This document shows positions 1 through 64,000 of a stretch of DNA of 64,000 bases, in pieces. The translations under genes and the position numbers were made by a program. The stretch is from positions 1 to 64,000 of the forward strand of contig NZ_FNVA01000009.1 in assembly GCF_900108185.1 (NCBI RefSeq). Direction: 5' to 3'. The first letter of the stretch is position 1. The number at the start of each line of letters is the position of its first letter. This stretch comes from Bryocella elongata. GTDB taxonomy: Bacteria > Acidobacteriota > Terriglobia > Terriglobales > Acidobacteriaceae. The notes beneath the pieces are model-generated. The model had not been told where the DNA came from, made no database searches, and was given only the letters and a program-made list of their open reading frames with translations.

Positions 1-162
1 AACTGGCATCGACCTCATACCAGCCTCGATCGAAAACCTCCCATCAGCCGATCTGGACTCAACGTAAATAACCTGCTGATACACCACAGCTAGAGACTCG
101 ACCCAGTAGCCTGTTTTGCTCTTTTTCAGCCAAAATTGCGGTTTCTGCGATTTCGCTGACAA

Positions 163-204
163 TGGCGGAGAATCGCGAATTCGATTCGCCGATAGAGGAT
201 TCTC
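163..204 (-). other. tRNA-Ser-like 3'-end remnant (minihelix-shaped)
   Basis: Read on the minus strand, GAGAATC and GATTCTC form a perfect 7-bp acceptor-like stem. It encloses a T-arm-like hairpin (GCGA, loop ATCGAAT, TCGC) and is followed by CGCCA. The D and anticodon arms are absent. Positions 163-197 match the 3' part of the real tRNA-Ser (290-324) at about 25 of 35 bases, with identical outer blocks of 9 and 8 bases at the same spacing. It may be a decayed partial tRNA duplication or an old attachment-site remnant. No integrase is visible in the window. Confidence 0.4.
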
Positions 205-223
205 TCAATAGCACCTTCCAAGC

Positions 224-246
224 AAAAAGCCCGCTTTCGCGGGCTT
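224..246 (-). terminator. Rho-independent terminator of tRNA-Ser
   Basis: AAGCCCGC and GCGGGCTT form an 8-bp stem with a 4-nt loop. On the minus strand this is followed by a run of T. It lies about 45 nt downstream of the tRNA gene end, in the right orientation to terminate it. Confidence 0.8.
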
Positions 247-289
247 CTCTTAGCTTCTGCCGCCGAGAGAATCCTCAGCGTAGACAATA

Positions 290-383
290 TGGCGGAGAGA
301 GAGGGATTCGAACCCTCGATAGAGCTTTAGGGCCCTATAACGGTTTAGCAAACCGCCGCCTTCAGCCTCTCGGCCATCTCTCC
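290..383 (-). tRNA. tRNA-Ser(GCT)
   Basis: The minus strand folds as a class II tRNA. The acceptor is GGAGAGA paired with TCTCTCC, followed by GCCA with an encoded CCA. The anticodon stem GCGGT/ACCGT carries loop TTGCTAA, giving anticodon GCT, which decodes AGC/AGU serine codons. A long variable arm is typical of tRNA-Ser, and the T-arm has GAGGG, loop TTCGAAT, CCCTC. It is 94 nt including CCA. Confidence 0.96.
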
Positions 384-547
384 AGCGGGTGGTTCCGTGA
401 TTATACCTGACTGGCAGGGCCCGTGTTTTCCATATCGCGCGGGCAGTTCTGCTGGCGCATTCAATACTCGCGACCCGACCCGGGCCACAGTTTTCCGCTA
501 CATTCTATCGAGCACCCTACCATCCCCGCCTGCGAGGTTCCCACAGA

Positions 548-1897
548 TTGCGCCTGGCCCGTACCGATCGTGTCCGCCTGCTGCCGCTCATCGGAGCGAC
601 CTACTTCATGGTCGCGGGCGGGCCGTATGGGCTGGAGGACATCCTCGGCGGCGCGGGCTATGTGCGGGCACTTCTTCTGCTCGCCATCGTGCCGTTGATC
701 TGGAGCCTGCCGGTCGCGCTGATGGTCGGCGAGTTGGCCAGCGCAATTCCCGATGAGGGCGGCTACTACGTATGGGTGCGCCGCGCTCTGGGGCCCTTCT
801 GGGGCTTTCAGGAGGCCTGGCTGTCCATGGCTGCGAGCGTCTTCGACATGGCGATCTACCCGGTGATCTTCGTCACGTACCTCGCGCGCTTCGCTCCGAC
901 CTGGACTGCCGGTCATCGTGCCCTGGGCTGGGAGCTGGCCGTGGTTCTCGGCTGCACGCTGTGGAACCTGCGTGGCGCCAAGGCCGTGGGCGATAGCTCC
1001 GTGGTGCTGATGATCGTGCTGCTCGCGCCGTTCGTCGTGCTGATCGGCTTTGCGCTGTGGCGCTGGCATGGCCACGGACATGGAGCCCTGCTTCAGCCCG
1101 TTGGCTCGCGCGATCTCGCGACCGCGGCCTCCGTCACCGTATGGAACTACATGGGCTGGGACAATGCCTCGACCGTGGCGCAGGAGGTCGAGAATCCGCA
1201 GCGCAATTATCCTCGCGCGATGCTCGCAGCCGTGGTGCTGGTGGCACTCACGTACATCGTTCCCCTGCTTGCGGTCGGCCTTGCCGGCCTTGCGCCCAAT
1301 GCCTTCACCACCGGGGCGTGGACCGACGCAGCCAGGTCTTTGGCCGGCCCGGCGCTGGCAGGCGCGGTCGTCCTCGGCGGAATGATCAACGGTGTGGGCA
1401 TGTTCAATCCGCTGATGATGAGCATCACGCGTGTGCCCTTCGCCGTGGCGCGGGACGCAGCGACTGAAACACACCAGCAGGGCCGCAAGCCCAATGAGCT
1501 GGCATGGCTGCTCACGCGAGAGACCTCCAAGGGGGTGCCCTGGGTCAGCGTGCTGTTCTGTGCAGGCATCTGGGCGCTTGCGCTCAACTTCAGCTTCGAG
1601 CGCCTCATCTCCATCGACCTGGTGCTCTATGGCGCCGCGCTCATGCTGGAGTTCGTCGCGCTGGTTGTGCTGCGCCGCAAGGAGCCAACGTTGGCGCGAC
1701 CGTTTCGGGTGCCCGGAGGCAGGTTCGGGGCCTTCGCCATCGGCGTCGGCCCCGCTTGTGTCCTGCTGTTTTCGCTATGGGCAGCCCGGGGAGAGCACGT
1801 GGCAGGAATGCCGGCGCTTCTCTTCGCTGCCCTGGTCGGAGCGGTCGGTGCGATCGTCTACCTTGTGGGCAGCGCTCTAAGCCAACGCAGCGCCTAA
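548..1897 (+). CDS. APC-superfamily amino acid permease
   Basis: This 449-residue protein is almost entirely hydrophobic, with about 12 predicted membrane segments, and should import amino acids or related solutes through the inner membrane. Near the N-terminus the run PLIGATYFMVAGGPYGLED and the motif IPDEGGYYVWVRRALGP resemble the conserved TM1-TM3 region of APC permeases. The start is a TTG at 548 preceded by a GCGAGG-like Shine-Dalgarno; no better ATG lies upstream in frame. The next gene, ppa, is convergent and its stop lies only one base away, so no separate terminator fits between them. The substrate cannot be assigned from sequence. Confidence 0.88.
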   Translation: MRLARTDRVRLLPLIGATYFMVAGGPYGLEDILGGAGYVRALLLLAIVPLIWSLPVALMVGELASAIPDEGGYYVWVRRALGPFWGFQEAWLSMAASVFDMAIYPVIFVTYLARFAPTWTAGHRALGWELAVVLGCTLWNLRGAKAVGDSSVVLMIVLLAPFVVLIGFALWRWHGHGHGALLQPVGSRDLATAASVTVWNYMGWDNASTVAQEVENPQRNYPRAMLAAVVLVALTYIVPLLAVGLAGLAPNAFTTGAWTDAARSLAGPALAGAVVLGGMINGVGMFNPLMMSITRVPFAVARDAATETHQQGRKPNELAWLLTRETSKGVPWVSVLFCAGIWALALNFSFERLISIDLVLYGAALMLEFVALVVLRRKEPTLARPFRVPGGRFGAFAIGVGPACVLLFSLWAARGEHVAGMPALLFAALVGAVGAIVYLVGSALSQRSA

Positions 1898-1898
1898 G

Positions 1899-2441
1899 CT
1901 ACTTCGCTGCCAGTTCGGCCTTCTTGGCAAGAAACGCTTCCTGGGCCTCCACGATGATGGCCTTGGCTACGTCTGCGTCCTTCCAGCCCTTCACCTCAAC
2001 GCGCTTGCCTTCGAGATCCTTGTAGATCGAGAAGAAGTGCGTAATCTCCTTGAGGATGTGCGGATAGATCTCCGAGAAGCAGTTGATGTTGTCGTAGCGC
2101 GGATTGCCTTCGCCCACGGCAAGGATCTTCTCATCGCCCTGGCCCTGGTCGATCATGTCGAGCACACCGATGGGGCGCACGGTCTGAATGCAGCCCGGGA
2201 AGCTCGGTGTGTCCACCAGAACGAGCACATCCAGCGGATCGCCATCGTGGCCCAGCGTGCTGGGGATGAAGCCGTAGTCGCCCGGGTAGTGAACCGGCGA
2301 GAAGAGATTGCGGTCCAGGCGGAAGACATGCAGTTCCTTGTCGTACTCGTACTTGCTGATGCCCTCCAGCGGGATCTCAATCACCGCGTTGACGAGGTCG
2401 GGCGCCTTCGAGCCAATAGGAAGTTCCAGGTAATTCGGCAT
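1899..2441 (-). CDS. ppa: Inorganic pyrophosphatase (family I)
   Basis: This enzyme hydrolyses pyrophosphate to two phosphates in the cytoplasm, pulling biosynthetic reactions forward. The 180-residue length is right for the prokaryotic family I enzyme. Landmarks are EIPLEGISKYEYDKE near residues 22-36, YPGDYGFIPSTLGHDGDPLDVLVL near 53-76 with the metal-binding aspartates, and KDLEGKRVEVKGWKDA near the C-terminus. The ATG start gives the family-typical N-terminus. It is convergent with the permease gene, one base separating the stops. Confidence 0.97.
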   Translation of the reverse strand: MPNYLELPIGSKAPDLVNAVIEIPLEGISKYEYDKELHVFRLDRNLFSPVHYPGDYGFIPSTLGHDGDPLDVLVLVDTPSFPGCIQTVRPIGVLDMIDQGQGDEKILAVGEGNPRYDNINCFSEIYPHILKEITHFFSIYKDLEGKRVEVKGWKDADVAKAIIVEAQEAFLAKKAELAAK

Positions 2442-2679
2442 AGTGTGTGGGTCGTCTCTTTAGGACTTGGGATCAGACAGCCATCGAGCGCCGCGCTGTT
2501 TCAATGCGTTGCGGCATTGCCAAAAGGCCAACTCTTCCAAGTGTATCGTCTTCGGCCCACTGGAAGTAACCCCAGGGCGACCACAACCATCCATCTTGAA
2601 GTGGGGTTCTATGCATCGGATGGGGAACTGTCGCGTGGGCAGCGTCCAAGGTATCCTCACGCATAGGAGCACGCCCTCG

Positions 2680-3315
2680 ATGGGCAACGGTATGTTGATG
2701 ACACGACACATTTTATGGAGAATGCGGGTCTGCGCGATCATGGCGTTTGCCGCCATCGCTGCGGTCCTTGTTTGCTCGCCCACCGCGCAGGCTCAGGCCA
2801 CCGCCACTGCGTCCAAGAAGTTGGATATCTCGGCATTCGCCGGCTATAGCTACCTGAAGCCGGACTACGGTCCGGCTCACGATAACGGCTTCACCTTTGG
2901 CGCCAACATCACGCGAGCGTTTCACTTCCCCGTCAAACCCAGCCTGGAAGCTCGGGTGTCGCTCAACCACGGCTCGACCGTCAATGAGAAGACCTACCTC
3001 TTTGGCGTGCGTGGACAGACGAACTATGGGCGATTTCATCCCTATGCGGACTTCCTGATTGGCGTCGGAGATATTCACTACAACTTCGTAGTCAACGCTG
3101 CAAATCCCACCGCCTACCTCAACGACAACAGCCTCGTAAAATCTCCTGGCGGCGGCGTCGACATCGACCTCATTCGAAACTTCCGGGTGAAGGCCGACTA
3201 CCAATACCAGTTCTGGTACCTGGGCACAAATGATTCGCTGAATCCTAGCGCGATCACGCTCGGCATCTCCTACAGCCTTCCCTCCAAGCCCAACTACCAG
3301 AGCGTCGTTCACTAG
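2680..3315 (+). CDS. Outer-membrane beta-barrel protein (OmpA-barrel/porin-like)
   Basis: This 211-residue secreted protein probably forms a small outer-membrane barrel. A signal peptide (MRVCAIMAFAAIAAVLVCSP) ends at an AQAQA-type cleavage site. It is followed by alternating aromatic and polar strands such as ISAFAGYSYLKPDYG, FHPYADFLIGVGDIHYNF and VKADYQYQFWYLG. The start at 2680 is chosen because AGGAG sits 10 nt upstream; ATG codons at 2692 and 2698 are alternatives. The next gene encodes a clear paralog, so this is a tandem duplication. No ligand or function can be assigned. Confidence 0.8.
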   Translation: MGNGMLMTRHILWRMRVCAIMAFAAIAAVLVCSPTAQAQATATASKKLDISAFAGYSYLKPDYGPAHDNGFTFGANITRAFHFPVKPSLEARVSLNHGSTVNEKTYLFGVRGQTNYGRFHPYADFLIGVGDIHYNFVVNAANPTAYLNDNSLVKSPGGGVDIDLIRNFRVKADYQYQFWYLGTNDSLNPSAITLGISYSLPSKPNYQSVVH

Positions 3316-3456
3316 ACCCCGGCCATCACCTCAGGCGTAACCCGCACGGGACGCCTTCCCCGTCCATCTGATTGCCACACGCTTGCACGATGAAGCGTGA
3401 GACGCCCCGGCACACCGCGGATGTGCGGGGCCGTCTCTGGCAGACGGGAGTTCCTG

Positions 3457-4071
3457 ATGAATGACGCATCGCGGTGCAGCGAAAAGCTGCGCCGGCACCG
3501 GCTTCTCCGCGGAGCCGCACGGGCTGCGCTCGCCCTCGTGGCTTGCACCCCGGCGCTACACGCACAAGCCACCACAACGGCCTCCAAGACCACCGACGTC
3601 TCCGTCTTCGCCGGCTTCAGCAGCGTCACGCCGGACTACTCCGAGCAGCGCGACAGTGGCTTCACCTTCGGCGGCAATGCAACACGGTACTTCAAGTTCC
3701 CCGTGAAGCCTGGCATCGAGACGCGCTTCACGCTCAGCCATGGGCCCATCGTCAACGAGAACTTCTTCCTCGTCGGGCCACGCGCTCAGTACGACATCAA
3801 GCGCTTCCATCCCTACGCCGACTTCCTCTTCGGCCGAGGGAGCATAGGCTACAACTTCGCCAATCCCACCAATGCCAGCAGCGGAGGATTTGTGAAATCG
3901 CCCGGCATCGGCGTCGACATCGACGTCTTCCGCAACTTCCAGGTCAAGCTCGACTACCAGCACGAGATGTGGAACCTGGGCACGAACTACTCGCTGTCAC
4001 CCAACGTCGTCACCTTCGGTGTGACGTGGCACATTCCCTTCAAACAAAAGTATGACCACGCGATGCACTAG
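3457..4071 (+). CDS. Outer-membrane beta-barrel protein, paralog of the preceding gene
   Basis: The 204-residue product shares its layout with the 2680-3315 protein: a signal peptide ending ALHAQA, then SVFAGFSSVTPDYSE, FTFGGNATRYFKFPVKP, RFHPYADFLFGRGSIGYNF and a C-terminal LDYQHEMWNLGTNYSLSPN. Shared blocks include FPVKP, FHPYADFL and VKSPGxGVDID. The GGGAG sequence 6 nt before the ATG at 3457 supports this start. It probably lies in the outer membrane, and a 10-bp hairpin follows the stop. Divergence between the copies suggests an old duplication. Confidence 0.8.
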   Translation: MNDASRCSEKLRRHRLLRGAARAALALVACTPALHAQATTTASKTTDVSVFAGFSSVTPDYSEQRDSGFTFGGNATRYFKFPVKPGIETRFTLSHGPIVNENFFLVGPRAQYDIKRFHPYADFLFGRGSIGYNFANPTNASSGGFVKSPGIGVDIDVFRNFQVKLDYQHEMWNLGTNYSLSPNVVTFGVTWHIPFKQKYDHAMH

Positions 4072-4078
4072 AGAAATC

Positions 4079-4102
4079 GCCTCACGCAAACCTGCGTGAG
4101 GC
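4079..4102. terminator. Inverted repeat after the barrel-protein pair
   Basis: GCCTCACGCA, loop AACC, TGCGTGAGGC form a perfect 10-bp stem with a 4-nt loop, 7 nt after the barrel gene stop. There is no T-run, so it may be a transcript end-point or stabiliser rather than a canonical terminator. Its position argues against starting hemE at the GTG at 4096. Confidence 0.6.
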
Positions 4103-4149
4103 GCGTCACGCGGCTCTGGCGGCGGACGATGCTACGCTTTTCAGCAGGA

Positions 4150-5259
4150 GTGAACCGCCTCTTGTCTGAGATCCTCGTCCCCGCCTCCGTCGCACCCCCA
4201 GGCTCCAGCCGCTTCGTCCGCGCCTGCCTCCGCCAGCCTGTCGATCGCACCCCTGTATGGTTTCTGCGCCAGGCCGGCCGCTACATGCCGGAGTACATGG
4301 CCGTCCGCAAGAACCATTCGCTGCTGGAGATCTGCCGTACGCCACAGGTCGCCGCCGAAGTCACCATCACCGCGGCCGAGCGACTCGGCGTCGACGCCGC
4401 CATCATCTTCGCTGACCTTCTGCTGCCCTTCACGCCCATGGGCCTCGACTTCGAGTTCGTCAACGGCGAAGGCCCTGTGGTGCACCAGCCCGTGCGCTCG
4501 CTCGCACACGTCGAAGCCCTGCGCACCGATCGCGCCGAGGAGCTCGGCTATGTCGCGAAGGCCATCGAGATCGTCGCGAAGCACTTCGAAGCTCCTCGCG
4601 CCGATGGCGATACCCTCGGGATCATCGGCTTCTGCGGCGCACCGTTTACGCTCGCCAGCTACATGATCGAGGGCGGAAGCTCGCGCAACTACATCGACAC
4701 CAAGAAGCTGATGTACGCCAGCTCCCTTCCCGGCTCGCCCGACGCCAAAGCCTGGCCGTTGCTGATGGAAAAGCTCATCGCCGTGCTCACCGAGTACGCC
4801 CAGCAGCAGGTGAACGCCGGCGCGGACGTCATCCAGGTCTTCGATAGCTGGGCTGGCGCTTTGTCCGTCTCCGACTATCGCGACTACTGCCTCGCACCAA
4901 CGACCGAGCTCATCAAGCGCATCCGCGCCATGGGCGTCCCCGTCATCTACTTCGGCGTCGATACCGCTTCCCTGCTGCCCACCTTCAGCGAGACCGGCGC
5001 GGACGTACTCGGCCTCGACTGGCGCGTGCCGCTCGACGAAGGCTGGAAGCTCGCAGGCTCAGGCGTCGCAGTGCAGGGCAACCTCGACCCCATCACCCTC
5101 TTCGCTCCGGAGTCGGTGCTCGAAGCCCGCGTGAAGGAGATCCTCGCGCTCGCCAACAAGCGCCCCGGCCACATCTTCAACCTGGGCCACGGCATCGTCC
5201 CCGGAACCCCCGTGGACAACGTGATCAAAGTCGTGGAGCTGATCAAGCAGCACGGCTAG
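4150..5259 (+). CDS. hemE: Uroporphyrinogen decarboxylase
   Basis: HemE decarboxylates the four acetate side chains of uroporphyrinogen III to give coproporphyrinogen III in the cytoplasm. The signature region RTPVWFLRQAGRYMPEY and the later GFCGAPFTLASYMIEG and FDSWAGALS blocks are diagnostic. The C-terminus has FNLGHGIVPGTPVDNV. Start choice is uncertain. GTG at 4150 gives 369 residues and is preceded by TACGCT at 4133-4138, matching the short-leader pattern seen at other housekeeping genes here. ATG at 4129 is the main alternative. hemH and hemG lie 3-5 kb downstream on the same strand, separated by a sigma-factor cluster. Confidence 0.95.
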   Translation: MNRLLSEILVPASVAPPGSSRFVRACLRQPVDRTPVWFLRQAGRYMPEYMAVRKNHSLLEICRTPQVAAEVTITAAERLGVDAAIIFADLLLPFTPMGLDFEFVNGEGPVVHQPVRSLAHVEALRTDRAEELGYVAKAIEIVAKHFEAPRADGDTLGIIGFCGAPFTLASYMIEGGSSRNYIDTKKLMYASSLPGSPDAKAWPLLMEKLIAVLTEYAQQQVNAGADVIQVFDSWAGALSVSDYRDYCLAPTTELIKRIRAMGVPVIYFGVDTASLLPTFSETGADVLGLDWRVPLDEGWKLAGSGVAVQGNLDPITLFAPESVLEARVKEILALANKRPGHIFNLGHGIVPGTPVDNVIKVVELIKQHG

Positions 5260-5266
5260 GACAAGC

Positions 5267-5307
5267 GGGACTCCGGTGCGAGTGATTTTTCCTCGTGCCT
5301 GAGTCCC
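5267..5307. terminator. Shared hairpin between convergent hemE and cupin genes
   Basis: GGGACTC (5267-5273) and GAGTCCC (5301-5307) close a hairpin whose interior contains partially complementary GTGCGAG/CTCGTGC arms and a T5 run. It lies in the 79-nt gap between convergent stops and probably ends transcription from one or both sides. Confidence 0.5.
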
Positions 5308-5338
5308 TGAAGACCTCGCCCCTCTACAGTTCACAAAC

Positions 5339-5713
5339 TCAGACCCACACATCGTTCGCCGCGGTGCGCTCGAGCGTGTCGCCGTCGCCCGTGTTCACCA
5401 CCCCGCGCGGCTCGATGAGCATCACTCGCACCTCGGATGCGGCGAACGGCTTGTGCTCGACCCCGCGCGGGACCACATACATCTCTCCCGGCCCAAGCGT
5501 CACCGCACCATCGCGAAAATCAATCCGCAGTTCTCCCTCGACGATGAGGAACGCCTCGTCCGTGTCGGCGTGGGAGTGCCACACGAAGTCGCCCTCCAGC
5601 CGCACCAGCTTGAACTGGTAGTCGTTCATCTCAGCGACCACGCGCGGCTTCCATAGGTCGGGAATCTTCGCAAACTTCTCGCCGATGCGAATAGGCTCGT
5701 ACTGCTTGCTCAT
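5339..5713 (-). CDS. Cupin-domain protein
   Basis: This 124-residue single-domain cupin carries both conserved cupin blocks. The first is WHSHADTDEAFLIVEGEL, with two His and a Glu as probable metal ligands. The second is GPGEMYVVPRGVEHKP. Small proteins of this type bind metal and act as oxygenases, isomerases or sensors, so the reaction is unknown. The ATG at 5713 is used; longer upstream reading is not cupin-like. On the minus strand TAGTCT lies 7 nt before the start and there is no Shine-Dalgarno, consistent with a leaderless transcript. It diverges from the sigma-factor gene. Confidence 0.85.
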   Translation of the reverse strand: MSKQYEPIRIGEKFAKIPDLWKPRVVAEMNDYQFKLVRLEGDFVWHSHADTDEAFLIVEGELRIDFRDGAVTLGPGEMYVVPRGVEHKPFAASEVRVMLIEPRGVVNTGDGDTLERTAANDVWV

Positions 5714-5812
5714 GAGCCGCAGACTAACATTTCGCCACGAAAATTTCCCCGAGCGCTTTTCGCGCTGCGCCGTCTTTCCCCATAGATGAGCACAGCAGTG
5801 GAGGGCACCGGG

Positions 5813-6358
5813 ATGGCGCTGCCGCGCACGCAGGCGGCTGGCGGCCTCGCGAAGACAGAGCATGTCGACCTCATCGCTTTGGTTCAATCGCACGCGTCCA
5901 CGCTGTACCGCGTGGCGTACTCGGTGGTGCGCAACGCGGCTGAGGCAGAAGACGTCGTGCAGGACACGTTCGTGCGCGTGCTCGAGCACCGCAAGCGCCT
6001 GCCCGAGGTGCTCGACCTTCGCGTCTGGCTCATCCGCATTGCGTGGAATCTCGCGCTCGACAGGCGCAGAAAGCTCAAGCCTGCGGACTCGGATGAGTTG
6101 GTTCTCGCGCAGCTTGTGGCCACAGGGCAGCCCGCCGACGACGCAGTGGATGCCATGCGACGTCTGCGAGCCGTGCTCGCAGCCATGGACGGGCTCCCGA
6201 AGCTGGAGCGCCAGACGCTACTGCTCACGGGCGTCGAAGAGCTTTCGACCGCAGAGATTGCGGGCGTGCTGGAACGAAGCGAATCTGCCGTGCGAGCCCT
6301 GCTCTTCCGAGCCCGCACACGATTGAAGGAACGGCTGAAGAAAGGAGGCTACGCTTGA
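5813..6358 (+). CDS. ECF-type RNA polymerase sigma factor
   Basis: This sigma-70 family protein of about 181 residues has region 2 (LYRVAYSVVRNAAEAEDVVQDTF) and region 4 (LPKLERQTLLLTGVEELSTAEIAGVLE followed by SESAVRALLFRAR). It lacks regions 1 and 3, as ECF factors do. ATG at 5813 is preferred because GGAGGG lies 7 nt upstream; ATG at 5786 would add nine residues but has no Shine-Dalgarno. The stop overlaps the next start as TTGA, so the downstream membrane protein, a candidate anti-sigma factor, is translationally coupled. The stimulus and target promoters are unknown. Confidence 0.9.
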   Translation: MALPRTQAAGGLAKTEHVDLIALVQSHASTLYRVAYSVVRNAAEAEDVVQDTFVRVLEHRKRLPEVLDLRVWLIRIAWNLALDRRRKLKPADSDELVLAQLVATGQPADDAVDAMRRLRAVLAAMDGLPKLERQTLLLTGVEELSTAEIAGVLERSESAVRALLFRARTRLKERLKKGGYA

Positions 6359-7065
6359 ACGCACACGATCTCGAACAACAGATGAATCAGGATATCGACC
6401 GCGTGCTCCGCGGGCTTTCGAGCACAACACCAGCGCACATGGAGCAACGCGTGCTCGCCGCGCTTGCCCAGCGCCAAACGCGGAGCGAGAAACACGAATC
6501 GCCCCGACGCCCATGGATCATCACGCCACGGCTCTCATGGACGCTCGCGGGACTTGCCGCTGCTGCGGTCCTCGCAGCCATCGTGATCGTTCCGCGAGTT
6601 CATCGCGCGACGCAACAGGTTACCGCACATCACGACCCGGTCGCGGCGCAACCGGATGCGCCACAGCAGGCTGCGAACACCGTCCCCCATCCACCGCTCA
6701 CTCGTCCTCGCAATGCGCAGCCGCCTCATCATGAGCAGCTGCCTCATATCGATACGCCCCGCCCGATTCTCGCGGCAGATCTCGATCCCACGACCTGCCA
6801 CTGCGATCCCCTGGCCATCGCCGAGGCCAGTGCCCCGAGCCATCCCTCGCCGCCCGTGCCTCTTACGCGCGAGGAGCGCCACATGGTGATGCTGGTCAGC
6901 AGCGGCGAACCGCAGCAGCTGGCCGTCCTCGACCCCAACCTTCGCGACCTCGAGTTTCAGCGCGAGCGCGCCGACTTCAATCGCTTCTTCGCGTCGCAAT
7001 GGACCGAAGCGAGCACTTCCACAAATTCCACAAGTACCTCGAAGCAAGGAAACGAACAGCCATGA
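6355..7065 (+). CDS. Single-pass membrane protein, candidate anti-sigma factor
   Basis: I do not recognise a named family. The 236-residue protein has a short acidic cytoplasmic N-terminus, one membrane helix near residues 60-80 (LSWTLAGLAAAAVLAAIVIV), a Pro/His-rich extracytoplasmic linker, and a C-terminal segment containing LTREERHMVMLVSSGEP. A TTG start at 6355 is well supported by AGGAGG 6 nt upstream. It overlaps the sigma-factor stop by 3 nt and the next gene by 4 nt. Size, topology and coupling fit an anti-sigma regulator, but no zinc-binding anti-sigma motif is visible. Confidence is for the gene, not the role. Confidence 0.7.
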   Translation: MNAHDLEQQMNQDIDRVLRGLSSTTPAHMEQRVLAALAQRQTRSEKHESPRRPWIITPRLSWTLAGLAAAAVLAAIVIVPRVHRATQQVTAHHDPVAAQPDAPQQAANTVPHPPLTRPRNAQPPHHEQLPHIDTPRPILAADLDPTTCHCDPLAIAEASAPSHPSPPVPLTREERHMVMLVSSGEPQQLAVLDPNLRDLEFQRERADFNRFFASQWTEASTSTNSTSTSKQGNEQP

Positions 7066-7835
7066 TCACACTCGCTACAGTCGCCCGACGCACCGCTGCT
7101 CTCGCACTTGCAGTGCTTGCGCCCGTACTTCTCGCGCAGGACAAACCCGTGGCAAAGGAACCCCCACCACATCATGTCAACTGCCTGGAGCAAACCAACT
7201 GCACGCTCAAGACCTTCTACTTTTCGAACTCCATCCAGGGCAATGAGTCCAACGAGATCATGGTCGCGTTGCGCAACATGGTCGATCCCGGCGTACGCAT
7301 CTTTCTCGTCAGCTCCCAGAACGCCGTCGTCGTCGATGCTCCGCCGGACCAGCTCCTCATCGTCGAGAAGTTGCTCCATGATCTCGACCGGCCGAAGAAG
7401 ACCTACAAGCTCACCTACACCCTCACCGATGTGGACAACGGCAAGCCTGTCGGCACGCAGCACTTCTCGATGATCGTGGTCGGCGGCCAGCGCACCACGC
7501 TCAAGCAGGGTTCCAAGATCCCCGTCGCGACGGGCTCCTACTCCACCGACCACAACGCCGCGCAGACGCAGTTCACCTACCTCGACGTAGGCATGAACTT
7601 CGATGCCACGCTCGACGAGCTGGCCAACGGTGTCCGACTGCAGAGCAAGGTCGAGGAGTCCGGCGCGGAGACCAGCAATACCATCGCCGGGGTCGCCGAA
7701 CCTGTCATCCGCCAGGCCGTCCTGCAGGGTACAGCGTTCCTGACGCCGGGTAAGCCTGTATCGCTGGGCGCGGTGGACATCAGCGGAACCACGCGACGGC
7801 TGGACATCGTCGTCGTCATGGATGTGCTGCCTTAG
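7062..7835 (+). CDS. Secreted protein with secretin N1/NolW-like domain
   Basis: The 257-residue product has a signal peptide (ALALAVLAPVLLAQ). Residues of about 50-110 (NEIMVALRNMVDPG, then NAVVVDAPPDQLLIVEKLLHDLDRP) match the pattern of secretin-associated N domains. The later part resembles a short beta-rich segment with TTLKQGSKIPVATGS, but the full secretin barrel is missing. It probably sits in the periplasm or at the outer membrane. Its ATG overlaps the upstream stop as ATGA, with AAGGA before it, so it is the third gene of the sigma-factor operon. A strong terminator follows. The role is unknown. Confidence 0.65.
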   Translation: MITLATVARRTAALALAVLAPVLLAQDKPVAKEPPPHHVNCLEQTNCTLKTFYFSNSIQGNESNEIMVALRNMVDPGVRIFLVSSQNAVVVDAPPDQLLIVEKLLHDLDRPKKTYKLTYTLTDVDNGKPVGTQHFSMIVVGGQRTTLKQGSKIPVATGSYSTDHNAAQTQFTYLDVGMNFDATLDELANGVRLQSKVEESGAETSNTIAGVAEPVIRQAVLQGTAFLTPGKPVSLGAVDISGTTRRLDIVVVMDVLP

Positions 7836-7862
7836 AGCAGCGCAGCAGCAGCAGATCTTGCA

Positions 7863-7897
7863 CGGGGCGCGGCTCTCCTCAACCGCGCCCCGTTTTT
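7863..7897 (+). terminator. Rho-independent terminator of the sigma-factor operon
   Basis: CGGGGCGCGG and CCGCGCCCCG form a perfect 10-bp GC stem with a 10-nt loop, followed directly by TTTTT. It lies 28 nt after the stop of the secretin-like gene. Confidence 0.92.
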
Positions 7898-7983
7898 CTG
7901 CGATCACAAGGAACGCGGCGGATATGCGTCCTGTGCGGTTCGTCACGCCAGGGCACGCGCAGCTTCGATACGATAGATCCTGC

Positions 7984-8994
7984 ATGTCCAGCTCGAACGA
8001 ACCCGCCATCCTGCTGCTCGCGCACGGCACACCTGATGTGCTGAGCGAGATGTCCGCCTACCTTGCCAACGTCACCGGCGGTCGCCCTATGCCGCAGCAT
8101 GTCGTCGAGGAGCTGCAGCACCGCTACGCCGAGATCGGCCTCAAGGAAGAACCGCTGCCTGAAGGACCGCCGCTCACCCGCTGGACGCTCCTCCAAGGCA
8201 AGCTGCTGAGTGAAGCCCTGGGCCGCAAGGTCTACGTGGGCATGCGCAACTGGAAGCCCCTCATCGCCGATGCCGTCGCAGAGATGAAAGCCGATGGCGT
8301 GCAGCATGCCACGGTGCTCTGCATGGCGCCGCAGAAGTCCCGCACCTCGACCGGCCTCTACAAGCGCGCTCTCGACAAGGCCGACGAAGGCGCCTTCACC
8401 TATGACTTCATCGCCGGCTGGGCGCATGAGCCCCTGCTCTCCAAGGCCTTCGCCGAGCGCATGAAGGTCGCCCTCGACAAGGCCCGCGAGTCAGATCCCA
8501 ACGCGATGGTGCTCTTCACCGCGCATTCCGTTCCCTGCCGCACCATTCGCCCGGCCAATCATGAGGAGGCCGCGATCGGCTCTGCGCATGCTCCCGGGGC
8601 TCCCGTGCCCGCCGACGGCCTGCAGAACTACGGCACCCACGACGAAGGCGATCCCTATCCCGTCGAGTGCAAGCAGACCGCCATGGAGATCGCCGCAGAG
8701 CTTGGCCTCAAGGACAGCGAGTGGGTCTTCAGCTTCCAGAGCCAGGGCATCGCCGGCGCTCCATGGCTCGGCCCGTCAGTCGAAGACACGCTCACCGCAC
8801 TCGCGCAGGAAGGCATCAAGTCGGTAGTGATGCAGCCAGTCGGCTTCCTCTGCGACCACGTCGAGATCCTCTACGACATCGACGTCGCCTTCCGCGACTT
8901 CGCCAAGCCGCTAGGCATCGACGTGACGCGCGCCATGAGCCTCAATGATTCTCCGACGCTCATCCAGGCTATTGCGAAGACCGTCCAGTCCTAA
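7984..8994 (+). CDS. hemH: Ferrochelatase
   Basis: HemH inserts ferrous iron into a porphyrin, the last or penultimate step of haem synthesis depending on the route. The 336-residue protein begins ILLLAHGTPDVLSEMSAYL. It carries VLFTAHSVPCRTI with the conserved catalytic histidine, FSFQSQGIAGAPWLGPSVEDTL, and VVMQPVGFLCDHVEILYDID with the conserved acidic patch. ATG at 7984 gives the normal N-terminus and is preceded by TACGAT 9 nt upstream without a Shine-Dalgarno. hemG follows 145 nt later on the same strand. Confidence 0.95.
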   Translation: MSSSNEPAILLLAHGTPDVLSEMSAYLANVTGGRPMPQHVVEELQHRYAEIGLKEEPLPEGPPLTRWTLLQGKLLSEALGRKVYVGMRNWKPLIADAVAEMKADGVQHATVLCMAPQKSRTSTGLYKRALDKADEGAFTYDFIAGWAHEPLLSKAFAERMKVALDKARESDPNAMVLFTAHSVPCRTIRPANHEEAAIGSAHAPGAPVPADGLQNYGTHDEGDPYPVECKQTAMEIAAELGLKDSEWVFSFQSQGIAGAPWLGPSVEDTLTALAQEGIKSVVMQPVGFLCDHVEILYDIDVAFRDFAKPLGIDVTRAMSLNDSPTLIQAIAKTVQS

Positions 8995-9139
8995 CAAGAA
9001 CGAACTCGAAGCTCGCAGCTGATAACCCGGAACTCGATCCCATCCTTCTCCTCAAGCCCTGCAACACAAACTGGCAGCTGGAGACTGGCAAACTGGGCAC
9101 TCGAACCAAACCCGCATCTAGCATCTCGTATCTGCCTTT
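8995..9139 (+). repeat. Word-repetitive spacer between hemH and hemG
   Basis: This spacer is built from short recurring words: GAACTCGA/GAAGCTCG/GGAACTCG near the start, CTGGCAGCTGG / GACTGGCAAACTGG in the middle, and GCATCTAGCATCTCGTATCTG at the end. No open frame, hairpin or promoter is obvious. The pattern is degenerate rather than a clean tandem repeat. Confidence 0.45.
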
Positions 9140-10636
9140 ATGAAACGAATCGCCATCCTCGGCGGCGGCATCTCCGGCCTTACCGCAGCGTATGAACTCG
9201 AGAAGCGCCGCCGCGCTGGTGAAGCGCTGGACTGGCATCTCTACGAGGCCAGCAATCGTCTCGGCGGCATCCTTGAGACGACCCGTATCAGCACGCCCGA
9301 AGGCGAGTACGTCCTCGAAGGTGGCCCCGACGGCTGGGTGAGCGAGAAGCCCTGGCTGCGCGAGCTTGCCATCGAGCTTGGCCTCGAAAACGACATCCTC
9401 TACTCGAAGGATGAGACCCGCAAGACGTGGGTTCTCGTCAACGGCCAGCTGCAGGCCATCCCCGACGGCATGCGCATGATGGTCCCCACCGACCTCGGCG
9501 CGCTCGAAGGCTCGCCGCTGTTCTCCGAGAGCGCGAAGCAGGCCTACGCCCGCGAGGTGCTGATCTCCGAAGAGCTCAAGCGCGATGCACCCGACGCAGA
9601 CGAGTCCGTGGCGAGCTTCTGCACACGGCACTTCGGGGAAGACGTCACACGCACCCTCGCGGCCCCACTGCTCTCCGGCGTCTTTGGTGGTGATGTCGCG
9701 AAGCTTAGCGTCCGTTCCGTAATGCCGCAGTTCGTCGCGATGGAGCGAGACTACGGTTCGCTGATCGTGGCGTTGCAAGAGAAGGCGGCGCTGCGCGGTC
9801 ATCGTAAGACTCAGCCGATCTTCACCTCACTCAAGCGCGGTATGGGCTCGCTCGTCGACGCACTCATCGCGAAGCTGCCACCAGAACGGCTTCACCTGCA
9901 GCACCGCGCCTACAGCCTCTTTCGCGTGGATGACCGAGGTGGCAGCGAGTGGACGATCGATATGACGGTCGGGAAGAAGCGGAGGGCCGAAGGACCTTTC
10001 GCCGAGTTGATCGTCGCTACGTCACTCGATGCCGTGCGTGAGCTGCTTGCACCCGTCGAGGCGGTTGATATGACCGGGCTATCGCTCGGCGGTTTTCTCT
10101 CCCTGACACCGTCCGAGGCCAGCTCAGCGATCCTCGCCGCCTTCGCCTGGCCCGCCGAACTGGCCAGCCAGTTCACCATCCCCAAAGGCTTCGGCTTCTT
10201 GGTCCCACCGGCTTCGAACGCTTCGCCTTCTGAGCCCCTGGCCCTGGACCCTGGACCCTCGCTCTTAGCCTGCACCTTCGTCGACCAGAAGTTCCCCTTC
10301 CGTGCACCCTCCGGAGCCCGCGTGATGCGCGCGTTCTTTGGCGGAGCCTCCGCCGACGCGCTGTCCCGCTCCTCTGATGAACAGGTCGCAGCAGCGGCCC
10401 TCCAGCAGCTGCGCGCCATCCTCGGGCCCATGCCCGATCCTGCACACACGACCGTCCGTCGCTGGCCTCGCTCGCTGCCGCAGTATGAGGTGGGGCATCT
10501 GGATCGCATGGCGCAGCTGGATTCGTTTGTCCGTCGCATCCCGGGACTGCATCTGCTCGGCAACGCATACCGCGGGGTCGGCATGCCGGATCTTGCCCGC
10601 GAAGCTCGTCGCATAGCGGAGAGTCTCTCCGTTTAG
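9140..10636 (+). CDS. hemG: Protoporphyrinogen oxidase (HemY-type, FAD-dependent)
   Basis: This flavoenzyme oxidises protoporphyrinogen IX (or coproporphyrinogen III) in haem synthesis and is usually membrane-associated. The 498-residue protein opens with the FAD-binding motif IAILGGGISGLTAAYELEK. It also has LGGILETTR, VLEGGPDGWVSEKPW and a C-terminal GLHLLGNAYRGVGMPD, the second FAD-contact block. Near residues 355-370 it carries a Pro/Leu-rich loop whose DNA is a short CTGGCCCTGGACCCTGGACC-like run, probably a lineage-specific expansion. It is 145 nt downstream of hemH. Confidence 0.95.
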   Translation: MKRIAILGGGISGLTAAYELEKRRRAGEALDWHLYEASNRLGGILETTRISTPEGEYVLEGGPDGWVSEKPWLRELAIELGLENDILYSKDETRKTWVLVNGQLQAIPDGMRMMVPTDLGALEGSPLFSESAKQAYAREVLISEELKRDAPDADESVASFCTRHFGEDVTRTLAAPLLSGVFGGDVAKLSVRSVMPQFVAMERDYGSLIVALQEKAALRGHRKTQPIFTSLKRGMGSLVDALIAKLPPERLHLQHRAYSLFRVDDRGGSEWTIDMTVGKKRRAEGPFAELIVATSLDAVRELLAPVEAVDMTGLSLGGFLSLTPSEASSAILAAFAWPAELASQFTIPKGFGFLVPPASNASPSEPLALDPGPSLLACTFVDQKFPFRAPSGARVMRAFFGGASADALSRSSDEQVAAAALQQLRAILGPMPDPAHTTVRRWPRSLPQYEVGHLDRMAQLDSFVRRIPGLHLLGNAYRGVGMPDLAREARRIAESLSV

Positions 10637-10655
10637 GCAATATCCTTCCCTTCCC

Positions 10656-10676
10656 AACCGGAGAGACCCTCCGGTT
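10656..10676 (+). terminator. Hairpin after hemG
   Basis: AACCGGAG, loop AGACC, CTCCGGTT: a perfect 8-bp stem 20 nt after the hemG stop. No T-run follows, so termination strength is uncertain. Confidence 0.55.
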
Positions 10677-10742
10677 CCGCGAAGGCCAGTCCGGGAGGCC
10701 GATCTAAGAATCTTCAGTTCAGTCTGAATCCGAATGCCGTTT

Positions 10743-10798
10743 CGATATATCTTAGATATGTCTTCGATATGTCTTCGATACATCGCCGATCTATCGTG
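10743..10798 (+). promoter_or_regulatory. 11-bp-periodic repeat array upstream of the PadR gene
   Basis: Five consecutive 11-bp units begin with GAT: GATATATCTTA, GATATGTCTTC, GATATGTCTTC, GATACATCGCC, GATCTATCGTG (10744-10798). The middle two are identical. The spacing is one helical turn, so identical faces would be presented. PadR proteins commonly autoregulate through AT-rich ATGT/ACAT sites, so this is a strong operator candidate and probably overlaps the promoter. It ends 35 nt before the PadR start codon. Confidence 0.75.
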
Positions 10799-10833
10799 AT
10801 CGCGATCGTAAGACGGAAAGGAAGTACCCCACT

Positions 10834-11445
10834 ATGTGGAACAAATTTATACATCATGCTGAACGTGAAGGCTTTGGAGGCCGTGGCTGCGGCCCCCGCG
10901 AGCACGCCTTTGCCATGTTTGGCCGCCGCGGCTTTGGCCCCGGACGGCACGAGCGCGGCTTCGGAGGCCGCGAGCGCCTGTTTGACGGCGGCGAACTCCA
11001 ACTCCTCATCCTGCAACTGCTGGCCGAGAAGCCCAGCTACGGCTACGAACTCATCAAGGCCATCGAACAACGCATGGGAGGCGGCTATGCGCCGAGTCCC
11101 GGCGTCATCTACCCCACCCTCACGCTACTGGAAGAGCGCGGCTTCGCCCGCATCGAGCCCACGGAAGGTAGCCGCAAGGTCTACGGCATCACCGACGAGG
11201 GCCGCGCGGAGCTGACCGCGAACGCGGACCGCCTCCGCGAGGTCACCGACCGCGTCGACAACTCGGGCGAGGCCTTCCACGGCGGCCGCTCCCCGCTGAT
11301 CCGGCAGGCCTTCCAGGAGCTGCGCGGCTCCATGCTGCGCGCCGCGCTCCGCGCCCGCGAGGCCGGCAAGCCGGTCACGCAGGAGCAGGTCGAGAAGATC
11401 CTCGAAGCCATACGAACGGCAGCGCGGACCATCGACACAATGTAG
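10834..11445 (+). CDS. PadR-family transcriptional regulator
   Basis: The 203-residue protein has the PadR winged helix at about residues 50-120 (LLILQLLAEKPSYGYELIKAIEQ, then PSPGVIYPTLTLLEERGFARIE and GSRKVYGITDEGRAEL). A C-terminal helical dimerisation region follows. The first 45 residues are a Gly/Arg/Phe-rich low-complexity extension (GFGGRGCGPRE, GRRGFGPGRHERGFGGRE), which is unusual for the family. AAAGGAAG lies 9 nt before the ATG. The 11-bp repeat array just upstream suggests autoregulation. The effector ligand is unknown and no transporter pair is adjacent. Confidence 0.92.
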   Translation: MWNKFIHHAEREGFGGRGCGPREHAFAMFGRRGFGPGRHERGFGGRERLFDGGELQLLILQLLAEKPSYGYELIKAIEQRMGGGYAPSPGVIYPTLTLLEERGFARIEPTEGSRKVYGITDEGRAELTANADRLREVTDRVDNSGEAFHGGRSPLIRQAFQELRGSMLRAALRAREAGKPVTQEQVEKILEAIRTAARTIDTM

Positions 11446-11462
11446 ATGCGGATGGGACCGAG

Positions 11463-11488
11463 CCCGGGTCCGAAGGTCCGGACCCGGG
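11463..11488. repeat. GC-rich inverted repeat upstream of mqnC
   Basis: CCCGGGTCCG, 6-nt loop, CGGACCCGGG: a perfect 10-bp stem 18 nt after the PadR stop and 41 nt before the mqnC start. A related GGACCCG/CGGGTCC hairpin stands 42 nt before the glycosyltransferase start (19099-19121). It may terminate padR or belong to a dispersed intergenic repeat family. Confidence 0.55.
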
Positions 11489-11528
11489 GCACCAGAGATC
11501 ATGCAATCGCCGGGCGTAAAATGTCCCC

Positions 11529-12575
11529 ATGGGCATCACTCGCCAGCAGGCTCTTGATTGTTTCGCGTCCGACGACCTCATCGGCATTGGTATGGAGGCG
11601 GACGCACTGCGCCGCAAGCTCCATCCTGAAGGTGTGGTCAGCTACATCATCGACCGCAACATCAACTACACGAACTTCTGCACCGAGTACTGCACCTTCT
11701 GCGCGTTCTACCGGCCGCTGAAGGGCAAGCTCGCGGCGGAAGGCTACATCCTCGACTTCGACACCATCTACGACAAGATTCGTGAGACGGTCGACATGGG
11801 TGGCACCGGCGTGCTGATGCAGGGTGGCATCCATCCTGACCTGAAGATCGACTGGTTCGAGAGCCTCTTCACAGGCATCAAGCAGCGCTATCCGCAGATC
11901 TGGCTGCACTGCCTGAGCGCGAGCGAGATCCTCGCCATCGCCGAATATTCGGAGTTGGACCTGCACACAACGATCGCCCGCCTGCGCGACGCCGGGCTCG
12001 ACTCCATCCCCGGCGGCGGCGCCGAGATCCTCGACGACGAAGTCCGCGCGCGCATTGCCCGGCTCAAGTGCCGCACTGAAGACTGGCTCAGCGTCCATCG
12101 GACGGCTCACCAGCTCGGTATGCGCACCACCGCGACCATGATGTTTGGTGTCGGCGAGACCATGGAACATCGCGTCAACCACTTTGAGGTGGTGCGCCAG
12201 CTGCAGGAAGAGACCGGCGGATTCACCGCCTTCATCCCTTGGAGCTTCCAGCCGCACAACACCGCGCTCGGCGGCCGCGGCTGGGACGAGGCTACCTCGG
12301 TCGAGTACCTGAAGACGCTCGCGATCAGCCGCATGTATCTCGACAACATCGAGAACGTGCAGGCCAGCTGGGTGACGCAGGGCCTCAAGGTGTTGCAGAT
12401 GGGCCTCCGCTTCGGCGGCAACGATGTGGGTTCTGTGATGCTTGAAGAGAACGTGGTGAAGGCCGCAGGCACCTCCAACTGCACGACAGAGGAAGAGCTG
12501 CGCCGCATCATTCGCGACGCCGGCTTCAAGCCCGTGCAGCGCGACACCCTCTACACCACGATGTTCCTCAACTAA
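11529..12575 (+). CDS. mqnC: Cyclic dehypoxanthinyl futalosine synthase (radical SAM)
   Basis: MqnC cyclises dehypoxanthine futalosine in the futalosine route to menaquinone. The radical SAM cluster motif NFCTEYCTFCAFY supplies three cysteines for the 4Fe-4S cluster. Further landmarks are GGTGVLMQGGIHPDL, DSIPGGGAEIL, MMFGVGETMEHRVNH and FIPWSFQP. The length of 348 residues is typical. TAAAAT ends 6 nt before the ATG and no Shine-Dalgarno is present, so the transcript may be leaderless. The other mqn genes are not in the window. Confidence 0.96.
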   Translation: MGITRQQALDCFASDDLIGIGMEADALRRKLHPEGVVSYIIDRNINYTNFCTEYCTFCAFYRPLKGKLAAEGYILDFDTIYDKIRETVDMGGTGVLMQGGIHPDLKIDWFESLFTGIKQRYPQIWLHCLSASEILAIAEYSELDLHTTIARLRDAGLDSIPGGGAEILDDEVRARIARLKCRTEDWLSVHRTAHQLGMRTTATMMFGVGETMEHRVNHFEVVRQLQEETGGFTAFIPWSFQPHNTALGGRGWDEATSVEYLKTLAISRMYLDNIENVQASWVTQGLKVLQMGLRFGGNDVGSVMLEENVVKAAGTSNCTTEEELRRIIRDAGFKPVQRDTLYTTMFLN

Positions 12576-12762
12576 CGCGTCTGTCCCGCAAGCGAGCATC
12601 TGTCCCGCATAGTGGATTGATCGGTCCGGGATGGGGCCAAACCACGCCATTGTGGTAACGCGCCCTCCCCAAAAGGTGCATGTCCAAAGGTCCTCTGCTG
12701 CTTCCCTAATGGACTTATATCGTGTTCGATGGAGTTGGAGAGGACTCCACTTCTGAGGACCG

Positions 12763-13902
12763 ATGCGCGACCCGAATCACACCTCCGGAAAGCCGGCCTT
12801 CACTCCTGCCTTGTCGGGATCTCCGCTGTCGTCGCTGACGCACCGTGGCATGCTTCCTGTATCCCTCCCTCGAGTGAACAGCGAGTCCTTCAGCTCTTTG
12901 CTGGAGGCGATCGTCCGCTCCACCGATGACGCGATCATCACCAAGAATCTTTCCAGCATCGTGACGAGCTGGAATCCGGCAGCGACTGCAATCTTTGGTT
13001 GGGAGGCGCACGAGATGATCGGCCACTCCCTGCTGCGGCTCATTCCGCCGCGCCTCCATCACGAGGAGATGGAGATCATTCGACGCCTACGCGGCGGAGA
13101 CCGCGGCTCCCACTATGAGACGGCGCGATTGACCCGCGAGGGCAGTGAGATCGAGGTCTCGATGACGGTCTCGCCGCTCACAAACGCGCGCGGCGAGGTA
13201 ATCGGCGCAACCACCATATCGCGGAACATCACGCGTCAGCGGGCGGCGGAACGCTCCCGCCTGCAGCTCGCGGCCATCGTCGAATGCTCCGCCGACGCCA
13301 TCATCACCCATGACCTCAACAGTGCAATCACCAGCTGGAATGCAGCGGCGGAGCGCCTGCTGGGATACACCGCGCAGGAGATGCTCGGCAGCCAGGTCGA
13401 CGCGATCGTTCCCAAGGATCGCATCGAGGACGAGACCTGCATTGTTGAGCAGGTTCTTTCCGGAAAAAGGATCGACTCCTTCGAGAGCGTACGGACAACA
13501 CGGCTCGGCGAAGCCGTTGAGGTATCCGTGTCGGTCTCTCCGTTGCTGGATGAATCTGGAGTCGTCCATGGGGGTTCACAGTTCCTGCGTGACATCTCTC
13601 AACGCAAGGAGTTGGAGCGATCTCTCGTGCAGGCGGAGAAGCTGGCCACGGCGACCCGCCTCGCCGCGAAGCTGGCTCATCACGTGAACAACCCGCTGGA
13701 AGCTTTGATGAACCTGCTTTACCTTGCGAAGGAGTGCGCGGACGACCCAGTGCATGTGCGCGAGATGCTTGAACTCGCGGCGAAGGAACTGGAGCGCGTT
13801 GCGTTGGTGACCCGCCAGACGCTCGATGCGAACCGCCGCACGGCGCTGGACGCGGAGTTCAACTTTGCGCATCTGAGCGAAATGCTTAGCGCGGCCGACT
13901 GA
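12763..13902 (+). CDS. PAS-PAS sensor protein with histidine-kinase-like dimerisation segment
   Basis: The 379-residue soluble protein has two PAS domains (about residues 45-160 and 170-285), each with the core IVTSWNPAATAIFGW / AITSWNAAAERLLGY and a PAC-like tail (ATTISRNITRQR, GSQFLRDISQRKELE). The C-terminal helix LAAKLAHHVNNPLEALMNLLYLAKE resembles a HisKA H-box, but no HATPase domain follows. It may therefore act as a phosphoacceptor, an adaptor or a kinase remnant. GAGG precedes the ATG by about 5 nt. A paralog lies at 16128-17249, with a TonB receptor remnant between them. Confidence 0.8.
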   Translation: MRDPNHTSGKPAFTPALSGSPLSSLTHRGMLPVSLPRVNSESFSSLLEAIVRSTDDAIITKNLSSIVTSWNPAATAIFGWEAHEMIGHSLLRLIPPRLHHEEMEIIRRLRGGDRGSHYETARLTREGSEIEVSMTVSPLTNARGEVIGATTISRNITRQRAAERSRLQLAAIVECSADAIITHDLNSAITSWNAAAERLLGYTAQEMLGSQVDAIVPKDRIEDETCIVEQVLSGKRIDSFESVRTTRLGEAVEVSVSVSPLLDESGVVHGGSQFLRDISQRKELERSLVQAEKLATATRLAAKLAHHVNNPLEALMNLLYLAKECADDPVHVREMLELAAKELERVALVTRQTLDANRRTALDAEFNFAHLSEMLSAAD

Positions 13903-13920
13903 GACCTCACACCAGACTCC

Positions 13921-13960
13921 AATGGCAATGCCCCGCGATGAGAGCGGGGCATTTGCCATT
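13921..13960 (+). terminator. Terminator after first PAS gene
   Basis: ATGCCCCGC (13928-13936) pairs with GCGGGGCAT (13944-13952), extended by AATGGCA/TTGCCATT with a bulge. It starts 19 nt after the stop and could work in both directions. Confidence 0.75.
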
Positions 13961-13986
13961 TACGCGAGTTACCACAACTAGAGTGA

Positions 13987-15846
13987 GTGTGGATATCTTT
14001 CGCCGAAGAGTCTTGCTGGTTGGACATCGGCAACGCCAACGCTACAGGCGGGGGAACCAGCTCGGCCAGTGGAGCGTTCGATCCCGTCGGCCTCACGCCT
14101 CCTGAGGGCCGCAGCGATATGACCGGGCATCTCACCGATCAGCTTTCCTGGGTCAAAGGCAGGCACCAGATGCGCTTTGGCGGAGAGTATCGCAACGCTC
14201 GCCTGGACGAGTTCTACAAGCGGCATGCGGTCGGTGCATTTACCTTCGACGGAACACGAGTTGCCGCCGAGATTCAAGCAAAGAACCCCAGCTATAACCC
14301 CGATTCGTTCATCGCTCCGCTCGCCGACTTCCTCTCCGGGCAGGTCTCCGCAGCTTCCATCGCCATCGGAAATCCAGAGCGCTTTGTCTACGTCAACACG
14401 TGGTTTCTAAACGCCGGGGACACCTGGCAGATCACGCCGAAGTTCAACTTCAACTACGGCATCCGCTACGACTACGGAGGGCCGCTGCACAACAGCAGCC
14501 AGAACATGTCTATCTTCCGGCCGGCTCTAACCTCCAGCAATGGTCTGGCGTTCCAGGGCTCGCAGATCGCGAACCTGTATCCCCGCTACTTCAAGAACTT
14601 CAGCCCTCGCGTCGGCGCCAGCTACTCCTTGGATAGCAAGACCGTCTTTCGCGCAGGCTATGGCTTCTACGCGGATACGCCGAACCTCAATCCGTTCCTC
14701 GACAATCGTCCAGGCAACCAGGCTCCTAACGGCGTCGAAGGTAATCCCGGCGGTCCCAACCCTGTCTACACCGTCGGCGCTACCGCACAGGCCCAGACTG
14801 AGATCCAGAGCGGCGTCGCAATCTTTCCTTCGGCGCTCAATGGATCTCCGTGCTCCGCGACTTCACCTTGCGGTGTGTTCTCCATCGACCCGAACTTCCG
14901 GCCGTCCTATAACGAGAACTACAACGCCAACGTGGAGCGCAGCCTGACTCCTAACGTCATCGCCGAACTTGGCTATGTCGGTTCTGAAGCGCGCCATCTT
15001 CTCAGCTTGCTTGATATCAACCAGGCGAAGCCGGGCGTCTACGCTACCGACTCACAGCGCCAGGTCACACGTCCGTACTTCAGCCAGTATTCGCAGTACG
15101 GCAACATCAACCAGGTAGAGAGCATCGGTACGTCGAACTACAACTCCCTGCAGGCCACGCTGCGCATCAGCAACTGGCATCGCCTGTCCTCGTCGACCAC
15201 CTACACCTGGTCGCACGCTCTCGACGAGGTCACCGCCTACCGTGGCGCCCTCCCGCAGAACAACCTCAACTTCAAGGGCGACTACGGCAACTCGGACTTT
15301 GACACCCGAAACACCTTTGTCAGCTTCATCAGCTACCAGGTACCCGGCACCGCCCGCTTCCGTGCGCTGACGAATGGCTGGCAGCTAAACAGCCTGCTGA
15401 CCTTCCATGGTGGCCAGCCCTTCACCGTCCACGCCTCCGGAGACATCAGTGGAACGAACGAAGGCAATGACCGCGCTGTACAGATCGGGCCGGCACGCGT
15501 CGGCTACCAGGGCCAGAGCACCACGGCCAACTGGATCGATCTCTCCGCCTTCGCCGATCCCACCCCCGGCACCTTCGGGACGAGTCGTCGCAACGCCTTT
15601 TATGCCCCCGGCTACAGCGACGTGGACTTCTCGGTATTCAAAGACACGAAGATCACCGAACGCGTAATACTCCAGTTGCGCGCCGAGATGTTCAACCTCT
15701 TCAACCGTACGAACTTCGCTCCGCCGTCACCTTCGGTGGGCGGAAGCTCTCAGCTCTACGACACCATCGGCGACTACAACGGGGCTCCTGGCATCGGCGC
15801 CGGCGAGGCCTTCAACACCCAACTGGTCGGAAAGATCATCTTCTAA
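13987..15846 (+). pseudogene. N-terminally truncated Oar-like TonB-dependent receptor
   Basis: The 619-codon open frame encodes only the barrel portion of an Oar-like receptor. It has WVKGRHQMRFGGEYR, FNYGIRYDYGGPL, NFSPRVGASYSLDSKTVFRAGYG-type strands, TYTWSHALDE, MFNLFNRTNFA and a terminal IIF. It lacks the signal peptide, the carboxypeptidase-regulatory domain and the plug, which the complete receptor at 43555-47208 has. About 500 residues are missing. Its 5' end directly abuts the terminator of the preceding PAS gene, so a deletion or rearrangement junction probably lies near 13965-13990. Without export or plug it is very unlikely to work as a receptor. No internal frameshift was noticed in the remaining part. 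Confidence 0.75.
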
Positions 15847-15867
15847 CCGGCAGCCACCCAGAAAGAA

Positions 15868-15901
15868 ATGCCCGGTCCGCAGATGCGGACCGGGCATTTT
15901 C
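15868..15901 (+). terminator. Rho-independent terminator after the receptor remnant
   Basis: ATGCCCGGTCCGC, loop AGAT, GCGGACCGGGCAT: a perfect 13-bp stem followed by TTTTCC. It lies 22 nt after the stop and is one of the strongest terminators in the window. Confidence 0.92.
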
Positions 15902-16127
15902 CTTTGCGCTCGGAAGCCTGCCCGAACCCTGTTCGACTTTTCGCATCTGGCAGATCCCGACAACACTCCACAAACCATGAGCTTCCGTCTATCGCTTTAG
16001 AGAATTTGATGTGACGAAAGTGTCAGCGCGGCCCCGCGAGGACGCATTGGAAACGACATTGCCGTGACGCATAGTGAGACACACATGCCTCTCCGGGTGG
16101 CGCACGTTGCTAGGCAGTTCGAAGCCC

Positions 16128-17249
16128 ATGAAGACACTTACGTTACCGATTCGATTCCCTTTCTCCCGCCCCCTCAGCACGCCGACTGCGACGTCGGCCC
16201 AGCCTGCGCCCCACGTGCTGGATCCCTCCGAGCAGCGGGCTCTCGCTCTCGCTCATGCACTCGTGCTGCAGTCCGATGACGCGATCGCAACGATGGACGC
16301 CGACGGTATGATCACCAGCTGGAATGCGGCAGCAACGCGCATCTTCGGCTATACCGAGAAGTACATCCTCGGACGTTCCATCTACGAGATCGTTCCGACT
16401 CGCCTGCACATGGAGGAGCGGTCGATCCTGTGCCGCCTCAATGTGGGCGAACCCATCGAACAGCGCGAGACGATCCTGATCGCAGCAGACGGCCGCGAGA
16501 TCCTCCTCCGCATGTCGGCCTCACCGCTGCGTAACTCGGCAGGCAAGATCACGGGAGCCTCTACGATCGCGCGGGACATCACCGACCAGGACTCCGGAGA
16601 ACGCGCCCGCACGCACCTCGCAGCGATTATTGACTCTTCTGAGGATGCCATCGCCTCGAAGAACCTCAACGGGATCATCACAGGCTGGAACGCCGCCGCC
16701 GAGGAGATGTTCGGCTACAGGGCCATCGACATCATCGGCAAGTCCGTCTACACGATCATCCCAAAATCCCACCATGGCGAAGGGCCTGGCATCCTCGCGG
16801 ACATCATCGCCGGCAAGCGGATCGAGCGGTACGAGACCGTGCGCCAGCATCGCAACAGCACGCTGATCCCTGTCTCGCTGACGGTCGTTCCGGTTCGCAA
16901 TGAGAAGGGACATGTCACCGGCGCGGCGAAGATCCTGCGCAATCTCTCGCAGCAGCGCTTCCTCGGATCGTCGCTGCTGCAGGCACGCAAGGTCGCGACG
17001 GGGACACGCAGCATCGTTCGCAGCGCGGATGAGGTCGTCAATCCGCTATCTGAGCTGGCCAAGCTGGTCGAAGTGGCCAAGAACCGCGCGACCCAATGGG
17101 ATGAGGTTCGCGCGTTGATGCTGAACGCCGAGACCGAGCTCGACCGGCTGTCCAAGTTGATGAACGAGACTGTGGCCTCGGCGCGACAGACCGCGCTCGA
17201 TGCGCAGATCTCCATCTCGCAGCTGAGCGAAGCGATAGCCGTTCGCTGA
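16128..17249 (+). CDS. PAS-PAS protein, paralog with lost phosphoacceptor
   Basis: This 373-residue protein parallels the 12763-13902 product. PAS cores are MITSWNAAATRIFGY and IITGWNAAAEEMFGY, each with a PAC tail (ASTIARDITDQD, AAKILRNLSQQRFL). The C-terminal helices are RSADEVVNPLSELAKLVEVAK and a matching TALDAQISISQLSEA tail. Where the paralog has AHHVNNPLE this copy has RSADEVVNPLSE, so the histidine is gone and no ATPase domain exists. It cannot be a canonical kinase. ATG at 16128 is chosen; a GTG at 16074 would add 18 residues, and neither has a good Shine-Dalgarno. Confidence 0.72.
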   Translation: MKTLTLPIRFPFSRPLSTPTATSAQPAPHVLDPSEQRALALAHALVLQSDDAIATMDADGMITSWNAAATRIFGYTEKYILGRSIYEIVPTRLHMEERSILCRLNVGEPIEQRETILIAADGREILLRMSASPLRNSAGKITGASTIARDITDQDSGERARTHLAAIIDSSEDAIASKNLNGIITGWNAAAEEMFGYRAIDIIGKSVYTIIPKSHHGEGPGILADIIAGKRIERYETVRQHRNSTLIPVSLTVVPVRNEKGHVTGAAKILRNLSQQRFLGSSLLQARKVATGTRSIVRSADEVVNPLSELAKLVEVAKNRATQWDEVRALMLNAETELDRLSKLMNETVASARQTALDAQISISQLSEAIAVR

Positions 17250-17268
17250 CATCTGCGCGCAACACACG

Positions 17269-19014
17269 CTAGGGCTTGGCCTTCTCCAGCTTGATCCACG
17301 CTTCCACGCGCTCCTGCAGAAGATCCAGCGGTAGCGCGCCGCCGCCAAGGATCTCGTCGTGGAAGGCCTTGAGGTTGAACTTCGGGCCGAGCTGCTGCTG
17401 CGCCTCGGTGCGCAGCTTCAGGATGGTGAGCTGCCCCATCTTGTACGCAAGCGCCTGCGCGGGCCAGGAGATGTAACGATCGGTCTCCTGCTGCGCCTGC
17501 ACATCGTTCACATCGTTCTTGTGCATGTAGTCGATGACCTGCTGGCGAGTCCAGCCCTGGTCATGAATGCCCGTGTCGACCACGAGGCGGACCGCGCGGA
17601 AGAGCTCGGAGCTGAGTCGGCCGTAGTCGCTGACCGGGTCCTGGTAGAAGCCGACTTCCTTGCCCAGCTCCTCGGCGTAGAGCGCCCAGCCTTCGGTATA
17701 GGCTGAGCCTCCGGCACGCTGGCGGAACTTGGGAATGCCCGTCAGGTTCTGCGCGACGGAGATCTGAAGATGATGGCCGGGTACGCCTTCGTGATACGCG
17801 ACGGCCTCGTCATCGACCAGCGAGCGATGCGTCGGGTCGGCCACGGCAACTGACACGCGACCGGGACGGCGGCCATCGGGCGTGCCGCCGGAGTAGTGCG
17901 TTGCCTGACCTGCGTTGTATGCGGGGATCGCCTCCACCGTGACCGGCTGTTTCGGCAGCAGCCCAAAGAGCTCGGGCAGCTTCGGCTGCATCTGGTCGAT
18001 GTACCTCTTGAAGTCCGCGACAATCTGCTCTTCGCTCGTCGGCCGCCACTTGGGATCGTTGTTGATCGCGGTGCGCCACTCGTCGAGCGTCTTGTAGCCC
18101 TGCTTGTGGGCCAGCGCTTCCATCTCCGCGGTGATGCGGGCGACCTCCTTCAGTCCGAGCTCGTGGATCTCAGACGGCGTGAGGTCGGTGGTGGTCATCA
18201 CCTTGACGGCCAGCGCGTAGCGGGCCTTGCCCTGCGGCAGGCTCTCGATGGAGAGCTGCGTGCGACCGTGCGGTGCATAGTCATCGCGTAGGAAGGCAGC
18301 GAACTTCTTGTACGCCGGGAGCACATCCTTCTCCACCGCATCGTTGATCTCCGCAGTGAGGCGCTGCTTGTCGGCATCCGAGAAGCTCGCCGGGAACTTC
18401 TTCTCCGGCATGAGGAACGGGTCCGCGGCAACGACGCCATCGGCCTGCGCGGGGAACTTCTCCGCGATGAACTTCACCGGCACGAGGCCATCCTTCTCGC
18501 CAGCCTTCAGGATCTCGATAGTCTGGTCGAGCGCGCGGGGAATCTGCTTCAGGCGGGAGATGTAGTCCTCGTAGTGCTTCACCGTATCCAGCGGCACCTG
18601 TACCGGCAGCTCCGCCAGAGAGGTATGGATGCCGCCCTGCATGTTCAGCGGCATCTCGTATTCCTTGAGCGCGAAGTTCTCGTCGGCGCGCACAAACCCA
18701 CGCTCGAAGAGCTGGTGGTTCAGCAAATCGTCGGCGCTCATCCCTGCAGGAGAGATCGCGCGAATGCGGGCGAGGTACCCGTCGCTCTCCTTGTGCTCAG
18801 CAACGATGTGAGCCAGGGAGAAATCGCCCAGCTGGTCGTTCTGGCTGTAATCGCCCTGGCTGGTGGCCATCATCGGATTGCTCTTCAGCCGGTTCTTGTA
18901 GACCTCATCGAAGAGCGCGTTCTGTGCCTTCACACGCTCGGCGACCGGGCTCTGCTGTGCAACAGCTCCCAGCGCGCAGGCAGAAGCCGCCGCCAACACC
19001 AAAAGATTTCGCAT
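17269..19014 (-). CDS. DUF885-family metallopeptidase-like secreted protein
   Basis: The 581-residue protein starts with a signal peptide (LLVLAAASACALGAVAQ) and contains the gluzincin-like motif AVAYHEGVPGHHLQI. Its two His and Glu resemble an HExxH-type zinc site, as usual for DUF885. Other family blocks are EGWALYAEELGKEVGFY near residue 450 and ISWPAQALAYKMGQL near 525. It is probably a periplasmic or exported peptidase; the substrate is unknown. TACGCT stands 6 nt before the ATG on the minus strand and no Shine-Dalgarno is seen. It is convergent with the second PAS gene, 19 nt apart. Confidence 0.9.
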   Translation of the reverse strand: MRNLLVLAAASACALGAVAQQSPVAERVKAQNALFDEVYKNRLKSNPMMATSQGDYSQNDQLGDFSLAHIVAEHKESDGYLARIRAISPAGMSADDLLNHQLFERGFVRADENFALKEYEMPLNMQGGIHTSLAELPVQVPLDTVKHYEDYISRLKQIPRALDQTIEILKAGEKDGLVPVKFIAEKFPAQADGVVAADPFLMPEKKFPASFSDADKQRLTAEINDAVEKDVLPAYKKFAAFLRDDYAPHGRTQLSIESLPQGKARYALAVKVMTTTDLTPSEIHELGLKEVARITAEMEALAHKQGYKTLDEWRTAINNDPKWRPTSEEQIVADFKRYIDQMQPKLPELFGLLPKQPVTVEAIPAYNAGQATHYSGGTPDGRRPGRVSVAVADPTHRSLVDDEAVAYHEGVPGHHLQISVAQNLTGIPKFRQRAGGSAYTEGWALYAEELGKEVGFYQDPVSDYGRLSSELFRAVRLVVDTGIHDQGWTRQQVIDYMHKNDVNDVQAQQETDRYISWPAQALAYKMGQLTILKLRTEAQQQLGPKFNLKAFHDEILGGGALPLDLLQERVEAWIKLEKAKP

Positions 19015-19162
19015 GGCGAAAGCGTATCAGAACGCAGGTTTGCCGGACACGGAGTGCATCGCACCCCGGGCGGTCCGCCCATACTGAAACCTGCTGGGGG
19101 ACCCGTTTCCCTCCCGGGTCCTCGCGTAAAATCAGTGCATCCTCCGGGTCTTCCCGAGATGC

Positions 19163-20845
19163 GTGGAGTATTCCCTGATTCAGTCGCTTCAAGCGCTCGC
19201 CCTGTATCTCGCCTCGCAACGAGGCCTGAGCCATTACTGGAAGACCCACTACGCGGATCACACATTCCGCAACGTCTATCGCTGGAACGCATTCGACATC
19301 TCGCTGCTCATCCCGTACTTCATCGTGATGATCATCCTGGCGTTCTATGGCATCCACCGCTATCAGCTGGTGTGGCTGTACTACCGCAATCGCCGCAACG
19401 CCGCGAAGTCCGCGGAATCGCCCGCTTCCTACACCGAAGAGCAGCTGCCCTTCGTCACGATTCAGTTGCCGATCTATAACGAGCAGTTCGTCATCGACCG
19501 CCTCATCGATGCCTGCTGCCGAATGGACTATCCGCGCGACCGCTTCGAGATCCAGCTCCTCGACGATTCGACCGACGAGACCACCGAGGTCGCAGCGGCC
19601 ATCGTACAGCGCTACGCTACCGGCGGCGTCACCACCGCGGAGCATCCGGAGCCGCTCGCGCCTCAGCCCGTCCTCTACCTGCACCGCAGCAACCGTTACG
19701 GCTTCAAGGCCGGAGCACTCGAAGAAGGCCTCAAATCCTCTCGCGGCGAACTCGTCGCCATCTTCGACGCCGACTTCGTGCCTCCGGTCGATTGGCTGCG
19801 CAAGGTTGTGCACCACTTCGCCGAGCCCGGCGTAGGCATGGTGCAGACCCGCTGGACGCACCTGAATCGCAATTACAGCTTTCTGACCCAGGTAGAAGCG
19901 ATTCTGCTGGACGGCCACTTCGTGCTGGAGCACGGCGGCCGTTCGCGTGCGGGCGTCTTCTTCAACTTCAATGGGACCGCTGGAATGTGGCGGCGTCAGG
20001 CCATTGACGAGGCGGGCGGTTGGGAGCACGACACCCTCACCGAGGACACCGATCTCAGCTACCGGGCGCAGCTCAAGGGCTGGAAGTTCAAGTACCTCCA
20101 GGATGTCGAATGCCCCGCCGAGCTGCCCATCGAGATGACCGCCTTCAAGACCCAGCAGGCGCGCTGGGCCAAGGGCCTCATCCAGGTCGCGAAGAAGTCG
20201 CTGCCAACGATCCTGCACGCTGACATCGACTGGCACCAGAAGCTCGAAGCCTGGTATCACCTGACGGCCAACATCAGCTATCCGCTGATGATTATCCTCA
20301 GCGTGCTGCTGATGCCCGCCATGATCATCCGCAGCTGGCAGGGCCCCATCCAGATGCTGTTGATCGACCTCCCGCTGTTCCTGGCGTCGACGGCCTCGGT
20401 CTCCACCTTCTACCTCGTCAGCCAGAAAGAGCTCTTCCCGCGCACCTGGTACAAGACCTTCCTCTACGTTCCGTTTCTGATGGCGCTCGGCGTCGGCCTT
20501 ACCGTCACCAACACCAAGGCTGTAATGGAAGCCCTCTTCGGCGTGAAGAGTGCCTTCGCACGCACGCCCAAGTACGCCGTGCAGAAGAAGGGCGAACGCT
20601 CACAGGCGAAGAAGTACCGCAAGCGGCTGGGCATCATCCCATGGATCGAGCTGGCCATCGGCTGCTACTTCGCGGGCACCGTGTACTACGCCATCTCCAC
20701 TGAGAACTACTTCACCGTGCCGTTCCTGCTGCTGTTCGTGCTGGGGTACTGGTACACGGGCTTCCTCAGCATCTTCCAGGGCCTCTTCGAGAGACGCGAA
20801 GGCCGTGGCGAGATGCACGAGAAGCCCTACCCCGTCGGCATCTAG
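19163..20845 (+). CDS. Membrane glycosyltransferase family 2 (cellulose/mannan synthase-like)
   Basis: This 560-residue inner-membrane enzyme has one N-terminal helix, a cytoplasmic GT2 domain and several C-terminal membrane helices, so it could polymerise and export a beta-glycan. Catalytic landmarks are IQLPIYNEQFVIDRLID, LLDDSTDETTE, IFDADFVPP (DxD), TLTEDTDLSYRAQLKGW (base Asp) and QQARWAKG (QxxRW variant). No PilZ domain is evident. The GTG start at 19163 fits the N-terminus, with weak initiation signals. A GGACCCG hairpin and TAAAAT precede it. The next gene follows 18 nt after the stop. Confidence 0.9.
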   Translation: MEYSLIQSLQALALYLASQRGLSHYWKTHYADHTFRNVYRWNAFDISLLIPYFIVMIILAFYGIHRYQLVWLYYRNRRNAAKSAESPASYTEEQLPFVTIQLPIYNEQFVIDRLIDACCRMDYPRDRFEIQLLDDSTDETTEVAAAIVQRYATGGVTTAEHPEPLAPQPVLYLHRSNRYGFKAGALEEGLKSSRGELVAIFDADFVPPVDWLRKVVHHFAEPGVGMVQTRWTHLNRNYSFLTQVEAILLDGHFVLEHGGRSRAGVFFNFNGTAGMWRRQAIDEAGGWEHDTLTEDTDLSYRAQLKGWKFKYLQDVECPAELPIEMTAFKTQQARWAKGLIQVAKKSLPTILHADIDWHQKLEAWYHLTANISYPLMIILSVLLMPAMIIRSWQGPIQMLLIDLPLFLASTASVSTFYLVSQKELFPRTWYKTFLYVPFLMALGVGLTVTNTKAVMEALFGVKSAFARTPKYAVQKKGERSQAKKYRKRLGIIPWIELAIGCYFAGTVYYAISTENYFTVPFLLLFVLGYWYTGFLSIFQGLFERREGRGEMHEKPYPVGI

Positions 20846-20863
20846 CAGACACGAAAGCAAGGC

Positions 20864-21361
20864 ATGGAATTACTGTTCGACGACGCCGCCCCCGGTGCGG
20901 CGCAGCTGCGGCTGCTTGAAGACGACGACCGCGAGACGCCCGCGCGTTTCCTGCTGCTCGTAGTAAAGGACTTTGCGGAGTTAGAGCGGCTGCCCGAGGT
21001 CTCACCGCACTTTGCGCTGACGATTGCGCTGGACTGCGCGCATGTCCCGGAGGCGGAAGCCATGCGGGTCGCCAAGCTGCTGCTGGCTCGCGGACTTGCC
21101 TATACCTGCTGCTGGGGCGCGGGCTGCAAGAACATCCACGATGCTTTTGAGACCGCTTATCGAGGGGCTGGCACGCCGGAGCTTCCTCCCGACGCGGACG
21201 CTCCCCGCACGACCTGGCACGCGCAACGGCCGCTCGAGAAAGCGCTGTACTACTTCCACTACTGTGCCAACCCAGCGCCGAGCTACCGCATCGATTGCCG
21301 GGATTACGTTGTTGCAACAACGGCGCGGTATGCACCGCGCGTGCGGTATTACTTCAGCTGA
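20864..21361 (+). CDS. Conserved hypothetical cytoplasmic protein
   Basis: No named family is recognised with certainty. The 165-residue soluble protein has no signal peptide or membrane helix. It contains RFLLLVVKDFAELE, a cysteine-bearing YTCCWGAGCKNIHDAFE segment and a C-terminal ALYYFHYCANP. The CCWGAGCKN cluster could bind metal. It follows the glycosyltransferase by 18 nt in the same direction and shares its terminator, so it may be co-transcribed. Confidence refers to it being a real gene. Confidence 0.7.
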   Translation: MELLFDDAAPGAAQLRLLEDDDRETPARFLLLVVKDFAELERLPEVSPHFALTIALDCAHVPEAEAMRVAKLLLARGLAYTCCWGAGCKNIHDAFETAYRGAGTPELPPDADAPRTTWHAQRPLEKALYYFHYCANPAPSYRIDCRDYVVATTARYAPRVRYYFS

Positions 21362-21390
21362 ATCTGAAATCTGACCCGCTCCAAACGCAG

Positions 21391-21416
21391 GGAAGCCCGC
21401 CGATTGGCGGGCTTCC
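21391..21416. terminator. Bidirectional terminator between convergent genes
   Basis: GGAAGCCCGCC, loop GATT, GGCGGGCTTCC: a perfect 11-bp stem midway between the stop at 21361 (+) and the stop at 21442 (-). Confidence 0.85.
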
Positions 21417-21441
21417 TGCATTCGCGATCCCCGATGTGCCT

Positions 21442-22407
21442 TTAGAAGCGCAGACCGAACTTCACCGGGATGTAGGTCGTGTGCAGCGAGTTCGCCGGGT
21501 AGTAGTTGTAGCCCGTGTAGGTGGTGTAGTTGGAGTCGGTCGCTCCGGCGCGGTACTGGTTGGCCATGTAGACGTAACGCGCGTCGACGTAGAGCTGCTG
21601 GTTCGAGAAGCGTGACATCTTGTAGGTCAGACCACCGCCGATATCGAATCCAGGCGCATTCGAGCTGTAGTGATCGAACGCTTCATTCTCGGTGTAGCAG
21701 CCATAGTAGATGCTGCAGGCTTCCGTGGGGGCGGTGAAGTTAGTCACCTTGTGGTAGAAGCCGGCGCCACCGGTGACGAACCCGCCGAGGCCCGAGCTCC
21801 CCTCGATCTTGTAGATCGGCTGCACCGAGAAGTTCCAGACGTGCATGTTGCCCTGGATGTCGTAGCTGCTGTTATCCGTGCTTCCGGTGTTGACGTACAG
21901 GTAGTCCGAGATCGTATAGGCGGTGAGCCCGAAGTTGTCGAAACCGAACTCCAGGTTGACGCCCACATGCCGGTTGAACATGCGTCCGCCGCCACCCTGA
22001 AAGCCCCAGCTCAGGGTGTTGTTGGTGCTTGTGGTCGAGACGGGAATCGCCGCACCAGCGCCGACGTAGAAGTCCCACTTGGGCGACCCATCGGCATTGG
22101 TGTTGGAGCCACGATAGCGCGGACGCCCGTAGCTCTGGCGGCCGCCGTACTGCATGGCGTTGCCGAAGAGGTTCAGGTGCAGCGCGTTGGAGGCAAGCTG
22201 CATGTTCGGAGCCGTGGTGGTGGCATCAGCTGCCGGGGTCGCGGCGTCGTCGGTGCTGACACTCGACGAAAACTGCGGCGTTGCGACCACTGCAGGGCTC
22301 GTGGCTGTGGAGGTCTGTGCCCCCATAACAGCCACACTCGCCCCAAGAAGGGCGGTCAGCGCCACCGATCGGCGCACAAATTCGGAAACTGCAATGCTCT
22401 TTGACAT
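21442..22407 (-). CDS. Outer-membrane beta-barrel protein
   Basis: The 321-residue protein has a signal peptide (SVALTALLGASVAVMGAQ) and a Thr/Ala-rich linker. It then has barrel-like strands such as WDFYVGAGAAIPV, NRHVGVNLEFGFDNFGL, GGFVTGGAGFYHKV, PGFDIGGGLTYKM and a terminal TYIPVKFGLRF ending in Phe, a typical barrel signature. The start at 22407 is supported by AAGGAG 10 nt upstream on the minus strand. It diverges from the PLP-binding protein gene. The cargo is unknown. Confidence 0.82.
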   Translation of the reverse strand: MSKSIAVSEFVRRSVALTALLGASVAVMGAQTSTATSPAVVATPQFSSSVSTDDAATPAADATTTAPNMQLASNALHLNLFGNAMQYGGRQSYGRPRYRGSNTNADGSPKWDFYVGAGAAIPVSTTSTNNTLSWGFQGGGGRMFNRHVGVNLEFGFDNFGLTAYTISDYLYVNTGSTDNSSYDIQGNMHVWNFSVQPIYKIEGSSGLGGFVTGGAGFYHKVTNFTAPTEACSIYYGCYTENEAFDHYSSNAPGFDIGGGLTYKMSRFSNQQLYVDARYVYMANQYRAGATDSNYTTYTGYNYYPANSLHTTYIPVKFGLRF

Positions 22408-22649
22408 CTTCGAAGAACTCCTTGACGGTTGAGCCTGGCGCTCGCCGGTGGGAACACCACCGGAGTTCATTTGTTGCGGTCTCGCGACGGGCCTCCAGTG
22501 CATGGCCGCAACAAGACTCGAACCGTATGACTGTAGGACGTGGAAAGTGGCCGCGCGGATGCAATGGCGGGTCGGGCCCCCTCCTATCTTCCGACGCGGG
22601 AGGTTCCGGCGGGAAACAACTGCCGATCCCCGTACACTGAAAGTGACCT

Positions 22650-23459
22650 ATGTCGATGGAAGCCCCGCCCACTCCGCTCCCCGTGCCGTCGGCAGAGTTG
22701 ATCGCCGAAATCGGCGAAAACCTGGCGGCGCTGCGGAAGCGTATCGCAGAGGTCTGCGACCGTGCACGGCGGTGTCCGTCCACCGTAGAGCTGATGGCCG
22801 TGAGCAAGGTGCATCCCGCGGAGGCGCTGGTCGCGGCCTTTCAGGCTGGGCAACGGCTCTTCGGCGAGAACCGCGTGCAGGAGTTTGCCGCCAAGCGGGA
22901 AGCGCTTGCGGCGTACTACAGCGGCCCTGCCGTCTCGGCTTCGGGACCGGACGAGGCGGGCAAGCCGACGCGGCCCATCATGCACCTGATCGGGCCGCTC
23001 CAAAGCAACAAGACGACGAAGGCTGCCGAGCTCTTTGACGCCATGGATTCGCTGGACTCCTTGAAGATCGCCCAACGGCTGAACAGCACTGCAGCGGCGC
23101 TGGGCAAGGTGATTCCGGTACTGATCGAGGTGAAGCTCTCTCACGAGGAGACCAAACACGGTCTCCCTCCGGAGGAGCTTGGTTCCCTGCTGGCGAGCCT
23201 GGCTCCGCTCGAAAACCTGCGTGTAAGCGGACTGATGACCGTGCCCCCCTTGGATGAAGCTCCCGAGGCGGCGCGCCCGTACTTCCGCCAGCTCCGTGAG
23301 CTCCGCGACGCGCACGCCAAACAATATCAGTCATTTACGGAGCTTTCGATGGGCATGTCTGGAGACTTCGAGGTCGCCATCGAAGAGGGATCAACCTGCG
23401 TGCGCATCGGAACGGCCATCTTCGGGCGCAGGACTGTGCCATCCGCGGAGCCCGTGTGA
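22650..23459 (+). CDS. YggS/PROSC-family PLP-binding protein (PLP homeostasis)
   Basis: This cytosolic 269-residue protein belongs to the fold III alanine-racemase-like PLP carriers that balance vitamin B6 and amino-acid pools. The PLP lysine lies in ELMAVSKVHPAEALV, and GQRLFGENRVQEFAAK, HLIGPLQSNKTTKAAELFD and LSMGMSGDFEVAIEEGSTCVRIGTAIFG are classic blocks. A 15-20-residue insertion (SASGPDEAGKPTRP) lies before HLIGPLQ. TACACT stands 11 nt before the ATG without a clear Shine-Dalgarno. The reductase gene follows after 72 nt. Confidence 0.93.
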   Translation: MSMEAPPTPLPVPSAELIAEIGENLAALRKRIAEVCDRARRCPSTVELMAVSKVHPAEALVAAFQAGQRLFGENRVQEFAAKREALAAYYSGPAVSASGPDEAGKPTRPIMHLIGPLQSNKTTKAAELFDAMDSLDSLKIAQRLNSTAAALGKVIPVLIEVKLSHEETKHGLPPEELGSLLASLAPLENLRVSGLMTVPPLDEAPEAARPYFRQLRELRDAHAKQYQSFTELSMGMSGDFEVAIEEGSTCVRIGTAIFGRRTVPSAEPV

Positions 23460-23531
23460 TTGGTTCTCCCGCCTTCGGTGACAAAGATCACGGAGGAAGG
23501 TCGCAACCCGCGTTTTAGAATAAAAGACACG

Positions 23532-24719
23532 ATGAGCGAGACCGCAACAGCTACAGCACCCGCACCGGCCGCTTCCGGCCACACCTCCAAGTACACCCGC
23601 AACGCGCCGTACACCTCGCGCGTGCTGGTCAACCAGCGACTTACCGGCCCCGAAAGCGAGAAAGAGACCATCCACATTGAGATGGAGCTCGAGGACGGCA
23701 TGCATTACACGCCGGGCGATGCCGTAGGCATCATCCCGACGAACCGCATCGAAGCCGTCGAAGGCGTGCTCAAGGCCCTCAACTACACCGGCGACGAGCG
23801 CGTGCTGGACCACTACAAGAACGAGATCTCGTTCGAGGAAGCGCTGACGCGGCACCTCGCGATCGGCAAGCTCGCTCGCGGCGCCGTCAATCAGTACGCG
23901 AAGCTCTGCGGTGAGAACGTCCCCGCCGGCCTCAAGGAGCTGCTCGGCGCCGACAACAAAGCGAAGGCTGAGGAATACACCTGGGGCCGCGAGTTCGTCG
24001 ACCTCATCACCGAGTTCCCCGGCATCATCACGGCACCGCAGCAGCTCTTCAATGTGCTGCAGCGCCTGACGCCGCGCATGTACTCGATCGCGTCGAGCAT
24101 CGCGATGCACCCCAACCAGGTGCACACGGTGATCCGCGTGATTCGCTACAACACGCACGGTGCAGAGCGCCAGGGTGTGTGCTCCGGCAACATGGCCGAG
24201 CGCGCTCCGGTAGGCGGCACCATGCCGGTCTTCCTGCACGAGAACAACGCCTTCCGCCTGCCCGAAAACACCGACGCCCCGGTCATCATGATCGGACCCG
24301 GCACCGGCATCGCGCCCTTCCGCGCCTTCCTCGAGGAGCGCGCGGTTACGGGCCAGAAGGGTAAGAACTGGGTCATCTTCGGCGAGCAGCGCTCGGTCTC
24401 GGACTTCCTCTACAAGGATGAGTTCGAGGAGTGGCAACAGAGCGGCGTGCTGAACCTGTTCCACACCGCCTTCTCCCGCGATCAACAGAAAAAGGTCTAC
24501 GTGCAGGACCGCATGACCGAGAACGCCGCCGAGCTCTACAAGTGGCTCGAAGAAGGCGCGTACTTCTACGTCTGCGGCGATGCGAGCCGCATGGCCAAGG
24601 ACGTCGAGACGGCACTGCTGGATGCGATCGCCAAGGGCCAGGACAGCACGCCCGAAGCAGCGCAGGAGTACCTCACCGCCATGAAGAAGGCCAAGCGTTA
24701 CCAGCGCGACGTGTACTAA
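23532..24719 (+). CDS. CysJ-like FAD/NADPH flavoprotein without flavodoxin domain
   Basis: The 395-residue protein matches the C-terminal two-thirds of sulfite reductase flavoprotein / cytochrome P450 reductase. It has a connecting and FAD domain with RMYSIASSIAMHPN and GVCSGNMAE, then an NADP domain with MIGPGTGIAPFRAFLEER, WVIFGEQRSVSDFLYKDEFEEW and a terminal YQRDVY. The N-terminal FMN flavodoxin domain is absent, so electrons must pass from FAD to another partner, not adjacent here. TAGAAT lies 10 nt before the ATG. A terminator follows at 24753. Confidence 0.88.
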   Translation: MSETATATAPAPAASGHTSKYTRNAPYTSRVLVNQRLTGPESEKETIHIEMELEDGMHYTPGDAVGIIPTNRIEAVEGVLKALNYTGDERVLDHYKNEISFEEALTRHLAIGKLARGAVNQYAKLCGENVPAGLKELLGADNKAKAEEYTWGREFVDLITEFPGIITAPQQLFNVLQRLTPRMYSIASSIAMHPNQVHTVIRVIRYNTHGAERQGVCSGNMAERAPVGGTMPVFLHENNAFRLPENTDAPVIMIGPGTGIAPFRAFLEERAVTGQKGKNWVIFGEQRSVSDFLYKDEFEEWQQSGVLNLFHTAFSRDQQKKVYVQDRMTENAAELYKWLEEGAYFYVCGDASRMAKDVETALLDAIAKGQDSTPEAAQEYLTAMKKAKRYQRDVY

Positions 24720-24752
24720 GAAGCAGATCGTAGAGAATAGATAGTAGACAGG

Positions 24753-24780
24753 AAAGGCAGAGCTCTCGGGCTCTGCCTTT
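24753..24780 (+). terminator. Terminator after the flavoprotein gene
   Basis: AAAGGCAGAGC pairs with GCTCTGCCTTT around a 6-nt loop, 34 nt after the stop. It is preceded by the repeat-like stretch at 24731-24752. Confidence 0.85.
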
Positions 24781-24801
24781 CTGCTTGATGCGGAGGTTGG
24801 A

Positions 24802-25110
24802 ATGATGTTCGAAAAGCGGCTTCGCGATGGCGTCCGTGACGGCACCATCACGCTCAGTGTGCGCTTCTGGATACGCCCGCGCGTCATCGTCGGAAACCGC
24901 TACAAGATGGACGAAGGCGAGATTGAGGTCGACTCGATCGAGCCCATCGGCATGCCCGACATCACGCCGCAGTTAGCCCTTGCGTCCGGCTTCCTGGGTG
25001 TGCTCGATCTGCTGAAGACCGCAAAGCACGGCAAGGGCGAGAACATCTACCTCGTCCGCTTCCACTACGTCCCGCCTAAGAGGCGGAAGACAATAGAGAG
25101 TAGACAGTAA
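24802..25110 (+). CDS. Small ASCH-domain-like protein
   Basis: The 102-residue protein reads like a minimal ASCH domain (MMFEKRLRDGVRDGTITLSV, then VIVGNRYKMDEGEIEVDSIEPIG and YLVRFHYVPP). This fold is linked to RNA or modified-nucleoside binding. GGAGG lies 6 nt before the ATG. The last codons (TIESRQ and stop) are made from the left arm of the 25094-25148 inverted repeat, so the repeat has become part of the C-terminus. The family call is by pattern only. Confidence 0.7.
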   Translation: MMFEKRLRDGVRDGTITLSVRFWIRPRVIVGNRYKMDEGEIEVDSIEPIGMPDITPQLALASGFLGVLDLLKTAKHGKGENIYLVRFHYVPPKRRKTIESRQ

Positions 25111-25148
25111 ACAGTCGAGGCTTCCGCGCCTTGAACCTCTACTCTCTA
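25094..25148. repeat. Inverted TAGAGAGTAGA repeat between convergent genes
   Basis: TAGAGAGTAGA (25094-25104) and TCTACTCTCTA (25138-25148) are perfect 11-bp inverted arms. The flanking AGACAG-AAACAG words are also shared. A third, degenerate copy (TAGAGAATAGATAGTAGACAG) lies at 24731-24751. The pair brackets the end of the ASCH gene and may serve as its terminator. Confidence 0.6.
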
Positions 25149-25167
25149 CTGTTTCCTGTCTGCCGTC

Positions 25168-25608
25168 TCACACCCGATGCGTATCCGCCCTCCAGGCGAC
25201 GATAGCCTGCTTGATCTGCTTGCGGTTCAGCTTCTCGCGCACGGCACGACGGGCGAGGTCAGGCAGTTCGGCGTTCGAAGCGAAGCGCAGGCCGATGTAC
25301 TGGTCGATGGTGAGGGAGTCAAGCTCAACCAGCTCCGCCGGCGAGACCGCCGCCGCCAGTCGCAGCTTCTCTTCCACGCGAATCACGCGGTCCTGCACAA
25401 GGAGCGCGTACACCCGCGTCTTCAGCGCCAGGAGCAGCAGGAGAACCGACACGGCGATCCACCAGATGCCTACCCAGCCGTATTCGGTAAAGTGGCGGCC
25501 AAAGTACATGGCCGTCACAATAATGTTGGCCAGCAGGCCGACGGACACGAGGCCGTGGAAGACCGGGTCGAAACGGCCGTGGTTCTTAAAAGATTGCGGT
25601 TCAGCCAT
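25168..25608 (-). CDS. DUF6526-like small membrane protein
   Basis: The 146-residue protein begins MAEPQSFKNHGRFDPVFHG and has two adjacent membrane helices (GLVSVGLLANIIVTAMYF and VGIWWIAVSVLLLLLALKT). A cytoplasmic helical tail with RVIRVEEKLRL and REKLNRKQIKQAIVAWRAD follows. This layout fits the DUF6526 group; function is unknown. GAGG lies upstream of the ATG on the minus strand. The gene is divergent from the endonuclease IV gene. Confidence 0.8.
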   Translation of the reverse strand: MAEPQSFKNHGRFDPVFHGLVSVGLLANIIVTAMYFGRHFTEYGWVGIWWIAVSVLLLLLALKTRVYALLVQDRVIRVEEKLRLAAAVSPAELVELDSLTIDQYIGLRFASNAELPDLARRAVREKLNRKQIKQAIVAWRADTHRV

Positions 25609-25707
25609 GGGAGGACCTCAGGGAGCTTGCTTGAATTGTGCAGGGGAACCCGCAGTCAGCATACGCGAACCCGTTCACAGCGCCACGTGATTTACGCTGA
25701 GTATCGA

Positions 25708-26568
25708 ATGGCGATCAAGCGAATCGGTGTACATGTAGGAACCTCGGGCGGCGTATGGACGGCAGTGCAGCGCGCCGTGGATGCGGGTGCGAACACATTT
25801 CAGATCTTCTCCTCCAGCCCGCGCACGTGGAAGGCGCCCGAGGTCAAGCCGGCCGACGCCGAGAAGCTGCGTGCCATGCGTGCGGAGCACGATGTGAATC
25901 CAATGGTGATTCACGCCAGCTACCTCATCAACCTCTGCTCGCAGACCGAGAGCGTGCGCGAGAACTCCATCCTCGGCTTTCGTGGCGAGGTGGAACGCGC
26001 GCTCGCACTGGGCGCGGAGTTCCTCGTACTCCATCCCGGCAGTTGGAAGGGCCTCACCCGCGACGAAGGCCTGCGCCTCGCAGCACAGTCGATCGAGCGT
26101 GCGATGGAGGGCATGGCCTTCGCGGGTCACAACTTCACGCTGCTCATCGAGAACTCCGCCGGCGCAGAGTTCTCACTCGGCGGCAGCTTCGAGCAGGTGG
26201 CTGAACTCGTCGAGCAGCTGAAACCCTGTATGCCGGTCGCGGTCTGCTTAGATACCTGCCACTGCCACGTCGCCGGCTATGACCTCGTCAGCGACGAAGG
26301 CTATGCGGAGACGATGCAGAACATCGCTGACACCATCGGCTTCGACGCCGTGCGCGTCTGGCACTGCAACGACGCGAAAGCTCCCATGGGATCGAAGCTC
26401 GACCGGCACGAGCACATCGGCGAGGGTACGATGGGCGCTGCAACCTTCCGCCGCCTGCTGCATGACAAGCGCTTTGAGCATGCTGCGTTCATCGCAGAGA
26501 CCCCCGTGGATGAACCCGGCGACGAGATGCGAAACGTGATGGCGCTGCGAGCGCTCAGCGCAGGCTGA
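25708..26568 (+). CDS. nfo: Deoxyribonuclease IV (AP endonuclease)
   Basis: Nfo cleaves DNA 5' to abasic sites in base-excision repair, using a three-zinc centre. The 286-residue TIM-barrel protein shows the ligand blocks in order: MVIHASYLINL, FLVLHPGSW, LLIENSAG, VCLDTCHCHVAGYDL, VWHCNDAK, DRHEHIGEG and FIAETPVD. ATG at 25708 starts MAIKRIGVHVGTSGG, the normal N-terminus. TACGCT lies 9 nt before it and there is no Shine-Dalgarno. It is convergent with the next gene, 9 nt apart. Confidence 0.96.
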   Translation: MAIKRIGVHVGTSGGVWTAVQRAVDAGANTFQIFSSSPRTWKAPEVKPADAEKLRAMRAEHDVNPMVIHASYLINLCSQTESVRENSILGFRGEVERALALGAEFLVLHPGSWKGLTRDEGLRLAAQSIERAMEGMAFAGHNFTLLIENSAGAEFSLGGSFEQVAELVEQLKPCMPVAVCLDTCHCHVAGYDLVSDEGYAETMQNIADTIGFDAVRVWHCNDAKAPMGSKLDRHEHIGEGTMGAATFRRLLHDKRFEHAAFIAETPVDEPGDEMRNVMALRALSAG

Positions 26569-26577
26569 CGTTCGTCG

Positions 26578-27360
26578 TCAGATCTGCGAACACGCCAGCG
26601 GGCTCAGGTACAGGTTCGAGATGTTGCTCACGATCTCGGGATCGGTGTTGCCCGGCTTGTGCGACAGCTCGTGCCACTCAGGATCAGCGGAGAAAGCCGC
26701 CCAGTGCGCGGTCAGCTCGGCGAGATCGGCGAAGGTGAGCATGTAGGTCAGGTTCGGCATGTGCGTGCCGACAAGCGTATCGGCGAAGAAGACGGGCGTA
26801 AGCCCGGTGCGCTGGAAGATCGCAATCTCCGCATCGTCGAACATCTTCACCTTGTGCTCGTGGCCAGCCTGCATCGGGCTCTCGTAGGTGCGGAGCTGGA
26901 AGATGCGCTTGCCTCTCTTTGGCGCCACGAGTTTCGGCCATGCGGCAAAGGCGCCAAGCAACGTCCGTTCCTCGCGCACAAATGGCGGCGCCGTGGCCGG
27001 AGCGGCAAGAAAAGGTGCGGCGGCCTTCAGGTACTCCGCATCCTTCGCAAGCTGCTCATCGAGCATGACAAGCGTCTCTGCCGAAGACGATGGCAGCAAC
27101 ACATAGTAGGTCGGCGTCTCGGGTCCGATGTCGAGCTTGAACGCGCCGACAGGGCCGATCTTGAGCTTATTCAGCGCGGGGATCAGCGCCTTCTCGAGGT
27201 ACTCCTGCATGAGTGCAAGCTGCGGCCCCGTGCGCAGGGTGTAGGTGCGGAGCTGATAGAACTCGCGCATCGCGGGGGGTGCCTCCGCTCCAGATGCTTG
27301 CGAAGCCAACCCAGCGCCCACGGTTCCCAGTGCCGACTTCATGAACGCTCGCCTCTCCAA
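26578..27360 (-). CDS. NIPSNAP-family protein with Tat-like signal
   Basis: The 260-residue protein contains two NIPSNAP-like ferredoxin-fold repeats, each opening with a similar strand: FYQLRTYTLRTGPQ near residue 34 and IFQLRTYESPMQAG near 152. The N-terminus (ERRAFMKSALGTVGAGLA) looks like a short twin-arginine signal, so it is probably exported folded. A TTG start at 27360 keeps the twin arginine and has GGAGG 5 nt upstream; ATG at 27342 is the alternative. The molecular role is not known. Confidence 0.85.
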   Translation of the reverse strand: MERRAFMKSALGTVGAGLASQASGAEAPPAMREFYQLRTYTLRTGPQLALMQEYLEKALIPALNKLKIGPVGAFKLDIGPETPTYYVLLPSSSAETLVMLDEQLAKDAEYLKAAAPFLAAPATAPPFVREERTLLGAFAAWPKLVAPKRGKRIFQLRTYESPMQAGHEHKVKMFDDAEIAIFQRTGLTPVFFADTLVGTHMPNLTYMLTFADLAELTAHWAAFSADPEWHELSHKPGNTDPEIVSNISNLYLSPLACSQI

Positions 27361-27747
27361 AGCTGCCTCCGCCCATCAGATTGACACTGCAAGCATAGCC
27401 GACTGCGTATCTCCGCAAGCGGGCGACCCCTTTGCGGCCAATGAATCGCGTGGGGACTCTGCGGAGCCTCACTGGATGGAGGCTCGTAAAGAAATACTGA
27501 AACCCGGCCGAATCCGACTTCATCTTATAGCTGCCGAAAATGGCTGAGCCGGATTGGTAAGCACGGCTCGCTGCGGAACCCATTCGATTCCCGATTCCGC
27601 AGATCAGTCAGCCCTGGTTCACCCCAGGGCCCCGACCCACGGCGACAGTGGCAGTGCTACGGCACTGCTGCCCGTCGCGTGGCGCGTCTCGGTTTCCCGC
27701 CACAACACCCATGCGACGGCAAATCTTTTCTCTCCATGGAGATCGCA
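27361..27747. other. 387-nt divergent intergenic region with four successive hairpins
   Basis: The gap between the NIPSNAP and VOC genes holds no convincing gene. Four inverted repeats lie in a row: GAGCC/GGCTC (27546-27569), CTGCGGAA/TTCCGCAG (27571-27602), GCCCTGG/CCAGGGC (27611-27630) and GCAGTGC/GCACTGC (27651-27668). They would sit in a structured 5' leader of the VOC gene or form an independent small RNA. No known riboswitch core was recognised. Confidence 0.45.
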
Positions 27748-28137
27748 ATGGGAACCATCAATCACACCAATCTCACCACCTACAACGTGCCCGCACTCGC
27801 GGAGTTCTTCTGCTCCGTCTTCGGCTTCCACCCTCTGGACCAGCGCGGCGACAAACTGGCCGTCCTCAAGAACCCCGATGGCTTCCTGCTCACGCTGATG
27901 TTCGACAAGAACATGACCTCGGAGCGTGGCTATCCAGGGCTGTTCCATATCGGGTTCCTCCAGGCCACACCGAAGGACGTCGATACGATCCACCAGGCGT
28001 TGAGCACACGCAGCTACGAAGCTCCGCAGCCTGACATCCTCGCGCGCGGCGGCCCACACACCTACGGCTTCTACTGCAACGCGCCGGGCGGCGTGCTGGT
28101 CGAGGTCAGCACGATGAACTTGGTCAACACAATCTAA
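27748..28137 (+). CDS. VOC-family (glyoxalase/dioxygenase-fold) protein
   Basis: The 129-residue protein is one VOC module pair: INHTNLTTYNVPALAEFFCSVF, then DKLAVLKNPDGFLLTLMF, FHIGFL and GFYCNAPGGVLVEVSTM. The His and Glu of the fold are present at the expected strand positions. Such proteins are lyases, dioxygenases or binding proteins; the substrate is unknown. ATG at 27748 is favoured because TGGAG lies 6-7 nt upstream; ATG at 27736 is possible. A hairpin follows the stop. Confidence 0.85.
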   Translation: MGTINHTNLTTYNVPALAEFFCSVFGFHPLDQRGDKLAVLKNPDGFLLTLMFDKNMTSERGYPGLFHIGFLQATPKDVDTIHQALSTRSYEAPQPDILARGGPHTYGFYCNAPGGVLVEVSTMNLVNTI

Positions 28138-28159
28138 GCTGCTCGACGCCAATCATCGA

Positions 28160-28190
28160 CGCGCTGCAACGGGATCCCCCTTGCAGCGCG
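28160..28190. terminator. Hairpin between convergent VOC and oxidoreductase genes
   Basis: CGCGCTGCAA and TTGCAGCGCG form a perfect 10-bp stem with an 11-nt loop in the 77-nt gap between convergent stops. There is no T-run. Confidence 0.7.
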
Positions 28191-28214
28191 ACGCTTCCCA
28201 ACACATTGCCGCCG

Positions 28215-29963
28215 CTACGCGTCCTGGAGCGCAACCGCAGCCGCGTTCGCCGAGCGCTGTGCCGCCAGCGCGGAGTTCGGTTCGGCGGCGAAGTGATTGC
28301 GGTGATCGGCAAGGTACCGATGCACATCCGAAATCACCACCGAGCCTTCTCCGACCGCCGACGCCACCCGCTTCACCGAGTTCGCACGAATATCCCCGAC
28401 CGCGTACATGCCTGGAACGCTGGTAGCATACGGCGTCGTCTCGAAGCCGGCTTCGCCGCCAGTGAGGATGAAGCCCTTCCGGTCCAACTTCACCGTGCCA
28501 TACAGCCAGCCTGAGTTGGGGTCGGCTCCGATCATCACGAAGACGCTTCCGATCTCTTTCTCCGTCGTCTCGCCAGTCTGCCGATTGACCCAGCTCACTC
28601 GCTCCAGCGAGGTCGCACCTTCCAGCTTCTCGATCTCCGAATGCGTATAGAGCGTGATGCGCGAAGAACTCTCGATGCGCGAGATCAGGTACTGCGACAT
28701 CGTCGCGGCCAGCGACTTGCCGCGCACGATGTGATGCACGTGCTTCGCGATGCCCGAAAGAAACACCGCAGCCTGTCCCGCCGAGTTGCCGCCGCCCACC
28801 ACGATCACCTCGTGCTCGCGGCACAGCAGCGATTCCATCGCCGTGGCCGCGTAGTAGATTCCCCGGCTCTCGTACTGGCTGTAGTTCGCCACCGCCAGCT
28901 TGCGGTATTGCGCTCCAGTGGCCACTACCACAGAGCGCGAACACACCGGAATCTCGCCCGCCAGCTTCAGCTTGTGGATGCCATCGACCTGCTCCGCCGT
29001 CACGACCTCGCGCGAGATGGCGAAGCGTACGCCGAACTTGAGCGCCTGCAGCTGCGCACGGCTCGCGAGCCGCTGCCCGGAGATGCCCGTCGGGAAGCCC
29101 AGGTAGTTCTCGATCTTGGAACTCGTACCCGCCTGGCCGCCAGGAGCCGTGCCCTCAATGACAATCGTGCACAGCCCTTCCGAAGCCGCATACACAGCGG
29201 CCGCAAGTCCCGATGGCCCCGCGCCCACCACCGCCACGTCGTAGATCATGGTGGAATCTGGAAGCTCGGTGATGCCGAGTTCGTCGGCCAGCTGCGCGAT
29301 GGTCGGCCGGTGCAAGACGCGGCCATCGGGGAGCGTCACCGTCGGCAACTCAGCTTCGGGCTCGGAGAGGATGTCCTCTTGCTGCCGCGTCTCTTCCTGG
29401 GCGATCTCGACGATCTGATGCGGGTAGCTGTTGCGGATCAGAAATCGATGCAGCTGCGTGGTCTCCGGATCGTTGGCATAGCCCGTCAGCAGCACTCCGC
29501 CCGTCTCATCCCCGATGATCCCGATGCGACGCCACACCGTGGCCTGCGTGATGAGGTTGGCAATATCACCCTCGGCCCGCATGATCCGCTGCAGCTCACT
29601 TCTCGGAATCCGCAGCAGGCGGCTCTCGACAAGCGTTCGCGCCTCCACCAGAGAGCCCTGAGAGTTCAGCATGTTGAGTTCGCCGGTGAAGTCGAACCGG
29701 CGATGTGTGGCAATCACCTGCCGCTCGCCGCCTACCGAAGGGATGCTGACCTCAACCTCTCCTTCGAGCACAACGAACATGTCCACCTGGCGCTGCCCCG
29801 GCGAGAACAGCACGACATCCGCCGCGACCAGCTCCTCTTGCCCGTAGGGAGTGAGCCGCTCCACCATATCGTCCGTCAGCTTGGGAAAGGCAAGATCAGG
29901 ACGGAAGTCCGGCACGTTCCATCCACTGGCGCTGCTCCTGGGGCTTTCGGTCATCGCGGTCAA
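28215..29963 (-). CDS. cNMP-binding domain fused to thioredoxin-reductase-like FAD oxidoreductase
   Basis: The 582-residue protein joins a CRP-type cyclic-nucleotide-binding fold (about residues 30-150: LFSPGQRQVDMFVVLEGEVEV, GELNMLNSQGSLVEARTL) to a two-dinucleotide-domain oxidoreductase. The FAD motif is VAVVGAGPSGLAAAVYA; APGGQAGTSSKIENYLGFP follows. The NAD(P) motif is VIVVGGGNSAGQAAVFLS, and MYAVGDIR closes the FAD site. The thioredoxin-reductase CxxC is replaced by YYAATAMES, so disulfide exchange with thioredoxin is not expected. Which nucleotide or redox partner it uses is unknown. Confidence 0.88.
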   Translation of the reverse strand: MTAMTESPRSSASGWNVPDFRPDLAFPKLTDDMVERLTPYGQEELVAADVVLFSPGQRQVDMFVVLEGEVEVSIPSVGGERQVIATHRRFDFTGELNMLNSQGSLVEARTLVESRLLRIPRSELQRIMRAEGDIANLITQATVWRRIGIIGDETGGVLLTGYANDPETTQLHRFLIRNSYPHQIVEIAQEETRQQEDILSEPEAELPTVTLPDGRVLHRPTIAQLADELGITELPDSTMIYDVAVVGAGPSGLAAAVYAASEGLCTIVIEGTAPGGQAGTSSKIENYLGFPTGISGQRLASRAQLQALKFGVRFAISREVVTAEQVDGIHKLKLAGEIPVCSRSVVVATGAQYRKLAVANYSQYESRGIYYAATAMESLLCREHEVIVVGGGNSAGQAAVFLSGIAKHVHHIVRGKSLAATMSQYLISRIESSSRITLYTHSEIEKLEGATSLERVSWVNRQTGETTEKEIGSVFVMIGADPNSGWLYGTVKLDRKGFILTGGEAGFETTPYATSVPGMYAVGDIRANSVKRVASAVGEGSVVISDVHRYLADHRNHFAAEPNSALAAQRSANAAAVALQDA

Positions 29964-30055
29964 ATCTCCTTACGCTTGCGTGACTTCATTCTAGGGTTGA
30001 GCCATTCCTGGCACGCCCCTCAAAAGCATGGGCTGAGTCCCCCCGCTTGTGGCAG

Positions 30056-31702
30056 CTACTTCGCCTTGCCGCTCACGATCCTCGAGGAATCCGGCGCAGC
30101 AGGAACCGGCGCAATGCTGTAGATGCGCTGCAGCAGCAGGTAGCGTTCTCGCAGGTCGTCGGGCCGAGCAGCGCTGGTGGCGTCGAGGTGCATGGCGCTC
30201 CACCCGGTCTTTGCGTCGTAGCGAGGCCACGCTGGCAAGCCCTTGCCGTTGGGGTCGCCGGTACGGGCGAAGTTCGTCCAGTAACGCATCATCTGCTCGG
30301 TGAGGGCGCGGTCTTCGGGACGCCACGTCGAACCGGGGCGCGAATCCAGCGAGCCGAAGACATACTCGATGTCGTCGGAGTGGAAGGCGCCCTGCCCGGC
30401 GTGAAACTTGCTGTCGGGCGCTGCCAGGTCGAGGCGGTAGCGATAGACCGGAGCGCCGGTCTCCGCGTGCGCTTCAAGCCACGCCCACGTGGAGTAGACG
30501 ATGAAGTTGTCGTCCCCCAGGTCGCCGATCGAGCGAATGGCCTCAGCGTCGGTGGCGTGCGGATAGACCTTGAGCACCGCGTCGGCGTTGGGGCCAAAGC
30601 CCTTCGTCACCATGGCGATGAAGGCATCGATACCAGGATGCGGCGTGCCCTTGACGATGCCGGCGCGGATCTCGTCGTTGTTCCAGCCGGCGAGCATGGG
30701 GATATGCATCTCCTGACCGTGGGCGTAGAGGTTCGGCACGGAGTCGGGCAGGAAGTAGCCGTCCACATCGGGCGGAAAGGCGCGCGAGACATCGAACTCC
30801 TTGTGCGCGACGAGGTCGTCGGCGGAGATCGCCCGCAGCGCAGCGAGGTCGTCCGTCCCCAGCACCCGCCTGGCTTCAGCCGCGTCATGCGTCGCACGTT
30901 CAGCGAGGGTGCCAAAGGGTAGCGCGCGATTCTGGAAGGACGCTCCGCTCTCCCCGATCGCCCGCGAGATCATGCCCTTGGAGATAGGCGAAACGATGAG
31001 CGAGCTGACAGAGAATGACCCCGCCGACTCACCGAAGACGGTGAGGTTCTTCGCGTCACCACCGAAGCCCGCGATGTTGTCGCGCACCCACTTGATGGCC
31101 GCGGCCTGATCCATGAGACCGTAGTTCCCGGCGGCGTGGTGGACGCTTTCGGCAACCAACGCGGGGTGCGTGAAGAAGCCGAGCATCCCAAGCCGGTAGT
31201 TAAGCGTGACCACGATGACGCCGTGCGAGGCCAGCGCCGCGGCGTCGTGCCGGGGCTCGCTGGAGCCGCCACCGGTGTAGCCCCCGCCATGGATCCAGAT
31301 CATCACAGGCAGCTTCGCGCCCGGCCTCGCGTTCGAGGGCGTCCAGATGTTGAGCGTGAGGCAGTCCTCGCTGGGGCCGGAGTCCTGAAAGATCATGTCC
31401 TCGAAGCCACCGAACTGGTAGCAATGGTGCCCGAACTGCGAAGCGTCAAGGACACCGTTGCGCGCCATGGCGGGCTGGGGCGGCTGCCAGCGACGCGGCC
31501 CCACGGGCGGAGCGGCATACGGGATTCCGAGGAAGGAGCGCGTCGCATGCGCGGCGGGTTGGCCATGGACGGCGCCTTGCAGTGTCGGTGCGGTCAGGCC
31601 ATCCGACGAGGGCCGGGGCTTTGCATCAGGATGCTGGGCGCACAACGTCAGGACAGGCAGCGAAACGGCGGCAAGAGCAAGCAGCGAAGCGGACAAGCGC
31701 AT
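30056..31702 (-). CDS. Secreted type B carboxylesterase
   Basis: The 548-residue alpha/beta hydrolase has a signal peptide (LSASLLALAAVSLPVLTLCAQ). Conserved type B blocks follow: FLGIPYAAPPVGPRRW, SEDCLTLNIWTP and MIWIHGGGYTGGGS (oxyanion hole), then NLTVFGESAGSFSVS with the nucleophilic serine. The acid and histidine lie further on (HSDDIEYVFG). It probably hydrolyses esters such as feruloyl or acetyl decorations in the periplasm or outside. ATG at 31702 is preferred; GAGGA lies about 9 nt upstream. It is divergent from leuS. Confidence 0.9.
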   Translation of the reverse strand: MRLSASLLALAAVSLPVLTLCAQHPDAKPRPSSDGLTAPTLQGAVHGQPAAHATRSFLGIPYAAPPVGPRRWQPPQPAMARNGVLDASQFGHHCYQFGGFEDMIFQDSGPSEDCLTLNIWTPSNARPGAKLPVMIWIHGGGYTGGGSSEPRHDAAALASHGVIVVTLNYRLGMLGFFTHPALVAESVHHAAGNYGLMDQAAAIKWVRDNIAGFGGDAKNLTVFGESAGSFSVSSLIVSPISKGMISRAIGESGASFQNRALPFGTLAERATHDAAEARRVLGTDDLAALRAISADDLVAHKEFDVSRAFPPDVDGYFLPDSVPNLYAHGQEMHIPMLAGWNNDEIRAGIVKGTPHPGIDAFIAMVTKGFGPNADAVLKVYPHATDAEAIRSIGDLGDDNFIVYSTWAWLEAHAETGAPVYRYRLDLAAPDSKFHAGQGAFHSDDIEYVFGSLDSRPGSTWRPEDRALTEQMMRYWTNFARTGDPNGKGLPAWPRYDAKTGWSAMHLDATSAARPDDLRERYLLLQRIYSIAPVPAAPDSSRIVSGKAK

Positions 31703-31824
31703 CAGGTGGAATCCTCGCTCAAGAGTGTATGCGAGCGGAATGTCGCACGAACAGGCAACAGGCCACTCCCCGCAAGGGTGGTGAGTCCTCGTACCGGCCA
31801 CCAGTCCTCGTACAATCGAAGGGT

Positions 31825-34503
31825 ATGCCAGAGATCGACAACATCGCCGCGCCTGAGCGCCGCTCCGACGACGAACCCGTCCGCTATAACCCCGCCGAGA
31901 TCGAACCCCGCTGGCAGTCCCGCTGGGACGCCGACCCGGCTCTCTATCGCGCCGAAGACCATGCCGGCGGCAAGCCCAAGTTCTTCTGCGTGGAGATGCT
32001 TCCCTACCCCTCCGGCGCGCTGCACATCGGGCACGTGCGCAACTACACCATCGGCGACGCGCTCGCCCGCTTCATGCGCATGCGCGGCTTCAACGTACTG
32101 CACCCCATGGGCTGGGACGCCTTCGGCCTGCCGGCGGAGAACGCCGCGCTGAAGAACGGCCGCGCTCCCAAAGAGTGGACGCTCTCCAACATCGCCGCCA
32201 TGAAGGTGCAGATGCGCCGCATCGGCCTGAGCTATGACTGGCACGGGACCGAGGTCGCCAGCTGCCTGCCCGAGTACTATCGCTGGAACCAGTGGTTCTT
32301 CCTGCGCATGCTGGAGAAGGACCTCGCCTATCGCCGCTCCAGCAAAGTGAACTGGTGCAACCTCTGCGCGACCGTACTCGCCAACGAGCAGGTCGTCGGC
32401 GGTTGTTGCTGGCGTCACGAAGACACCCCCGTCGAGCAGCGCGAGCTCGAGCAGTGGTTCTTCCGCATCACGAAGTACGCGGACGAGCTGCTCGACGGCC
32501 TCGACACCATGCCCGGCTGGCCCGACAAGGTGCGCACCATGCAGCGCAACTGGATCGGCCGCAGCTACGGCACCGAGGTGACGTTTGCAGTCGCCGACGA
32601 TACCGCTTTGAAGGGGACGGGCTTCAGCCCGTCCGTTACGCCTCCTGGAAAAGAGGGGGCTTTAGCCCCTGAGGGCCAACCCAGCATCACCGTCTTCACC
32701 ACCCGCGTCGATACGATCTTCGGCGCGACGTCGATCCAGCTCGCGCCCGAGCACGCCCTCGTCAAAGAGTGGGCAAAGACCGACGCCGCCCTCGCAGCCG
32801 ACGTGGACAAAATGGTCGCCGAGCAGGCCGCTGCCAAGCAGACAGGCGACTTCGGCACCATCGAAAAGCACGGCGTGAGCACCGGCAAGCACGCCATCAA
32901 TCCCTTCACCGGCGAGACCCTGCCCATCTGGGTCGCCAACTACATCCTCGCCGACTACGGCACCGGCGCCATCATGAGCGTCCCCGCCCACGACGAGCGC
33001 GATTACGAGTTCGCCACCAAGTACGGCCTGCCGATCAAGCGCGTCATCGCCCCTGCCACCTCGGGCGGTGCCAACGATGACTCAGGCGATCTCGCCCTCC
33101 CCTACATCGCCGAAGACGAAGCTGTGCTCATCAACTCCGGCGAGTGGACCGGCGAAGCCGCGCTCGAAGCCCAGGAGAAGATGGGCTTGTTCGCCGAGCA
33201 CAAGGGCTTCGGCAAGCGCACCAAGACCTTCCGCCTCAAGGACTGGGGCGTGAGCCGCCAGCGTTACTGGGGCACACCCATCCCCGTCGTCTACTGCCAG
33301 AACGGCCACGAGGGCGTTCCTCCCAAGGGAGTCGTTCCCGTACCCGACGCACAGCTGCCCGTGCTGCTGCCCGATAACGTCGCCATCACCGCCGAAAACG
33401 GCTCGCCCCTCGGCCGCGTGCCCGAGTTCGTCAACGCAACCTGCCCAGTCTGCGGAGGCCCCGCGCGCCGCGAGACCGACACGATGGACACCTTCGTCGA
33501 CTCCAGCTGGTACTTCTACCGCTATACCGACGCGCACAACAACACCGCGCCGTTCTCCAGCGAGAAGGCCAACTACTGGTTCCCCATCGACCAGTACATC
33601 GGCGGCGTCGAGCACGCCATCCTGCACCTCATCTACTCGCGCTACTGGACGAAGGTCATGCGCGACATCGGCCTGATCAAGAACGACGAGCCCGCCACGC
33701 GCCTCTTCACGCAGGGCATGGTCATCAAGGACGGCGCGAAGATGTCCAAGTCCAAGGGCAACGTCGTCTCGCCCGATGAGATGATCGGCAAGTTCGGCGC
33801 GGATGCCACGCGTACCTACGCCCTCTTCGCCGCACCGCCCGACCGCGATCTCGATTGGCAGGAAGACGGCGTCGCCGGTGTCTCGCGCTTCCTCGCGCGC
33901 GTCTACCGCCTGACGATGAAGTATGCTCCCGTCGTAAAGGCCGTGGAACACGCGAAGGGCGATGAGATTGCCCCGAGCGCCTTCGCCGGGCAGACGCCTG
34001 CGGGAGCAAAGCTGCTGCGCACGCTGCACCAGACGATCGCGAAGATCAGCGAAGACTTCAGCGGGCGCTGGCACTTCAACACGTCGATCGCCGCGGTGAT
34101 GATCCTCGTGAACGAGATTGCGTCCTCCGAAGGCGCGATGGACTCGGGCGAGATTGCACCGGCGACCATCGCGGAGCTGTTCCGCTCGCTGACACTGCTG
34201 CTCGCGCCGTTCGCTCCGTTCCTCACCGCCGAGCTGTGGGAGCAGATGGGCCACACCTCATCCATCAATCACGCGGCGTGGCCCGTCGCCGACGCAACCC
34301 TCGCCAAAGACGACGAGATCGAGATTCCCGTGCAGGTCAACGGCAAGCTCGCCAACGTCATCAAGGTCGCAGCCGATGCGGACGAAGAGACGATCAAGGC
34401 CACGGCTCTCGCAGACGAAAAGGTCCAGCAGCGGCTCGCGGACAAGACGATCGTGAAGACGATCTACGTCAAGGGCAAGCTGGTCAACATGGTTGTGAAG
34501 TAG
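31825..34503 (+). CDS. leuS: Leucyl-tRNA synthetase
   Basis: LeuRS charges tRNA-Leu. The 892-residue protein has the class I HIGH motif in SGALHIGHVRNYTIG, the zinc-like CNLCATVLANEQV segment, the editing domain with VFTTRVDTIFGA, the catalytic return with DTFVDSSWYFYRY, KMSKSKGN near residue 645, and a C-terminal anticodon domain. Start ATG at 31825 gives the normal N-terminus, with TACAAT 8 nt upstream. Residues about 262-284 (LKGTGFSPSV and KEGALAPEG) are an insertion encoded by two palindromes within the editing domain. TTRPDT is TTRVDT here. The next gene starts 8 nt after the stop. Confidence 0.96.
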   Translation: MPEIDNIAAPERRSDDEPVRYNPAEIEPRWQSRWDADPALYRAEDHAGGKPKFFCVEMLPYPSGALHIGHVRNYTIGDALARFMRMRGFNVLHPMGWDAFGLPAENAALKNGRAPKEWTLSNIAAMKVQMRRIGLSYDWHGTEVASCLPEYYRWNQWFFLRMLEKDLAYRRSSKVNWCNLCATVLANEQVVGGCCWRHEDTPVEQRELEQWFFRITKYADELLDGLDTMPGWPDKVRTMQRNWIGRSYGTEVTFAVADDTALKGTGFSPSVTPPGKEGALAPEGQPSITVFTTRVDTIFGATSIQLAPEHALVKEWAKTDAALAADVDKMVAEQAAAKQTGDFGTIEKHGVSTGKHAINPFTGETLPIWVANYILADYGTGAIMSVPAHDERDYEFATKYGLPIKRVIAPATSGGANDDSGDLALPYIAEDEAVLINSGEWTGEAALEAQEKMGLFAEHKGFGKRTKTFRLKDWGVSRQRYWGTPIPVVYCQNGHEGVPPKGVVPVPDAQLPVLLPDNVAITAENGSPLGRVPEFVNATCPVCGGPARRETDTMDTFVDSSWYFYRYTDAHNNTAPFSSEKANYWFPIDQYIGGVEHAILHLIYSRYWTKVMRDIGLIKNDEPATRLFTQGMVIKDGAKMSKSKGNVVSPDEMIGKFGADATRTYALFAAPPDRDLDWQEDGVAGVSRFLARVYRLTMKYAPVVKAVEHAKGDEIAPSAFAGQTPAGAKLLRTLHQTIAKISEDFSGRWHFNTSIAAVMILVNEIASSEGAMDSGEIAPATIAELFRSLTLLLAPFAPFLTAELWEQMGHTSSINHAAWPVADATLAKDDEIEIPVQVNGKLANVIKVAADADEETIKATALADEKVQQRLADKTIVKTIYVKGKLVNMVVK
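32615..32669 (+). repeat. Paired palindromes inside leuS
   Basis: GGACGGGCT-TC-AGCCCGTCC (32615-32634, 9-bp arms) and GGGGCT-TT-AGCCCC (32656-32669, 6-bp arms) lie 21 nt apart. They share a GGGCT-NN-AGCCC core and keep the reading frame. They look like a mobile palindromic element captured in a coding sequence. Confidence 0.7.
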
Positions 34504-34510
34504 GCTGCGC

Positions 34511-35473
34511 GTGAACGGCACAGAACAGGCATCGAGCAAGACGCCCATTCGCGGCACGCAATCGTTCGTCGGCGTGATGAGCGAAGTATGGAAGCGGCCG
34601 TCGCTCACGGCTATCGAGGTGCTCACGCGCTGGATCGCGTGGGCGCCCGTGCTGTTGCTGACCGGCGCCTTTCTCGGCACACTCGGCATGGATGTGCACT
34701 TCAATCCCGCGGGTGCGCAGGCTTCGTGGACGCAGCTTCAGACAAGCGCGATTCTGCTGGAGCACGGAGCGTACCAGCTCTCATTCCACGCTGGACAGTT
34801 CGCCCTCAATGCGCTGCCGATACTCGCGTTTGCCGCGCTGTGGGGCGTGATCTCGGGCCATGGCCGGACGCTCCTCTTACATCGTTTCGATTCCCGCCTC
34901 ATCCCTCGGCGTTTGACGCTTTGCCTCCTCGCGATGGCGCGCGTGGTGCTCTTCACCGCTGCGCTCGCACTCTGGCTCGCCGTCTTCCTCGTCTGCTGGA
35001 TTCACTTTGTGCAGGTGCCGCAGTCACGTGGCGAGTATCCCGGCTACGTGCCAGGCTTCGCCATCGTGATTCTGTTCACACTGGGCCTCTTCGTGCTGTG
35101 GTCTTCGACGAGCTGGATCCTCCGGCTTGCACCGGTGCTGGCGATGGCACACCGCCTCGGGCCCGTCGATGCACTGCGTGCGGCATGGAAGACCGGCCCG
35201 CTGCGTGGCAAGCTCATTGAGATCAACCTGGTGATGGGCGTCGTGAAGGTGGGTCTGCTGGTATGGTCGCTGGCACTCAGTTCCTGCCCACTGCCCTTTG
35301 CCAACAACCAGACGCAGGAGTTCCTGAACTGGTGGTGGCTCGGAACGGTGGCTCTGTGGATCGTCTCGTCAGCGTACTTTCATGTCGTGCGACAGGCGGC
35401 TTACGTGCGGCTGGCAGATTCCTACGACTTTCTGCCCCATGAAACAGCACGCCAGGGGAATTCGGCATCGTAA
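34511..35473 (+). CDS. Multi-pass membrane protein of unknown function
   Basis: The 320-residue protein has about six hydrophobic segments (APVLLLTGAFLGTLGM, FALNALPILAFAALWGVI, VVLFTAALALWLAVFLVCWI, FAIVILFTLGLFVLW, VVKVGLLVWSLAL, WLGTVALWIVSSAYF). It has no recognisable catalytic motif. The GTG start at 34511 follows the leuS stop by 7 nt, so it is probably co-transcribed with leuS, though no functional link is known. Confidence 0.75.
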   Translation: MNGTEQASSKTPIRGTQSFVGVMSEVWKRPSLTAIEVLTRWIAWAPVLLLTGAFLGTLGMDVHFNPAGAQASWTQLQTSAILLEHGAYQLSFHAGQFALNALPILAFAALWGVISGHGRTLLLHRFDSRLIPRRLTLCLLAMARVVLFTAALALWLAVFLVCWIHFVQVPQSRGEYPGYVPGFAIVILFTLGLFVLWSSTSWILRLAPVLAMAHRLGPVDALRAAWKTGPLRGKLIEINLVMGVVKVGLLVWSLALSSCPLPFANNQTQEFLNWWWLGTVALWIVSSAYFHVVRQAAYVRLADSYDFLPHETARQGNSAS

Positions 35474-35526
35474 CCTCCTGAGTCACAAATGTGACGCGCC
35501 GGCGGTGCCGGTCGTGGAGGTTCCAA

Positions 35527-35697
35527 ATGTCCTTCGGACTGTATCTTGGCGGCACCGTTATTCTGATCGTCGGCGTGTTGTACGTATGCAGCCTGGCACA
35601 CATGCCTGCGCACTGGATCGGCGCAATCGCGATTGTCCTGCTAGGCGCGGGCATCATGGGCGCCGTCGGCTCGACGCGAGGCAAAGATCCGAGCTAA
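35527..35697 (+). CDS. Small two-helix membrane protein
   Basis: The 56-residue product has two membrane helices (FGLYLGGTVILIVGVLYVCS and WIGAIAIVLLGAGIMGAVG) and a short basic tail. A GGAGG sequence 7 nt before the ATG strongly supports translation. It lies in the gap between the membrane protein and guaA. Function is unknown; such small proteins are often stress-related or complex subunits. Confidence 0.7.
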   Translation: MSFGLYLGGTVILIVGVLYVCSLAHMPAHWIGAIAIVLLGAGIMGAVGSTRGKDPS

Positions 35698-35751
35698 GAC
35701 CGTCTTTCGAGGCAGAAGCCGCTGATTGCGGCCTTCCTTTAGACTGGAAAG

Positions 35752-37344
<1,593 letters not shown>

Positions 37345-37357
37345 ATCGAAATCTCTC

Positions 37358-38662
37358 CTAGTGCACATTCACCGTCGGCCCCGTGTAGAACTTCAGTTCC
37401 AGTTCCACGGTGTGTTTGTCGGGGTTGGCGATGGCTTTATATCCCCCGTAGTACGGCGCGAGCGTCTTGAGGGCCGTGTTGTTCTTGATGAAGCCCGCCA
37501 CATAGGTCGGGTCGTACAAATCGCCTGCCTTCAGCAAAAAGTTCTTGTCGAAGTCCGCCTGCGCTGCGGGGTCGAGGCCCATCGCCGTGATCTTCGAGAG
37601 CCGGTATTGCTCCCCGGGAGTGACCGTCACCGCGTAAGCGACGGTGTGAGCCGCGGTGTCCCGGGAGGGATTGGACTTCACGATCACATCCATGTAGCCC
37701 AATTTGCGGTAGGCAAGATCGAGCGGCGTAAGAGTTTCGATCAGCGCCTTGTTGGAGGCCACATCGCCCGCATGCAGTTTGGCGCTCGCATTGAAGGCTT
37801 CCGTCGTGAGCAGGGGGGCGCCCGCGAACTCCAGACCGGAGACGTGGTAGATCTCGCCAGCATCGAGAGTGGCGTGCAGGATAACTGGCTCCCTGTGCTG
37901 ATCCAATGGTGTGGTCTCGACCGCGACGCCGCTGAGAGCCGCATCGATGTAACCAGCGTCGAGCAGCGGAGCCAGGATGATGTCATCGGTGCGGAGACCC
38001 GCCAGCCCCATCATGTACGGTTTGCCCGCGGCCGTGTTGACTGAGGTCTGCACCAACGGTGCAAACTCCGGCTTCACGCCGCCCAACTTCACATTCGCGA
38101 CGACCGGGAGCGGGGTGACGACCGTGAATGCCATGGAGCGGAACGGGTGTTGCAACGTCGGTTCAATGGATTGCTCCTCCAACTTTGCGGCGATGCCCTT
38201 GGCAGCAAGGGCATCCTCGAGCGCGGCCTTCACCTGGTCTACGGGCACGGTGTTTTCCTGCAGGTAGCCAAAGTACAACGGCACGCGCGCGTGAATCGCA
38301 GCGTCAATCTCGGCCGGAGACAGCCACACCAGGTTCGGAAACGCCACGGGCAGCATCTGCGACTTCGGAGTGGGCGCGAGCTTGAAAACCGCGACGATGT
38401 GGAGCGTGTTGCCGCGAATTTCGGCGCCGATATCGTCGAAAAAGCCAGTATCGGAGAGCTTCTGCGCACCGGCCTGCAACGTTGCCGCCGTGGCTGGATC
38501 GCCCGGCTTCACGCCACTGATCGCCGCAAGCTGCTGCTGCGAGTAAGGCCCCGGGTTGCTGTAAACGACCTGCGCGATGTTGTTCTGCTGCGCCGAAGCG
38601 ACAGCTCCGCAAAGGGAGACACCAAGGGCAAGGAAGAGGCCGCGGACTTTGTTGCTCTGCAT
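37358..38662 (-). CDS. Secreted POTRA-domain protein without barrel
   Basis: The 434-residue protein has a signal peptide (GLFLALGVSLCGAVASAQ) and a series of POTRA-like beta-alpha-alpha-beta-beta modules. Examples are YSQQQLAAISGVKPGDPATAA followed by LSDTGFFDDIGAEI, and ALIETLTPLDLAYRKLGYMDVIVK followed by GEQYRLSKITAMGL. The Omp85 barrel that normally follows in BamA/TamA is missing; the protein ends FYTGPTVNVH. It may be a stand-alone periplasmic chaperone-like factor. A TTGTTC-17-TACGAT promoter lies immediately upstream of the ATG. Confidence 0.75.
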   Translation of the reverse strand: MQSNKVRGLFLALGVSLCGAVASAQQNNIAQVVYSNPGPYSQQQLAAISGVKPGDPATAATLQAGAQKLSDTGFFDDIGAEIRGNTLHIVAVFKLAPTPKSQMLPVAFPNLVWLSPAEIDAAIHARVPLYFGYLQENTVPVDQVKAALEDALAAKGIAAKLEEQSIEPTLQHPFRSMAFTVVTPLPVVANVKLGGVKPEFAPLVQTSVNTAAGKPYMMGLAGLRTDDIILAPLLDAGYIDAALSGVAVETTPLDQHREPVILHATLDAGEIYHVSGLEFAGAPLLTTEAFNASAKLHAGDVASNKALIETLTPLDLAYRKLGYMDVIVKSNPSRDTAAHTVAYAVTVTPGEQYRLSKITAMGLDPAAQADFDKNFLLKAGDLYDPTYVAGFIKNNTALKTLAPYYGGYKAIANPDKHTVELELKFYTGPTVNVH

Positions 38663-38668
38663 GGGGTC

Positions 38669-38697
38669 ATCGTAAGGGGAATGCGACAGACGAACAA
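38669..38697 (-). promoter_or_regulatory. Promoter of the POTRA-like gene
   Basis: On the minus strand TTGTTC (38692-38697) and TACGAT (38669-38674) are separated by 17 nt. The -10 element ends 6 nt before the ATG, so transcription would start at or within a base or two of the start codon. Confidence 0.6.
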
Positions 38698-38797
38698 GTC
38701 GTTTCTGCAGTGCGCTTTGTGCCTCCGCGCGTGTAAGATTCCATGTGAGCTTGTCAGACAGGTTGAAGCGGTGCAGATCGACAGGCAGGAGAGTGCC

Positions 38798-40045
38798 ATG
38801 CGTTACGGAATGATTCTGATGATGGCGGCGCTGGCGGGAACAATTCCGGCCCTGGCGGCGAAGACATGCGATGTGAAGGACTACGGGGCCAAGGGCGATG
38901 GCGTCACCAAGGACACTGCCGCGATCCTCAAGGCGGTGGCGACCTGCAAGGGTGGAACGGTGAAGCTGGCGGGCGGCACGTTCGTCACCGGGCCTATTCT
39001 GCTGCCCAGCGGCACCACGCTGGATATCGAAACCGGTGCCACGCTGCTCGGCTCGCCCGACCGCGAGGATTATCCGCACTGGACCTTCGCTCGCAAAGAC
39101 ACCGTGCAGCCTCTTGTCGGCACGCGCTTTGCGGAAAACGTCACCATCACCGGCGGCGGCACCATCGACGGCAACGGGCACATCTGGTGGGAGTACGTGC
39201 AGGGCGTCAAGGACTCAGGAGTTCTGGGCACCGACCACCCGCGGCCGATGGGCATGGTATTCGACCACTCGAAGCATATCAAGGTCGAGAACATCACGAT
39301 GCAGAACGCCGGCTTCTGGCAGATCGTGCCGTACTATGCGGATGACCTGGTCTTCCGCAACATGCGCATCCTCGCGCCGCACTCGCCCAATACGGATGCG
39401 ATCGATCCGTTCAGCTCAGGGCACATCCTCATCGATCACGTCTTCAGTTCAGTGGGCGACGACAACATCGCGATCAAGTCAGGAGCGATCAACTCGCCCG
39501 GGCCGGACGCACCGAGCCACGACATCACCATCACCGACTGCACGTTTGAGAACGGTCATGGCCTTTCGATCGGCAGCGAACTGGCGGGCGGCGCGCAGCA
39601 CATCCACGCCTCTCGCATCCACTTCAAGGGCACGGACCAGGGCATCCGCATCAAGGCCAATCGAGACCGCGGCCATGACGTCTCTGACATCACCTTCGAC
39701 GACATCACGATGGAGGATGTAAAGACGCCAATCCTGATCAGTGAGTACTACCCGAAGGTGTATCCGGAGGGCGAGGTGAAGGCGGAGCCGGTGCAGCGGC
39801 TCACACCGCACTTCCATGACATCCACATCAGCAATGTGAAGTCGACCGGGAGCCCGACGGCGGGAGTGATTGTGGGCTTGCCTGAATCGCCAGTGGAAGA
39901 TCTGACGCTGAAGAATGTGTCGATCAGCGCGAAGACGGGGATGAAGATCGCGTATACCAAGGCGGACTTCGACAACGTCAAGGTAATGGTGGAAGAAGGC
40001 GAACCGCTGACGATCTCGCCGACGGCTACGATCAAGCAGCACTAA
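38798..40045 (+). CDS. Glycoside hydrolase family 28 (polygalacturonase-type)
   Basis: The 415-residue secreted right-handed beta-helix enzyme should hydrolyse alpha-1,4-galacturonan or a rhamnogalacturonan backbone. A signal peptide (ILMMAALAGTIPALA) precedes the family opening DVKDYGAKGDGVTKDTAAI. All catalytic blocks are present: NTD at 198-200, DD at 221-222, GHG at 253-255 and RIK at 284-286. GGCAGGAG lies 6 nt before the ATG. It marks the left edge of the pectin locus and diverges from the POTRA-like gene. Confidence 0.94.
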   Translation: MRYGMILMMAALAGTIPALAAKTCDVKDYGAKGDGVTKDTAAILKAVATCKGGTVKLAGGTFVTGPILLPSGTTLDIETGATLLGSPDREDYPHWTFARKDTVQPLVGTRFAENVTITGGGTIDGNGHIWWEYVQGVKDSGVLGTDHPRPMGMVFDHSKHIKVENITMQNAGFWQIVPYYADDLVFRNMRILAPHSPNTDAIDPFSSGHILIDHVFSSVGDDNIAIKSGAINSPGPDAPSHDITITDCTFENGHGLSIGSELAGGAQHIHASRIHFKGTDQGIRIKANRDRGHDVSDITFDDITMEDVKTPILISEYYPKVYPEGEVKAEPVQRLTPHFHDIHISNVKSTGSPTAGVIVGLPESPVEDLTLKNVSISAKTGMKIAYTKADFDNVKVMVEEGEPLTISPTATIKQH

Positions 40046-40147
40046 ACTACGCAACGAGCTCCGCATATTCCTGGCCTCACGCTTCTACGGCAGACGATTT
40101 CGCTGTAAGGGCGTGAGGTCTTCCTCTGCGGGGTCTACCCTAGACAC

Positions 40148-40360
40148 ATGCGCTTTGCCGTTGGAGTCCTGATCGTGATGACCGTCTTTATTGGGGTGGG
40201 CGTGCTGACTGCGCACCTGATCCTGGCGCACCACGCCAACGCCGGCTCCTACGAGCCACAGGTGAAGCTGGGGGCCGATATGGCGGGGCTGTTCGCCGGT
40301 GGCCTCGCCGCGTTGATTGCCCTGATTGTGGTGGTACGCTCTGGCTCAAAGCAGAGCTAG
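40148..40360 (+). CDS. Small membrane protein
   Basis: The 70-residue product has two hydrophobic helices (FAVGVLIVMTVFIGVGVLTAH and AGLFAGGLAALIALIVVV) and a basic tail. TACCCT lies 6 nt before the ATG and there is no Shine-Dalgarno. Function is unknown and no family was recognised. Confidence 0.55.
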   Translation: MRFAVGVLIVMTVFIGVGVLTAHLILAHHANAGSYEPQVKLGADMAGLFAGGLAALIALIVVVRSGSKQS

Positions 40361-40676
40361 CTGCCCACTAAGAAAAGTACATCTCCATCCGCGCCAATAT
40401 CTTGCGAAGTTCCTGCGGCATTCGTTGCGCAAGGCACGTTGATAGTCACAGCCCTCAAGAGGCACAGACGCCTTGATGCCGCGGCCGCCCTTGAGACGGA
40501 GCGCTCTGGGCTCGCTGCTCGCAGTTGCAAATCGCAGCCACGAATTCTTTGAGCCGTCATCTCAAGCGAGCTTCAACGTCTCTGCAGATTTGCAGCACTG
40601 CGAGGTAACTTTGATACAAGTCAGAGTCCCGTCGCAGTCAAGCGCCACTTATGATTGCAACGGAGGAAATCTGTTG
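40361..40676. other. 316-nt gap without a recognisable gene
   Basis: No convincing coding frame was seen. The only features are a loose inverted repeat around CTCAAGAGGC / GCCTTGATG (about 40457-40476) and the GGAGG that serves the next gene. It may hold the promoter of the AhpD-like gene, but no clear -35/-10 pair with normal spacing was found. Confidence 0.4.
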
Positions 40677-41084
40677 ATGGCAACTGTAAAGCTCTGGACC
40701 GATGAAGAGGTAGCAACCGCTCCCGCAGTGCAGGCCGTGTTCGAAGATATCCGCGCGGTGCGCAAGTCCGATTTCGTAAATAACTTCTGGCGAGCCCTTG
40801 CGAACCAGCCAGTGCTCCTCGAGCGGACGTGGACCAGCGTCAAGCAGGTCATGCTCCAGCCCGGCGCGCTCGATCCCCTCACGAAAGAGCTGGTCTACAT
40901 CGCTGTATCGACAGCCAACGCCTGCAGCTATTGCGTCCACTCTCATACTGCGGCAGCGCGCGCAAAGGGCCTCTCGGACGACCAATATGCGGAGTTCCTC
41001 GCGGTGATCGGCATGGCCGCCGAAACCAACACTCTCGCCAACTCGTTGCAGATTCCTGTCGACCCGGAGTTCCTCGCAGGCTAG
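40677..41084 (+). CDS. Carboxymuconolactone decarboxylase / AhpD-like protein
   Basis: The 135-residue helical protein carries the AhpD-fold signature. LTKELVYIAVSTANACSYCVHSHTAAARAKG supplies the CxxC pair and proton-relay histidine of alkylhydroperoxidase-like members. Redox activity with lipoyl or thioredoxin partners is plausible. GGAGG lies about 11 nt before the ATG at 40677. Its final codons and stop lie within the left arm and loop of a perfect 13-bp hairpin shared with the convergent GH5-like gene. Confidence 0.88.
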   Translation: MATVKLWTDEEVATAPAVQAVFEDIRAVRKSDFVNNFWRALANQPVLLERTWTSVKQVMLQPGALDPLTKELVYIAVSTANACSYCVHSHTAAARAKGLSDDQYAEFLAVIGMAAETNTLANSLQIPVDPEFLAG

Positions 41085-41099
41085 CTCTGCGAGGAACTC
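41067..41099. terminator. Bidirectional terminator overlapping a stop codon
   Basis: GAGTTCCTCGCAG, 7-nt loop, CTGCGAGGAACTC: a perfect 13-bp stem. The stop codon TAG (41082-41084) lies in the loop. It separates convergent genes only 25 nt apart. Confidence 0.8.
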
Positions 41100-41109
41100 A
41101 CGGGGCGAA

Positions 41110-42273
41110 TCATCGCGCGGCAGCTGCAGGCTGTTCGGCACTCTCCGCTTTCCCTCGTCCCGTCATCTGACGCAGAAGGTCAACCTCGTGTTGGCGGTAC
41201 GGCGTATCGTCGGCCTTGAAGACGTCGTGAAACCAGACGGCGGGGCCTTCCGAGACATACGGTCGCTTCCAGGAGTCCCATGGGAGGTACGTCTGCGTCT
41301 TGCCCGCGACGAGTCCCCAGTTGATAACGGCTACGCGTTCGCGCTTGGCTATCGGCAGGATCGTGTCGAAGGTGCTGCCATTCCCTCGCGCCATGTACTC
41401 CGTGCAGATCAACGGACGCCCTGTTGCCCTCAACTCTGCTATCCGTGCTTCGAAGCCCTCCGGCCAGTCATAGTTGTGGAAGGTGATCACGTCAGACTCA
41501 GCGAGCTGGATCTTCGTCGTTGCGCTTTCCTTGCGCGGGTCGGTCCAGTTCCCTGTCCACATACCGCTGGTCAAAGGCTGCTGTGGCCGTTCGGTTCTCG
41601 CCCAGGCAAAGACGCGAGGCAGCAGTTCATTGACGCGCCGCACCTTGTCTTTCACATCCTCCTCGACATCACGGCCCTGATTGTCCGGCTCGTTCCATAC
41701 ATCCCAGGCAAGAACGCGATCGTCATTCGCGAAGGCGCCGATCACTCCCGTGACGTAAGCCTTGAGCTGTGGCTCTACCGTTGCATCGAGCAGCCGTGCC
41801 TTGCCAGGGCTCTGCACCCAGCCCGAGTTGTGAACTCCTGGGATAGGCGGATGCTGTGGTCCGAGATGCGGGTTGGGCTCCCAGCAGGAATCGAAGAGAA
41901 CCAGAACCGGCCGAATATGATGCTTCGCTGCGATTGCCAGGAATTCATCGAGTCGTTTGCGTGCGCCGGCCGGATCATTGAGCCACCATTGATCCTGAAG
42001 GAACACACGGACTGTGTTCATACCGATCCCCTCTGCTAATCCAAGCTCTTTGTCGTTCAGTCGGGCATTGAAGGTTGCGTCCTGAAACATCTCAAGCTCG
42101 TTGATCGCATCTGATGGAACATAGTTGGCTCCCACAAGCCAGGGCTGTCGGTCGTACCATTCGTTGGCGTGCTTTGCGGTCCAGCGTTGGCCTGGAGCTT
42201 GCGCGATGCCGCTTCCAGCCAGCGCTGCCATCAACGTCAGAAGTGCGCAATACCGTACAACTCTTTCCATCAT
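41110..42273 (-). CDS. Secreted GH5-like glycoside hydrolase
   Basis: The 387-residue protein has a signal peptide (YCALLTLMAALAGSGIAQ) and a clan GH-A TIM barrel. The acid/base glutamate lies in AWDVWNEPDN (Glu195) and the nucleophile in PLICTEYMARG (Glu292). FHNYDWPEGF and INWGLVAGKTQ line the cleft. The substrate is probably a beta-mannan, glucan or arabinogalactan side chain; subfamily cannot be fixed by eye. GAGGGG lies 6 nt before the ATG. It follows the GH43 gene by 197 nt on the same strand. Confidence 0.85.
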   Translation of the reverse strand: MMERVVRYCALLTLMAALAGSGIAQAPGQRWTAKHANEWYDRQPWLVGANYVPSDAINELEMFQDATFNARLNDKELGLAEGIGMNTVRVFLQDQWWLNDPAGARKRLDEFLAIAAKHHIRPVLVLFDSCWEPNPHLGPQHPPIPGVHNSGWVQSPGKARLLDATVEPQLKAYVTGVIGAFANDDRVLAWDVWNEPDNQGRDVEEDVKDKVRRVNELLPRVFAWARTERPQQPLTSGMWTGNWTDPRKESATTKIQLAESDVITFHNYDWPEGFEARIAELRATGRPLICTEYMARGNGSTFDTILPIAKRERVAVINWGLVAGKTQTYLPWDSWKRPYVSEGPAVWFHDVFKADDTPYRQHEVDLLRQMTGRGKAESAEQPAAAAR

Positions 42274-42470
42274 TCAATCCCCTCTGGACACATCGGTCTT
42301 CGCGGCTACGGCGGGTAATCACCCCAACGCTTGCAGTTCGTCTGCGATCTACCCGGACTCTTCGGCAGCCACAAGCTCGTCCAGAGAAGAACCGCAATAT
42401 AGATCGCCGATCCATTCTCCACTCCTCCTGGGCGATAGCGGTACGAAACATCCACGAGGTCTGTAATCCA

Positions 42471-43436
42471 TCAGGGTTCAATCGGCCCATCTTTCTTTGG
42501 ACTGCCGAAGTTCGGTGTGCCGTCTGCGTTCCAGGTAAAGCGCTGCGCTCGAATCTCGCGATGGGCCGCATTGGGAGCATCGGTTGACTTGGCCGCATAC
42601 AACAGCCACATGGCGCCGTCCTTACCCTTGGCAAACGTGCCGCGTCCCGGCCCAAAGATGGAGTTCTCCGGCGACCACGCAAAGACCGGATGCGGGGTCT
42701 TAATCCAGTTGCCAGGCACCATCGGGTCTTTCCCCACGAGAGTCAGCAGGCCAAGGCAATATCGCGGAGATGCAGTATCGCTTGCCGAGAAGACGACGAA
42801 CGTCTTGCCGCCGTGATAGAGAGCCGTAGGACCCTCGTCGACGGGATAGTTGCGCGTGGTGCCTTCTCCCTTCTCCCATCCAGCTTCAGGATGAGCGATG
42901 AGCGCACCCTCTCCGTCAAACTCTGTCGGCGTCTTGAGCTTGCGAATCCAGGTGTCATTCGCACCGCTGTCTACGGTGACGTACATGAGATAGTGCGACT
43001 TGCCGACTACAAGAATTGAGGGATCGATCGAGGCCCGCCCTGTCTCGAGTGCCCCCTTGAACACATATGCTCCAAGCACATCATCGGCCTCAGACTCGAG
43101 CACGTAGATCTTGTGCTTCTGGCCTGTCATCTGCGCCGTAAAGTACACCCACCAATGCCCATCGATCTTCCACACCGTAGGCGACCATGTTTGGGTCATC
43201 CCCTCCATGGGCGTGTAGATCACATAAGGCGTCGTCGAAGAGGTCTCGGGTATCGGCCCGGTCCACAATGTGATGTCGCGGCCCGTGGCCGTCAATACAT
43301 ACTGCCCATCCTTCGTCACGGGATCGAAAGTGATGAAAGGATCTGCGTGCGAGAGGATCGGATTGCTCGCCTGCGCCAGCGCGGAGGCTCCGAGGCATAG
43401 CCCCGCAAGAGCGGTCAGGACACTTCTTCGAAACAT
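42471..43436 (-). CDS. Secreted GH43-family arabinanase/arabinofuranosidase-type enzyme
   Basis: The 321-residue five-bladed propeller has a signal peptide (VLTALAGLCLGASALAQ). The catalytic pattern is ILSHADPF (base Asp32), SIDPSILVVG (pKa modulator) and VDEGPTALYHGGK (acid Glu). The enzyme should release arabinose or xylose from pectin side chains or xylan. AAAGGA lies about 10 nt before the ATG. It lies 118 nt after the TonB receptor on the same strand, with a long hairpin between them, so it is likely the second gene of that operon. Confidence 0.85.
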   Translation of the reverse strand: MFRRSVLTALAGLCLGASALAQASNPILSHADPFITFDPVTKDGQYVLTATGRDITLWTGPIPETSSTTPYVIYTPMEGMTQTWSPTVWKIDGHWWVYFTAQMTGQKHKIYVLESEADDVLGAYVFKGALETGRASIDPSILVVGKSHYLMYVTVDSGANDTWIRKLKTPTEFDGEGALIAHPEAGWEKGEGTTRNYPVDEGPTALYHGGKTFVVFSASDTASPRYCLGLLTLVGKDPMVPGNWIKTPHPVFAWSPENSIFGPGRGTFAKGKDGAMWLLYAAKSTDAPNAAHREIRAQRFTWNADGTPNFGSPKKDGPIEP

Positions 43437-43487
43437 GATTCACGATCCTTTGTTGCCCGACATATGGGAAGACGTGAAGAACAAATC

Positions 43488-43534
43488 GCGGATGCGGCCA
43501 AATCGCTTATCTACACGATAAGAGCCGCATCCGC
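43488..43534 (-). terminator. Long nested hairpin between TonB receptor and GH43 genes
   Basis: GCGGATGCGG (43488-43497) pairs with CCGCATCCGC (43525-43534), and an inner CTTATC/GATAAG stem nests inside. It may be a partial terminator or an mRNA-stabilising element that sets different receptor and enzyme levels. Confidence 0.65.
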
Positions 43535-43554
43535 CTGGAGACTGGGCGAACGAT

Positions 43555-46500
43555 CTAGAACGCCACGCGGAACTGCACGTTCAGGTTGCGCGGCGGCGAG
43601 TCCGTCGTCGGCGTTGTTCCTTGATTGACGGTGCCAAAGGCTACGCCGTCATTCGGGTTAATGTCGAACTTCGCCGTCTCAAGATTGAAGTGGTTGAGAA
43701 CGTTAGAGGCCTGCAGACGAATCGTTGCGACGATAGGCCCACGAATCTGGAACGACTTCTGTATGCCAGCGTCCGACATGATCACCGGCTTCATGCGGAG
43801 AAAGCTGGCATAGGTCGGATTCGTCTGCTCATTCGTCAGCACAGGGACGGTCTTCCAGTCGTACTGAGTCATGTCCGTGCCGCAGCGGGTCGCCATGGCG
43901 CCGGTATTACCACCGGGAATGCTGACCACACCGTTGGTCTGGCTCAGCACGCAGCTTCCCCATGCCTGGACGGTGTTGTTCTTCCAGTTCGGCTTGAGGA
44001 ACTTGTTATGCGGAAGCATCACAGCGTTCGTCGGCAGTGTGGCCGGTTCGCCACTCTCCACCTGCAGTGAAGGAGAAAACTCCCAACCGCCGATGAAGCC
44101 ATCGATAATCCGGTTGCCATGGAAGTTGAAGAGGCGGTCCCGCCCAAAGGGCAGTTGGAAGACACCGGAGAGCTTGAAGACCTTCGGGATGCCGAACTGA
44201 TAGACGCTGTGCTGCGTGATGTTCAGCGACTGGCTCATCCAGCCGGTTTCGTAGATCATCTTCGACCACACGTAACTCGTATTGAACGAGATACCGTGAC
44301 TCATACGCCAGTTATAGGAAAACTGCGCGCCGTTATACCAGCTGTAACCACGGTTGATGGCCGCCAGAGTAAGTGCGCCAAACTCCGGATGCGGCCTGTT
44401 CGCATTCAGAGCTGAAATTGTCGAGCTCGTGTAGTAGTTGGTCCCGGCGAAGGGAGCAATCCCCTTGAACGGGTTGGTCTGCGTTGCACTGCAGTTCTGT
44501 GTCTTGCCGCTGACGTAGACCTCATCGCAAGTCTGCAGGAAGTTCCAGTTGGGCAGGTTCTCATCCATCGACATCGGATATCCCCGGCCGTAGTTGCCAA
44601 CATAGGACGCTTCGAAGACGCTGGCCTTCGTCCCTCGGTATTGGAAGCCGAACGAAAACTCGTGTGCGCTCGGAACCTTGAACCCGCGATTGAAGGTAGT
44701 GAATGCCTGGCCCAGGCCCGTAAGGCTGCCAAGCGCCGAGCCCTGCGGTTGAATGAGGCCGGTAGGAAACGGGTTGCTAAGCACATTCGAGATCGGCGTC
44801 ATGCCACTGTTATTGGAGGTAATGAGTGCCGTCGATTGCGAGAAACCAAGATTCTGAATCTCGTTGTTGTTGACGAAGTTTGTATAGAACAACCCATAGC
44901 CACCACGAACAGAAAGCTTCCGAAAGGGTGAATACGCAAAGCCGAAGCGCGGCTGAATGTTGTGATACACGTTCGTGATCGGTGAGCGAGGCGCTCCATT
45001 GACGTTAGCGAACTGCAGGCTGCCGGTGAGATTGCTCGCCGATGGAAGCGCTGCGATCGAAGCCGACGTGATCTGGGACTGAACGGCATTAGGCGCGTTC
45101 AGATCAAAGCCAACATCAAGCGCGTCGTGCTTGTCGATCGGCCCGGTGAGCAGATCCCAGCGGAGGCCAATGTTCAAGGTGAGCTTGCTATTGACGCGCC
45201 AGTCGTCCTGAAACCACGGTGCGGTGTACCAGCTCGAGACCTGGTAGACAGCGTTCAACGGCGAAGCTCCCGAAGACGGCGTACCCAGAAGGAACGTCGC
45301 GAATCCGTCTCCGCTGGTGGCTTGTGAGTTTGTGTTGGTGTAGTCCGTGCTGGTCCAATCACTGTTCGAAGTCAACGTGAAGTAACCTGGGTTGATGTAG
45401 CTGAAGTGGGTCAGGCGCACGTCCCAGCCGACGCGAAGATTGTGCGCTCTAGCCGTGCGCGAGAGGTTCCCTTCCCACGAATAGTTTCCAGTGTCCTCCA
45501 CGTTGTCGAACCAGCCAAGTGGGCTGTAATTCTGAAAGGCATAGTCGCCGAAGAAGTTCTGTTGTTGCTGTTCGCTGTTGAGACTTGCAGGGAAGCCCAG
45601 CGAGGTGAGGTCATAGTTCTGGTTCGCCGGCGTCGTCCACTTCACGCGGAAAAATGTGTAGCCGAAGCGCGCGTTCAGAACCGTTTTGGAGTTCATCACA
45701 TCGACGAAATCCACCAGGTAGCCCTTACTAGTGCGATGGAAGGTACCACCGTTTTCTCCCGGCCCGGTTACGCCACCCGCATTGCTGACCTCAGAGAAAT
45801 CGGCATTGAACGGGCGCACGAAGAAGCGGTACTTATCGCCAATGGCGAAGTCGAAACGGCCTACAACGTTGTGAAAGTGCCAGTTGTAGTAGTTATTCGG
45901 AATACTAAGGTTGTTCGTGCCAGGACGCTGGCCATTCGGCGTGCTACCCACGGCAGGAAAGAGCGCAGCAATCTTGGCGGCGATGGGATTGATCATGCCC
46001 GAAGGAATGATGTTCCCCGGGAAAGGATTCCGGATGTAGTGGTTGTACGTCGCGCTTGTTGGGTTCGTGTCGAGATGCGTCGAGGTGGGGTCCGCAATCG
46101 TGATCGATTGATAGCCGTTCGTCGGATTGAGGAGTTCGGAGAAGTCACCCGTGCGCATCTTGGCGGTCGGGTAGGAGAGGATCAGGCTGCGAGGCAGGAG
46201 CTCGGAGTAGTGATCGAATGCAAAGAAAAAGAATGGCTTGTATTTGGCCGACTGGCGTAGGACGTGCGGGATGAAGATAGGGCCGCCAACCTGGAAACCA
46301 AGCTGGGTCTGGGTGTTGAACGGTGTGATGTTCGAGGTCGTGTTGTTGATGGAGTTGAGGTATTTGTTCTGCGAGGTGTTCGCGTTCCAGCCGGTGCGAC
46401 GCAGTGAACTCCAGAACATACCCTTCAGCTGCGAAGTGCCGGATACGGTCGTCGTATTGATCGCACCACCGCTCGTGTGCCCGTACTGTGCGTCATAGTT

Positions 46501-47208
46501 ATTCGCACTTACTGTGAACTCCTTCACGGCGAACTGCGGAAGAACATAGGCGTAAGTGTCAGCACCAAACTCCGCATCGTTCGGACTGCCGTCGATGAGG
46601 AACTCGTTGAGATACATCAGTCCACCGTTGATTTGAAACTGCGACGTGACCGTCCATGGATCGGTGTACACACCCAGCGGCCGCATGAAGACACCGGGAA
46701 CCTCGTTGCCGAGCATGATGGGGTTACCGTTGATGACGGGCAGGTCCTGCACTTCCTTCTGCTCGATGCTGTACGCGCGGCTGGCAGATTCGGTCTGTAG
46801 CAGCGCAGGCTCTTCGGTCACAGTAACCTCTGCGGTCTGCGAACCCACCTTCAACTTCACTGGGACGCTTGTAGCCGCATAGGCCTGGAGCGCAATACCC
46901 TTTACCTCCGCAGGAGCCATGCCGGGAGCCGTGATGGTGAGGTCGTAAGTGTCCGGCTCAAGAAACTGGAAGATGTACGCGCCCTGGGCATCGGTCTTGG
47001 CCGTGGTTACCTCTTTGGTGCTCACTCGCATGAGCTTCAACGTCGCTGCGGGGAACATCGCGTCCGCGGCATCCTTGACCTCTACCGTGATCTTGGCCCG
47101 GTAATCCTGAGCGGTTGCGTGGGGCACAACTCCAATCCACGTAAAGAGTACGAGCAGTGCGATCACCGTCGTCCAAACCGGCATTCGCCTGGTGCGTTGC
47201 TGTTCCAC
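43555..47208 (-). CDS. Oar-like TonB-dependent receptor
   Basis: This 1217-residue outer-membrane receptor should import oligosaccharides using TonB energy. It has a signal peptide (TVIALLVLFTWIGVVPHATAQ), a carboxypeptidase-regulatory-like domain at about residues 37-120 (AATLKLMRVSTKEVTTAKTD, GAYIFQFLEPDTYDL), a plug at about 130-260 (NEFLIDGSPNDAEFG, SGGAINTTTVSG) and a 22-strand-type barrel ending NVQFRVAF. The GTG start at 47208 is preferred over ATG at 47283 and 47184: AGGAGG lies 8 nt upstream and the signal peptide is then well placed. It is divergent from the response-regulator gene, with palindromes between them. Confidence 0.93.
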   Translation of the reverse strand: MEQQRTRRMPVWTTVIALLVLFTWIGVVPHATAQDYRAKITVEVKDAADAMFPAATLKLMRVSTKEVTTAKTDAQGAYIFQFLEPDTYDLTITAPGMAPAEVKGIALQAYAATSVPVKLKVGSQTAEVTVTEEPALLQTESASRAYSIEQKEVQDLPVINGNPIMLGNEVPGVFMRPLGVYTDPWTVTSQFQINGGLMYLNEFLIDGSPNDAEFGADTYAYVLPQFAVKEFTVSANNYDAQYGHTSGGAINTTTVSGTSQLKGMFWSSLRRTGWNANTSQNKYLNSINNTTSNITPFNTQTQLGFQVGGPIFIPHVLRQSAKYKPFFFFAFDHYSELLPRSLILSYPTAKMRTGDFSELLNPTNGYQSITIADPTSTHLDTNPTSATYNHYIRNPFPGNIIPSGMINPIAAKIAALFPAVGSTPNGQRPGTNNLSIPNNYYNWHFHNVVGRFDFAIGDKYRFFVRPFNADFSEVSNAGGVTGPGENGGTFHRTSKGYLVDFVDVMNSKTVLNARFGYTFFRVKWTTPANQNYDLTSLGFPASLNSEQQQQNFFGDYAFQNYSPLGWFDNVEDTGNYSWEGNLSRTARAHNLRVGWDVRLTHFSYINPGYFTLTSNSDWTSTDYTNTNSQATSGDGFATFLLGTPSSGASPLNAVYQVSSWYTAPWFQDDWRVNSKLTLNIGLRWDLLTGPIDKHDALDVGFDLNAPNAVQSQITSASIAALPSASNLTGSLQFANVNGAPRSPITNVYHNIQPRFGFAYSPFRKLSVRGGYGLFYTNFVNNNEIQNLGFSQSTALITSNNSGMTPISNVLSNPFPTGLIQPQGSALGSLTGLGQAFTTFNRGFKVPSAHEFSFGFQYRGTKASVFEASYVGNYGRGYPMSMDENLPNWNFLQTCDEVYVSGKTQNCSATQTNPFKGIAPFAGTNYYTSSTISALNANRPHPEFGALTLAAINRGYSWYNGAQFSYNWRMSHGISFNTSYVWSKMIYETGWMSQSLNITQHSVYQFGIPKVFKLSGVFQLPFGRDRLFNFHGNRIIDGFIGGWEFSPSLQVESGEPATLPTNAVMLPHNKFLKPNWKNNTVQAWGSCVLSQTNGVVSIPGGNTGAMATRCGTDMTQYDWKTVPVLTNEQTNPTYASFLRMKPVIMSDAGIQKSFQIRGPIVATIRLQASNVLNHFNLETAKFDINPNDGVAFGTVNQGTTPTTDSPPRNLNVQFRVAF

Positions 47209-47285
47209 TTGCGTTTCCTCCTGAACGTGCCGCACGAGGCCATGCGCTCCCGGTGGACGCTGGGAAGTCGCGCGCGTAAACATGT

Positions 47286-47316
47286 GGCACTAATGAACAG
47301 CGAGAACGTTAGTGCC
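47286..47316. promoter_or_regulatory. Inverted repeat GGCACTAA/TTAGTGCC in the receptor leader
   Basis: GGCACTAA (47286-47293) and TTAGTGCC (47309-47316) are perfect 8-bp inverted arms with a 15-nt spacer. They lie about 80-110 nt before the receptor start, and could be an operator or an mRNA hairpin. Confidence 0.45.
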
Positions 47317-47359
47317 GCTGGAGAGCGATTGACAATCGGAACAATCGACCAATCTCGGA

Positions 47360-47389
47360 TAGGACATATGTCCTACGATGAGAGGACAT
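47360..47389. promoter_or_regulatory. Palindromic operator candidate TAGGACATATGTCCTA plus half-site
   Basis: A perfect 16-bp palindrome (47360-47375) lies between the divergent TonB receptor and NarL-type regulator. The half-site AGGACAT repeats at 47383-47389, 22 bp (two turns) from the first. The palindrome recurs with two mismatches at 51239-51254. It is the best candidate binding site of the neighbouring response regulator. Confidence 0.7.
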
Positions 47390-47442
47390 TGCGTATCACG
47401 CAGAGGGAGACGTACGATGGGTTGCTTTACGGAAGGGACCAC

Positions 47443-48090
47443 ATGCTGACGGACTTTACCGCAACGAAGCAGATCAACATCCTCATCGTGGATGATCATC
47501 CCGTCGTTCGACAAGGTCTGCGAGCCATGCTGTCGAGCGAGCCCGACTTCGTTGTATCGGGGCTAGCTGCGTCTGCAAGAGAAGCTCTGACGCAGGTCCA
47601 GAGGAACCAGCCGGATGTTGTCCTGATGGATCTCCGCATGCCCGAGATGGAAGGCACCGATGCCATCGTTGAGCTACGCAAGATTGCGCCCGGTATCCGC
47701 ATCCTCGTGCTGACGAACTACGGGTCGGACGAGTACATCGTTCGAGCAACGCAGGCGGGCGCGATGGGATACCTGCTCAAGAACACACCACAGGAGGAGA
47801 TTGTGAAGGCCGTGCGCATGATCTTTCAGGGCGAGCGATACGTGCCCAAGGTCATCGCGCAACGCTTATTCGAGGCCATTGGTCGCGAGGAGCTGAGCCA
47901 GCGAGAGCTTGAGGTCCTTTCACTGGTGGCGCTCGGTTGCACGAACAAGGATGTCGCCCAACGTCTGTTTATAAGCGATAAGACCGTTCGCAACCACGTG
48001 ACCGGCTGCCTGTTGAAGCTGCAGGCCAAGGACCGCACCGAGGCTGTGACTCGCGCCATCGAGCGAGGTCTTATCCGCGTGCAGGAGTAG
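47443..48090 (+). CDS. NarL/LuxR-type response regulator
   Basis: The 215-residue protein has a receiver domain (acidic pair DDHP at 18-19, phospho-acceptor Asp63 in VVLMDLRMPEMEG, conserved Lys in GYLLKNT) and a LuxR-type helix-turn-helix near residues 150-205 (LSQRELEVLSLVALGCTNKD, then ISDKTVRNHVTG). ATG at 47443 is chosen because GGAAGG lies 6 nt upstream; ATG at 47368 lies within the palindrome. Its 3' end overlaps the convergent HisKA_3 kinase by 20 bp. The kinase is the obvious partner. Targets probably include the TonB receptor. Confidence 0.93.
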   Translation: MLTDFTATKQINILIVDDHPVVRQGLRAMLSSEPDFVVSGLAASAREALTQVQRNQPDVVLMDLRMPEMEGTDAIVELRKIAPGIRILVLTNYGSDEYIVRATQAGAMGYLLKNTPQEEIVKAVRMIFQGERYVPKVIAQRLFEAIGREELSQRELEVLSLVALGCTNKDVAQRLFISDKTVRNHVTGCLLKLQAKDRTEAVTRAIERGLIRVQE

Positions 48091-50224
48091 ATGCCGTCTG
48101 CTGCCGAAGGCGGAGCAGGTCACGGAATCGAAATCGCTGGAGCAGACTGAGACGCGACAGCGGAAACGTGATCGCAACCCTGGTTCCTACCCCCGGAGCG
48201 CTGAGGATCTCCACGGTCCCTCCAATCTCTGCAGCCCGATGCCGCATGCCGAGTATCCCAAAGCCCTCTTCATCAGGGTTCGCGTCGAAGCCACAACCAT
48301 CATCCTCGATCATCATCGTGGCGGACCGCTTCTCATAGCGCACGATGAACTTGATCGAGGCGGGCGCGCCGTGCGTAATCGCGTTCGAGATGGCCTCCTG
48401 TCCGATGCTGAAGAGGACAGCGCGAACGCGGATGCTCAATGAACGGACCGCTCCCTGCTCTTCCCTGTAAACACGAATCTTTCCGCTGGAGAGCTTGTAC
48501 GTGCGATCCGCCAGCATGGTGAGAAGGTCACCTGCCTCCTCGCTGGACACCGCACCCAGCATCTCGATGGTGTGGCTTGCGTCCGAGTGGCAGCGACTTA
48601 CGAGTTCGGATGTAGATGCAAGCTGATCAGCGATCTCATCGCGCGAGACAGCCGCATTGCGAAGGATGGATGTGCGGAGCCCCTGGATCTGGTAGCCGAT
48701 CCCCGCGAAGCTCTGCGCCATCGTGTCATGGATGTCATGCGCAATTCGCTCTCGCTCGCGCAGGATCGCATCTCTCTGCCACTGCCGGAATCGAAAGTAT
48801 GCAAACTGAACCCACCACGCCAGTCCAACAATCAAGCATGCCACGAAGGCAACGTGTCGAGGCGTCCACCATGGCGGTCCCTGCAACACCTGCACATCGT
48901 CCGGCGATCGCAGAAAGATCAGGAACGGGATGAGATCCTGCGTGTAAGTGCGGCCCAGCACGCACACGCCGCGGAGCCTTAGCTGGCTATCGACTCGCAG
49001 TGCGCGAAGCGCATTTCCCGAGCGGTCCGGATACAGTGCTCGAAATGTCTCGCCACCCTCCGCCAGGTCGAGCACGTAGTACCCGTTCTCGACATGCGGC
49101 TCGCTCACGAGATGTCCTTCCACCTCAATGAACCGCGCATCGTAAGCTCCGGATGCCGCCTGCCACGGCGTCACGGAGATGGGTGGAGCCGGCGTTCCAG
49201 TGGAGATGATGCGCAACGATCCGTTATCCAGCCGCGCACTGTAGAAGAGTGGATGTACGTCTCCCGTGACTTCGATACCTTCGCCTACGTTTACGCTTCG
49301 CCCCTTTGGGTGACTGATCAACGCACCTCCCGTTGCGTCTTCGATGTAGAGGTCCGGCTCCGTCAACGTCACGACACCGCGCACGACGACGCGCTGCGGA
49401 GTATCACCTCGCAGGCTCGTCAGGTCGCCGAGATGAACCGCTGGACGACGAGGCTCCGGCGTGCCTTGGCTGCGCACCGCGGGGTCCAGCGTCTGATAGC
49501 CGGAGAAATGCTTAGCGTATGCAGCTTCCGTTGTGAGGGGCTCCGGACTTTCTTCGCCGACAGAATGCGCAGCGATCGCATCAAACTCCGCCTTCGTAGC
49601 TGCATGGACGACAACGTTCCGCCACGCACCGCCGGAAGACAGCGAGCGCAGACCAATGCGGCCCGACGATACACAGGGCACCTCACGCAGCACAAGCGCA
49701 GTACTCTGTTGCGTGCTGAGGTTGCGCGCCGATACGGCCAGGCGGCAACCGTACATCACCAGCTGAAGGTGATACCAGATGCCAGGATGCACGCCCCCCG
49801 GTAGAACGGCTGGCTGCACCTCACTCCAACTGTAGTTGGATCTCCCCGCAATCAAGGTATCTTCCTGGGCGCGAAGCCCGGCGTAATAGCCGTTATAGGC
49901 ATCCACTCCAAGGTCTTCGTCGTTCGACCGAATCATCAGGCCAATATCACCTGCAATCTGGTCGATACGCACATCGGCGCTGAGCGACGTATTCGTCCAG
50001 CGAGGCGATCCGCCCATGAGCTTGACGCCGCGTTCTTCGGAGTTATTGCGGAATACGGAATGGTCAAGGTTCCAGACGCCGCCGTAGGACTTCCAGTCCG
50101 TGAGACTGTCGACCGGAAGCTCGTAGCGATCCCTCCGCAGGTGCAATTCATGAACGACAGTCGACAGCAGAGCGACGAGACAAAGGAGAGACCCGGCTCC
50201 AACGATCCAACGATGACGAGTCAT
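48071..50224 (-). CDS. Hybrid-sensor-domain histidine kinase (HisKA_3)
   Basis: The 717-residue inner-membrane kinase has TM1 (about 7-25) and a large periplasmic region. Its first part, residues 42-210 (DWKSYGGVWNLDHSVFRN, SADVRIDQIAGDIGLMIRS), resembles a LamG/DUF1080 sugar-binding jelly roll. A second OB-like part at 265-445 (VVVRGVVTLTEPDLYIEDATGG) follows, then TM2 near 455-475. The kinase core has His496 in RERIAHDIHDTMAQ, the N-box GQEAISNAITHG and the G-boxes DDGCGFD and GFGILGMRHRA. Its start overlaps the upstream lipoprotein stop as ATGA, so both are co-translated. It probably phosphorylates the convergent regulator. Confidence 0.9.
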   Translation of the reverse strand: MTRHRWIVGAGSLLCLVALLSTVVHELHLRRDRYELPVDSLTDWKSYGGVWNLDHSVFRNNSEERGVKLMGGSPRWTNTSLSADVRIDQIAGDIGLMIRSNDEDLGVDAYNGYYAGLRAQEDTLIAGRSNYSWSEVQPAVLPGGVHPGIWYHLQLVMYGCRLAVSARNLSTQQSTALVLREVPCVSSGRIGLRSLSSGGAWRNVVVHAATKAEFDAIAAHSVGEESPEPLTTEAAYAKHFSGYQTLDPAVRSQGTPEPRRPAVHLGDLTSLRGDTPQRVVVRGVVTLTEPDLYIEDATGGALISHPKGRSVNVGEGIEVTGDVHPLFYSARLDNGSLRIISTGTPAPPISVTPWQAASGAYDARFIEVEGHLVSEPHVENGYYVLDLAEGGETFRALYPDRSGNALRALRVDSQLRLRGVCVLGRTYTQDLIPFLIFLRSPDDVQVLQGPPWWTPRHVAFVACLIVGLAWWVQFAYFRFRQWQRDAILRERERIAHDIHDTMAQSFAGIGYQIQGLRTSILRNAAVSRDEIADQLASTSELVSRCHSDASHTIEMLGAVSSEEAGDLLTMLADRTYKLSSGKIRVYREEQGAVRSLSIRVRAVLFSIGQEAISNAITHGAPASIKFIVRYEKRSATMMIEDDGCGFDANPDEEGFGILGMRHRAAEIGGTVEILSAPGVGTRVAITFPLSRLSLLQRFRFRDLLRLRQQTASTPARG

Positions 50225-51198
50225 GGCGTTCCTCCAGTGACTGCGAGTACACGCTGAACGTCGGGTGAATCGACGTTGTCAATCGTCACCAACGTTGGCG
50301 CCACCAGGATCGTGCTGGTCGCTGCGGTCCCTTCCCGCCGGCTGCGAATCCACTGCATCGCCAAGCGCACCATGCTCCCCGTATCCTTTGCGATGACTGA
50401 GTCCATCTCGCCCGTGCGCACGTGATAGACCACATCGAAGTCCTGCTCGCAACCGATCAGAATGACCTTGTCAGTAAGATGCGATCGCGCCAGAACACTA
50501 TAGGCAGCGCGCGTCTGGGTCACGTTCAAAGCGACAATCGCTGCCAGCGAAGGATGCTCTTCCAACAACTGGCGGACTGCATCATCCGCTTCGGGTGGGC
50601 CAAAGATGGATCTCTGCTCGACGAGCCGGACCTTTGGGTGTTGGCTCTGCAACGCTGTCCGCAGCGCATCGTCCATCGCCAGCGAGCCAAGGAAGTTGGG
50701 ATAGACCCCAAGGACCGCAACCTCTTCGTGCTTCGCATCAAGGTGAGGCGCGATGCGTGACGCAGCGAGACGGCCCGTTGCGGCGTTGTCATTCAGCACG
50801 AAGAGCACATCTCCCTTCGGTGGAGCCGCCAGCGGCGTGTCGATGATGGCCACGGGGATGTTCTTCGCAACCGCAGCACGCACCGGGCTGATCAACGCCA
50901 CAGCGTGGTCCGGTGCGAGAATGATTCCCGCAACTCCATTCGCGACCTGCCGGTCGATAATCTGGATCTGCCTCAGCAGATCATCTTCGCGGCTGGGACC
51001 ATTCCAGAAGGTCGCCCATCCCCATGAGCCAGCGATGCGGGCAGCTTGCGCATGCGCCGTCTCCCATACCTCCTGCGCTGTCGTCTCCGGAATCACTGCG
51101 ATCACAGGTCGCTCGTTGCGATGGCAACCGAGCGCTATGGTGAGCGCCAGGAGAACAGAGAGTCGGGGGAGCGTCCCGATGAATGGGCGAAGCCTCAT
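50221..51198 (-). CDS. Periplasmic sugar-binding lipoprotein (RbsB/LacI-fold)
   Basis: The 325-residue protein has a lipoprotein signal with lipobox LALTIALGC (Cys25) and a type I periplasmic-binding fold (RPVIAVIPETTAQEVWETA, QVANGVAGIILAPDHAVAL, IPVAIIDTPL, KVILIGCEQDFDVVYHVRTG, VIAKDTGSMVRLAMQWI). No ABC permease is nearby. It precedes and overlaps the kinase by 4 nt, so it is likely a sensory, not transport, binding protein that feeds sugar occupancy to the kinase. The divergent intergenic region carries the shared palindrome. Confidence 0.9.
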   Translation of the reverse strand: MRLRPFIGTLPRLSVLLALTIALGCHRNERPVIAVIPETTAQEVWETAHAQAARIAGSWGWATFWNGPSREDDLLRQIQIIDRQVANGVAGIILAPDHAVALISPVRAAVAKNIPVAIIDTPLAAPPKGDVLFVLNDNAATGRLAASRIAPHLDAKHEEVAVLGVYPNFLGSLAMDDALRTALQSQHPKVRLVEQRSIFGPPEADDAVRQLLEEHPSLAAIVALNVTQTRAAYSVLARSHLTDKVILIGCEQDFDVVYHVRTGEMDSVIAKDTGSMVRLAMQWIRSRREGTAATSTILVAPTLVTIDNVDSPDVQRVLAVTGGTP

Positions 51199-51238
51199 AG
51201 AGCCGACAGTATGCCACGAACACTACTGAAGTGGCCGA

Positions 51239-51254
51239 TGTGACATATGTCCTA
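51239..51254. promoter_or_regulatory. Second copy of the TAGGACATATGTCCTA-type site
   Basis: TGTGACATATGTCCTA matches the 47360 palindrome at 14 of 16 positions. It lies 41 nt upstream of the binding-lipoprotein start and 105 nt upstream of the sialidase-like start, so either or both divergent genes may be controlled by it. Confidence 0.65.
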
Positions 51255-51358
51255 TCAGTGTTTGGGAGATTTGACGCATTGCGAGCGACCTCTCGCATCG
51301 CGTAGCGTGATCCCGGTTCCACAAGCCTCACGCAGCGCCCTTCCGGGGAGACTACTCG

Positions 51359-52483
51359 ATGATTCGTAAATTGCTGACCTCTGCTCTTTTCCTCGCGAGC
51401 TTATCTCTCTGTGCGCAGGCTGGACCGACGCCCACTGGAGCCCGCACCATGGCGCGAACCTTGATCCCGGAAAGCACCATGTACCCGCGACTGCTTCGAC
51501 TCTCCCATGGCTCTCCGGATACCAATGGCCATCTGATGGCGAACACGAATCGCGAGATATTTCGCAGCAAGGATGATGGCAACAGCTGGGAGAAGATGTC
51601 CGAGGTCACCGCGATCCCGGGCAGCCGTGAGCGTTGTTGCGCCGCGATATGGGAGCTGCCGCAGGACGTTGGCAGATTGAAGGCAGGCACGCTGCTCTTC
51701 TCCGGCACCTTCGTGGAGGGGACATCCGCGGCGATCCAGATCTACACGAGCACTGACGAAGGCGCGACGTGGAAGTATCACTCGACCCCGGTAAAGCGAG
51801 GCGGGACACCGCACCATGGACTATGGGAGCCGGAGTTTCTCCTCGCGAAGGATGGCTCCCTGGTCATCTTCTGGTCCGACGAAACGGACGACTGCTGCAG
51901 CCAGAAACTGACCCAGATGCGAAGCACCGATGGGGTTACATGGAAGGATGAAGTCGACACCATCAAGAGCAATCAGAAGGCGGATCGGCCGGGCATGATC
52001 GTCGCAAGCAAGTTGCCCGATGGAAAATACTTCATGAGCTATGAAGTCTGCGGACCGACGTATCACTGCGCCGTCTACAGTCGCACTTCGAAGGACGGAT
52101 GGCATTGGGGTGAGCGCGGCGACATGGGCACAAAGGTCATCACGACCACCGGGCAATACCTCGCCCACGCGCCCAACAACCACTACATGCCAGATGGCCA
52201 CATCCTCCTGATCGGACAGATGCTGCTGGAGGCGGACGGCAAAGTCTCTAAAGACAACGGAAAGGTCGCCTTCGTCAGTGACGCCAGGAACCCGCTCAAG
52301 CCCTGGACAACAACTCCCGCGCCCGTGCCTATCCCAGCAGCATTCGACAATCCGTGCCCGAACTACTCATCCGCGATGCTGCCTACCGCAGATGGCAAGT
52401 CTTTCATCGAGATTGCCTCGGACTTCGATGATGCCCACAAGTGCTCCGTCTTTGAAGGCATTCTGCCGCTTCCGCCGAAGTAA
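51359..52483 (+). CDS. Secreted sialidase-fold glycosidase (BNR propeller; GH93-like alternative)
   Basis: The 374-residue protein has a signal peptide (LLTSALFLASLSLCAQA) and repeated Asp-box-like turns (SKDDGNSWEKM, STDEGATWKYH, STDGVTWKDE) typical of six-bladed sialidase-superfamily propellers. YPRLLRLSHGSPDTNGHLMA near the start and EPEFLLAKDGSLVIFWSDE line the centre. In a locus with GH43 and GH28 enzymes an exo-arabinanase (GH93) role is at least as likely as sialidase. Cysteine pairs (RCCAA, DDCCS) suggest disulfides. It is divergent from the sensor lipoprotein, with the operator between. Confidence 0.8.
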   Translation: MIRKLLTSALFLASLSLCAQAGPTPTGARTMARTLIPESTMYPRLLRLSHGSPDTNGHLMANTNREIFRSKDDGNSWEKMSEVTAIPGSRERCCAAIWELPQDVGRLKAGTLLFSGTFVEGTSAAIQIYTSTDEGATWKYHSTPVKRGGTPHHGLWEPEFLLAKDGSLVIFWSDETDDCCSQKLTQMRSTDGVTWKDEVDTIKSNQKADRPGMIVASKLPDGKYFMSYEVCGPTYHCAVYSRTSKDGWHWGERGDMGTKVITTTGQYLAHAPNNHYMPDGHILLIGQMLLEADGKVSKDNGKVAFVSDARNPLKPWTTTPAPVPIPAAFDNPCPNYSSAMLPTADGKSFIEIASDFDDAHKCSVFEGILPLPPK

Positions 52484-52653
52484 CGCAACTGTCGAACAGC
52501 CTTCAGGGATCAGAGCCTTCCCTTCTGTGAGGCATTGCAAGTCGAGTTCTCAATCGCAGGCATCGCTGACGACGCGCCGAACGTGAACCGGAACAGTTGC
52601 GGTGCGGTCGGTCCAACGTGGTAGCCACATTAGAGTCGAAGAAGGAACACATC

Positions 52654-53514
52654 GTGGGAGGGAACGACAAGTCGAACACCCCGACGCGACGATCCTTTCT
52701 GCAAGGTGTGCTGCCAACCGCGGCTACGTCCGCCTTGCTCAGAGCCTCTGCTGATGCATCAACAGGAGCTAACGCACAACCCAGCCAGAGTGGCGGCAAG
52801 AAGCTGTTCAACCTGATTTTCTCCAGGCAGAAGGTCAACGCGCGGACGCGCTCTCGCTGGCCGGGCATCCCATCGTTGAGACACCCAATCACGATCGGAT
52901 CGGCCGGGAGGGCATCTTCTTTCGCAATGCTATTTGCACGAATGCCCTGTGCGCGCCCGCGCTCCAGCGTGCTGACCGGCATGTACTCCAAGTCAACGGG
53001 AGCGCTCGACAACAAGGACCTTGAGAAGCCACTCGATTTTTCCTCGGCGAGTTTCGCTGCTATGACAAGCAGCTGATGCATGATCCCGCGATACGTGTAC
53101 CAATCATGATCCACTACCCAAAACTGGCCAAAGCCGGAACGGTGCCGGACGAGATGGTGCTCGATATCGCCCCGAGTGTCCTTCAAATTGCGGGCCTCGA
53201 GCCGCGCCAGGAGATGCAAGACCACAGTCTCTTGCCCCTAGCCACAGCGTCTCCGGCCGACTGGCGAAGGGAGCGATTCTACGACTACTCCGAATTACCC
53301 CGGAGCCGAAGACGTTCGTCCGCACAGTGGTGTGCGGACGGAGTCGAAAAAGCTGATGCACTTCTACACGATGAACGAATGGGAGATGTATGGCCTCGCG
53401 GAGGACCCCGAAGAGAAGCACAATCTCTATGGCATCCCCGAACATGCGAATCTGCAGCAGGGGCTGATGCAAACCCCGGAGCGCCTCGCGGCCGGGATCC
53501 CGGCCCGAAACTGA
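52654..53514 (+). pseudogene. Decayed sulfatase gene
   Basis: Sulfatase sequence is recoverable only by switching frames. One frame gives a Tat signal (TPTRRSFLQGVLP). A second gives AGHPIVETPNHDRIGREG and NAICTNALCAPA, the CxPxR active-site cysteine. The frame then breaks by one base exactly at the following arginine, and the first frame resumes as RSSVLTGMYSKSTGALDN. A further frame gives YDKQLMHDPAIRVPIMIHYPKL, and another GVRTESKKLMHFYTMNEWEM. At least three frameshifts exist, and roughly 200 residues between the N- and C-terminal parts are missing. It was once a sulfated-polysaccharide sulfatase. Confidence 0.85.
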
Positions 53515-53607
53515 GCACGATCATCAGATGTCTTCGGATCTTTAGTCGATTGGCCGGCCCGAATGGAGAGAATCACTTGCTGATCCGGTTCATCCAATCG
53601 TCCAGTC

Positions 53608-54633
53608 ATGAAGAAGATTGGTTTTCTATCCTTCGGCCACTGGACGCCCTCCCAACATTCGCAGACCCGATCTGCATCAGATGTACTCCTTCAGTCCATC
53701 GACCTCGCGGTGGAAGCAGAACGCCTGGGGCTCGATGGAGCGTACTTCCGCGTTCACCACTTCGCCCGTCAACTCGCATCTCCGTTCCCGTTGCTGGCGG
53801 CCGTGGGCGCAAGGACGAAGAACATCGAGATCGGCACCGCAGTCATTGACATGCGGTACGAGAATCCTCACTACATGGCTGAGGACGCAGGGTCAGCGGA
53901 TCTCATCGCAGGTTCGCGCCTGCAACTCGGCATCAGCCGTGGTTCCCCTGAACAGGTAGTCGACGGTTGGCGTCACTTCGGTCACACGCCGAGGCCCGGC
54001 GAAGACGATGCAGGCATGGCTCGTCGACACACCGAGATGCTTCTCCAGTTGCTGACCGGGGACGGCTTCGCCCAACCTAATCCAAGGCCAATGTTCGCCA
54101 ACCCACCCGGCCTGTTGCGACTGGAGCCGCACTCGGGTGGATTGCGCGACCGAATCTGGTGGGGCGCGAGCTCCAACGCCACCGCGATATGGGCCGCAAA
54201 GCTGGGGATGAATCTCCAGAGCTCTACCCTCAAGGATGATGAGACAGGCGAGCCCTTCCACATCCAGCAGGCCGCGCAGATCAGGGCTTTCCGTGCTGCA
54301 TGGAAAGAGGCGGGGCATACCCGCGTCCCTCGCGTCTCGGTGAGTCGGAGCATCTTCGCCCTTGTGACGGACCTGGATTACGCGTATTTCGGGCGCGGAA
54401 GCAACGAAGGAGACAAGATCGGCTTCCTCGACGGGAAGACTCGAGCTGTCTTCGGCCGTTCCTATGCAGCGGAGCCAGACCTGCTGATCGAAGAACTTCG
54501 CAAGGATGAGGCGATCGCTGAGGCGGACACGCTGCTCCTAACGATACCGAATCAACTGGGCGTCGCATACAACGCGCATGTCCTCGAAACGATCCTGACA
54601 ACAGTCGCACCGGCCCTGGGATGGCGGTCGTAG
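53608..54633 (+). CDS. LLM-class flavin-dependent oxidoreductase (luciferase-like)
   Basis: The 341-residue TIM-barrel protein is a luciferase-like monooxygenase. Landmarks are GLDGAYFRVHHFARQLASPFPLLAAVGART, IEIGTAVIDMRYENPHYMAEDAGSAD, LIAGSRLQLGISRGSPEQ and DRIWWGASSNATAIWAAKLG. It probably uses FMNH2 or F420 to oxidise a small molecule. ATG at 53608 matches the family N-terminus MKKIGFLSFGHW; there is no clear Shine-Dalgarno. It lies between a sulfatase pseudogene and the symporter gene, and its link to pectin metabolism is unclear. Confidence 0.88.
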   Translation: MKKIGFLSFGHWTPSQHSQTRSASDVLLQSIDLAVEAERLGLDGAYFRVHHFARQLASPFPLLAAVGARTKNIEIGTAVIDMRYENPHYMAEDAGSADLIAGSRLQLGISRGSPEQVVDGWRHFGHTPRPGEDDAGMARRHTEMLLQLLTGDGFAQPNPRPMFANPPGLLRLEPHSGGLRDRIWWGASSNATAIWAAKLGMNLQSSTLKDDETGEPFHIQQAAQIRAFRAAWKEAGHTRVPRVSVSRSIFALVTDLDYAYFGRGSNEGDKIGFLDGKTRAVFGRSYAAEPDLLIEELRKDEAIAEADTLLLTIPNQLGVAYNAHVLETILTTVAPALGWRS

Positions 54634-54682
54634 CCCACAAGCGTTGCCGCCTGGAGGCCGATGCGACCAACGACCGCACCAA

Positions 54683-54696
54683 TTGATACGTATACT
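54683..54696. promoter_or_regulatory. LacI-type operator candidate upstream of the symporter
   Basis: TTGATACGTATACT contains the palindrome ATACGTAT (54686-54693), 36 nt before the symporter ATG. The flank AATTGAT is shared with the inverted site near 58650. TATACT inside it could be the -10 box, so a bound repressor would block initiation. Confidence 0.6.
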
Positions 54697-54728
54697 GGCT
54701 CCGCACTCCTTTACGCCCAGCTCCCTCC

Positions 54729-56306
54729 ATGAACACTTCTCTTTGTCTCGGCGCGCTATGCCTGTATCTCGTCATTACGCTTGTCGTCGGCTCATGGACG
54801 AGGCGCTACTCTGCCACCGCCAACTCGTTTCTTTATGCAAATCGTTCACTCCCTCTGCCTGTCGTCGCAGCTTCCTATCTGGCTGCAAATTCGGGAGCAT
54901 TGGAAGCGGTCGGACTCGGTGCGATGGCAGCGCAGTATGGTGTACAGGCGTTCCACTTCTATTGGATTGGGGCCATTCCCGCACTGGTCGTCGTGGGGCT
55001 TTGGATCATGCCGCTGTATCGTAGAAGTGGCGTACTCAGCATTCCGGAGTGGCTCGAACTTCGATATGGCCCGCGAATTCGGCTCTTGAACGCATGCATG
55101 TTGCTGGTCATGCTTCCTCTCCTTGGAGGCATCGGACTCTATGCCTCGTCTCTGCTCCTGCAGACCCTAACCGGCGTGCGGTTCATCACGGGACTCTGGG
55201 TAGCGGCTGGGGTTGTACTAGCGTACGTGTTGCTCGGTGGTATCCGGGCAACGATGTACACGGAGGTCCTTCAACTCCTGATACTTGTGGCTGGTTTTGC
55301 TCCTCTGGCAATCGTCGCTGCGAGACGGCTGCACTCTCTACCTACCGTCGACGAGGGGATGAAGACCCACCTCTGGACATCGCTTCCACTTGCACAGCCC
55401 CGATCGGCAATCGATGTCGCAAGCATCACGCTCGGACTTGGCTTTGTGCTTAGCTTCGGGTACTGGTGTACAGACTTCGTGTTGATGCAGAGGGCCTTCG
55501 CAGCCCGCACGGATAGCGACGCGCAGAAGGTGCCGTTGCTCGCTGGCTTCGGGAAATTGCTTCTCTCAATGCTCGTGGTGCTGCCTGGACTGGCAGCCGC
55601 TCGCACCATACCCGGACTCGGCAGCACCCTGCGCTTCGACCAGGCCACACCAGCCTTCATGCAGCAGAGCTATGGCCCAATCCTTCTGGCATTGGGCTTC
55701 ACGGCAATCTCTGCCAGCCTTACCTCCGCGCTTAGCTCCAACGTAACCGCGTTCGGCGCCGTTTTTATGAGCGACGTATATCGACGCTACGTCGCCCCCG
55801 CTCGCAGCGATCGGCACTATCTCCTGGTTGGCCGGACCGCCCTCGTGGTAGCGACGTTCACCAGTGTTCTCGCGTCTTATCTCAGCTTCCATTTCGGCAA
55901 TCTGATGGAACAGAGCCAGCTTATCTTCGCAACATTCGCAGCCCCTTTTTGGGCTGTCGTCCTGTTCGGCTTTCTCGCCAGGAAGGTCAGTGAAAGTGCC
56001 GCACTGATCGGATTCTTCACGGGCACCTCGGTAGCCATTGCTCACTACGTAGCATTCAGCTACGGCTATCTTCCCTACGGCAGCAACATGACAGCCAACT
56101 TCTACTCCGCGATCTATTCGTTTTCGGCCGCTGCGTTTACGACAGTCCTCGCAGCCCAGTTCCTGCCCAACCTCAAGAGCCTGGACTCGCCAGGTCTCCT
56201 GATTGCGTGGAAGGATCTTCGTGCCGTGCGGCATGACCGTGGGATCTGGATCCTCTCGCTCACGCTCGTTGCTTCGTGCGCGTTGCTGAACTATTGGTGG
56301 CGCTGA
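54729..56306 (+). CDS. Sodium:solute symporter (SSS family)
   Basis: The 525-residue protein has about 13-14 membrane helices and SSS landmarks (TANSFLYANRSLPLPVVAASYLAANSGALEAVGLGAMAAQYG, written in parts: ANRSLPLPVVAASYL, then GAMAAQYGVQAFHF; RSGVLSIPEWLELRYG; YVLLGGIRATMYTEVLQ). It should import a monosaccharide or uronate with sodium across the inner membrane. ATG at 54729 is used; the Shine-Dalgarno is weak. A LacI-type operator lies just upstream, and catabolic enzymes flank it, so it is the likely entry route for the sugars released by GH105, GH28 and GH27. Confidence 0.9.
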   Translation: MNTSLCLGALCLYLVITLVVGSWTRRYSATANSFLYANRSLPLPVVAASYLAANSGALEAVGLGAMAAQYGVQAFHFYWIGAIPALVVVGLWIMPLYRRSGVLSIPEWLELRYGPRIRLLNACMLLVMLPLLGGIGLYASSLLLQTLTGVRFITGLWVAAGVVLAYVLLGGIRATMYTEVLQLLILVAGFAPLAIVAARRLHSLPTVDEGMKTHLWTSLPLAQPRSAIDVASITLGLGFVLSFGYWCTDFVLMQRAFAARTDSDAQKVPLLAGFGKLLLSMLVVLPGLAAARTIPGLGSTLRFDQATPAFMQQSYGPILLALGFTAISASLTSALSSNVTAFGAVFMSDVYRRYVAPARSDRHYLLVGRTALVVATFTSVLASYLSFHFGNLMEQSQLIFATFAAPFWAVVLFGFLARKVSESAALIGFFTGTSVAIAHYVAFSYGYLPYGSNMTANFYSAIYSFSAAAFTTVLAAQFLPNLKSLDSPGLLIAWKDLRAVRHDRGIWILSLTLVASCALLNYWWR

Positions 56307-56334
56307 GCGTGACGAAGCAACGAAACGGCAATCT

Positions 56335-57378
56335 CTACTCCGGTGGGAGACCTCCAAGATACATGTAGCTATGATCAGGAGCCTCGGCTAGAAGCTTCGT
56401 GATCGTCGGGTCGGGAAAGCGCCGAACATAGGGGGCCGCCCACCCGATGGCCTCGGCTGTCGGCGGATCCGGACGCTCCTGAGCTATGCCTGTGCGGTTG
56501 GCAAAGAGCGATGCGTCGACGAGGCCTGAGGTAGAGACTTCAACCAGCCGCTTCAAAGCCCCGCTGTTCTCCGCATAGAGATCCACGCCATTTGGCAGCC
56601 CAAGCTCCGCGAGCATGACGAGCGGGGATGCCGCGTACAGGTGATAGTGGAGCGCGCGCTTCCCTCGCCGCATCTCTTCGGGCAAGGTGCCATCGGCGGC
56701 GATCGCATCGATGCCAATCTTCGCCCGATGCATCGCCCAGTCGAATTCGCTTCGGTCGTTCGCCGCGATACCTGTGGCAGCAAGCTGCACGGCGGCCCAA
56801 TAGAAATGATTCTGGGCTCCGCCGTTGGTGCCGGCGCGCTCATCATAATAGGCCTCGGTCTTGGCTCCCAGGAGCTTCAGCCACGGCAGAATATGAGCAC
56901 GCTGTTCTGCCGTTGTTTGCTTGTCACCGTCGACCTTCAGGTAAGCGACAGCCCACGCTCCTGAGACCCAACCTTGCACAAAGTACGCCTGGGATGACGA
57001 CAACTTCCCAGTGAGTGAGCCTTGGCGAGATAAAGAATCAAGGTGCGCAATAACGCACCTGGCGGCCTCAGCTGAGCCCGTCTTGCGAAACGTGTCCGCC
57101 GCGGCAACGACCACATCCCCTTCATGTTTCACGGGACCGGAGGACTCGCTATAGGCCTTCATTTTTATTGGATCAATGATGGAATGCGTTGGATCGTTGT
57201 CCGCATAAAAGCCGTCAGTCACAAAGTCAGCAGCGATATTTGGCACGCTGGGGCAAGCATAGGGCACAGTCGTCTGGCTTCTCGGATGGAGGCTCCAGGG
57301 AGACCTGAGTGGCGCACCTTCCGCGCGCACGGCGATCATCATTACGGCAAGGGCCGTTATTGCAATCTTCATGGCCAC
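56335..57378 (-). CDS. Alginate-lyase-family (PL5-type) polysaccharide lyase
   Basis: The 347-residue secreted all-helical protein has a signal peptide (ITALAVMMIAVRAEGAP) and the PL5 active-site blocks GAQNHFYWAAVQLAATGI (Asn-His pair) and RRGKRALHYHLYAASPLVMLAELG (Arg and Tyr). These match mannuronate lyase AlgL-type catalysis. In a pectin locus it may instead act on an unusual uronate chain. It follows the GH105 gene by 3 nt, so the two are translationally close and one operon. Confidence 0.85.
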   Translation of the reverse strand: MAMKIAITALAVMMIAVRAEGAPLRSPWSLHPRSQTTVPYACPSVPNIAADFVTDGFYADNDPTHSIIDPIKMKAYSESSGPVKHEGDVVVAAADTFRKTGSAEAARCVIAHLDSLSRQGSLTGKLSSSQAYFVQGWVSGAWAVAYLKVDGDKQTTAEQRAHILPWLKLLGAKTEAYYDERAGTNGGAQNHFYWAAVQLAATGIAANDRSEFDWAMHRAKIGIDAIAADGTLPEEMRRGKRALHYHLYAASPLVMLAELGLPNGVDLYAENSGALKRLVEVSTSGLVDASLFANRTGIAQERPDPPTAEAIGWAAPYVRRFPDPTITKLLAEAPDHSYMYLGGLPPE

Positions 57379-57381
57379 CTC

Positions 57382-58560
57382 TCAGGCGCGGAATGCGCGC
57401 AGCTTTTCGTTCATGATGAGGAACGCACCGATCCCATGAAAATCGTCGGTGCTACGCGGACGTCCGTAGTAAAAAGCCAGATCGCCAACATTCGTCCCCT
57501 CGCAAATGTTCGCGATGTGGGCATGCCCGTCAGCGTCCAGGGACAACTGGGTAAGTACTCCCGCATATCCCTTTCGGGCGGTTGAGGCCATCTTGCGCGG
57601 TATGTAGCCGCGTTCCACGGCACACGCCAACGTATAGGTGAACATCGACGAACTCGAGGTCTCATGCCAGTTGTTCGGATCGTCGCCCTTATCGACGATC
57701 TGGTACCAAAGGCCACTCGTCGGGTCTTGATAGCGCTGATACGCGTTGCACAACTGTCTCACCAGAGCGATCAGGTCGCCGCGGCGTGGATGCTCGTGTG
57801 GCATGACCTCGAGTACTTCGATCAACGCCATGCCGAACCAGCCAATCGCACGGCACCAGAAGAAGCCGGAATGATGCGTCATGGGATCGGCCCACGGCTG
57901 CTGACCGGACTCATCGTATGCGTGGAACATAAGACCAGATGCTGGATCGTTCAGGTGCTTCGCGTAAATCAGCAGTTGTTTCGCGGCCTCGTTTACGTCA
58001 ACGTCGCGCTCTTGGAACATATCGCCATAACGCACCAGAAACGGCATCGACATGAACATGCCATCCAGCCAGAGCTGGTGCTGGCGGCTGAGTGCGTGCC
58101 AGATCCCCCCATCTTGAGTTCGGGGATAGGTGTCCAGCGTATGCCGGATCGTATCTGCGGCGGTGCGGTACTTCTGCTTTCCCGTCTCCTTATAGAGGAC
58201 AAGCAGGAGGTTGCCGGGAAGCATATAGTCGAGCGCCGTAATAGGACGATCGATCTTCCCTTGATCGTCGACGTGCCGATCAACCCAACCCTGGATATAG
58301 TCGAGGTGCCTTCGGTCGCCGTGACGCTTATAGAAGAGGTATTGGCCGTAGAGATAGAGCGAGATGGCGTATCCCCATCCACCCAACGACTCGGGCGCGG
58401 GCCTTCGCGCCATCATGTTCTCGACGACAGCCTCCGACCAGTCGACCGTAGGTGACGTTGACCGCGTTTGTGCCGCGGCCAGATTGCATGCCAGGGAGCT
58501 ATGCAACAGGGGCGCGCCGGCCAGCAGCTTGAGGATCTTCCTTCTGTCTTGCGTGCTCAT
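57382..58560 (-). CDS. GH105/GH88-type unsaturated rhamnogalacturonyl hydrolase
   Basis: The 392-residue alpha6/alpha6-barrel enzyme removes the unsaturated uronate left by lyases. Family blocks are WGYAISLYLYGQYLFYKR, HQLWLDGMFMSMPFLVRYG (catalytic Asp), HHSGFFWCRAIGWFGMALIEVLEVMP (written in two parts: HHSGFFWCRAIGW, GMALIEVLEVMP) and a C-terminal SSSSMFTYTLACAVERGYI. A Tat-like N-terminus (QDRRKILKLLAGAPLL) suggests export. The lyase gene follows in the same operon. A LacI-type site lies about 82-95 nt upstream of the start. Confidence 0.92.
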   Translation of the reverse strand: MSTQDRRKILKLLAGAPLLHSSLACNLAAAQTRSTSPTVDWSEAVVENMMARRPAPESLGGWGYAISLYLYGQYLFYKRHGDRRHLDYIQGWVDRHVDDQGKIDRPITALDYMLPGNLLLVLYKETGKQKYRTAADTIRHTLDTYPRTQDGGIWHALSRQHQLWLDGMFMSMPFLVRYGDMFQERDVDVNEAAKQLLIYAKHLNDPASGLMFHAYDESGQQPWADPMTHHSGFFWCRAIGWFGMALIEVLEVMPHEHPRRGDLIALVRQLCNAYQRYQDPTSGLWYQIVDKGDDPNNWHETSSSSMFTYTLACAVERGYIPRKMASTARKGYAGVLTQLSLDADGHAHIANICEGTNVGDLAFYYGRPRSTDDFHGIGAFLIMNEKLRAFRA

Positions 58561-58641
58561 CGTTTCCTTCTCTCGTATGCATCGTTCTGACTTGAGATCA
58601 GCCAGCTAAACTCTCAAATCGATATGATCGGTGCTACATTT

Positions 58642-58654
58642 CTATACGGATCAA
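58642..58654. promoter_or_regulatory. LacI-type operator candidate upstream of the GH105 operon
   Basis: On the minus strand the site reads AATTGATCCGTATAGA, matching AATTGATACGTATACT upstream of the symporter at 13 of 16 positions. Its core is ATACGGAT on the plus strand (58644-58651), one mismatch from the palindrome. Confidence 0.6.
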
Positions 58655-58804
58655 TTCATGAAGATGAAGAGCCCGCTACAGCAGCTGTATCCCAGCCAAA
58701 ATCTTTTCTTCGTTTGCTGCCGCTCTCACCGACGCGCAGCAGAACCGCAAGTTACATCAGAAACGATTGGGGCAGCTGTCCTGGTTTGAGGGTGACAGCT
58801 GGCG

Positions 58805-59812
58805 CTACTTCAACGCGCGCGGCGCACCTGTGGAACTCCGCAACACCAGCGACGTGCCCACGGTATATTGCTTGCCGACTTTGTGTGGATCCGTGCCAAA
58901 ACTGGTCAGCGCTTCATAGAACATCGCCGCAAGCTCAGGGCGTGCGAGGCGAATCGTCGTCAACGGGGGGAAGATGATGTCGGCAAGATCAATATCGTCA
59001 AAACCAATGACCGAGAAATCCTCGGGCGCGCTGAGTCCGTGACGCCGAATGACGCGCAAGGCGCCGATCGCCGTGAGGTCATTCGCGCAGAGAATCGCGG
59101 TCGGCTGGTCCTTAAGCTGGAGAATCTCCTCCATCCCAGCCTCCCCACCAGAGATGCGGTAGTTGCCCACTCGAATCAACTCCGGCCGGACCTTCAACCC
59201 TCCCTCGGCTACTGCCATTTTGAAAGCCTCAACGCGGTGGTCGGAGATCGTGGGGCCTGACGATCCGCCAATGTACGCGACCTTTCTATGGCGAAGCTTT
59301 TTCAGGTGTTGTATCGCCGCGCGCATACCGCTGGCGTAGTCGATGGACACATCGCTCAGCCCACGGCCAGTAACGCGTCTATCCATTGTTACCAGGGGAA
59401 CACGGTGGTGGATCAACGCTTCGATCGGCTCCGTCTCGATCTCCGCCGCCAGCAGCGCCACACCATCCACCTGGCGAATCAACATCCTGCGAATCGTCTG
59501 CTGCATCTGCGAGTAGTGGAAGTCCGTGGTCGCCATCAGCATGTCCTGATTTCGCTCCACGAGAATGCCCTCAAAACTACGGATAAACTCAGGGAAAAAA
59601 GGGTTCGTGATGTCAGGAATGATCAAGCCATATGTGCTGCTCCGGCCATACTTCAGCGTGGTGGCGCTGCCGTTCGGCACAAAGCGCATCTCTTCAATGA
59701 CTTTGCGCACCCGAGCAGCGGTCACCGGCCGGACAACCTTCGATCCATTGATGACGTTGGACACAGTAGCGCTGGAGACGCCTGCAAGCTTCGCAATGTC
59801 CCGCATGTTCAT
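58805..59812 (-). CDS. LacI-family transcriptional regulator
   Basis: The 335-residue protein has the LacI helix-turn-helix and hinge (MRDIAKLAGVSSATVSNVING, written in parts: MRDIAKLAGVSS, ATVSNVINGSKVV; then FVPNGSATTLKYGRS) and a periplasmic-binding-like effector domain (YGLIIPDITNPFFPEFIRS, VDGVALLAAEI, RHRKVAYIGGSSGP, AILCANDLTAIGALRVI, DFSVIGFDDIDLADIIFPPL). It probably represses the GH105-PL5, GH27-GH28, symporter and TonB receptor units through ATACGTAT-like sites; the inducer is probably a pectin-derived oligosaccharide. None of the candidate sites lies right before its own start. Confidence 0.92.
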   Translation of the reverse strand: MNMRDIAKLAGVSSATVSNVINGSKVVRPVTAARVRKVIEEMRFVPNGSATTLKYGRSSTYGLIIPDITNPFFPEFIRSFEGILVERNQDMLMATTDFHYSQMQQTIRRMLIRQVDGVALLAAEIETEPIEALIHHRVPLVTMDRRVTGRGLSDVSIDYASGMRAAIQHLKKLRHRKVAYIGGSSGPTISDHRVEAFKMAVAEGGLKVRPELIRVGNYRISGGEAGMEEILQLKDQPTAILCANDLTAIGALRVIRRHGLSAPEDFSVIGFDDIDLADIIFPPLTTIRLARPELAAMFYEALTSFGTDPHKVGKQYTVGTSLVLRSSTGAPRALK

Positions 59813-59879
59813 GCCCGACCGCCCCGCTGGTCAAAATAATGCAACTGACTCTCCTGACAATTTATCTCGGAGAGCCCGG

Positions 59880-61625
59880 TCAGCTGCGAATCCTTACAGC
59901 GTCATGCCGGCTTCCCTCCATGAGAGTAAGCGATTTTCCTGCCGAAGAGAGGTCGCCTCCGTCGATGACAATACGTTCGGTCGTTTCGCCCTCGGCGGCG
60001 AGAAACACCTGCGTGGGGGTAAGCAGCCGAACTGCCGACATCAGTACCTGCCTGCTATTCCGAATTCTCATCGCAGACTCCGCCTTTGGATCGGCTTCCA
60101 TACTGAGACCATTGATGGCGCAATCCGTCACCCGATCGAGGATCAGTGCCGGCCGCAGGTCCTGCGACGCCACCTGAAAGCGCAGGTTGGTGAGTGTGAG
60201 CCCTTTGACCCCGCGGGCGTACAGTCCATAGGCCGGCATGGGGCCCATCATGAAGTACTCGCCTGCATACTCCGGCAGATCACGCCGCGCACCATCCTCC
60301 GCTGTACCACCTCCGCCGAAGGTCAGGTGGATATCGCTCAGCGAGACATTCTCCATCGTCGCTCCCCCCACGCAGTTGAAGACGATGCAGGAGTGCTTCT
60401 CACCCGCGTTAGCGTTGCTCGTGACCTTCGCCTCATCAATCTGACCGGGGTTCGTTGTGACGTTGCCGTGGATGTGGGAAAAGGAGATATTCCGCAACAC
60501 TGCAGGAGGGCCGCTCTCCTCCGGATGAGGGCTCGTCATGTCGTCTCTCACGGGCGCTGGGGGAGCACCCGCAGGCGCCTGGCGCGGAGCGCGTGGCCCC
60601 ACACCAACGTGAATTGGCCCTGTAACGTCATCGAGGACAATGTCCGAGAACGAGATGTTTTCATAACTCGATCCGGGATTGCCCTGGAACTTGATCGGAC
60701 ATCCATAGACCTGCCGAAGCACGCAATTGGAGATCGCGACGTTCCGCACCTGGCCACCGCCAAAGCGAAAGACGGACCAGCGAGTACTGAAGGTGCTGTT
60801 CGTGATCGTCACGTTCTGGCAGCTGCCGAACAATGCGCACGCATCATCCTGCGACATCACGATGCAGTTGCTGACCGTGAGGTACTGGGCGCTGATGAAA
60901 TGGAATCCATCATTGTTCCCATTCACACGATTGTGGATGTAGAGGGAGTCCATGTGGACGCGCTTGGACTGAATCACCCGAATGCTGTGGTACGCGCAAT
61001 CCACTAAATCCAGATTGCGCACGGTGAGACCTTCGCACTGATACGTAAGCAGGTGGTAGGGCCGCTTGCTCCCTCCAAGTCCACTTGGCGGAAGCTGCCC
61101 ACGCACCGGTGAGTGAAACTGGAAGCCCTGGCCGTCAATGGTGCCAGGCCCCTCGATCGTGACATTCTTCGCTCTCACCGCATACAGCAGCGCCCAATTG
61201 CCGTCGACGAGGGTGGTGTCGCCGGTCAACGGGATCGCATCCACCGCGTGGTAGTCCTTGCCACTGCCGCTGCCAAGCAACACAGCGCCCGCGGAAATAT
61301 GCAACGTTACATTGCTCTTCACCTCAATGCTGCCGACCAGGAAACGGCCCGCCGGTAGCAACACCGTGCCGCCGCCATCTTGTGTGCAAGCATCAATCGC
61401 CCGCTGCACGGAACCAGTGTCCAGCGTTGTGCCATCGCCCGTTGCGCCAAATCCCCGCACGTTATAGACACGGGCCCCGAGGTCGCTCGATGCTGTCGGT
61501 GCTGCGGCGGATGCCGCCTCGGCGTAGAGTCCCACGGCTGCCGCTCCTGCGATCGCGCCGGCAGGAGCTCTGCTCAGCCACTGCCTGCGAGTCCAGTTCG
61601 ACTGACTTAATTCGTTTCCCATCAC
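59880..61625 (-). CDS. GH28-like beta-helix glycosidase with Tat signal
   Basis: The 581-residue protein has a twin-arginine signal (WTRRQWLSRAPAGAIAGAAA) and the family opening YNVRGFGATGDGTTLDT. The region that corresponds to NTD reads NGNNDGFHF (residues 235-243). The DD pair lies in SQDDACALF (260-261), but no GHG or RIK equivalent is obvious (RWSVFRFGGG follows instead). A Pro/Ala-rich linker (APRQAPAGAPPAP) is inserted near residue 350. It is probably a rhamnogalacturonan or related hydrolase with a changed mechanism. It lies 69 nt after the GH27 gene in the same direction. Confidence 0.82.
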   Translation of the reverse strand: MMGNELSQSNWTRRQWLSRAPAGAIAGAAAVGLYAEAASAAAPTASSDLGARVYNVRGFGATGDGTTLDTGSVQRAIDACTQDGGGTVLLPAGRFLVGSIEVKSNVTLHISAGAVLLGSGSGKDYHAVDAIPLTGDTTLVDGNWALLYAVRAKNVTIEGPGTIDGQGFQFHSPVRGQLPPSGLGGSKRPYHLLTYQCEGLTVRNLDLVDCAYHSIRVIQSKRVHMDSLYIHNRVNGNNDGFHFISAQYLTVSNCIVMSQDDACALFGSCQNVTITNSTFSTRWSVFRFGGGQVRNVAISNCVLRQVYGCPIKFQGNPGSSYENISFSDIVLDDVTGPIHVGVGPRAPRQAPAGAPPAPVRDDMTSPHPEESGPPAVLRNISFSHIHGNVTTNPGQIDEAKVTSNANAGEKHSCIVFNCVGGATMENVSLSDIHLTFGGGGTAEDGARRDLPEYAGEYFMMGPMPAYGLYARGVKGLTLTNLRFQVASQDLRPALILDRVTDCAINGLSMEADPKAESAMRIRNSRQVLMSAVRLLTPTQVFLAAEGETTERIVIDGGDLSSAGKSLTLMEGSRHDAVRIRS

Positions 61626-61694
61626 TCTCCAAGTCCCTTCTCATTCGCTTCGATCGGCAGCCATGCAACGGGCACGTGGCCCGGTGCCACAAGG

Positions 61695-62867
61695 CTATTT
61701 GGTGACCCGTAGAAAGATAACTCCATGGCCCGGGACCTGGACACTGTACTCAGCCGGCAATCGGCCCAGGTCCGTACCCCTCCAGAGATCACGGGCCCTG
61801 ACGTCACCCGCGAAACCTGCCTTGCGGAAGTTCACATGCGCCTCAAGAGGAACACTCAACCGGTTAAAGATGCCAATGGCAACCGCGCCTCCTTCTAACG
61901 GTCGAGCCCACACCTCGATCGGCCCTTCAGCGTCGATGCGGTCGCCCTGTCGGCCTCCGGGGTCTTGATCGACAGCGATCACATCACGATTCGTCAGCAT
62001 CGCCTTCGTCTCTTCGGTCATTGTGGAGAGATCGTTTCCGGCCAGCAGCGGGGCTGCCAGGATCGCCCATAGGCTCATGTGCGTTCGGTATTCCTCCGCA
62101 CTCATCCCTCCGTTCCCAACCTCCAGCATGTCGGGGTCATTCCAATGACCCGGCCCAGCGAATCGCGAAAGACCCGCCTGGCTGAAGCCGATCTCCGCCA
62201 TCCGGGCATACTTGTCGTTGATATCCCCCGTCGTGCGCCATAGATTGCCACCAACCTGCGGGCCCCACGCCCAGACGGAGTCGACGCCGTACTGGCAAAG
62301 GCTATAAACGATGGGCCGCCCCGTCGCTCGAAGTGCGTCATGCATCTTCATGTACGCATCGAACATCACCTTATGAGCTGCTTCTGCCGACCCTGCGGCC
62401 TTCATCTGGTCGCGCAGCCCGCAGAGGTCGTACTTCAAGTAGTCGATGCCCCAGGCTGCATACGTGTTGGCGTCCTGCTGCTCGTGCCCGAGGCTGCCTT
62501 CAAACTTCGCGCACGTTTTCGCACCGGGCGAGGAATAGATGCCAAGTTTGAGCCCCTTGCTGTGCACAAAATCGGCAAGAGCCTTCATGTCCGGAAACTT
62601 CTCGTTGGAGTGAATGTTCCCCTGGGCATCACGCTCCCCCTCCCAGGTATCGTCAATGTTGACATAGACATATCCCGCGTCGCGCATCCCGCTGGAGACC
62701 ATCGCCTCTGCCGTGGAGCGGATCGTCGCATCATCCACCTTGCCCCGAAAATGGTTCCAGCTGTTCCAACCCATCGGCGGTGTTGGAGCTACGGCCTTCT
62801 GTTGCGCACCCAGGCTCCAGCCCACTGCAAACAGTGGCATCACCAGCCACCTGAGTTTCACGTTCAT
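61695..62867 (-). CDS. GH27 alpha-galactosidase
   Basis: The 390-residue protein has a signal peptide (WLVMPLFAVGWSLGAQ) and the family blocks PPMGWNSWNHF, GYVYVNIDDTWEG, IDYLKYDLCG with nucleophile Asp147, RTTGDINDKY with acid/base Asp215 and GHWNDPDMLEVGNGG. It should remove alpha-galactose (or beta-arabinopyranose) from side chains outside the cytoplasm. ATG at 62867 is preferred with a GGTGAGG-like Shine-Dalgarno. It leads the GH27-GH28 operon, under a promoter overlapping an ATACGTAT site. Confidence 0.94.
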   Translation of the reverse strand: MNVKLRWLVMPLFAVGWSLGAQQKAVAPTPPMGWNSWNHFRGKVDDATIRSTAEAMVSSGMRDAGYVYVNIDDTWEGERDAQGNIHSNEKFPDMKALADFVHSKGLKLGIYSSPGAKTCAKFEGSLGHEQQDANTYAAWGIDYLKYDLCGLRDQMKAAGSAEAAHKVMFDAYMKMHDALRATGRPIVYSLCQYGVDSVWAWGPQVGGNLWRTTGDINDKYARMAEIGFSQAGLSRFAGPGHWNDPDMLEVGNGGMSAEEYRTHMSLWAILAAPLLAGNDLSTMTEETKAMLTNRDVIAVDQDPGGRQGDRIDAEGPIEVWARPLEGGAVAIGIFNRLSVPLEAHVNFRKAGFAGDVRARDLWRGTDLGRLPAEYSVQVPGHGVIFLRVTK

Positions 62868-62903
62868 GTCCTCACCCTTTCGATTGCAAACTCGACTCGC
62901 ACA

Positions 62904-62933
62904 TTTATACGTATTATTTTTTCGATCCGTCAA
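62904..62933 (-). promoter_or_regulatory. Promoter and LacI-type operator of the GH27 operon
   Basis: On the minus strand TTGACG (62928-62933) and TATAAA (62904-62909) are 18 nt apart. The palindrome ATACGTAT (62907-62914) overlaps the -10 element, so repressor binding would block polymerase. The -10 lies 37 nt before the start codon. The rest of the 464-nt divergent gap (62868-63331) holds the receptor promoter and no gene. Confidence 0.75.
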
Positions 62934-63183
62934 TCCATTTTGTGACGAAGATCGTCTTCTTTCGCTCGCGCCATCCGCATCCTGTGATTGGCTGCCGCGA
63001 AGAGCCAGTCCAGCGGCGCCCGTGCTCCTGTCGCCCGCGCGCCTCCAACGTCCAAAGGCTTCCGGCCATCTTTGTAGCATTTTTGTGGCCTCATCGAGAG
63101 CCCGACGGCACGCCAACCGAGACACTTCCGGCGTCAGGCACAGATTCGCTGGCAAAACCAACCTTCAACCTACGAAAAACTCA

Positions 63184-63244
63184 TTGACAACGGTCACATG
63201 CAGCGCCTATGTTTGCCCGCGCCGCAAAATTAGCACGTATAACT
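63184..63244 (+). promoter_or_regulatory. Promoter and operator of the last TonB receptor
   Basis: TTGACA (63184-63189) and TATGTT (63208-63213) are 18 nt apart. The LacI-like half palindrome AGCACGTATAACTA (63232-63244 region, centre 63236) lies about 20 bp after the -10, where a repressor would roadblock initiation. Confidence 0.65.
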
Positions 63245-63331
63245 AGGCGTCAACCAGAGTCGCCACGGCTACGTGCTCCTTCGGCGGCGGGGCTTCGGCA
63301 CCCGCCGACATCACCAAACTGAGGCCGCTCG

Positions 63332-64000
63332 ATGACATTCAACTTCAAGATTCTCCTTCTCCGCCGGTGGCGCGCTTTCGCGTGCCTCACCGCGCTCTTC
63401 GTGCTCATCCAGCCGCACGGAGGGGCACAAAGCTCCAGCGCAAACATCACCGGCACCATCGAGGACACCTCGAATGCCGTGGTCCCCAACGCGACCGTGA
63501 CACTGGTCAATCAGGAGACCAACGTGCAGGTGACGACAAAATCACTGGCCAACGGTCAGTTCATCTTTCCGGACGTCCAGCCCGGCAAATTCACCGTGAT
63601 CGTCATGGCTTCGGGCTTCAAGGAGCTCAGAAAAGTGGGACTGGTCCTCCTCGCCTCCGAGCCTCTCGACGCCGGCACCCTCAAACTCGCGGTCGGCGAT
63701 GTGAAGGAGCAGGTCACGGTCCAGGCTGACATCACCCCGCTCCAGACCACCAGCGCCGAACGCTCGGCCGTTCTCGACAACGCGCAGATGGAGAATCTGC
63801 TCGTCATCGGACGCGACCCGATGGGCCTCACTCGCCTCAACCCGGGCGTCGTCGGTGGTGGCGGGTCTTCCAGCCTGAGCACGACATCGACACCGACGGT
63901 CAATGGCGTCAACAGCCAGTACAACTTCGTTTCTGTCGATGGCGTCCCCGGCAACACACGTGGCGGCAATACCTTCGATACGCCACCCAACATGGACGCC
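63332..64000 (+). CDS. Oar-like TonB-dependent receptor, N-terminal part (runs off window)
   Basis: The first 223 codons of a TonB receptor are present, and the frame continues past 64000. It has a signal peptide (AFACLTALFVLIQPHGGAQ), a carboxypeptidase-regulatory-like domain at about residues 36-115 (NITGTIEDTSNAVVPNATVTL, written in parts: NITGTIEDTSNAV, VPNATVTLVNQET; QFIFPDVQPGKFTVIV) and the start of the plug (ERSAVLDNAQMENLLVIGRD, VNGVNSQYNFVSVDGVPGN). GAGG lies 7 nt before the ATG. The promoter and a LacI-like site lie upstream, so it is probably co-induced with GH27-GH28. Confidence 0.93.
   Translation, partial: MTFNFKILLLRRWRAFACLTALFVLIQPHGGAQSSSANITGTIEDTSNAVVPNATVTLVNQETNVQVTTKSLANGQFIFPDVQPGKFTVIVMASGFKELRKVGLVLLASEPLDAGTLKLAVGDVKEQVTVQADITPLQTTSAERSAVLDNAQMENLLVIGRDPMGLTRLNPGVVGGGGSSSLSTTSTPTVNGVNSQYNFVSVDGVPGNTRGGNTFDTPPNMDA

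Follow-up and report, generated by a model that had tools for sequence, protein, structure and literature searches.

A putative three-component sensor coupled to a TonB-dependent receptor gene in the acidobacterium Bryocella elongata

What does a periplasmic binding protein (PBP) do when its gene overlaps that of a sensor kinase and no ABC transporter genes accompany it? The question is raised by a locus in the 64,000-nucleotide stretch of Bryocella elongata DNA analysed here (the window). A sequence-only reading had joined the PBP, the kinase, a NarL-type regulator and a TonB-dependent receptor (TBDR) into one sensory circuit. Based on comparisons across acidobacterial genomes, we propose that the PBP, kinase and regulator probably act as a three-component sensor of arabinose or arabino-oligosaccharide, which would control a local arabinan-uptake regulon. 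The genes concerned are the following.

41110-42273, minus strand: GH5-like (Cellulase family) enzyme, downstream of GH43 (Pfam)
42471-43436, minus strand: GH43 enzyme, downstream of the TBDR (Pfam 2.8e-37)
43555-47283, minus strand: TBDR (Pfam OMP_b-brl_4 5.4e-135 and CarboxypepD_reg)
47443-48090, plus strand: NarL/FixJ-type response regulator (Pfam Response_reg 9.8e-31, GerE 2.4e-17)
48071-50224, minus strand: HisKA_3 sensor kinase (Pfam HisKA_3 1.8e-08, HATPase_c 8.8e-10)
50221-51198, minus strand: PBP (Peripla_BP_4), putative sensor subunit and probable lipoprotein (Pfam 1e-32)
51359-52483, plus strand: GH93-like exo-arabinanase (Pfam BNR_2 1.2e-10; likeness to PDB entries)

From 41110 to 52483 the order is thus GH5-like, GH43 and TBDR genes (minus), regulator (plus), kinase and PBP (minus) and BNR-fold enzyme (plus). 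The PBP stop and the kinase start share the four nucleotides ATGA at 50221-50224, as first read from the letters. Coordinates and Pfam matches also agree with the earlier description of the kinase as convergent with a NarL-type regulator, their 3' ends overlapping by 20 nt, and of that regulator as divergent from the TonB receptor. The PBP and BNR-fold genes form a second divergent pair. The most likely regulator start, picked by eye, is the ATG at 47443, behind GGAAGGGA. Pfam scans of 18 window proteins between 38147 and 63161 revealed no ABC ATPase or permease, in keeping with the reported absence of a permease, and no SusD-family protein, both TBDR neighbours being among those scanned. TBDR genes are common in this genome, where 103 stretches match the TBDR, some being fragments of a single gene. 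Short frames occupy 52597-53849, between the GH93-like and luciferase-family genes; one encodes a partial sulfatase C-terminal domain (SGSH_C), and they are probably a broken sulfatase gene.

The proposed circuit can be judged by whether the four genes are adjacent in other acidobacterial genomes and whether lipoprotein and kinase are conserved together. A scan of contigs retrieved eight loci. Six (L033-L038) contain the PBP-kinase pair, a regulator (beyond the TBDR in L035) and a TBDR with 56-74% identity to that of the window (partial in L036). The remaining two (L039, L040) have a shorter kinase, a regulator and a TBDR and no PBP. In 150 genomes (Bryocella elongata itself and 149 relatives), searched with each sensor part on its own, kinases with the two-part sensor described below occur at 16 loci in 14 genomes, all from the family of Bryocella elongata (f1), with an adjacent PBP match in 16/16. 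Among 396 genomes of the phylum, two-part matches were found at at least 15 loci in 12 genomes, two of them already counted, and all matches scored belong to f1; at most the best four candidates per genome were scored, so absences are not firm. The PBP is present at 13 of the 13 fresh loci. With five named loci added (L035 is G010:C26 and was counted once), the total is 34 loci, window included, and the PBP gene adjoins the kinase gene in all 34. This count excludes L126 and keeps L054 and L158, whose kinases are split over two frames. The fetched stretches include a TBDR at 31/34 loci (absent from L044, L047 and L054) and a regulator at 29/34 (absent from L044, L050, where the contig ends, L053, L156 and L159). 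Lipoprotein and kinase are co-conserved.

The overlap of the pair recurs as well. In 20 of 20 adjacent PBP-kinase pairs examined, the window among them, the genes share an in-frame 4-nt N-TGA overlap (ATGA 10, GTGA 7, TTGA 1, CTGA 2), so that 18 have one of the usual start codons; L054, L126 and L148-L160 were left out of this count. As a separate matter, the helix-turn-helix of the regulators in L042 (5650-6567), L052 (5721-6647), L154 and L155 looks degenerate or misread in the alignment, and the mechanical frames of these four may be wrong.

The kinase itself consists of an N-terminal hydrophobic helix, a CBM66/PF06439-like domain (residues 38-215), an OB-like region (250-450), a hydrophobic segment (about 456-475) and a kinase core. 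HisKA_3 and HATPase_c both score above the Pfam cut-off, and DesK and VraS are among the best fold matches for residues about 467-691. The core contains AHDIHDT, and the phosphoacceptor is probably His499, by likeness to DesK His188. Pfam gave no match over the sensor region when the whole kinase was scanned. Searched alone, residues 38-215 match PF06439 (3keto-disac_hyd, LamG-like fold) with an E of 3.1e-06. Among 34 aligned members, 33 match this family too, and a profile of the members matches the levanase part 4azz, presumably a CBM66, over nearly the whole module (1.7e-07). For residues 250-450, the PF01336 OB-fold is matched by 7/22 members; the window kinase's own region gave no PF01336 match, and the best PDB match of the OB-like region has an E of 0.13. 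The earlier label of a LamG/OB-like sensor was right in kind, its LamG half recovered in the window kinase and its OB half in relatives. The predicted kinase model is poor (pLDDT 62.9, pTM 0.30). Its Foldseek and VIA-align rows, which cover mainly residues 467-691, are neutral as to the sensor folds.

The two parts of the sensor are distributed unequally. Eight distinct kinases have the CBM66-like domain and no OB region (L039, L040, L118-L122, L161). A PBP match occurs in 0/8 of their fetched stretches, where regulator and TBDR are present. Left out of this count were L123, L124 and L125, in which the domain was found and no kinase part, and L162, with the same frames and site as L040. In the kinase tree, which does not include L161, the seven OB-less kinases cluster together within the PBP-bearing ones (support 82/78), a pattern suggesting that OB region and PBP were lost together in a single event; OB/PBP takes a single change in 83% of bootstrap trees. 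L126 (8489-12241) has a PBP, a regulator and an OB-type kinase that lacks the CBM66-like domain; a separate gene on the opposite strand, between those of PBP and kinase, encodes the domain, so it appears to have become detached from the kinase. These two events, the seven-row clade and L126, suggest that the OB region may serve the PBP. Two results qualify this. Across 17 rows, PBP distances track both sensor parts better than the kinase core (r 0.72) or the regulator (0.69), in favour of the proposed sensor. Of the two parts, however, the CBM66-like domain (r 0.85; partial r 0.58) is slightly ahead of the OB region (0.81; partial r 0.43), which counts against docking on the OB region. Many other proteins also have OB-type regions with no PBP match next to them (tables, read by eye), so an OB region alone does not predict a PBP. 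Proteins that each have two CBM66/PF06439-like domains and no kinase part were seen near a TBDR (L123:7933-10053) and near a GH5-like gene (L124:7431-10622).

The same distribution bears on whether the kinase senses the sugar directly through its CBM66-like domain, the PBP merely raising sensitivity or buffering ligand. The eight OB-less kinases keep regulator and TBDR with no PBP, several PBP-less loci (for example, L118 and L120) carry the palindrome described below, and in Ruminiclostridium cellulolyticum CuaSR is reported to perceive cellobiose with or without CuaD (PMC10384115). Yet retention of the PBP beside every two-part kinase, with overlapping genes in the 20 pairs examined, argues that the PBP is needed, and L126 has kept PBP and OB kinase while its CBM66-like domain lies outside the kinase. 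We consider direct sensing unlikely, and favour a sensor in which the PBP takes part. Tentatively, these kinases could be modular, a CBM66-like domain alone serving direct glycan sensing and an OB-like adaptor adding PBP dependence, in an Acidobacteriaceae family of glycan-specific sensors with a common operator code at TBDR/glycosidase loci. If so, they would represent a separate solution to the task performed by HTCS in Bacteroides. As a natural experiment, the OB/PBP pattern may show how a kinase comes to need a binding protein or to work independently of it.

A candidate operator links the genes of the locus. Both divergent gaps contain an operator-like palindrome.

47359-47376, no strand: ATAGGACATATGTCCTAC, in the TBDR/regulator gap, a seed site of the matrix
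51238-51255, no strand: ATGTGACATATGTCCTAT, in the PBP/GH93-like gap, a weaker match and not a seed

The 5.67-Mb assembly contains the pattern GACATATGTC just twice, at 47363 and at 51242, so that each gap has a single copy. A reversed control pattern also has two genome places, in both its short and its 18-bp form, so there is no genome-wide excess and it is the position that is telling; the case for an operator is built on place and on held-out loci. Within the window, three matches with at most one mismatch compare with 1.07 expected, and 13 of 100 shuffles were as high, again no excess. One other near-match in the genome (C10:153178, three mismatches), upstream of a gene read as a sulfatase, was put down to chance.

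A similar 18-bp palindrome lies in the regulator/TBDR gap of L033, L034, L036, L037 and L038. These five sites and the window site, all picked by eye, were the six seeds of a matrix applied at a score threshold of >= 12. Promoter zones were defined as those of the PBP, regulator or TBDR (for the held-out loci, 20 kb in total, with 354 kb outside). An in-zone site was found at 15 of 22 held-out loci, as compared with a mean of 0.11 loci and a maximum of 3 for 300 column-permuted matrices. The four out-of-zone matches in this set are at gene starts, of GH127 in L045, L047 and L048 (the last called GH127 by likeness to L047) and of GH67 in L053. In a later set of 14 loci, in-zone sites occur at 4 (permuted matrices, mean 0.07 and maximum 2) and there are four matches outside the zones; the palindrome is thus not universal. 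The 7/22 held-out and 10/14 later loci with no in-zone site at this threshold include some (L041, L149, L151) with a very similar helix-turn-helix.

We also searched the 150 genomes for ATAGTNCATNTGNACTAT with at most one mismatch. There are 19 distinct places, against six matches of a control, and none in the Bryocella elongata genome. Seven of the 19 are at such systems or at a TBDR: five at the kinase loci compared here, which were already in the 22-locus test and so are not independent of it, one before a TBDR (L139) and one flanked by a TBDR and a regulator of the window regulator's family (L140). Of the remaining places, three are at PadR-type genes and nine are unassigned. The genome with L140 (G067:C7:312823) also holds, on another contig, a PBP-kinase pair (L044) with no regulator in the fetched stretch; the two are possibly a split system. 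At the genes read by eye as PadR-family regulators (L131, L135, L145), the palindromes have the form ATAGTTCAnnTGAACTAT and probably represent a similar-looking operator with no relation to this one. These three matches are also what speaks for the palindrome being the site of some other regulator, for example the LacI-type protein encoded at 58805-59812. Against this, the site recurs at kinase/regulator loci in many genomes, and in L140 it stands between the TBDR and a regulator of the NarL-type family; another regulator would be an improbable owner. We conclude that, with the PBP beside the kinase at all 34 loci, a TBDR at 31 and the palindrome in both divergent gaps and in relatives, the claim of one circuit is strongly supported.

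Which ligand might the PBP present? The predicted PBP model has a pLDDT of 80.7; its best Foldseek match is 4rxt, and the arabinose-binding AraP (6sw4) is at rank 11. Based on sequence and fold searches, the protein resembles those for ribose, allose, glucose/galactose and arabinose, at about 20% identity, so that likeness does not fix the ligand. It is probably a lipoprotein, as first described. Cys25 is present, in the sequence ...IALGC, which is an atypical lipobox, and a lipobox-like Cys was seen by eye in 15/20 PBP relatives, with none in L036-L038 and ambiguous cases in L043 and L051. The only other PBP match in the Bryocella elongata genome at E <= 0.001 (on C10, L060) adjoins genes read by eye as an ABC ATPase and a permease. 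It is very improbable that the window PBP instead binds substrate for an ABC importer with its permease elsewhere, adjacency to the kinase reflecting shared regulation only: ABC ATPase-like genes (by eye) do adjoin PBP relatives in G093 (f2, L055), G050 (f1, L058) and C10 (L060), whereas a PBP is adjacent to 34/34 kinases of two-part type and the clade without the OB region is also without a PBP.

The flanking enzymes point to a substrate. The 51359-52483 product resembles exo-arabinanases (3a71 at 7.5e-27, also 2ydt and 2w5n), which we take to be of family GH93. The GH43 protein has as its top PDB match 9nxj (1.6e-37), a GH43 entry, as is 9nxg, neither with a named activity; it matches the alpha-L-arabinofuranosidase 3akf at 2e-35 and is less similar to beta-xylosidases (3k1u, 7.8e-29). 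With one flanking enzyme like a GH93 exo-arabinanase and another like a GH43 arabinofuranosidase, the substrate of the locus is likely to be arabinan, in line with the earlier proposal that pectin or arabinan be tried as inducer. For the GH5-like protein, the PDB search gave just one weak match, the endo-mannanase 1qno (0.0025); relatives of it lie near the PBP in L035-L038. Elsewhere the neighbouring enzymes vary, as would be expected if the sensors are tuned to different glycans: GH127 with L-arabinose isomerase (L045), GH127 (L047), arabinofuranosidase-like proteins (L052, L121), GH67 (L053), GH92 (L039, L122) and GH39 (L037). Of 20 chosen neighbour proteins scanned with Pfam, four have no family at 1e-4, and some are OPT transporter, TPR, MGH1-like or GtaA/DUF5127 proteins, so the neighbours are not all glycosidases. 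In the PBP-less L118, L120 and L121, the TBDR is followed by a glutaminase A/DUF5127/DUF4964-type protein, which in L033 comes after GH43.

The three-component sensor that we favour would operate as follows. The tethered PBP would bind L-arabinose or an arabino-oligosaccharide from pectin arabinan in the periplasm and dock on the kinase's periplasmic sensor. The kinase, judging from protein families and linkage, would phosphorylate the NarL-type regulator. The regulator in turn is predicted, from footprinting across genomes, to bind the 18-bp palindrome, about ATAGTnCATATGnACTAT, at two divergent promoters, and could thereby control four units: TBDR-GH43-GH5, its own gene, PBP-kinase and the GH93-like enzyme. 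Receptor, enzymes and sensor would thus all come under positive feedback that does not extend beyond the locus.

The sequence-only reading had called this a layout that it could not name. This was overstated, as permease-less three-component systems are known (XylFII-LytS, CuaDSR and AraPST). XylFII has a PBP fold related to that of the window protein (5xss, fold search). XylFII-LytS presumably differs in being Gram-positive, in its kinase and regulator families, in having no outer-membrane receptor to control and in its sensor parts. AraP (6sw4) is among the better PBP fold matches and belongs to the AraP-AraS-AraT sensor system of Geobacillus stearothermophilus, which we take to differ in kinase and regulator types and in target genes. 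LuxP-LuxQ and TorT-TorS presumably differ in having hybrid kinases, other sensor folds and other signals. Ruminiclostridium cellulolyticum, with its CuaD-CuaS-CuaR system, is a Gram-positive bacterium.

Likenesses to these systems are considerable. XylFII-LytS, TorT-TorS and LuxP-LuxQ are presented as binding-protein/kinase systems in PMC6321045: the sugar-binding protein XylFII acts on the sensor kinase, to which it is bound in both ligand states, and in LuxP-LuxQ and TorT-TorS a periplasmic binding protein is docked on the kinase sensor domain. The Geobacillus stearothermophilus strain has an arabinan-use locus (PMC4194401). CuaDSR, in which the two-component pair is accompanied by a second binding protein, is termed a three-component system in PMC10384115; it differs from the window locus in responding to cellobiose and in controlling an ABC transporter.

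HTCS of Bacteroides and others are the remaining comparison, and 2x7x, a PBP-type sensor protein, is a weak relative of the window PBP. HTCS unite kinase and AraC-type regulator in one protein. Here, in contrast, PBP, kinase and GerE/NarL-type regulator are three proteins; the kinase and regulator are separate and the output domain is GerE. Unlike in a SusC/SusD locus, no SusD-like protein is encoded beside the TBDR, nor was one seen among the 18 proteins scanned. As in a three-component system, the binding-protein gene is linked to kinase and regulator genes, with no linked ABC permease among those 18 proteins. What HTCS share with the proposed circuit is periplasmic glycan sensing, which induces arabinosidase and xylanase genes (PMC10766802). 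In covering how hemicellulase genes are controlled, that review lists HTCS, ECF sigma factors and catabolite repression; its main text contains none of the terms acidobacter, three-component and solute-binding.

How the soil-abundant Acidobacteria choose which plant polymer to import is little described. In the literature searched, outside of which most subscription journals lie, we found no description of an acidobacterial system of this kind coupled to a receptor, nor of the sensor or operator seen here. The locus offers a testable wiring diagram: a class of candidate ligands, the two partners of a sensor, and a predicted operator of 18 bp with which regulons could be read from sequence. We conclude that the general layout is already known from XylFII-LytS, AraPST and CuaDSR, and that the receptor-coupled acidobacterial locus would be a variant of it.
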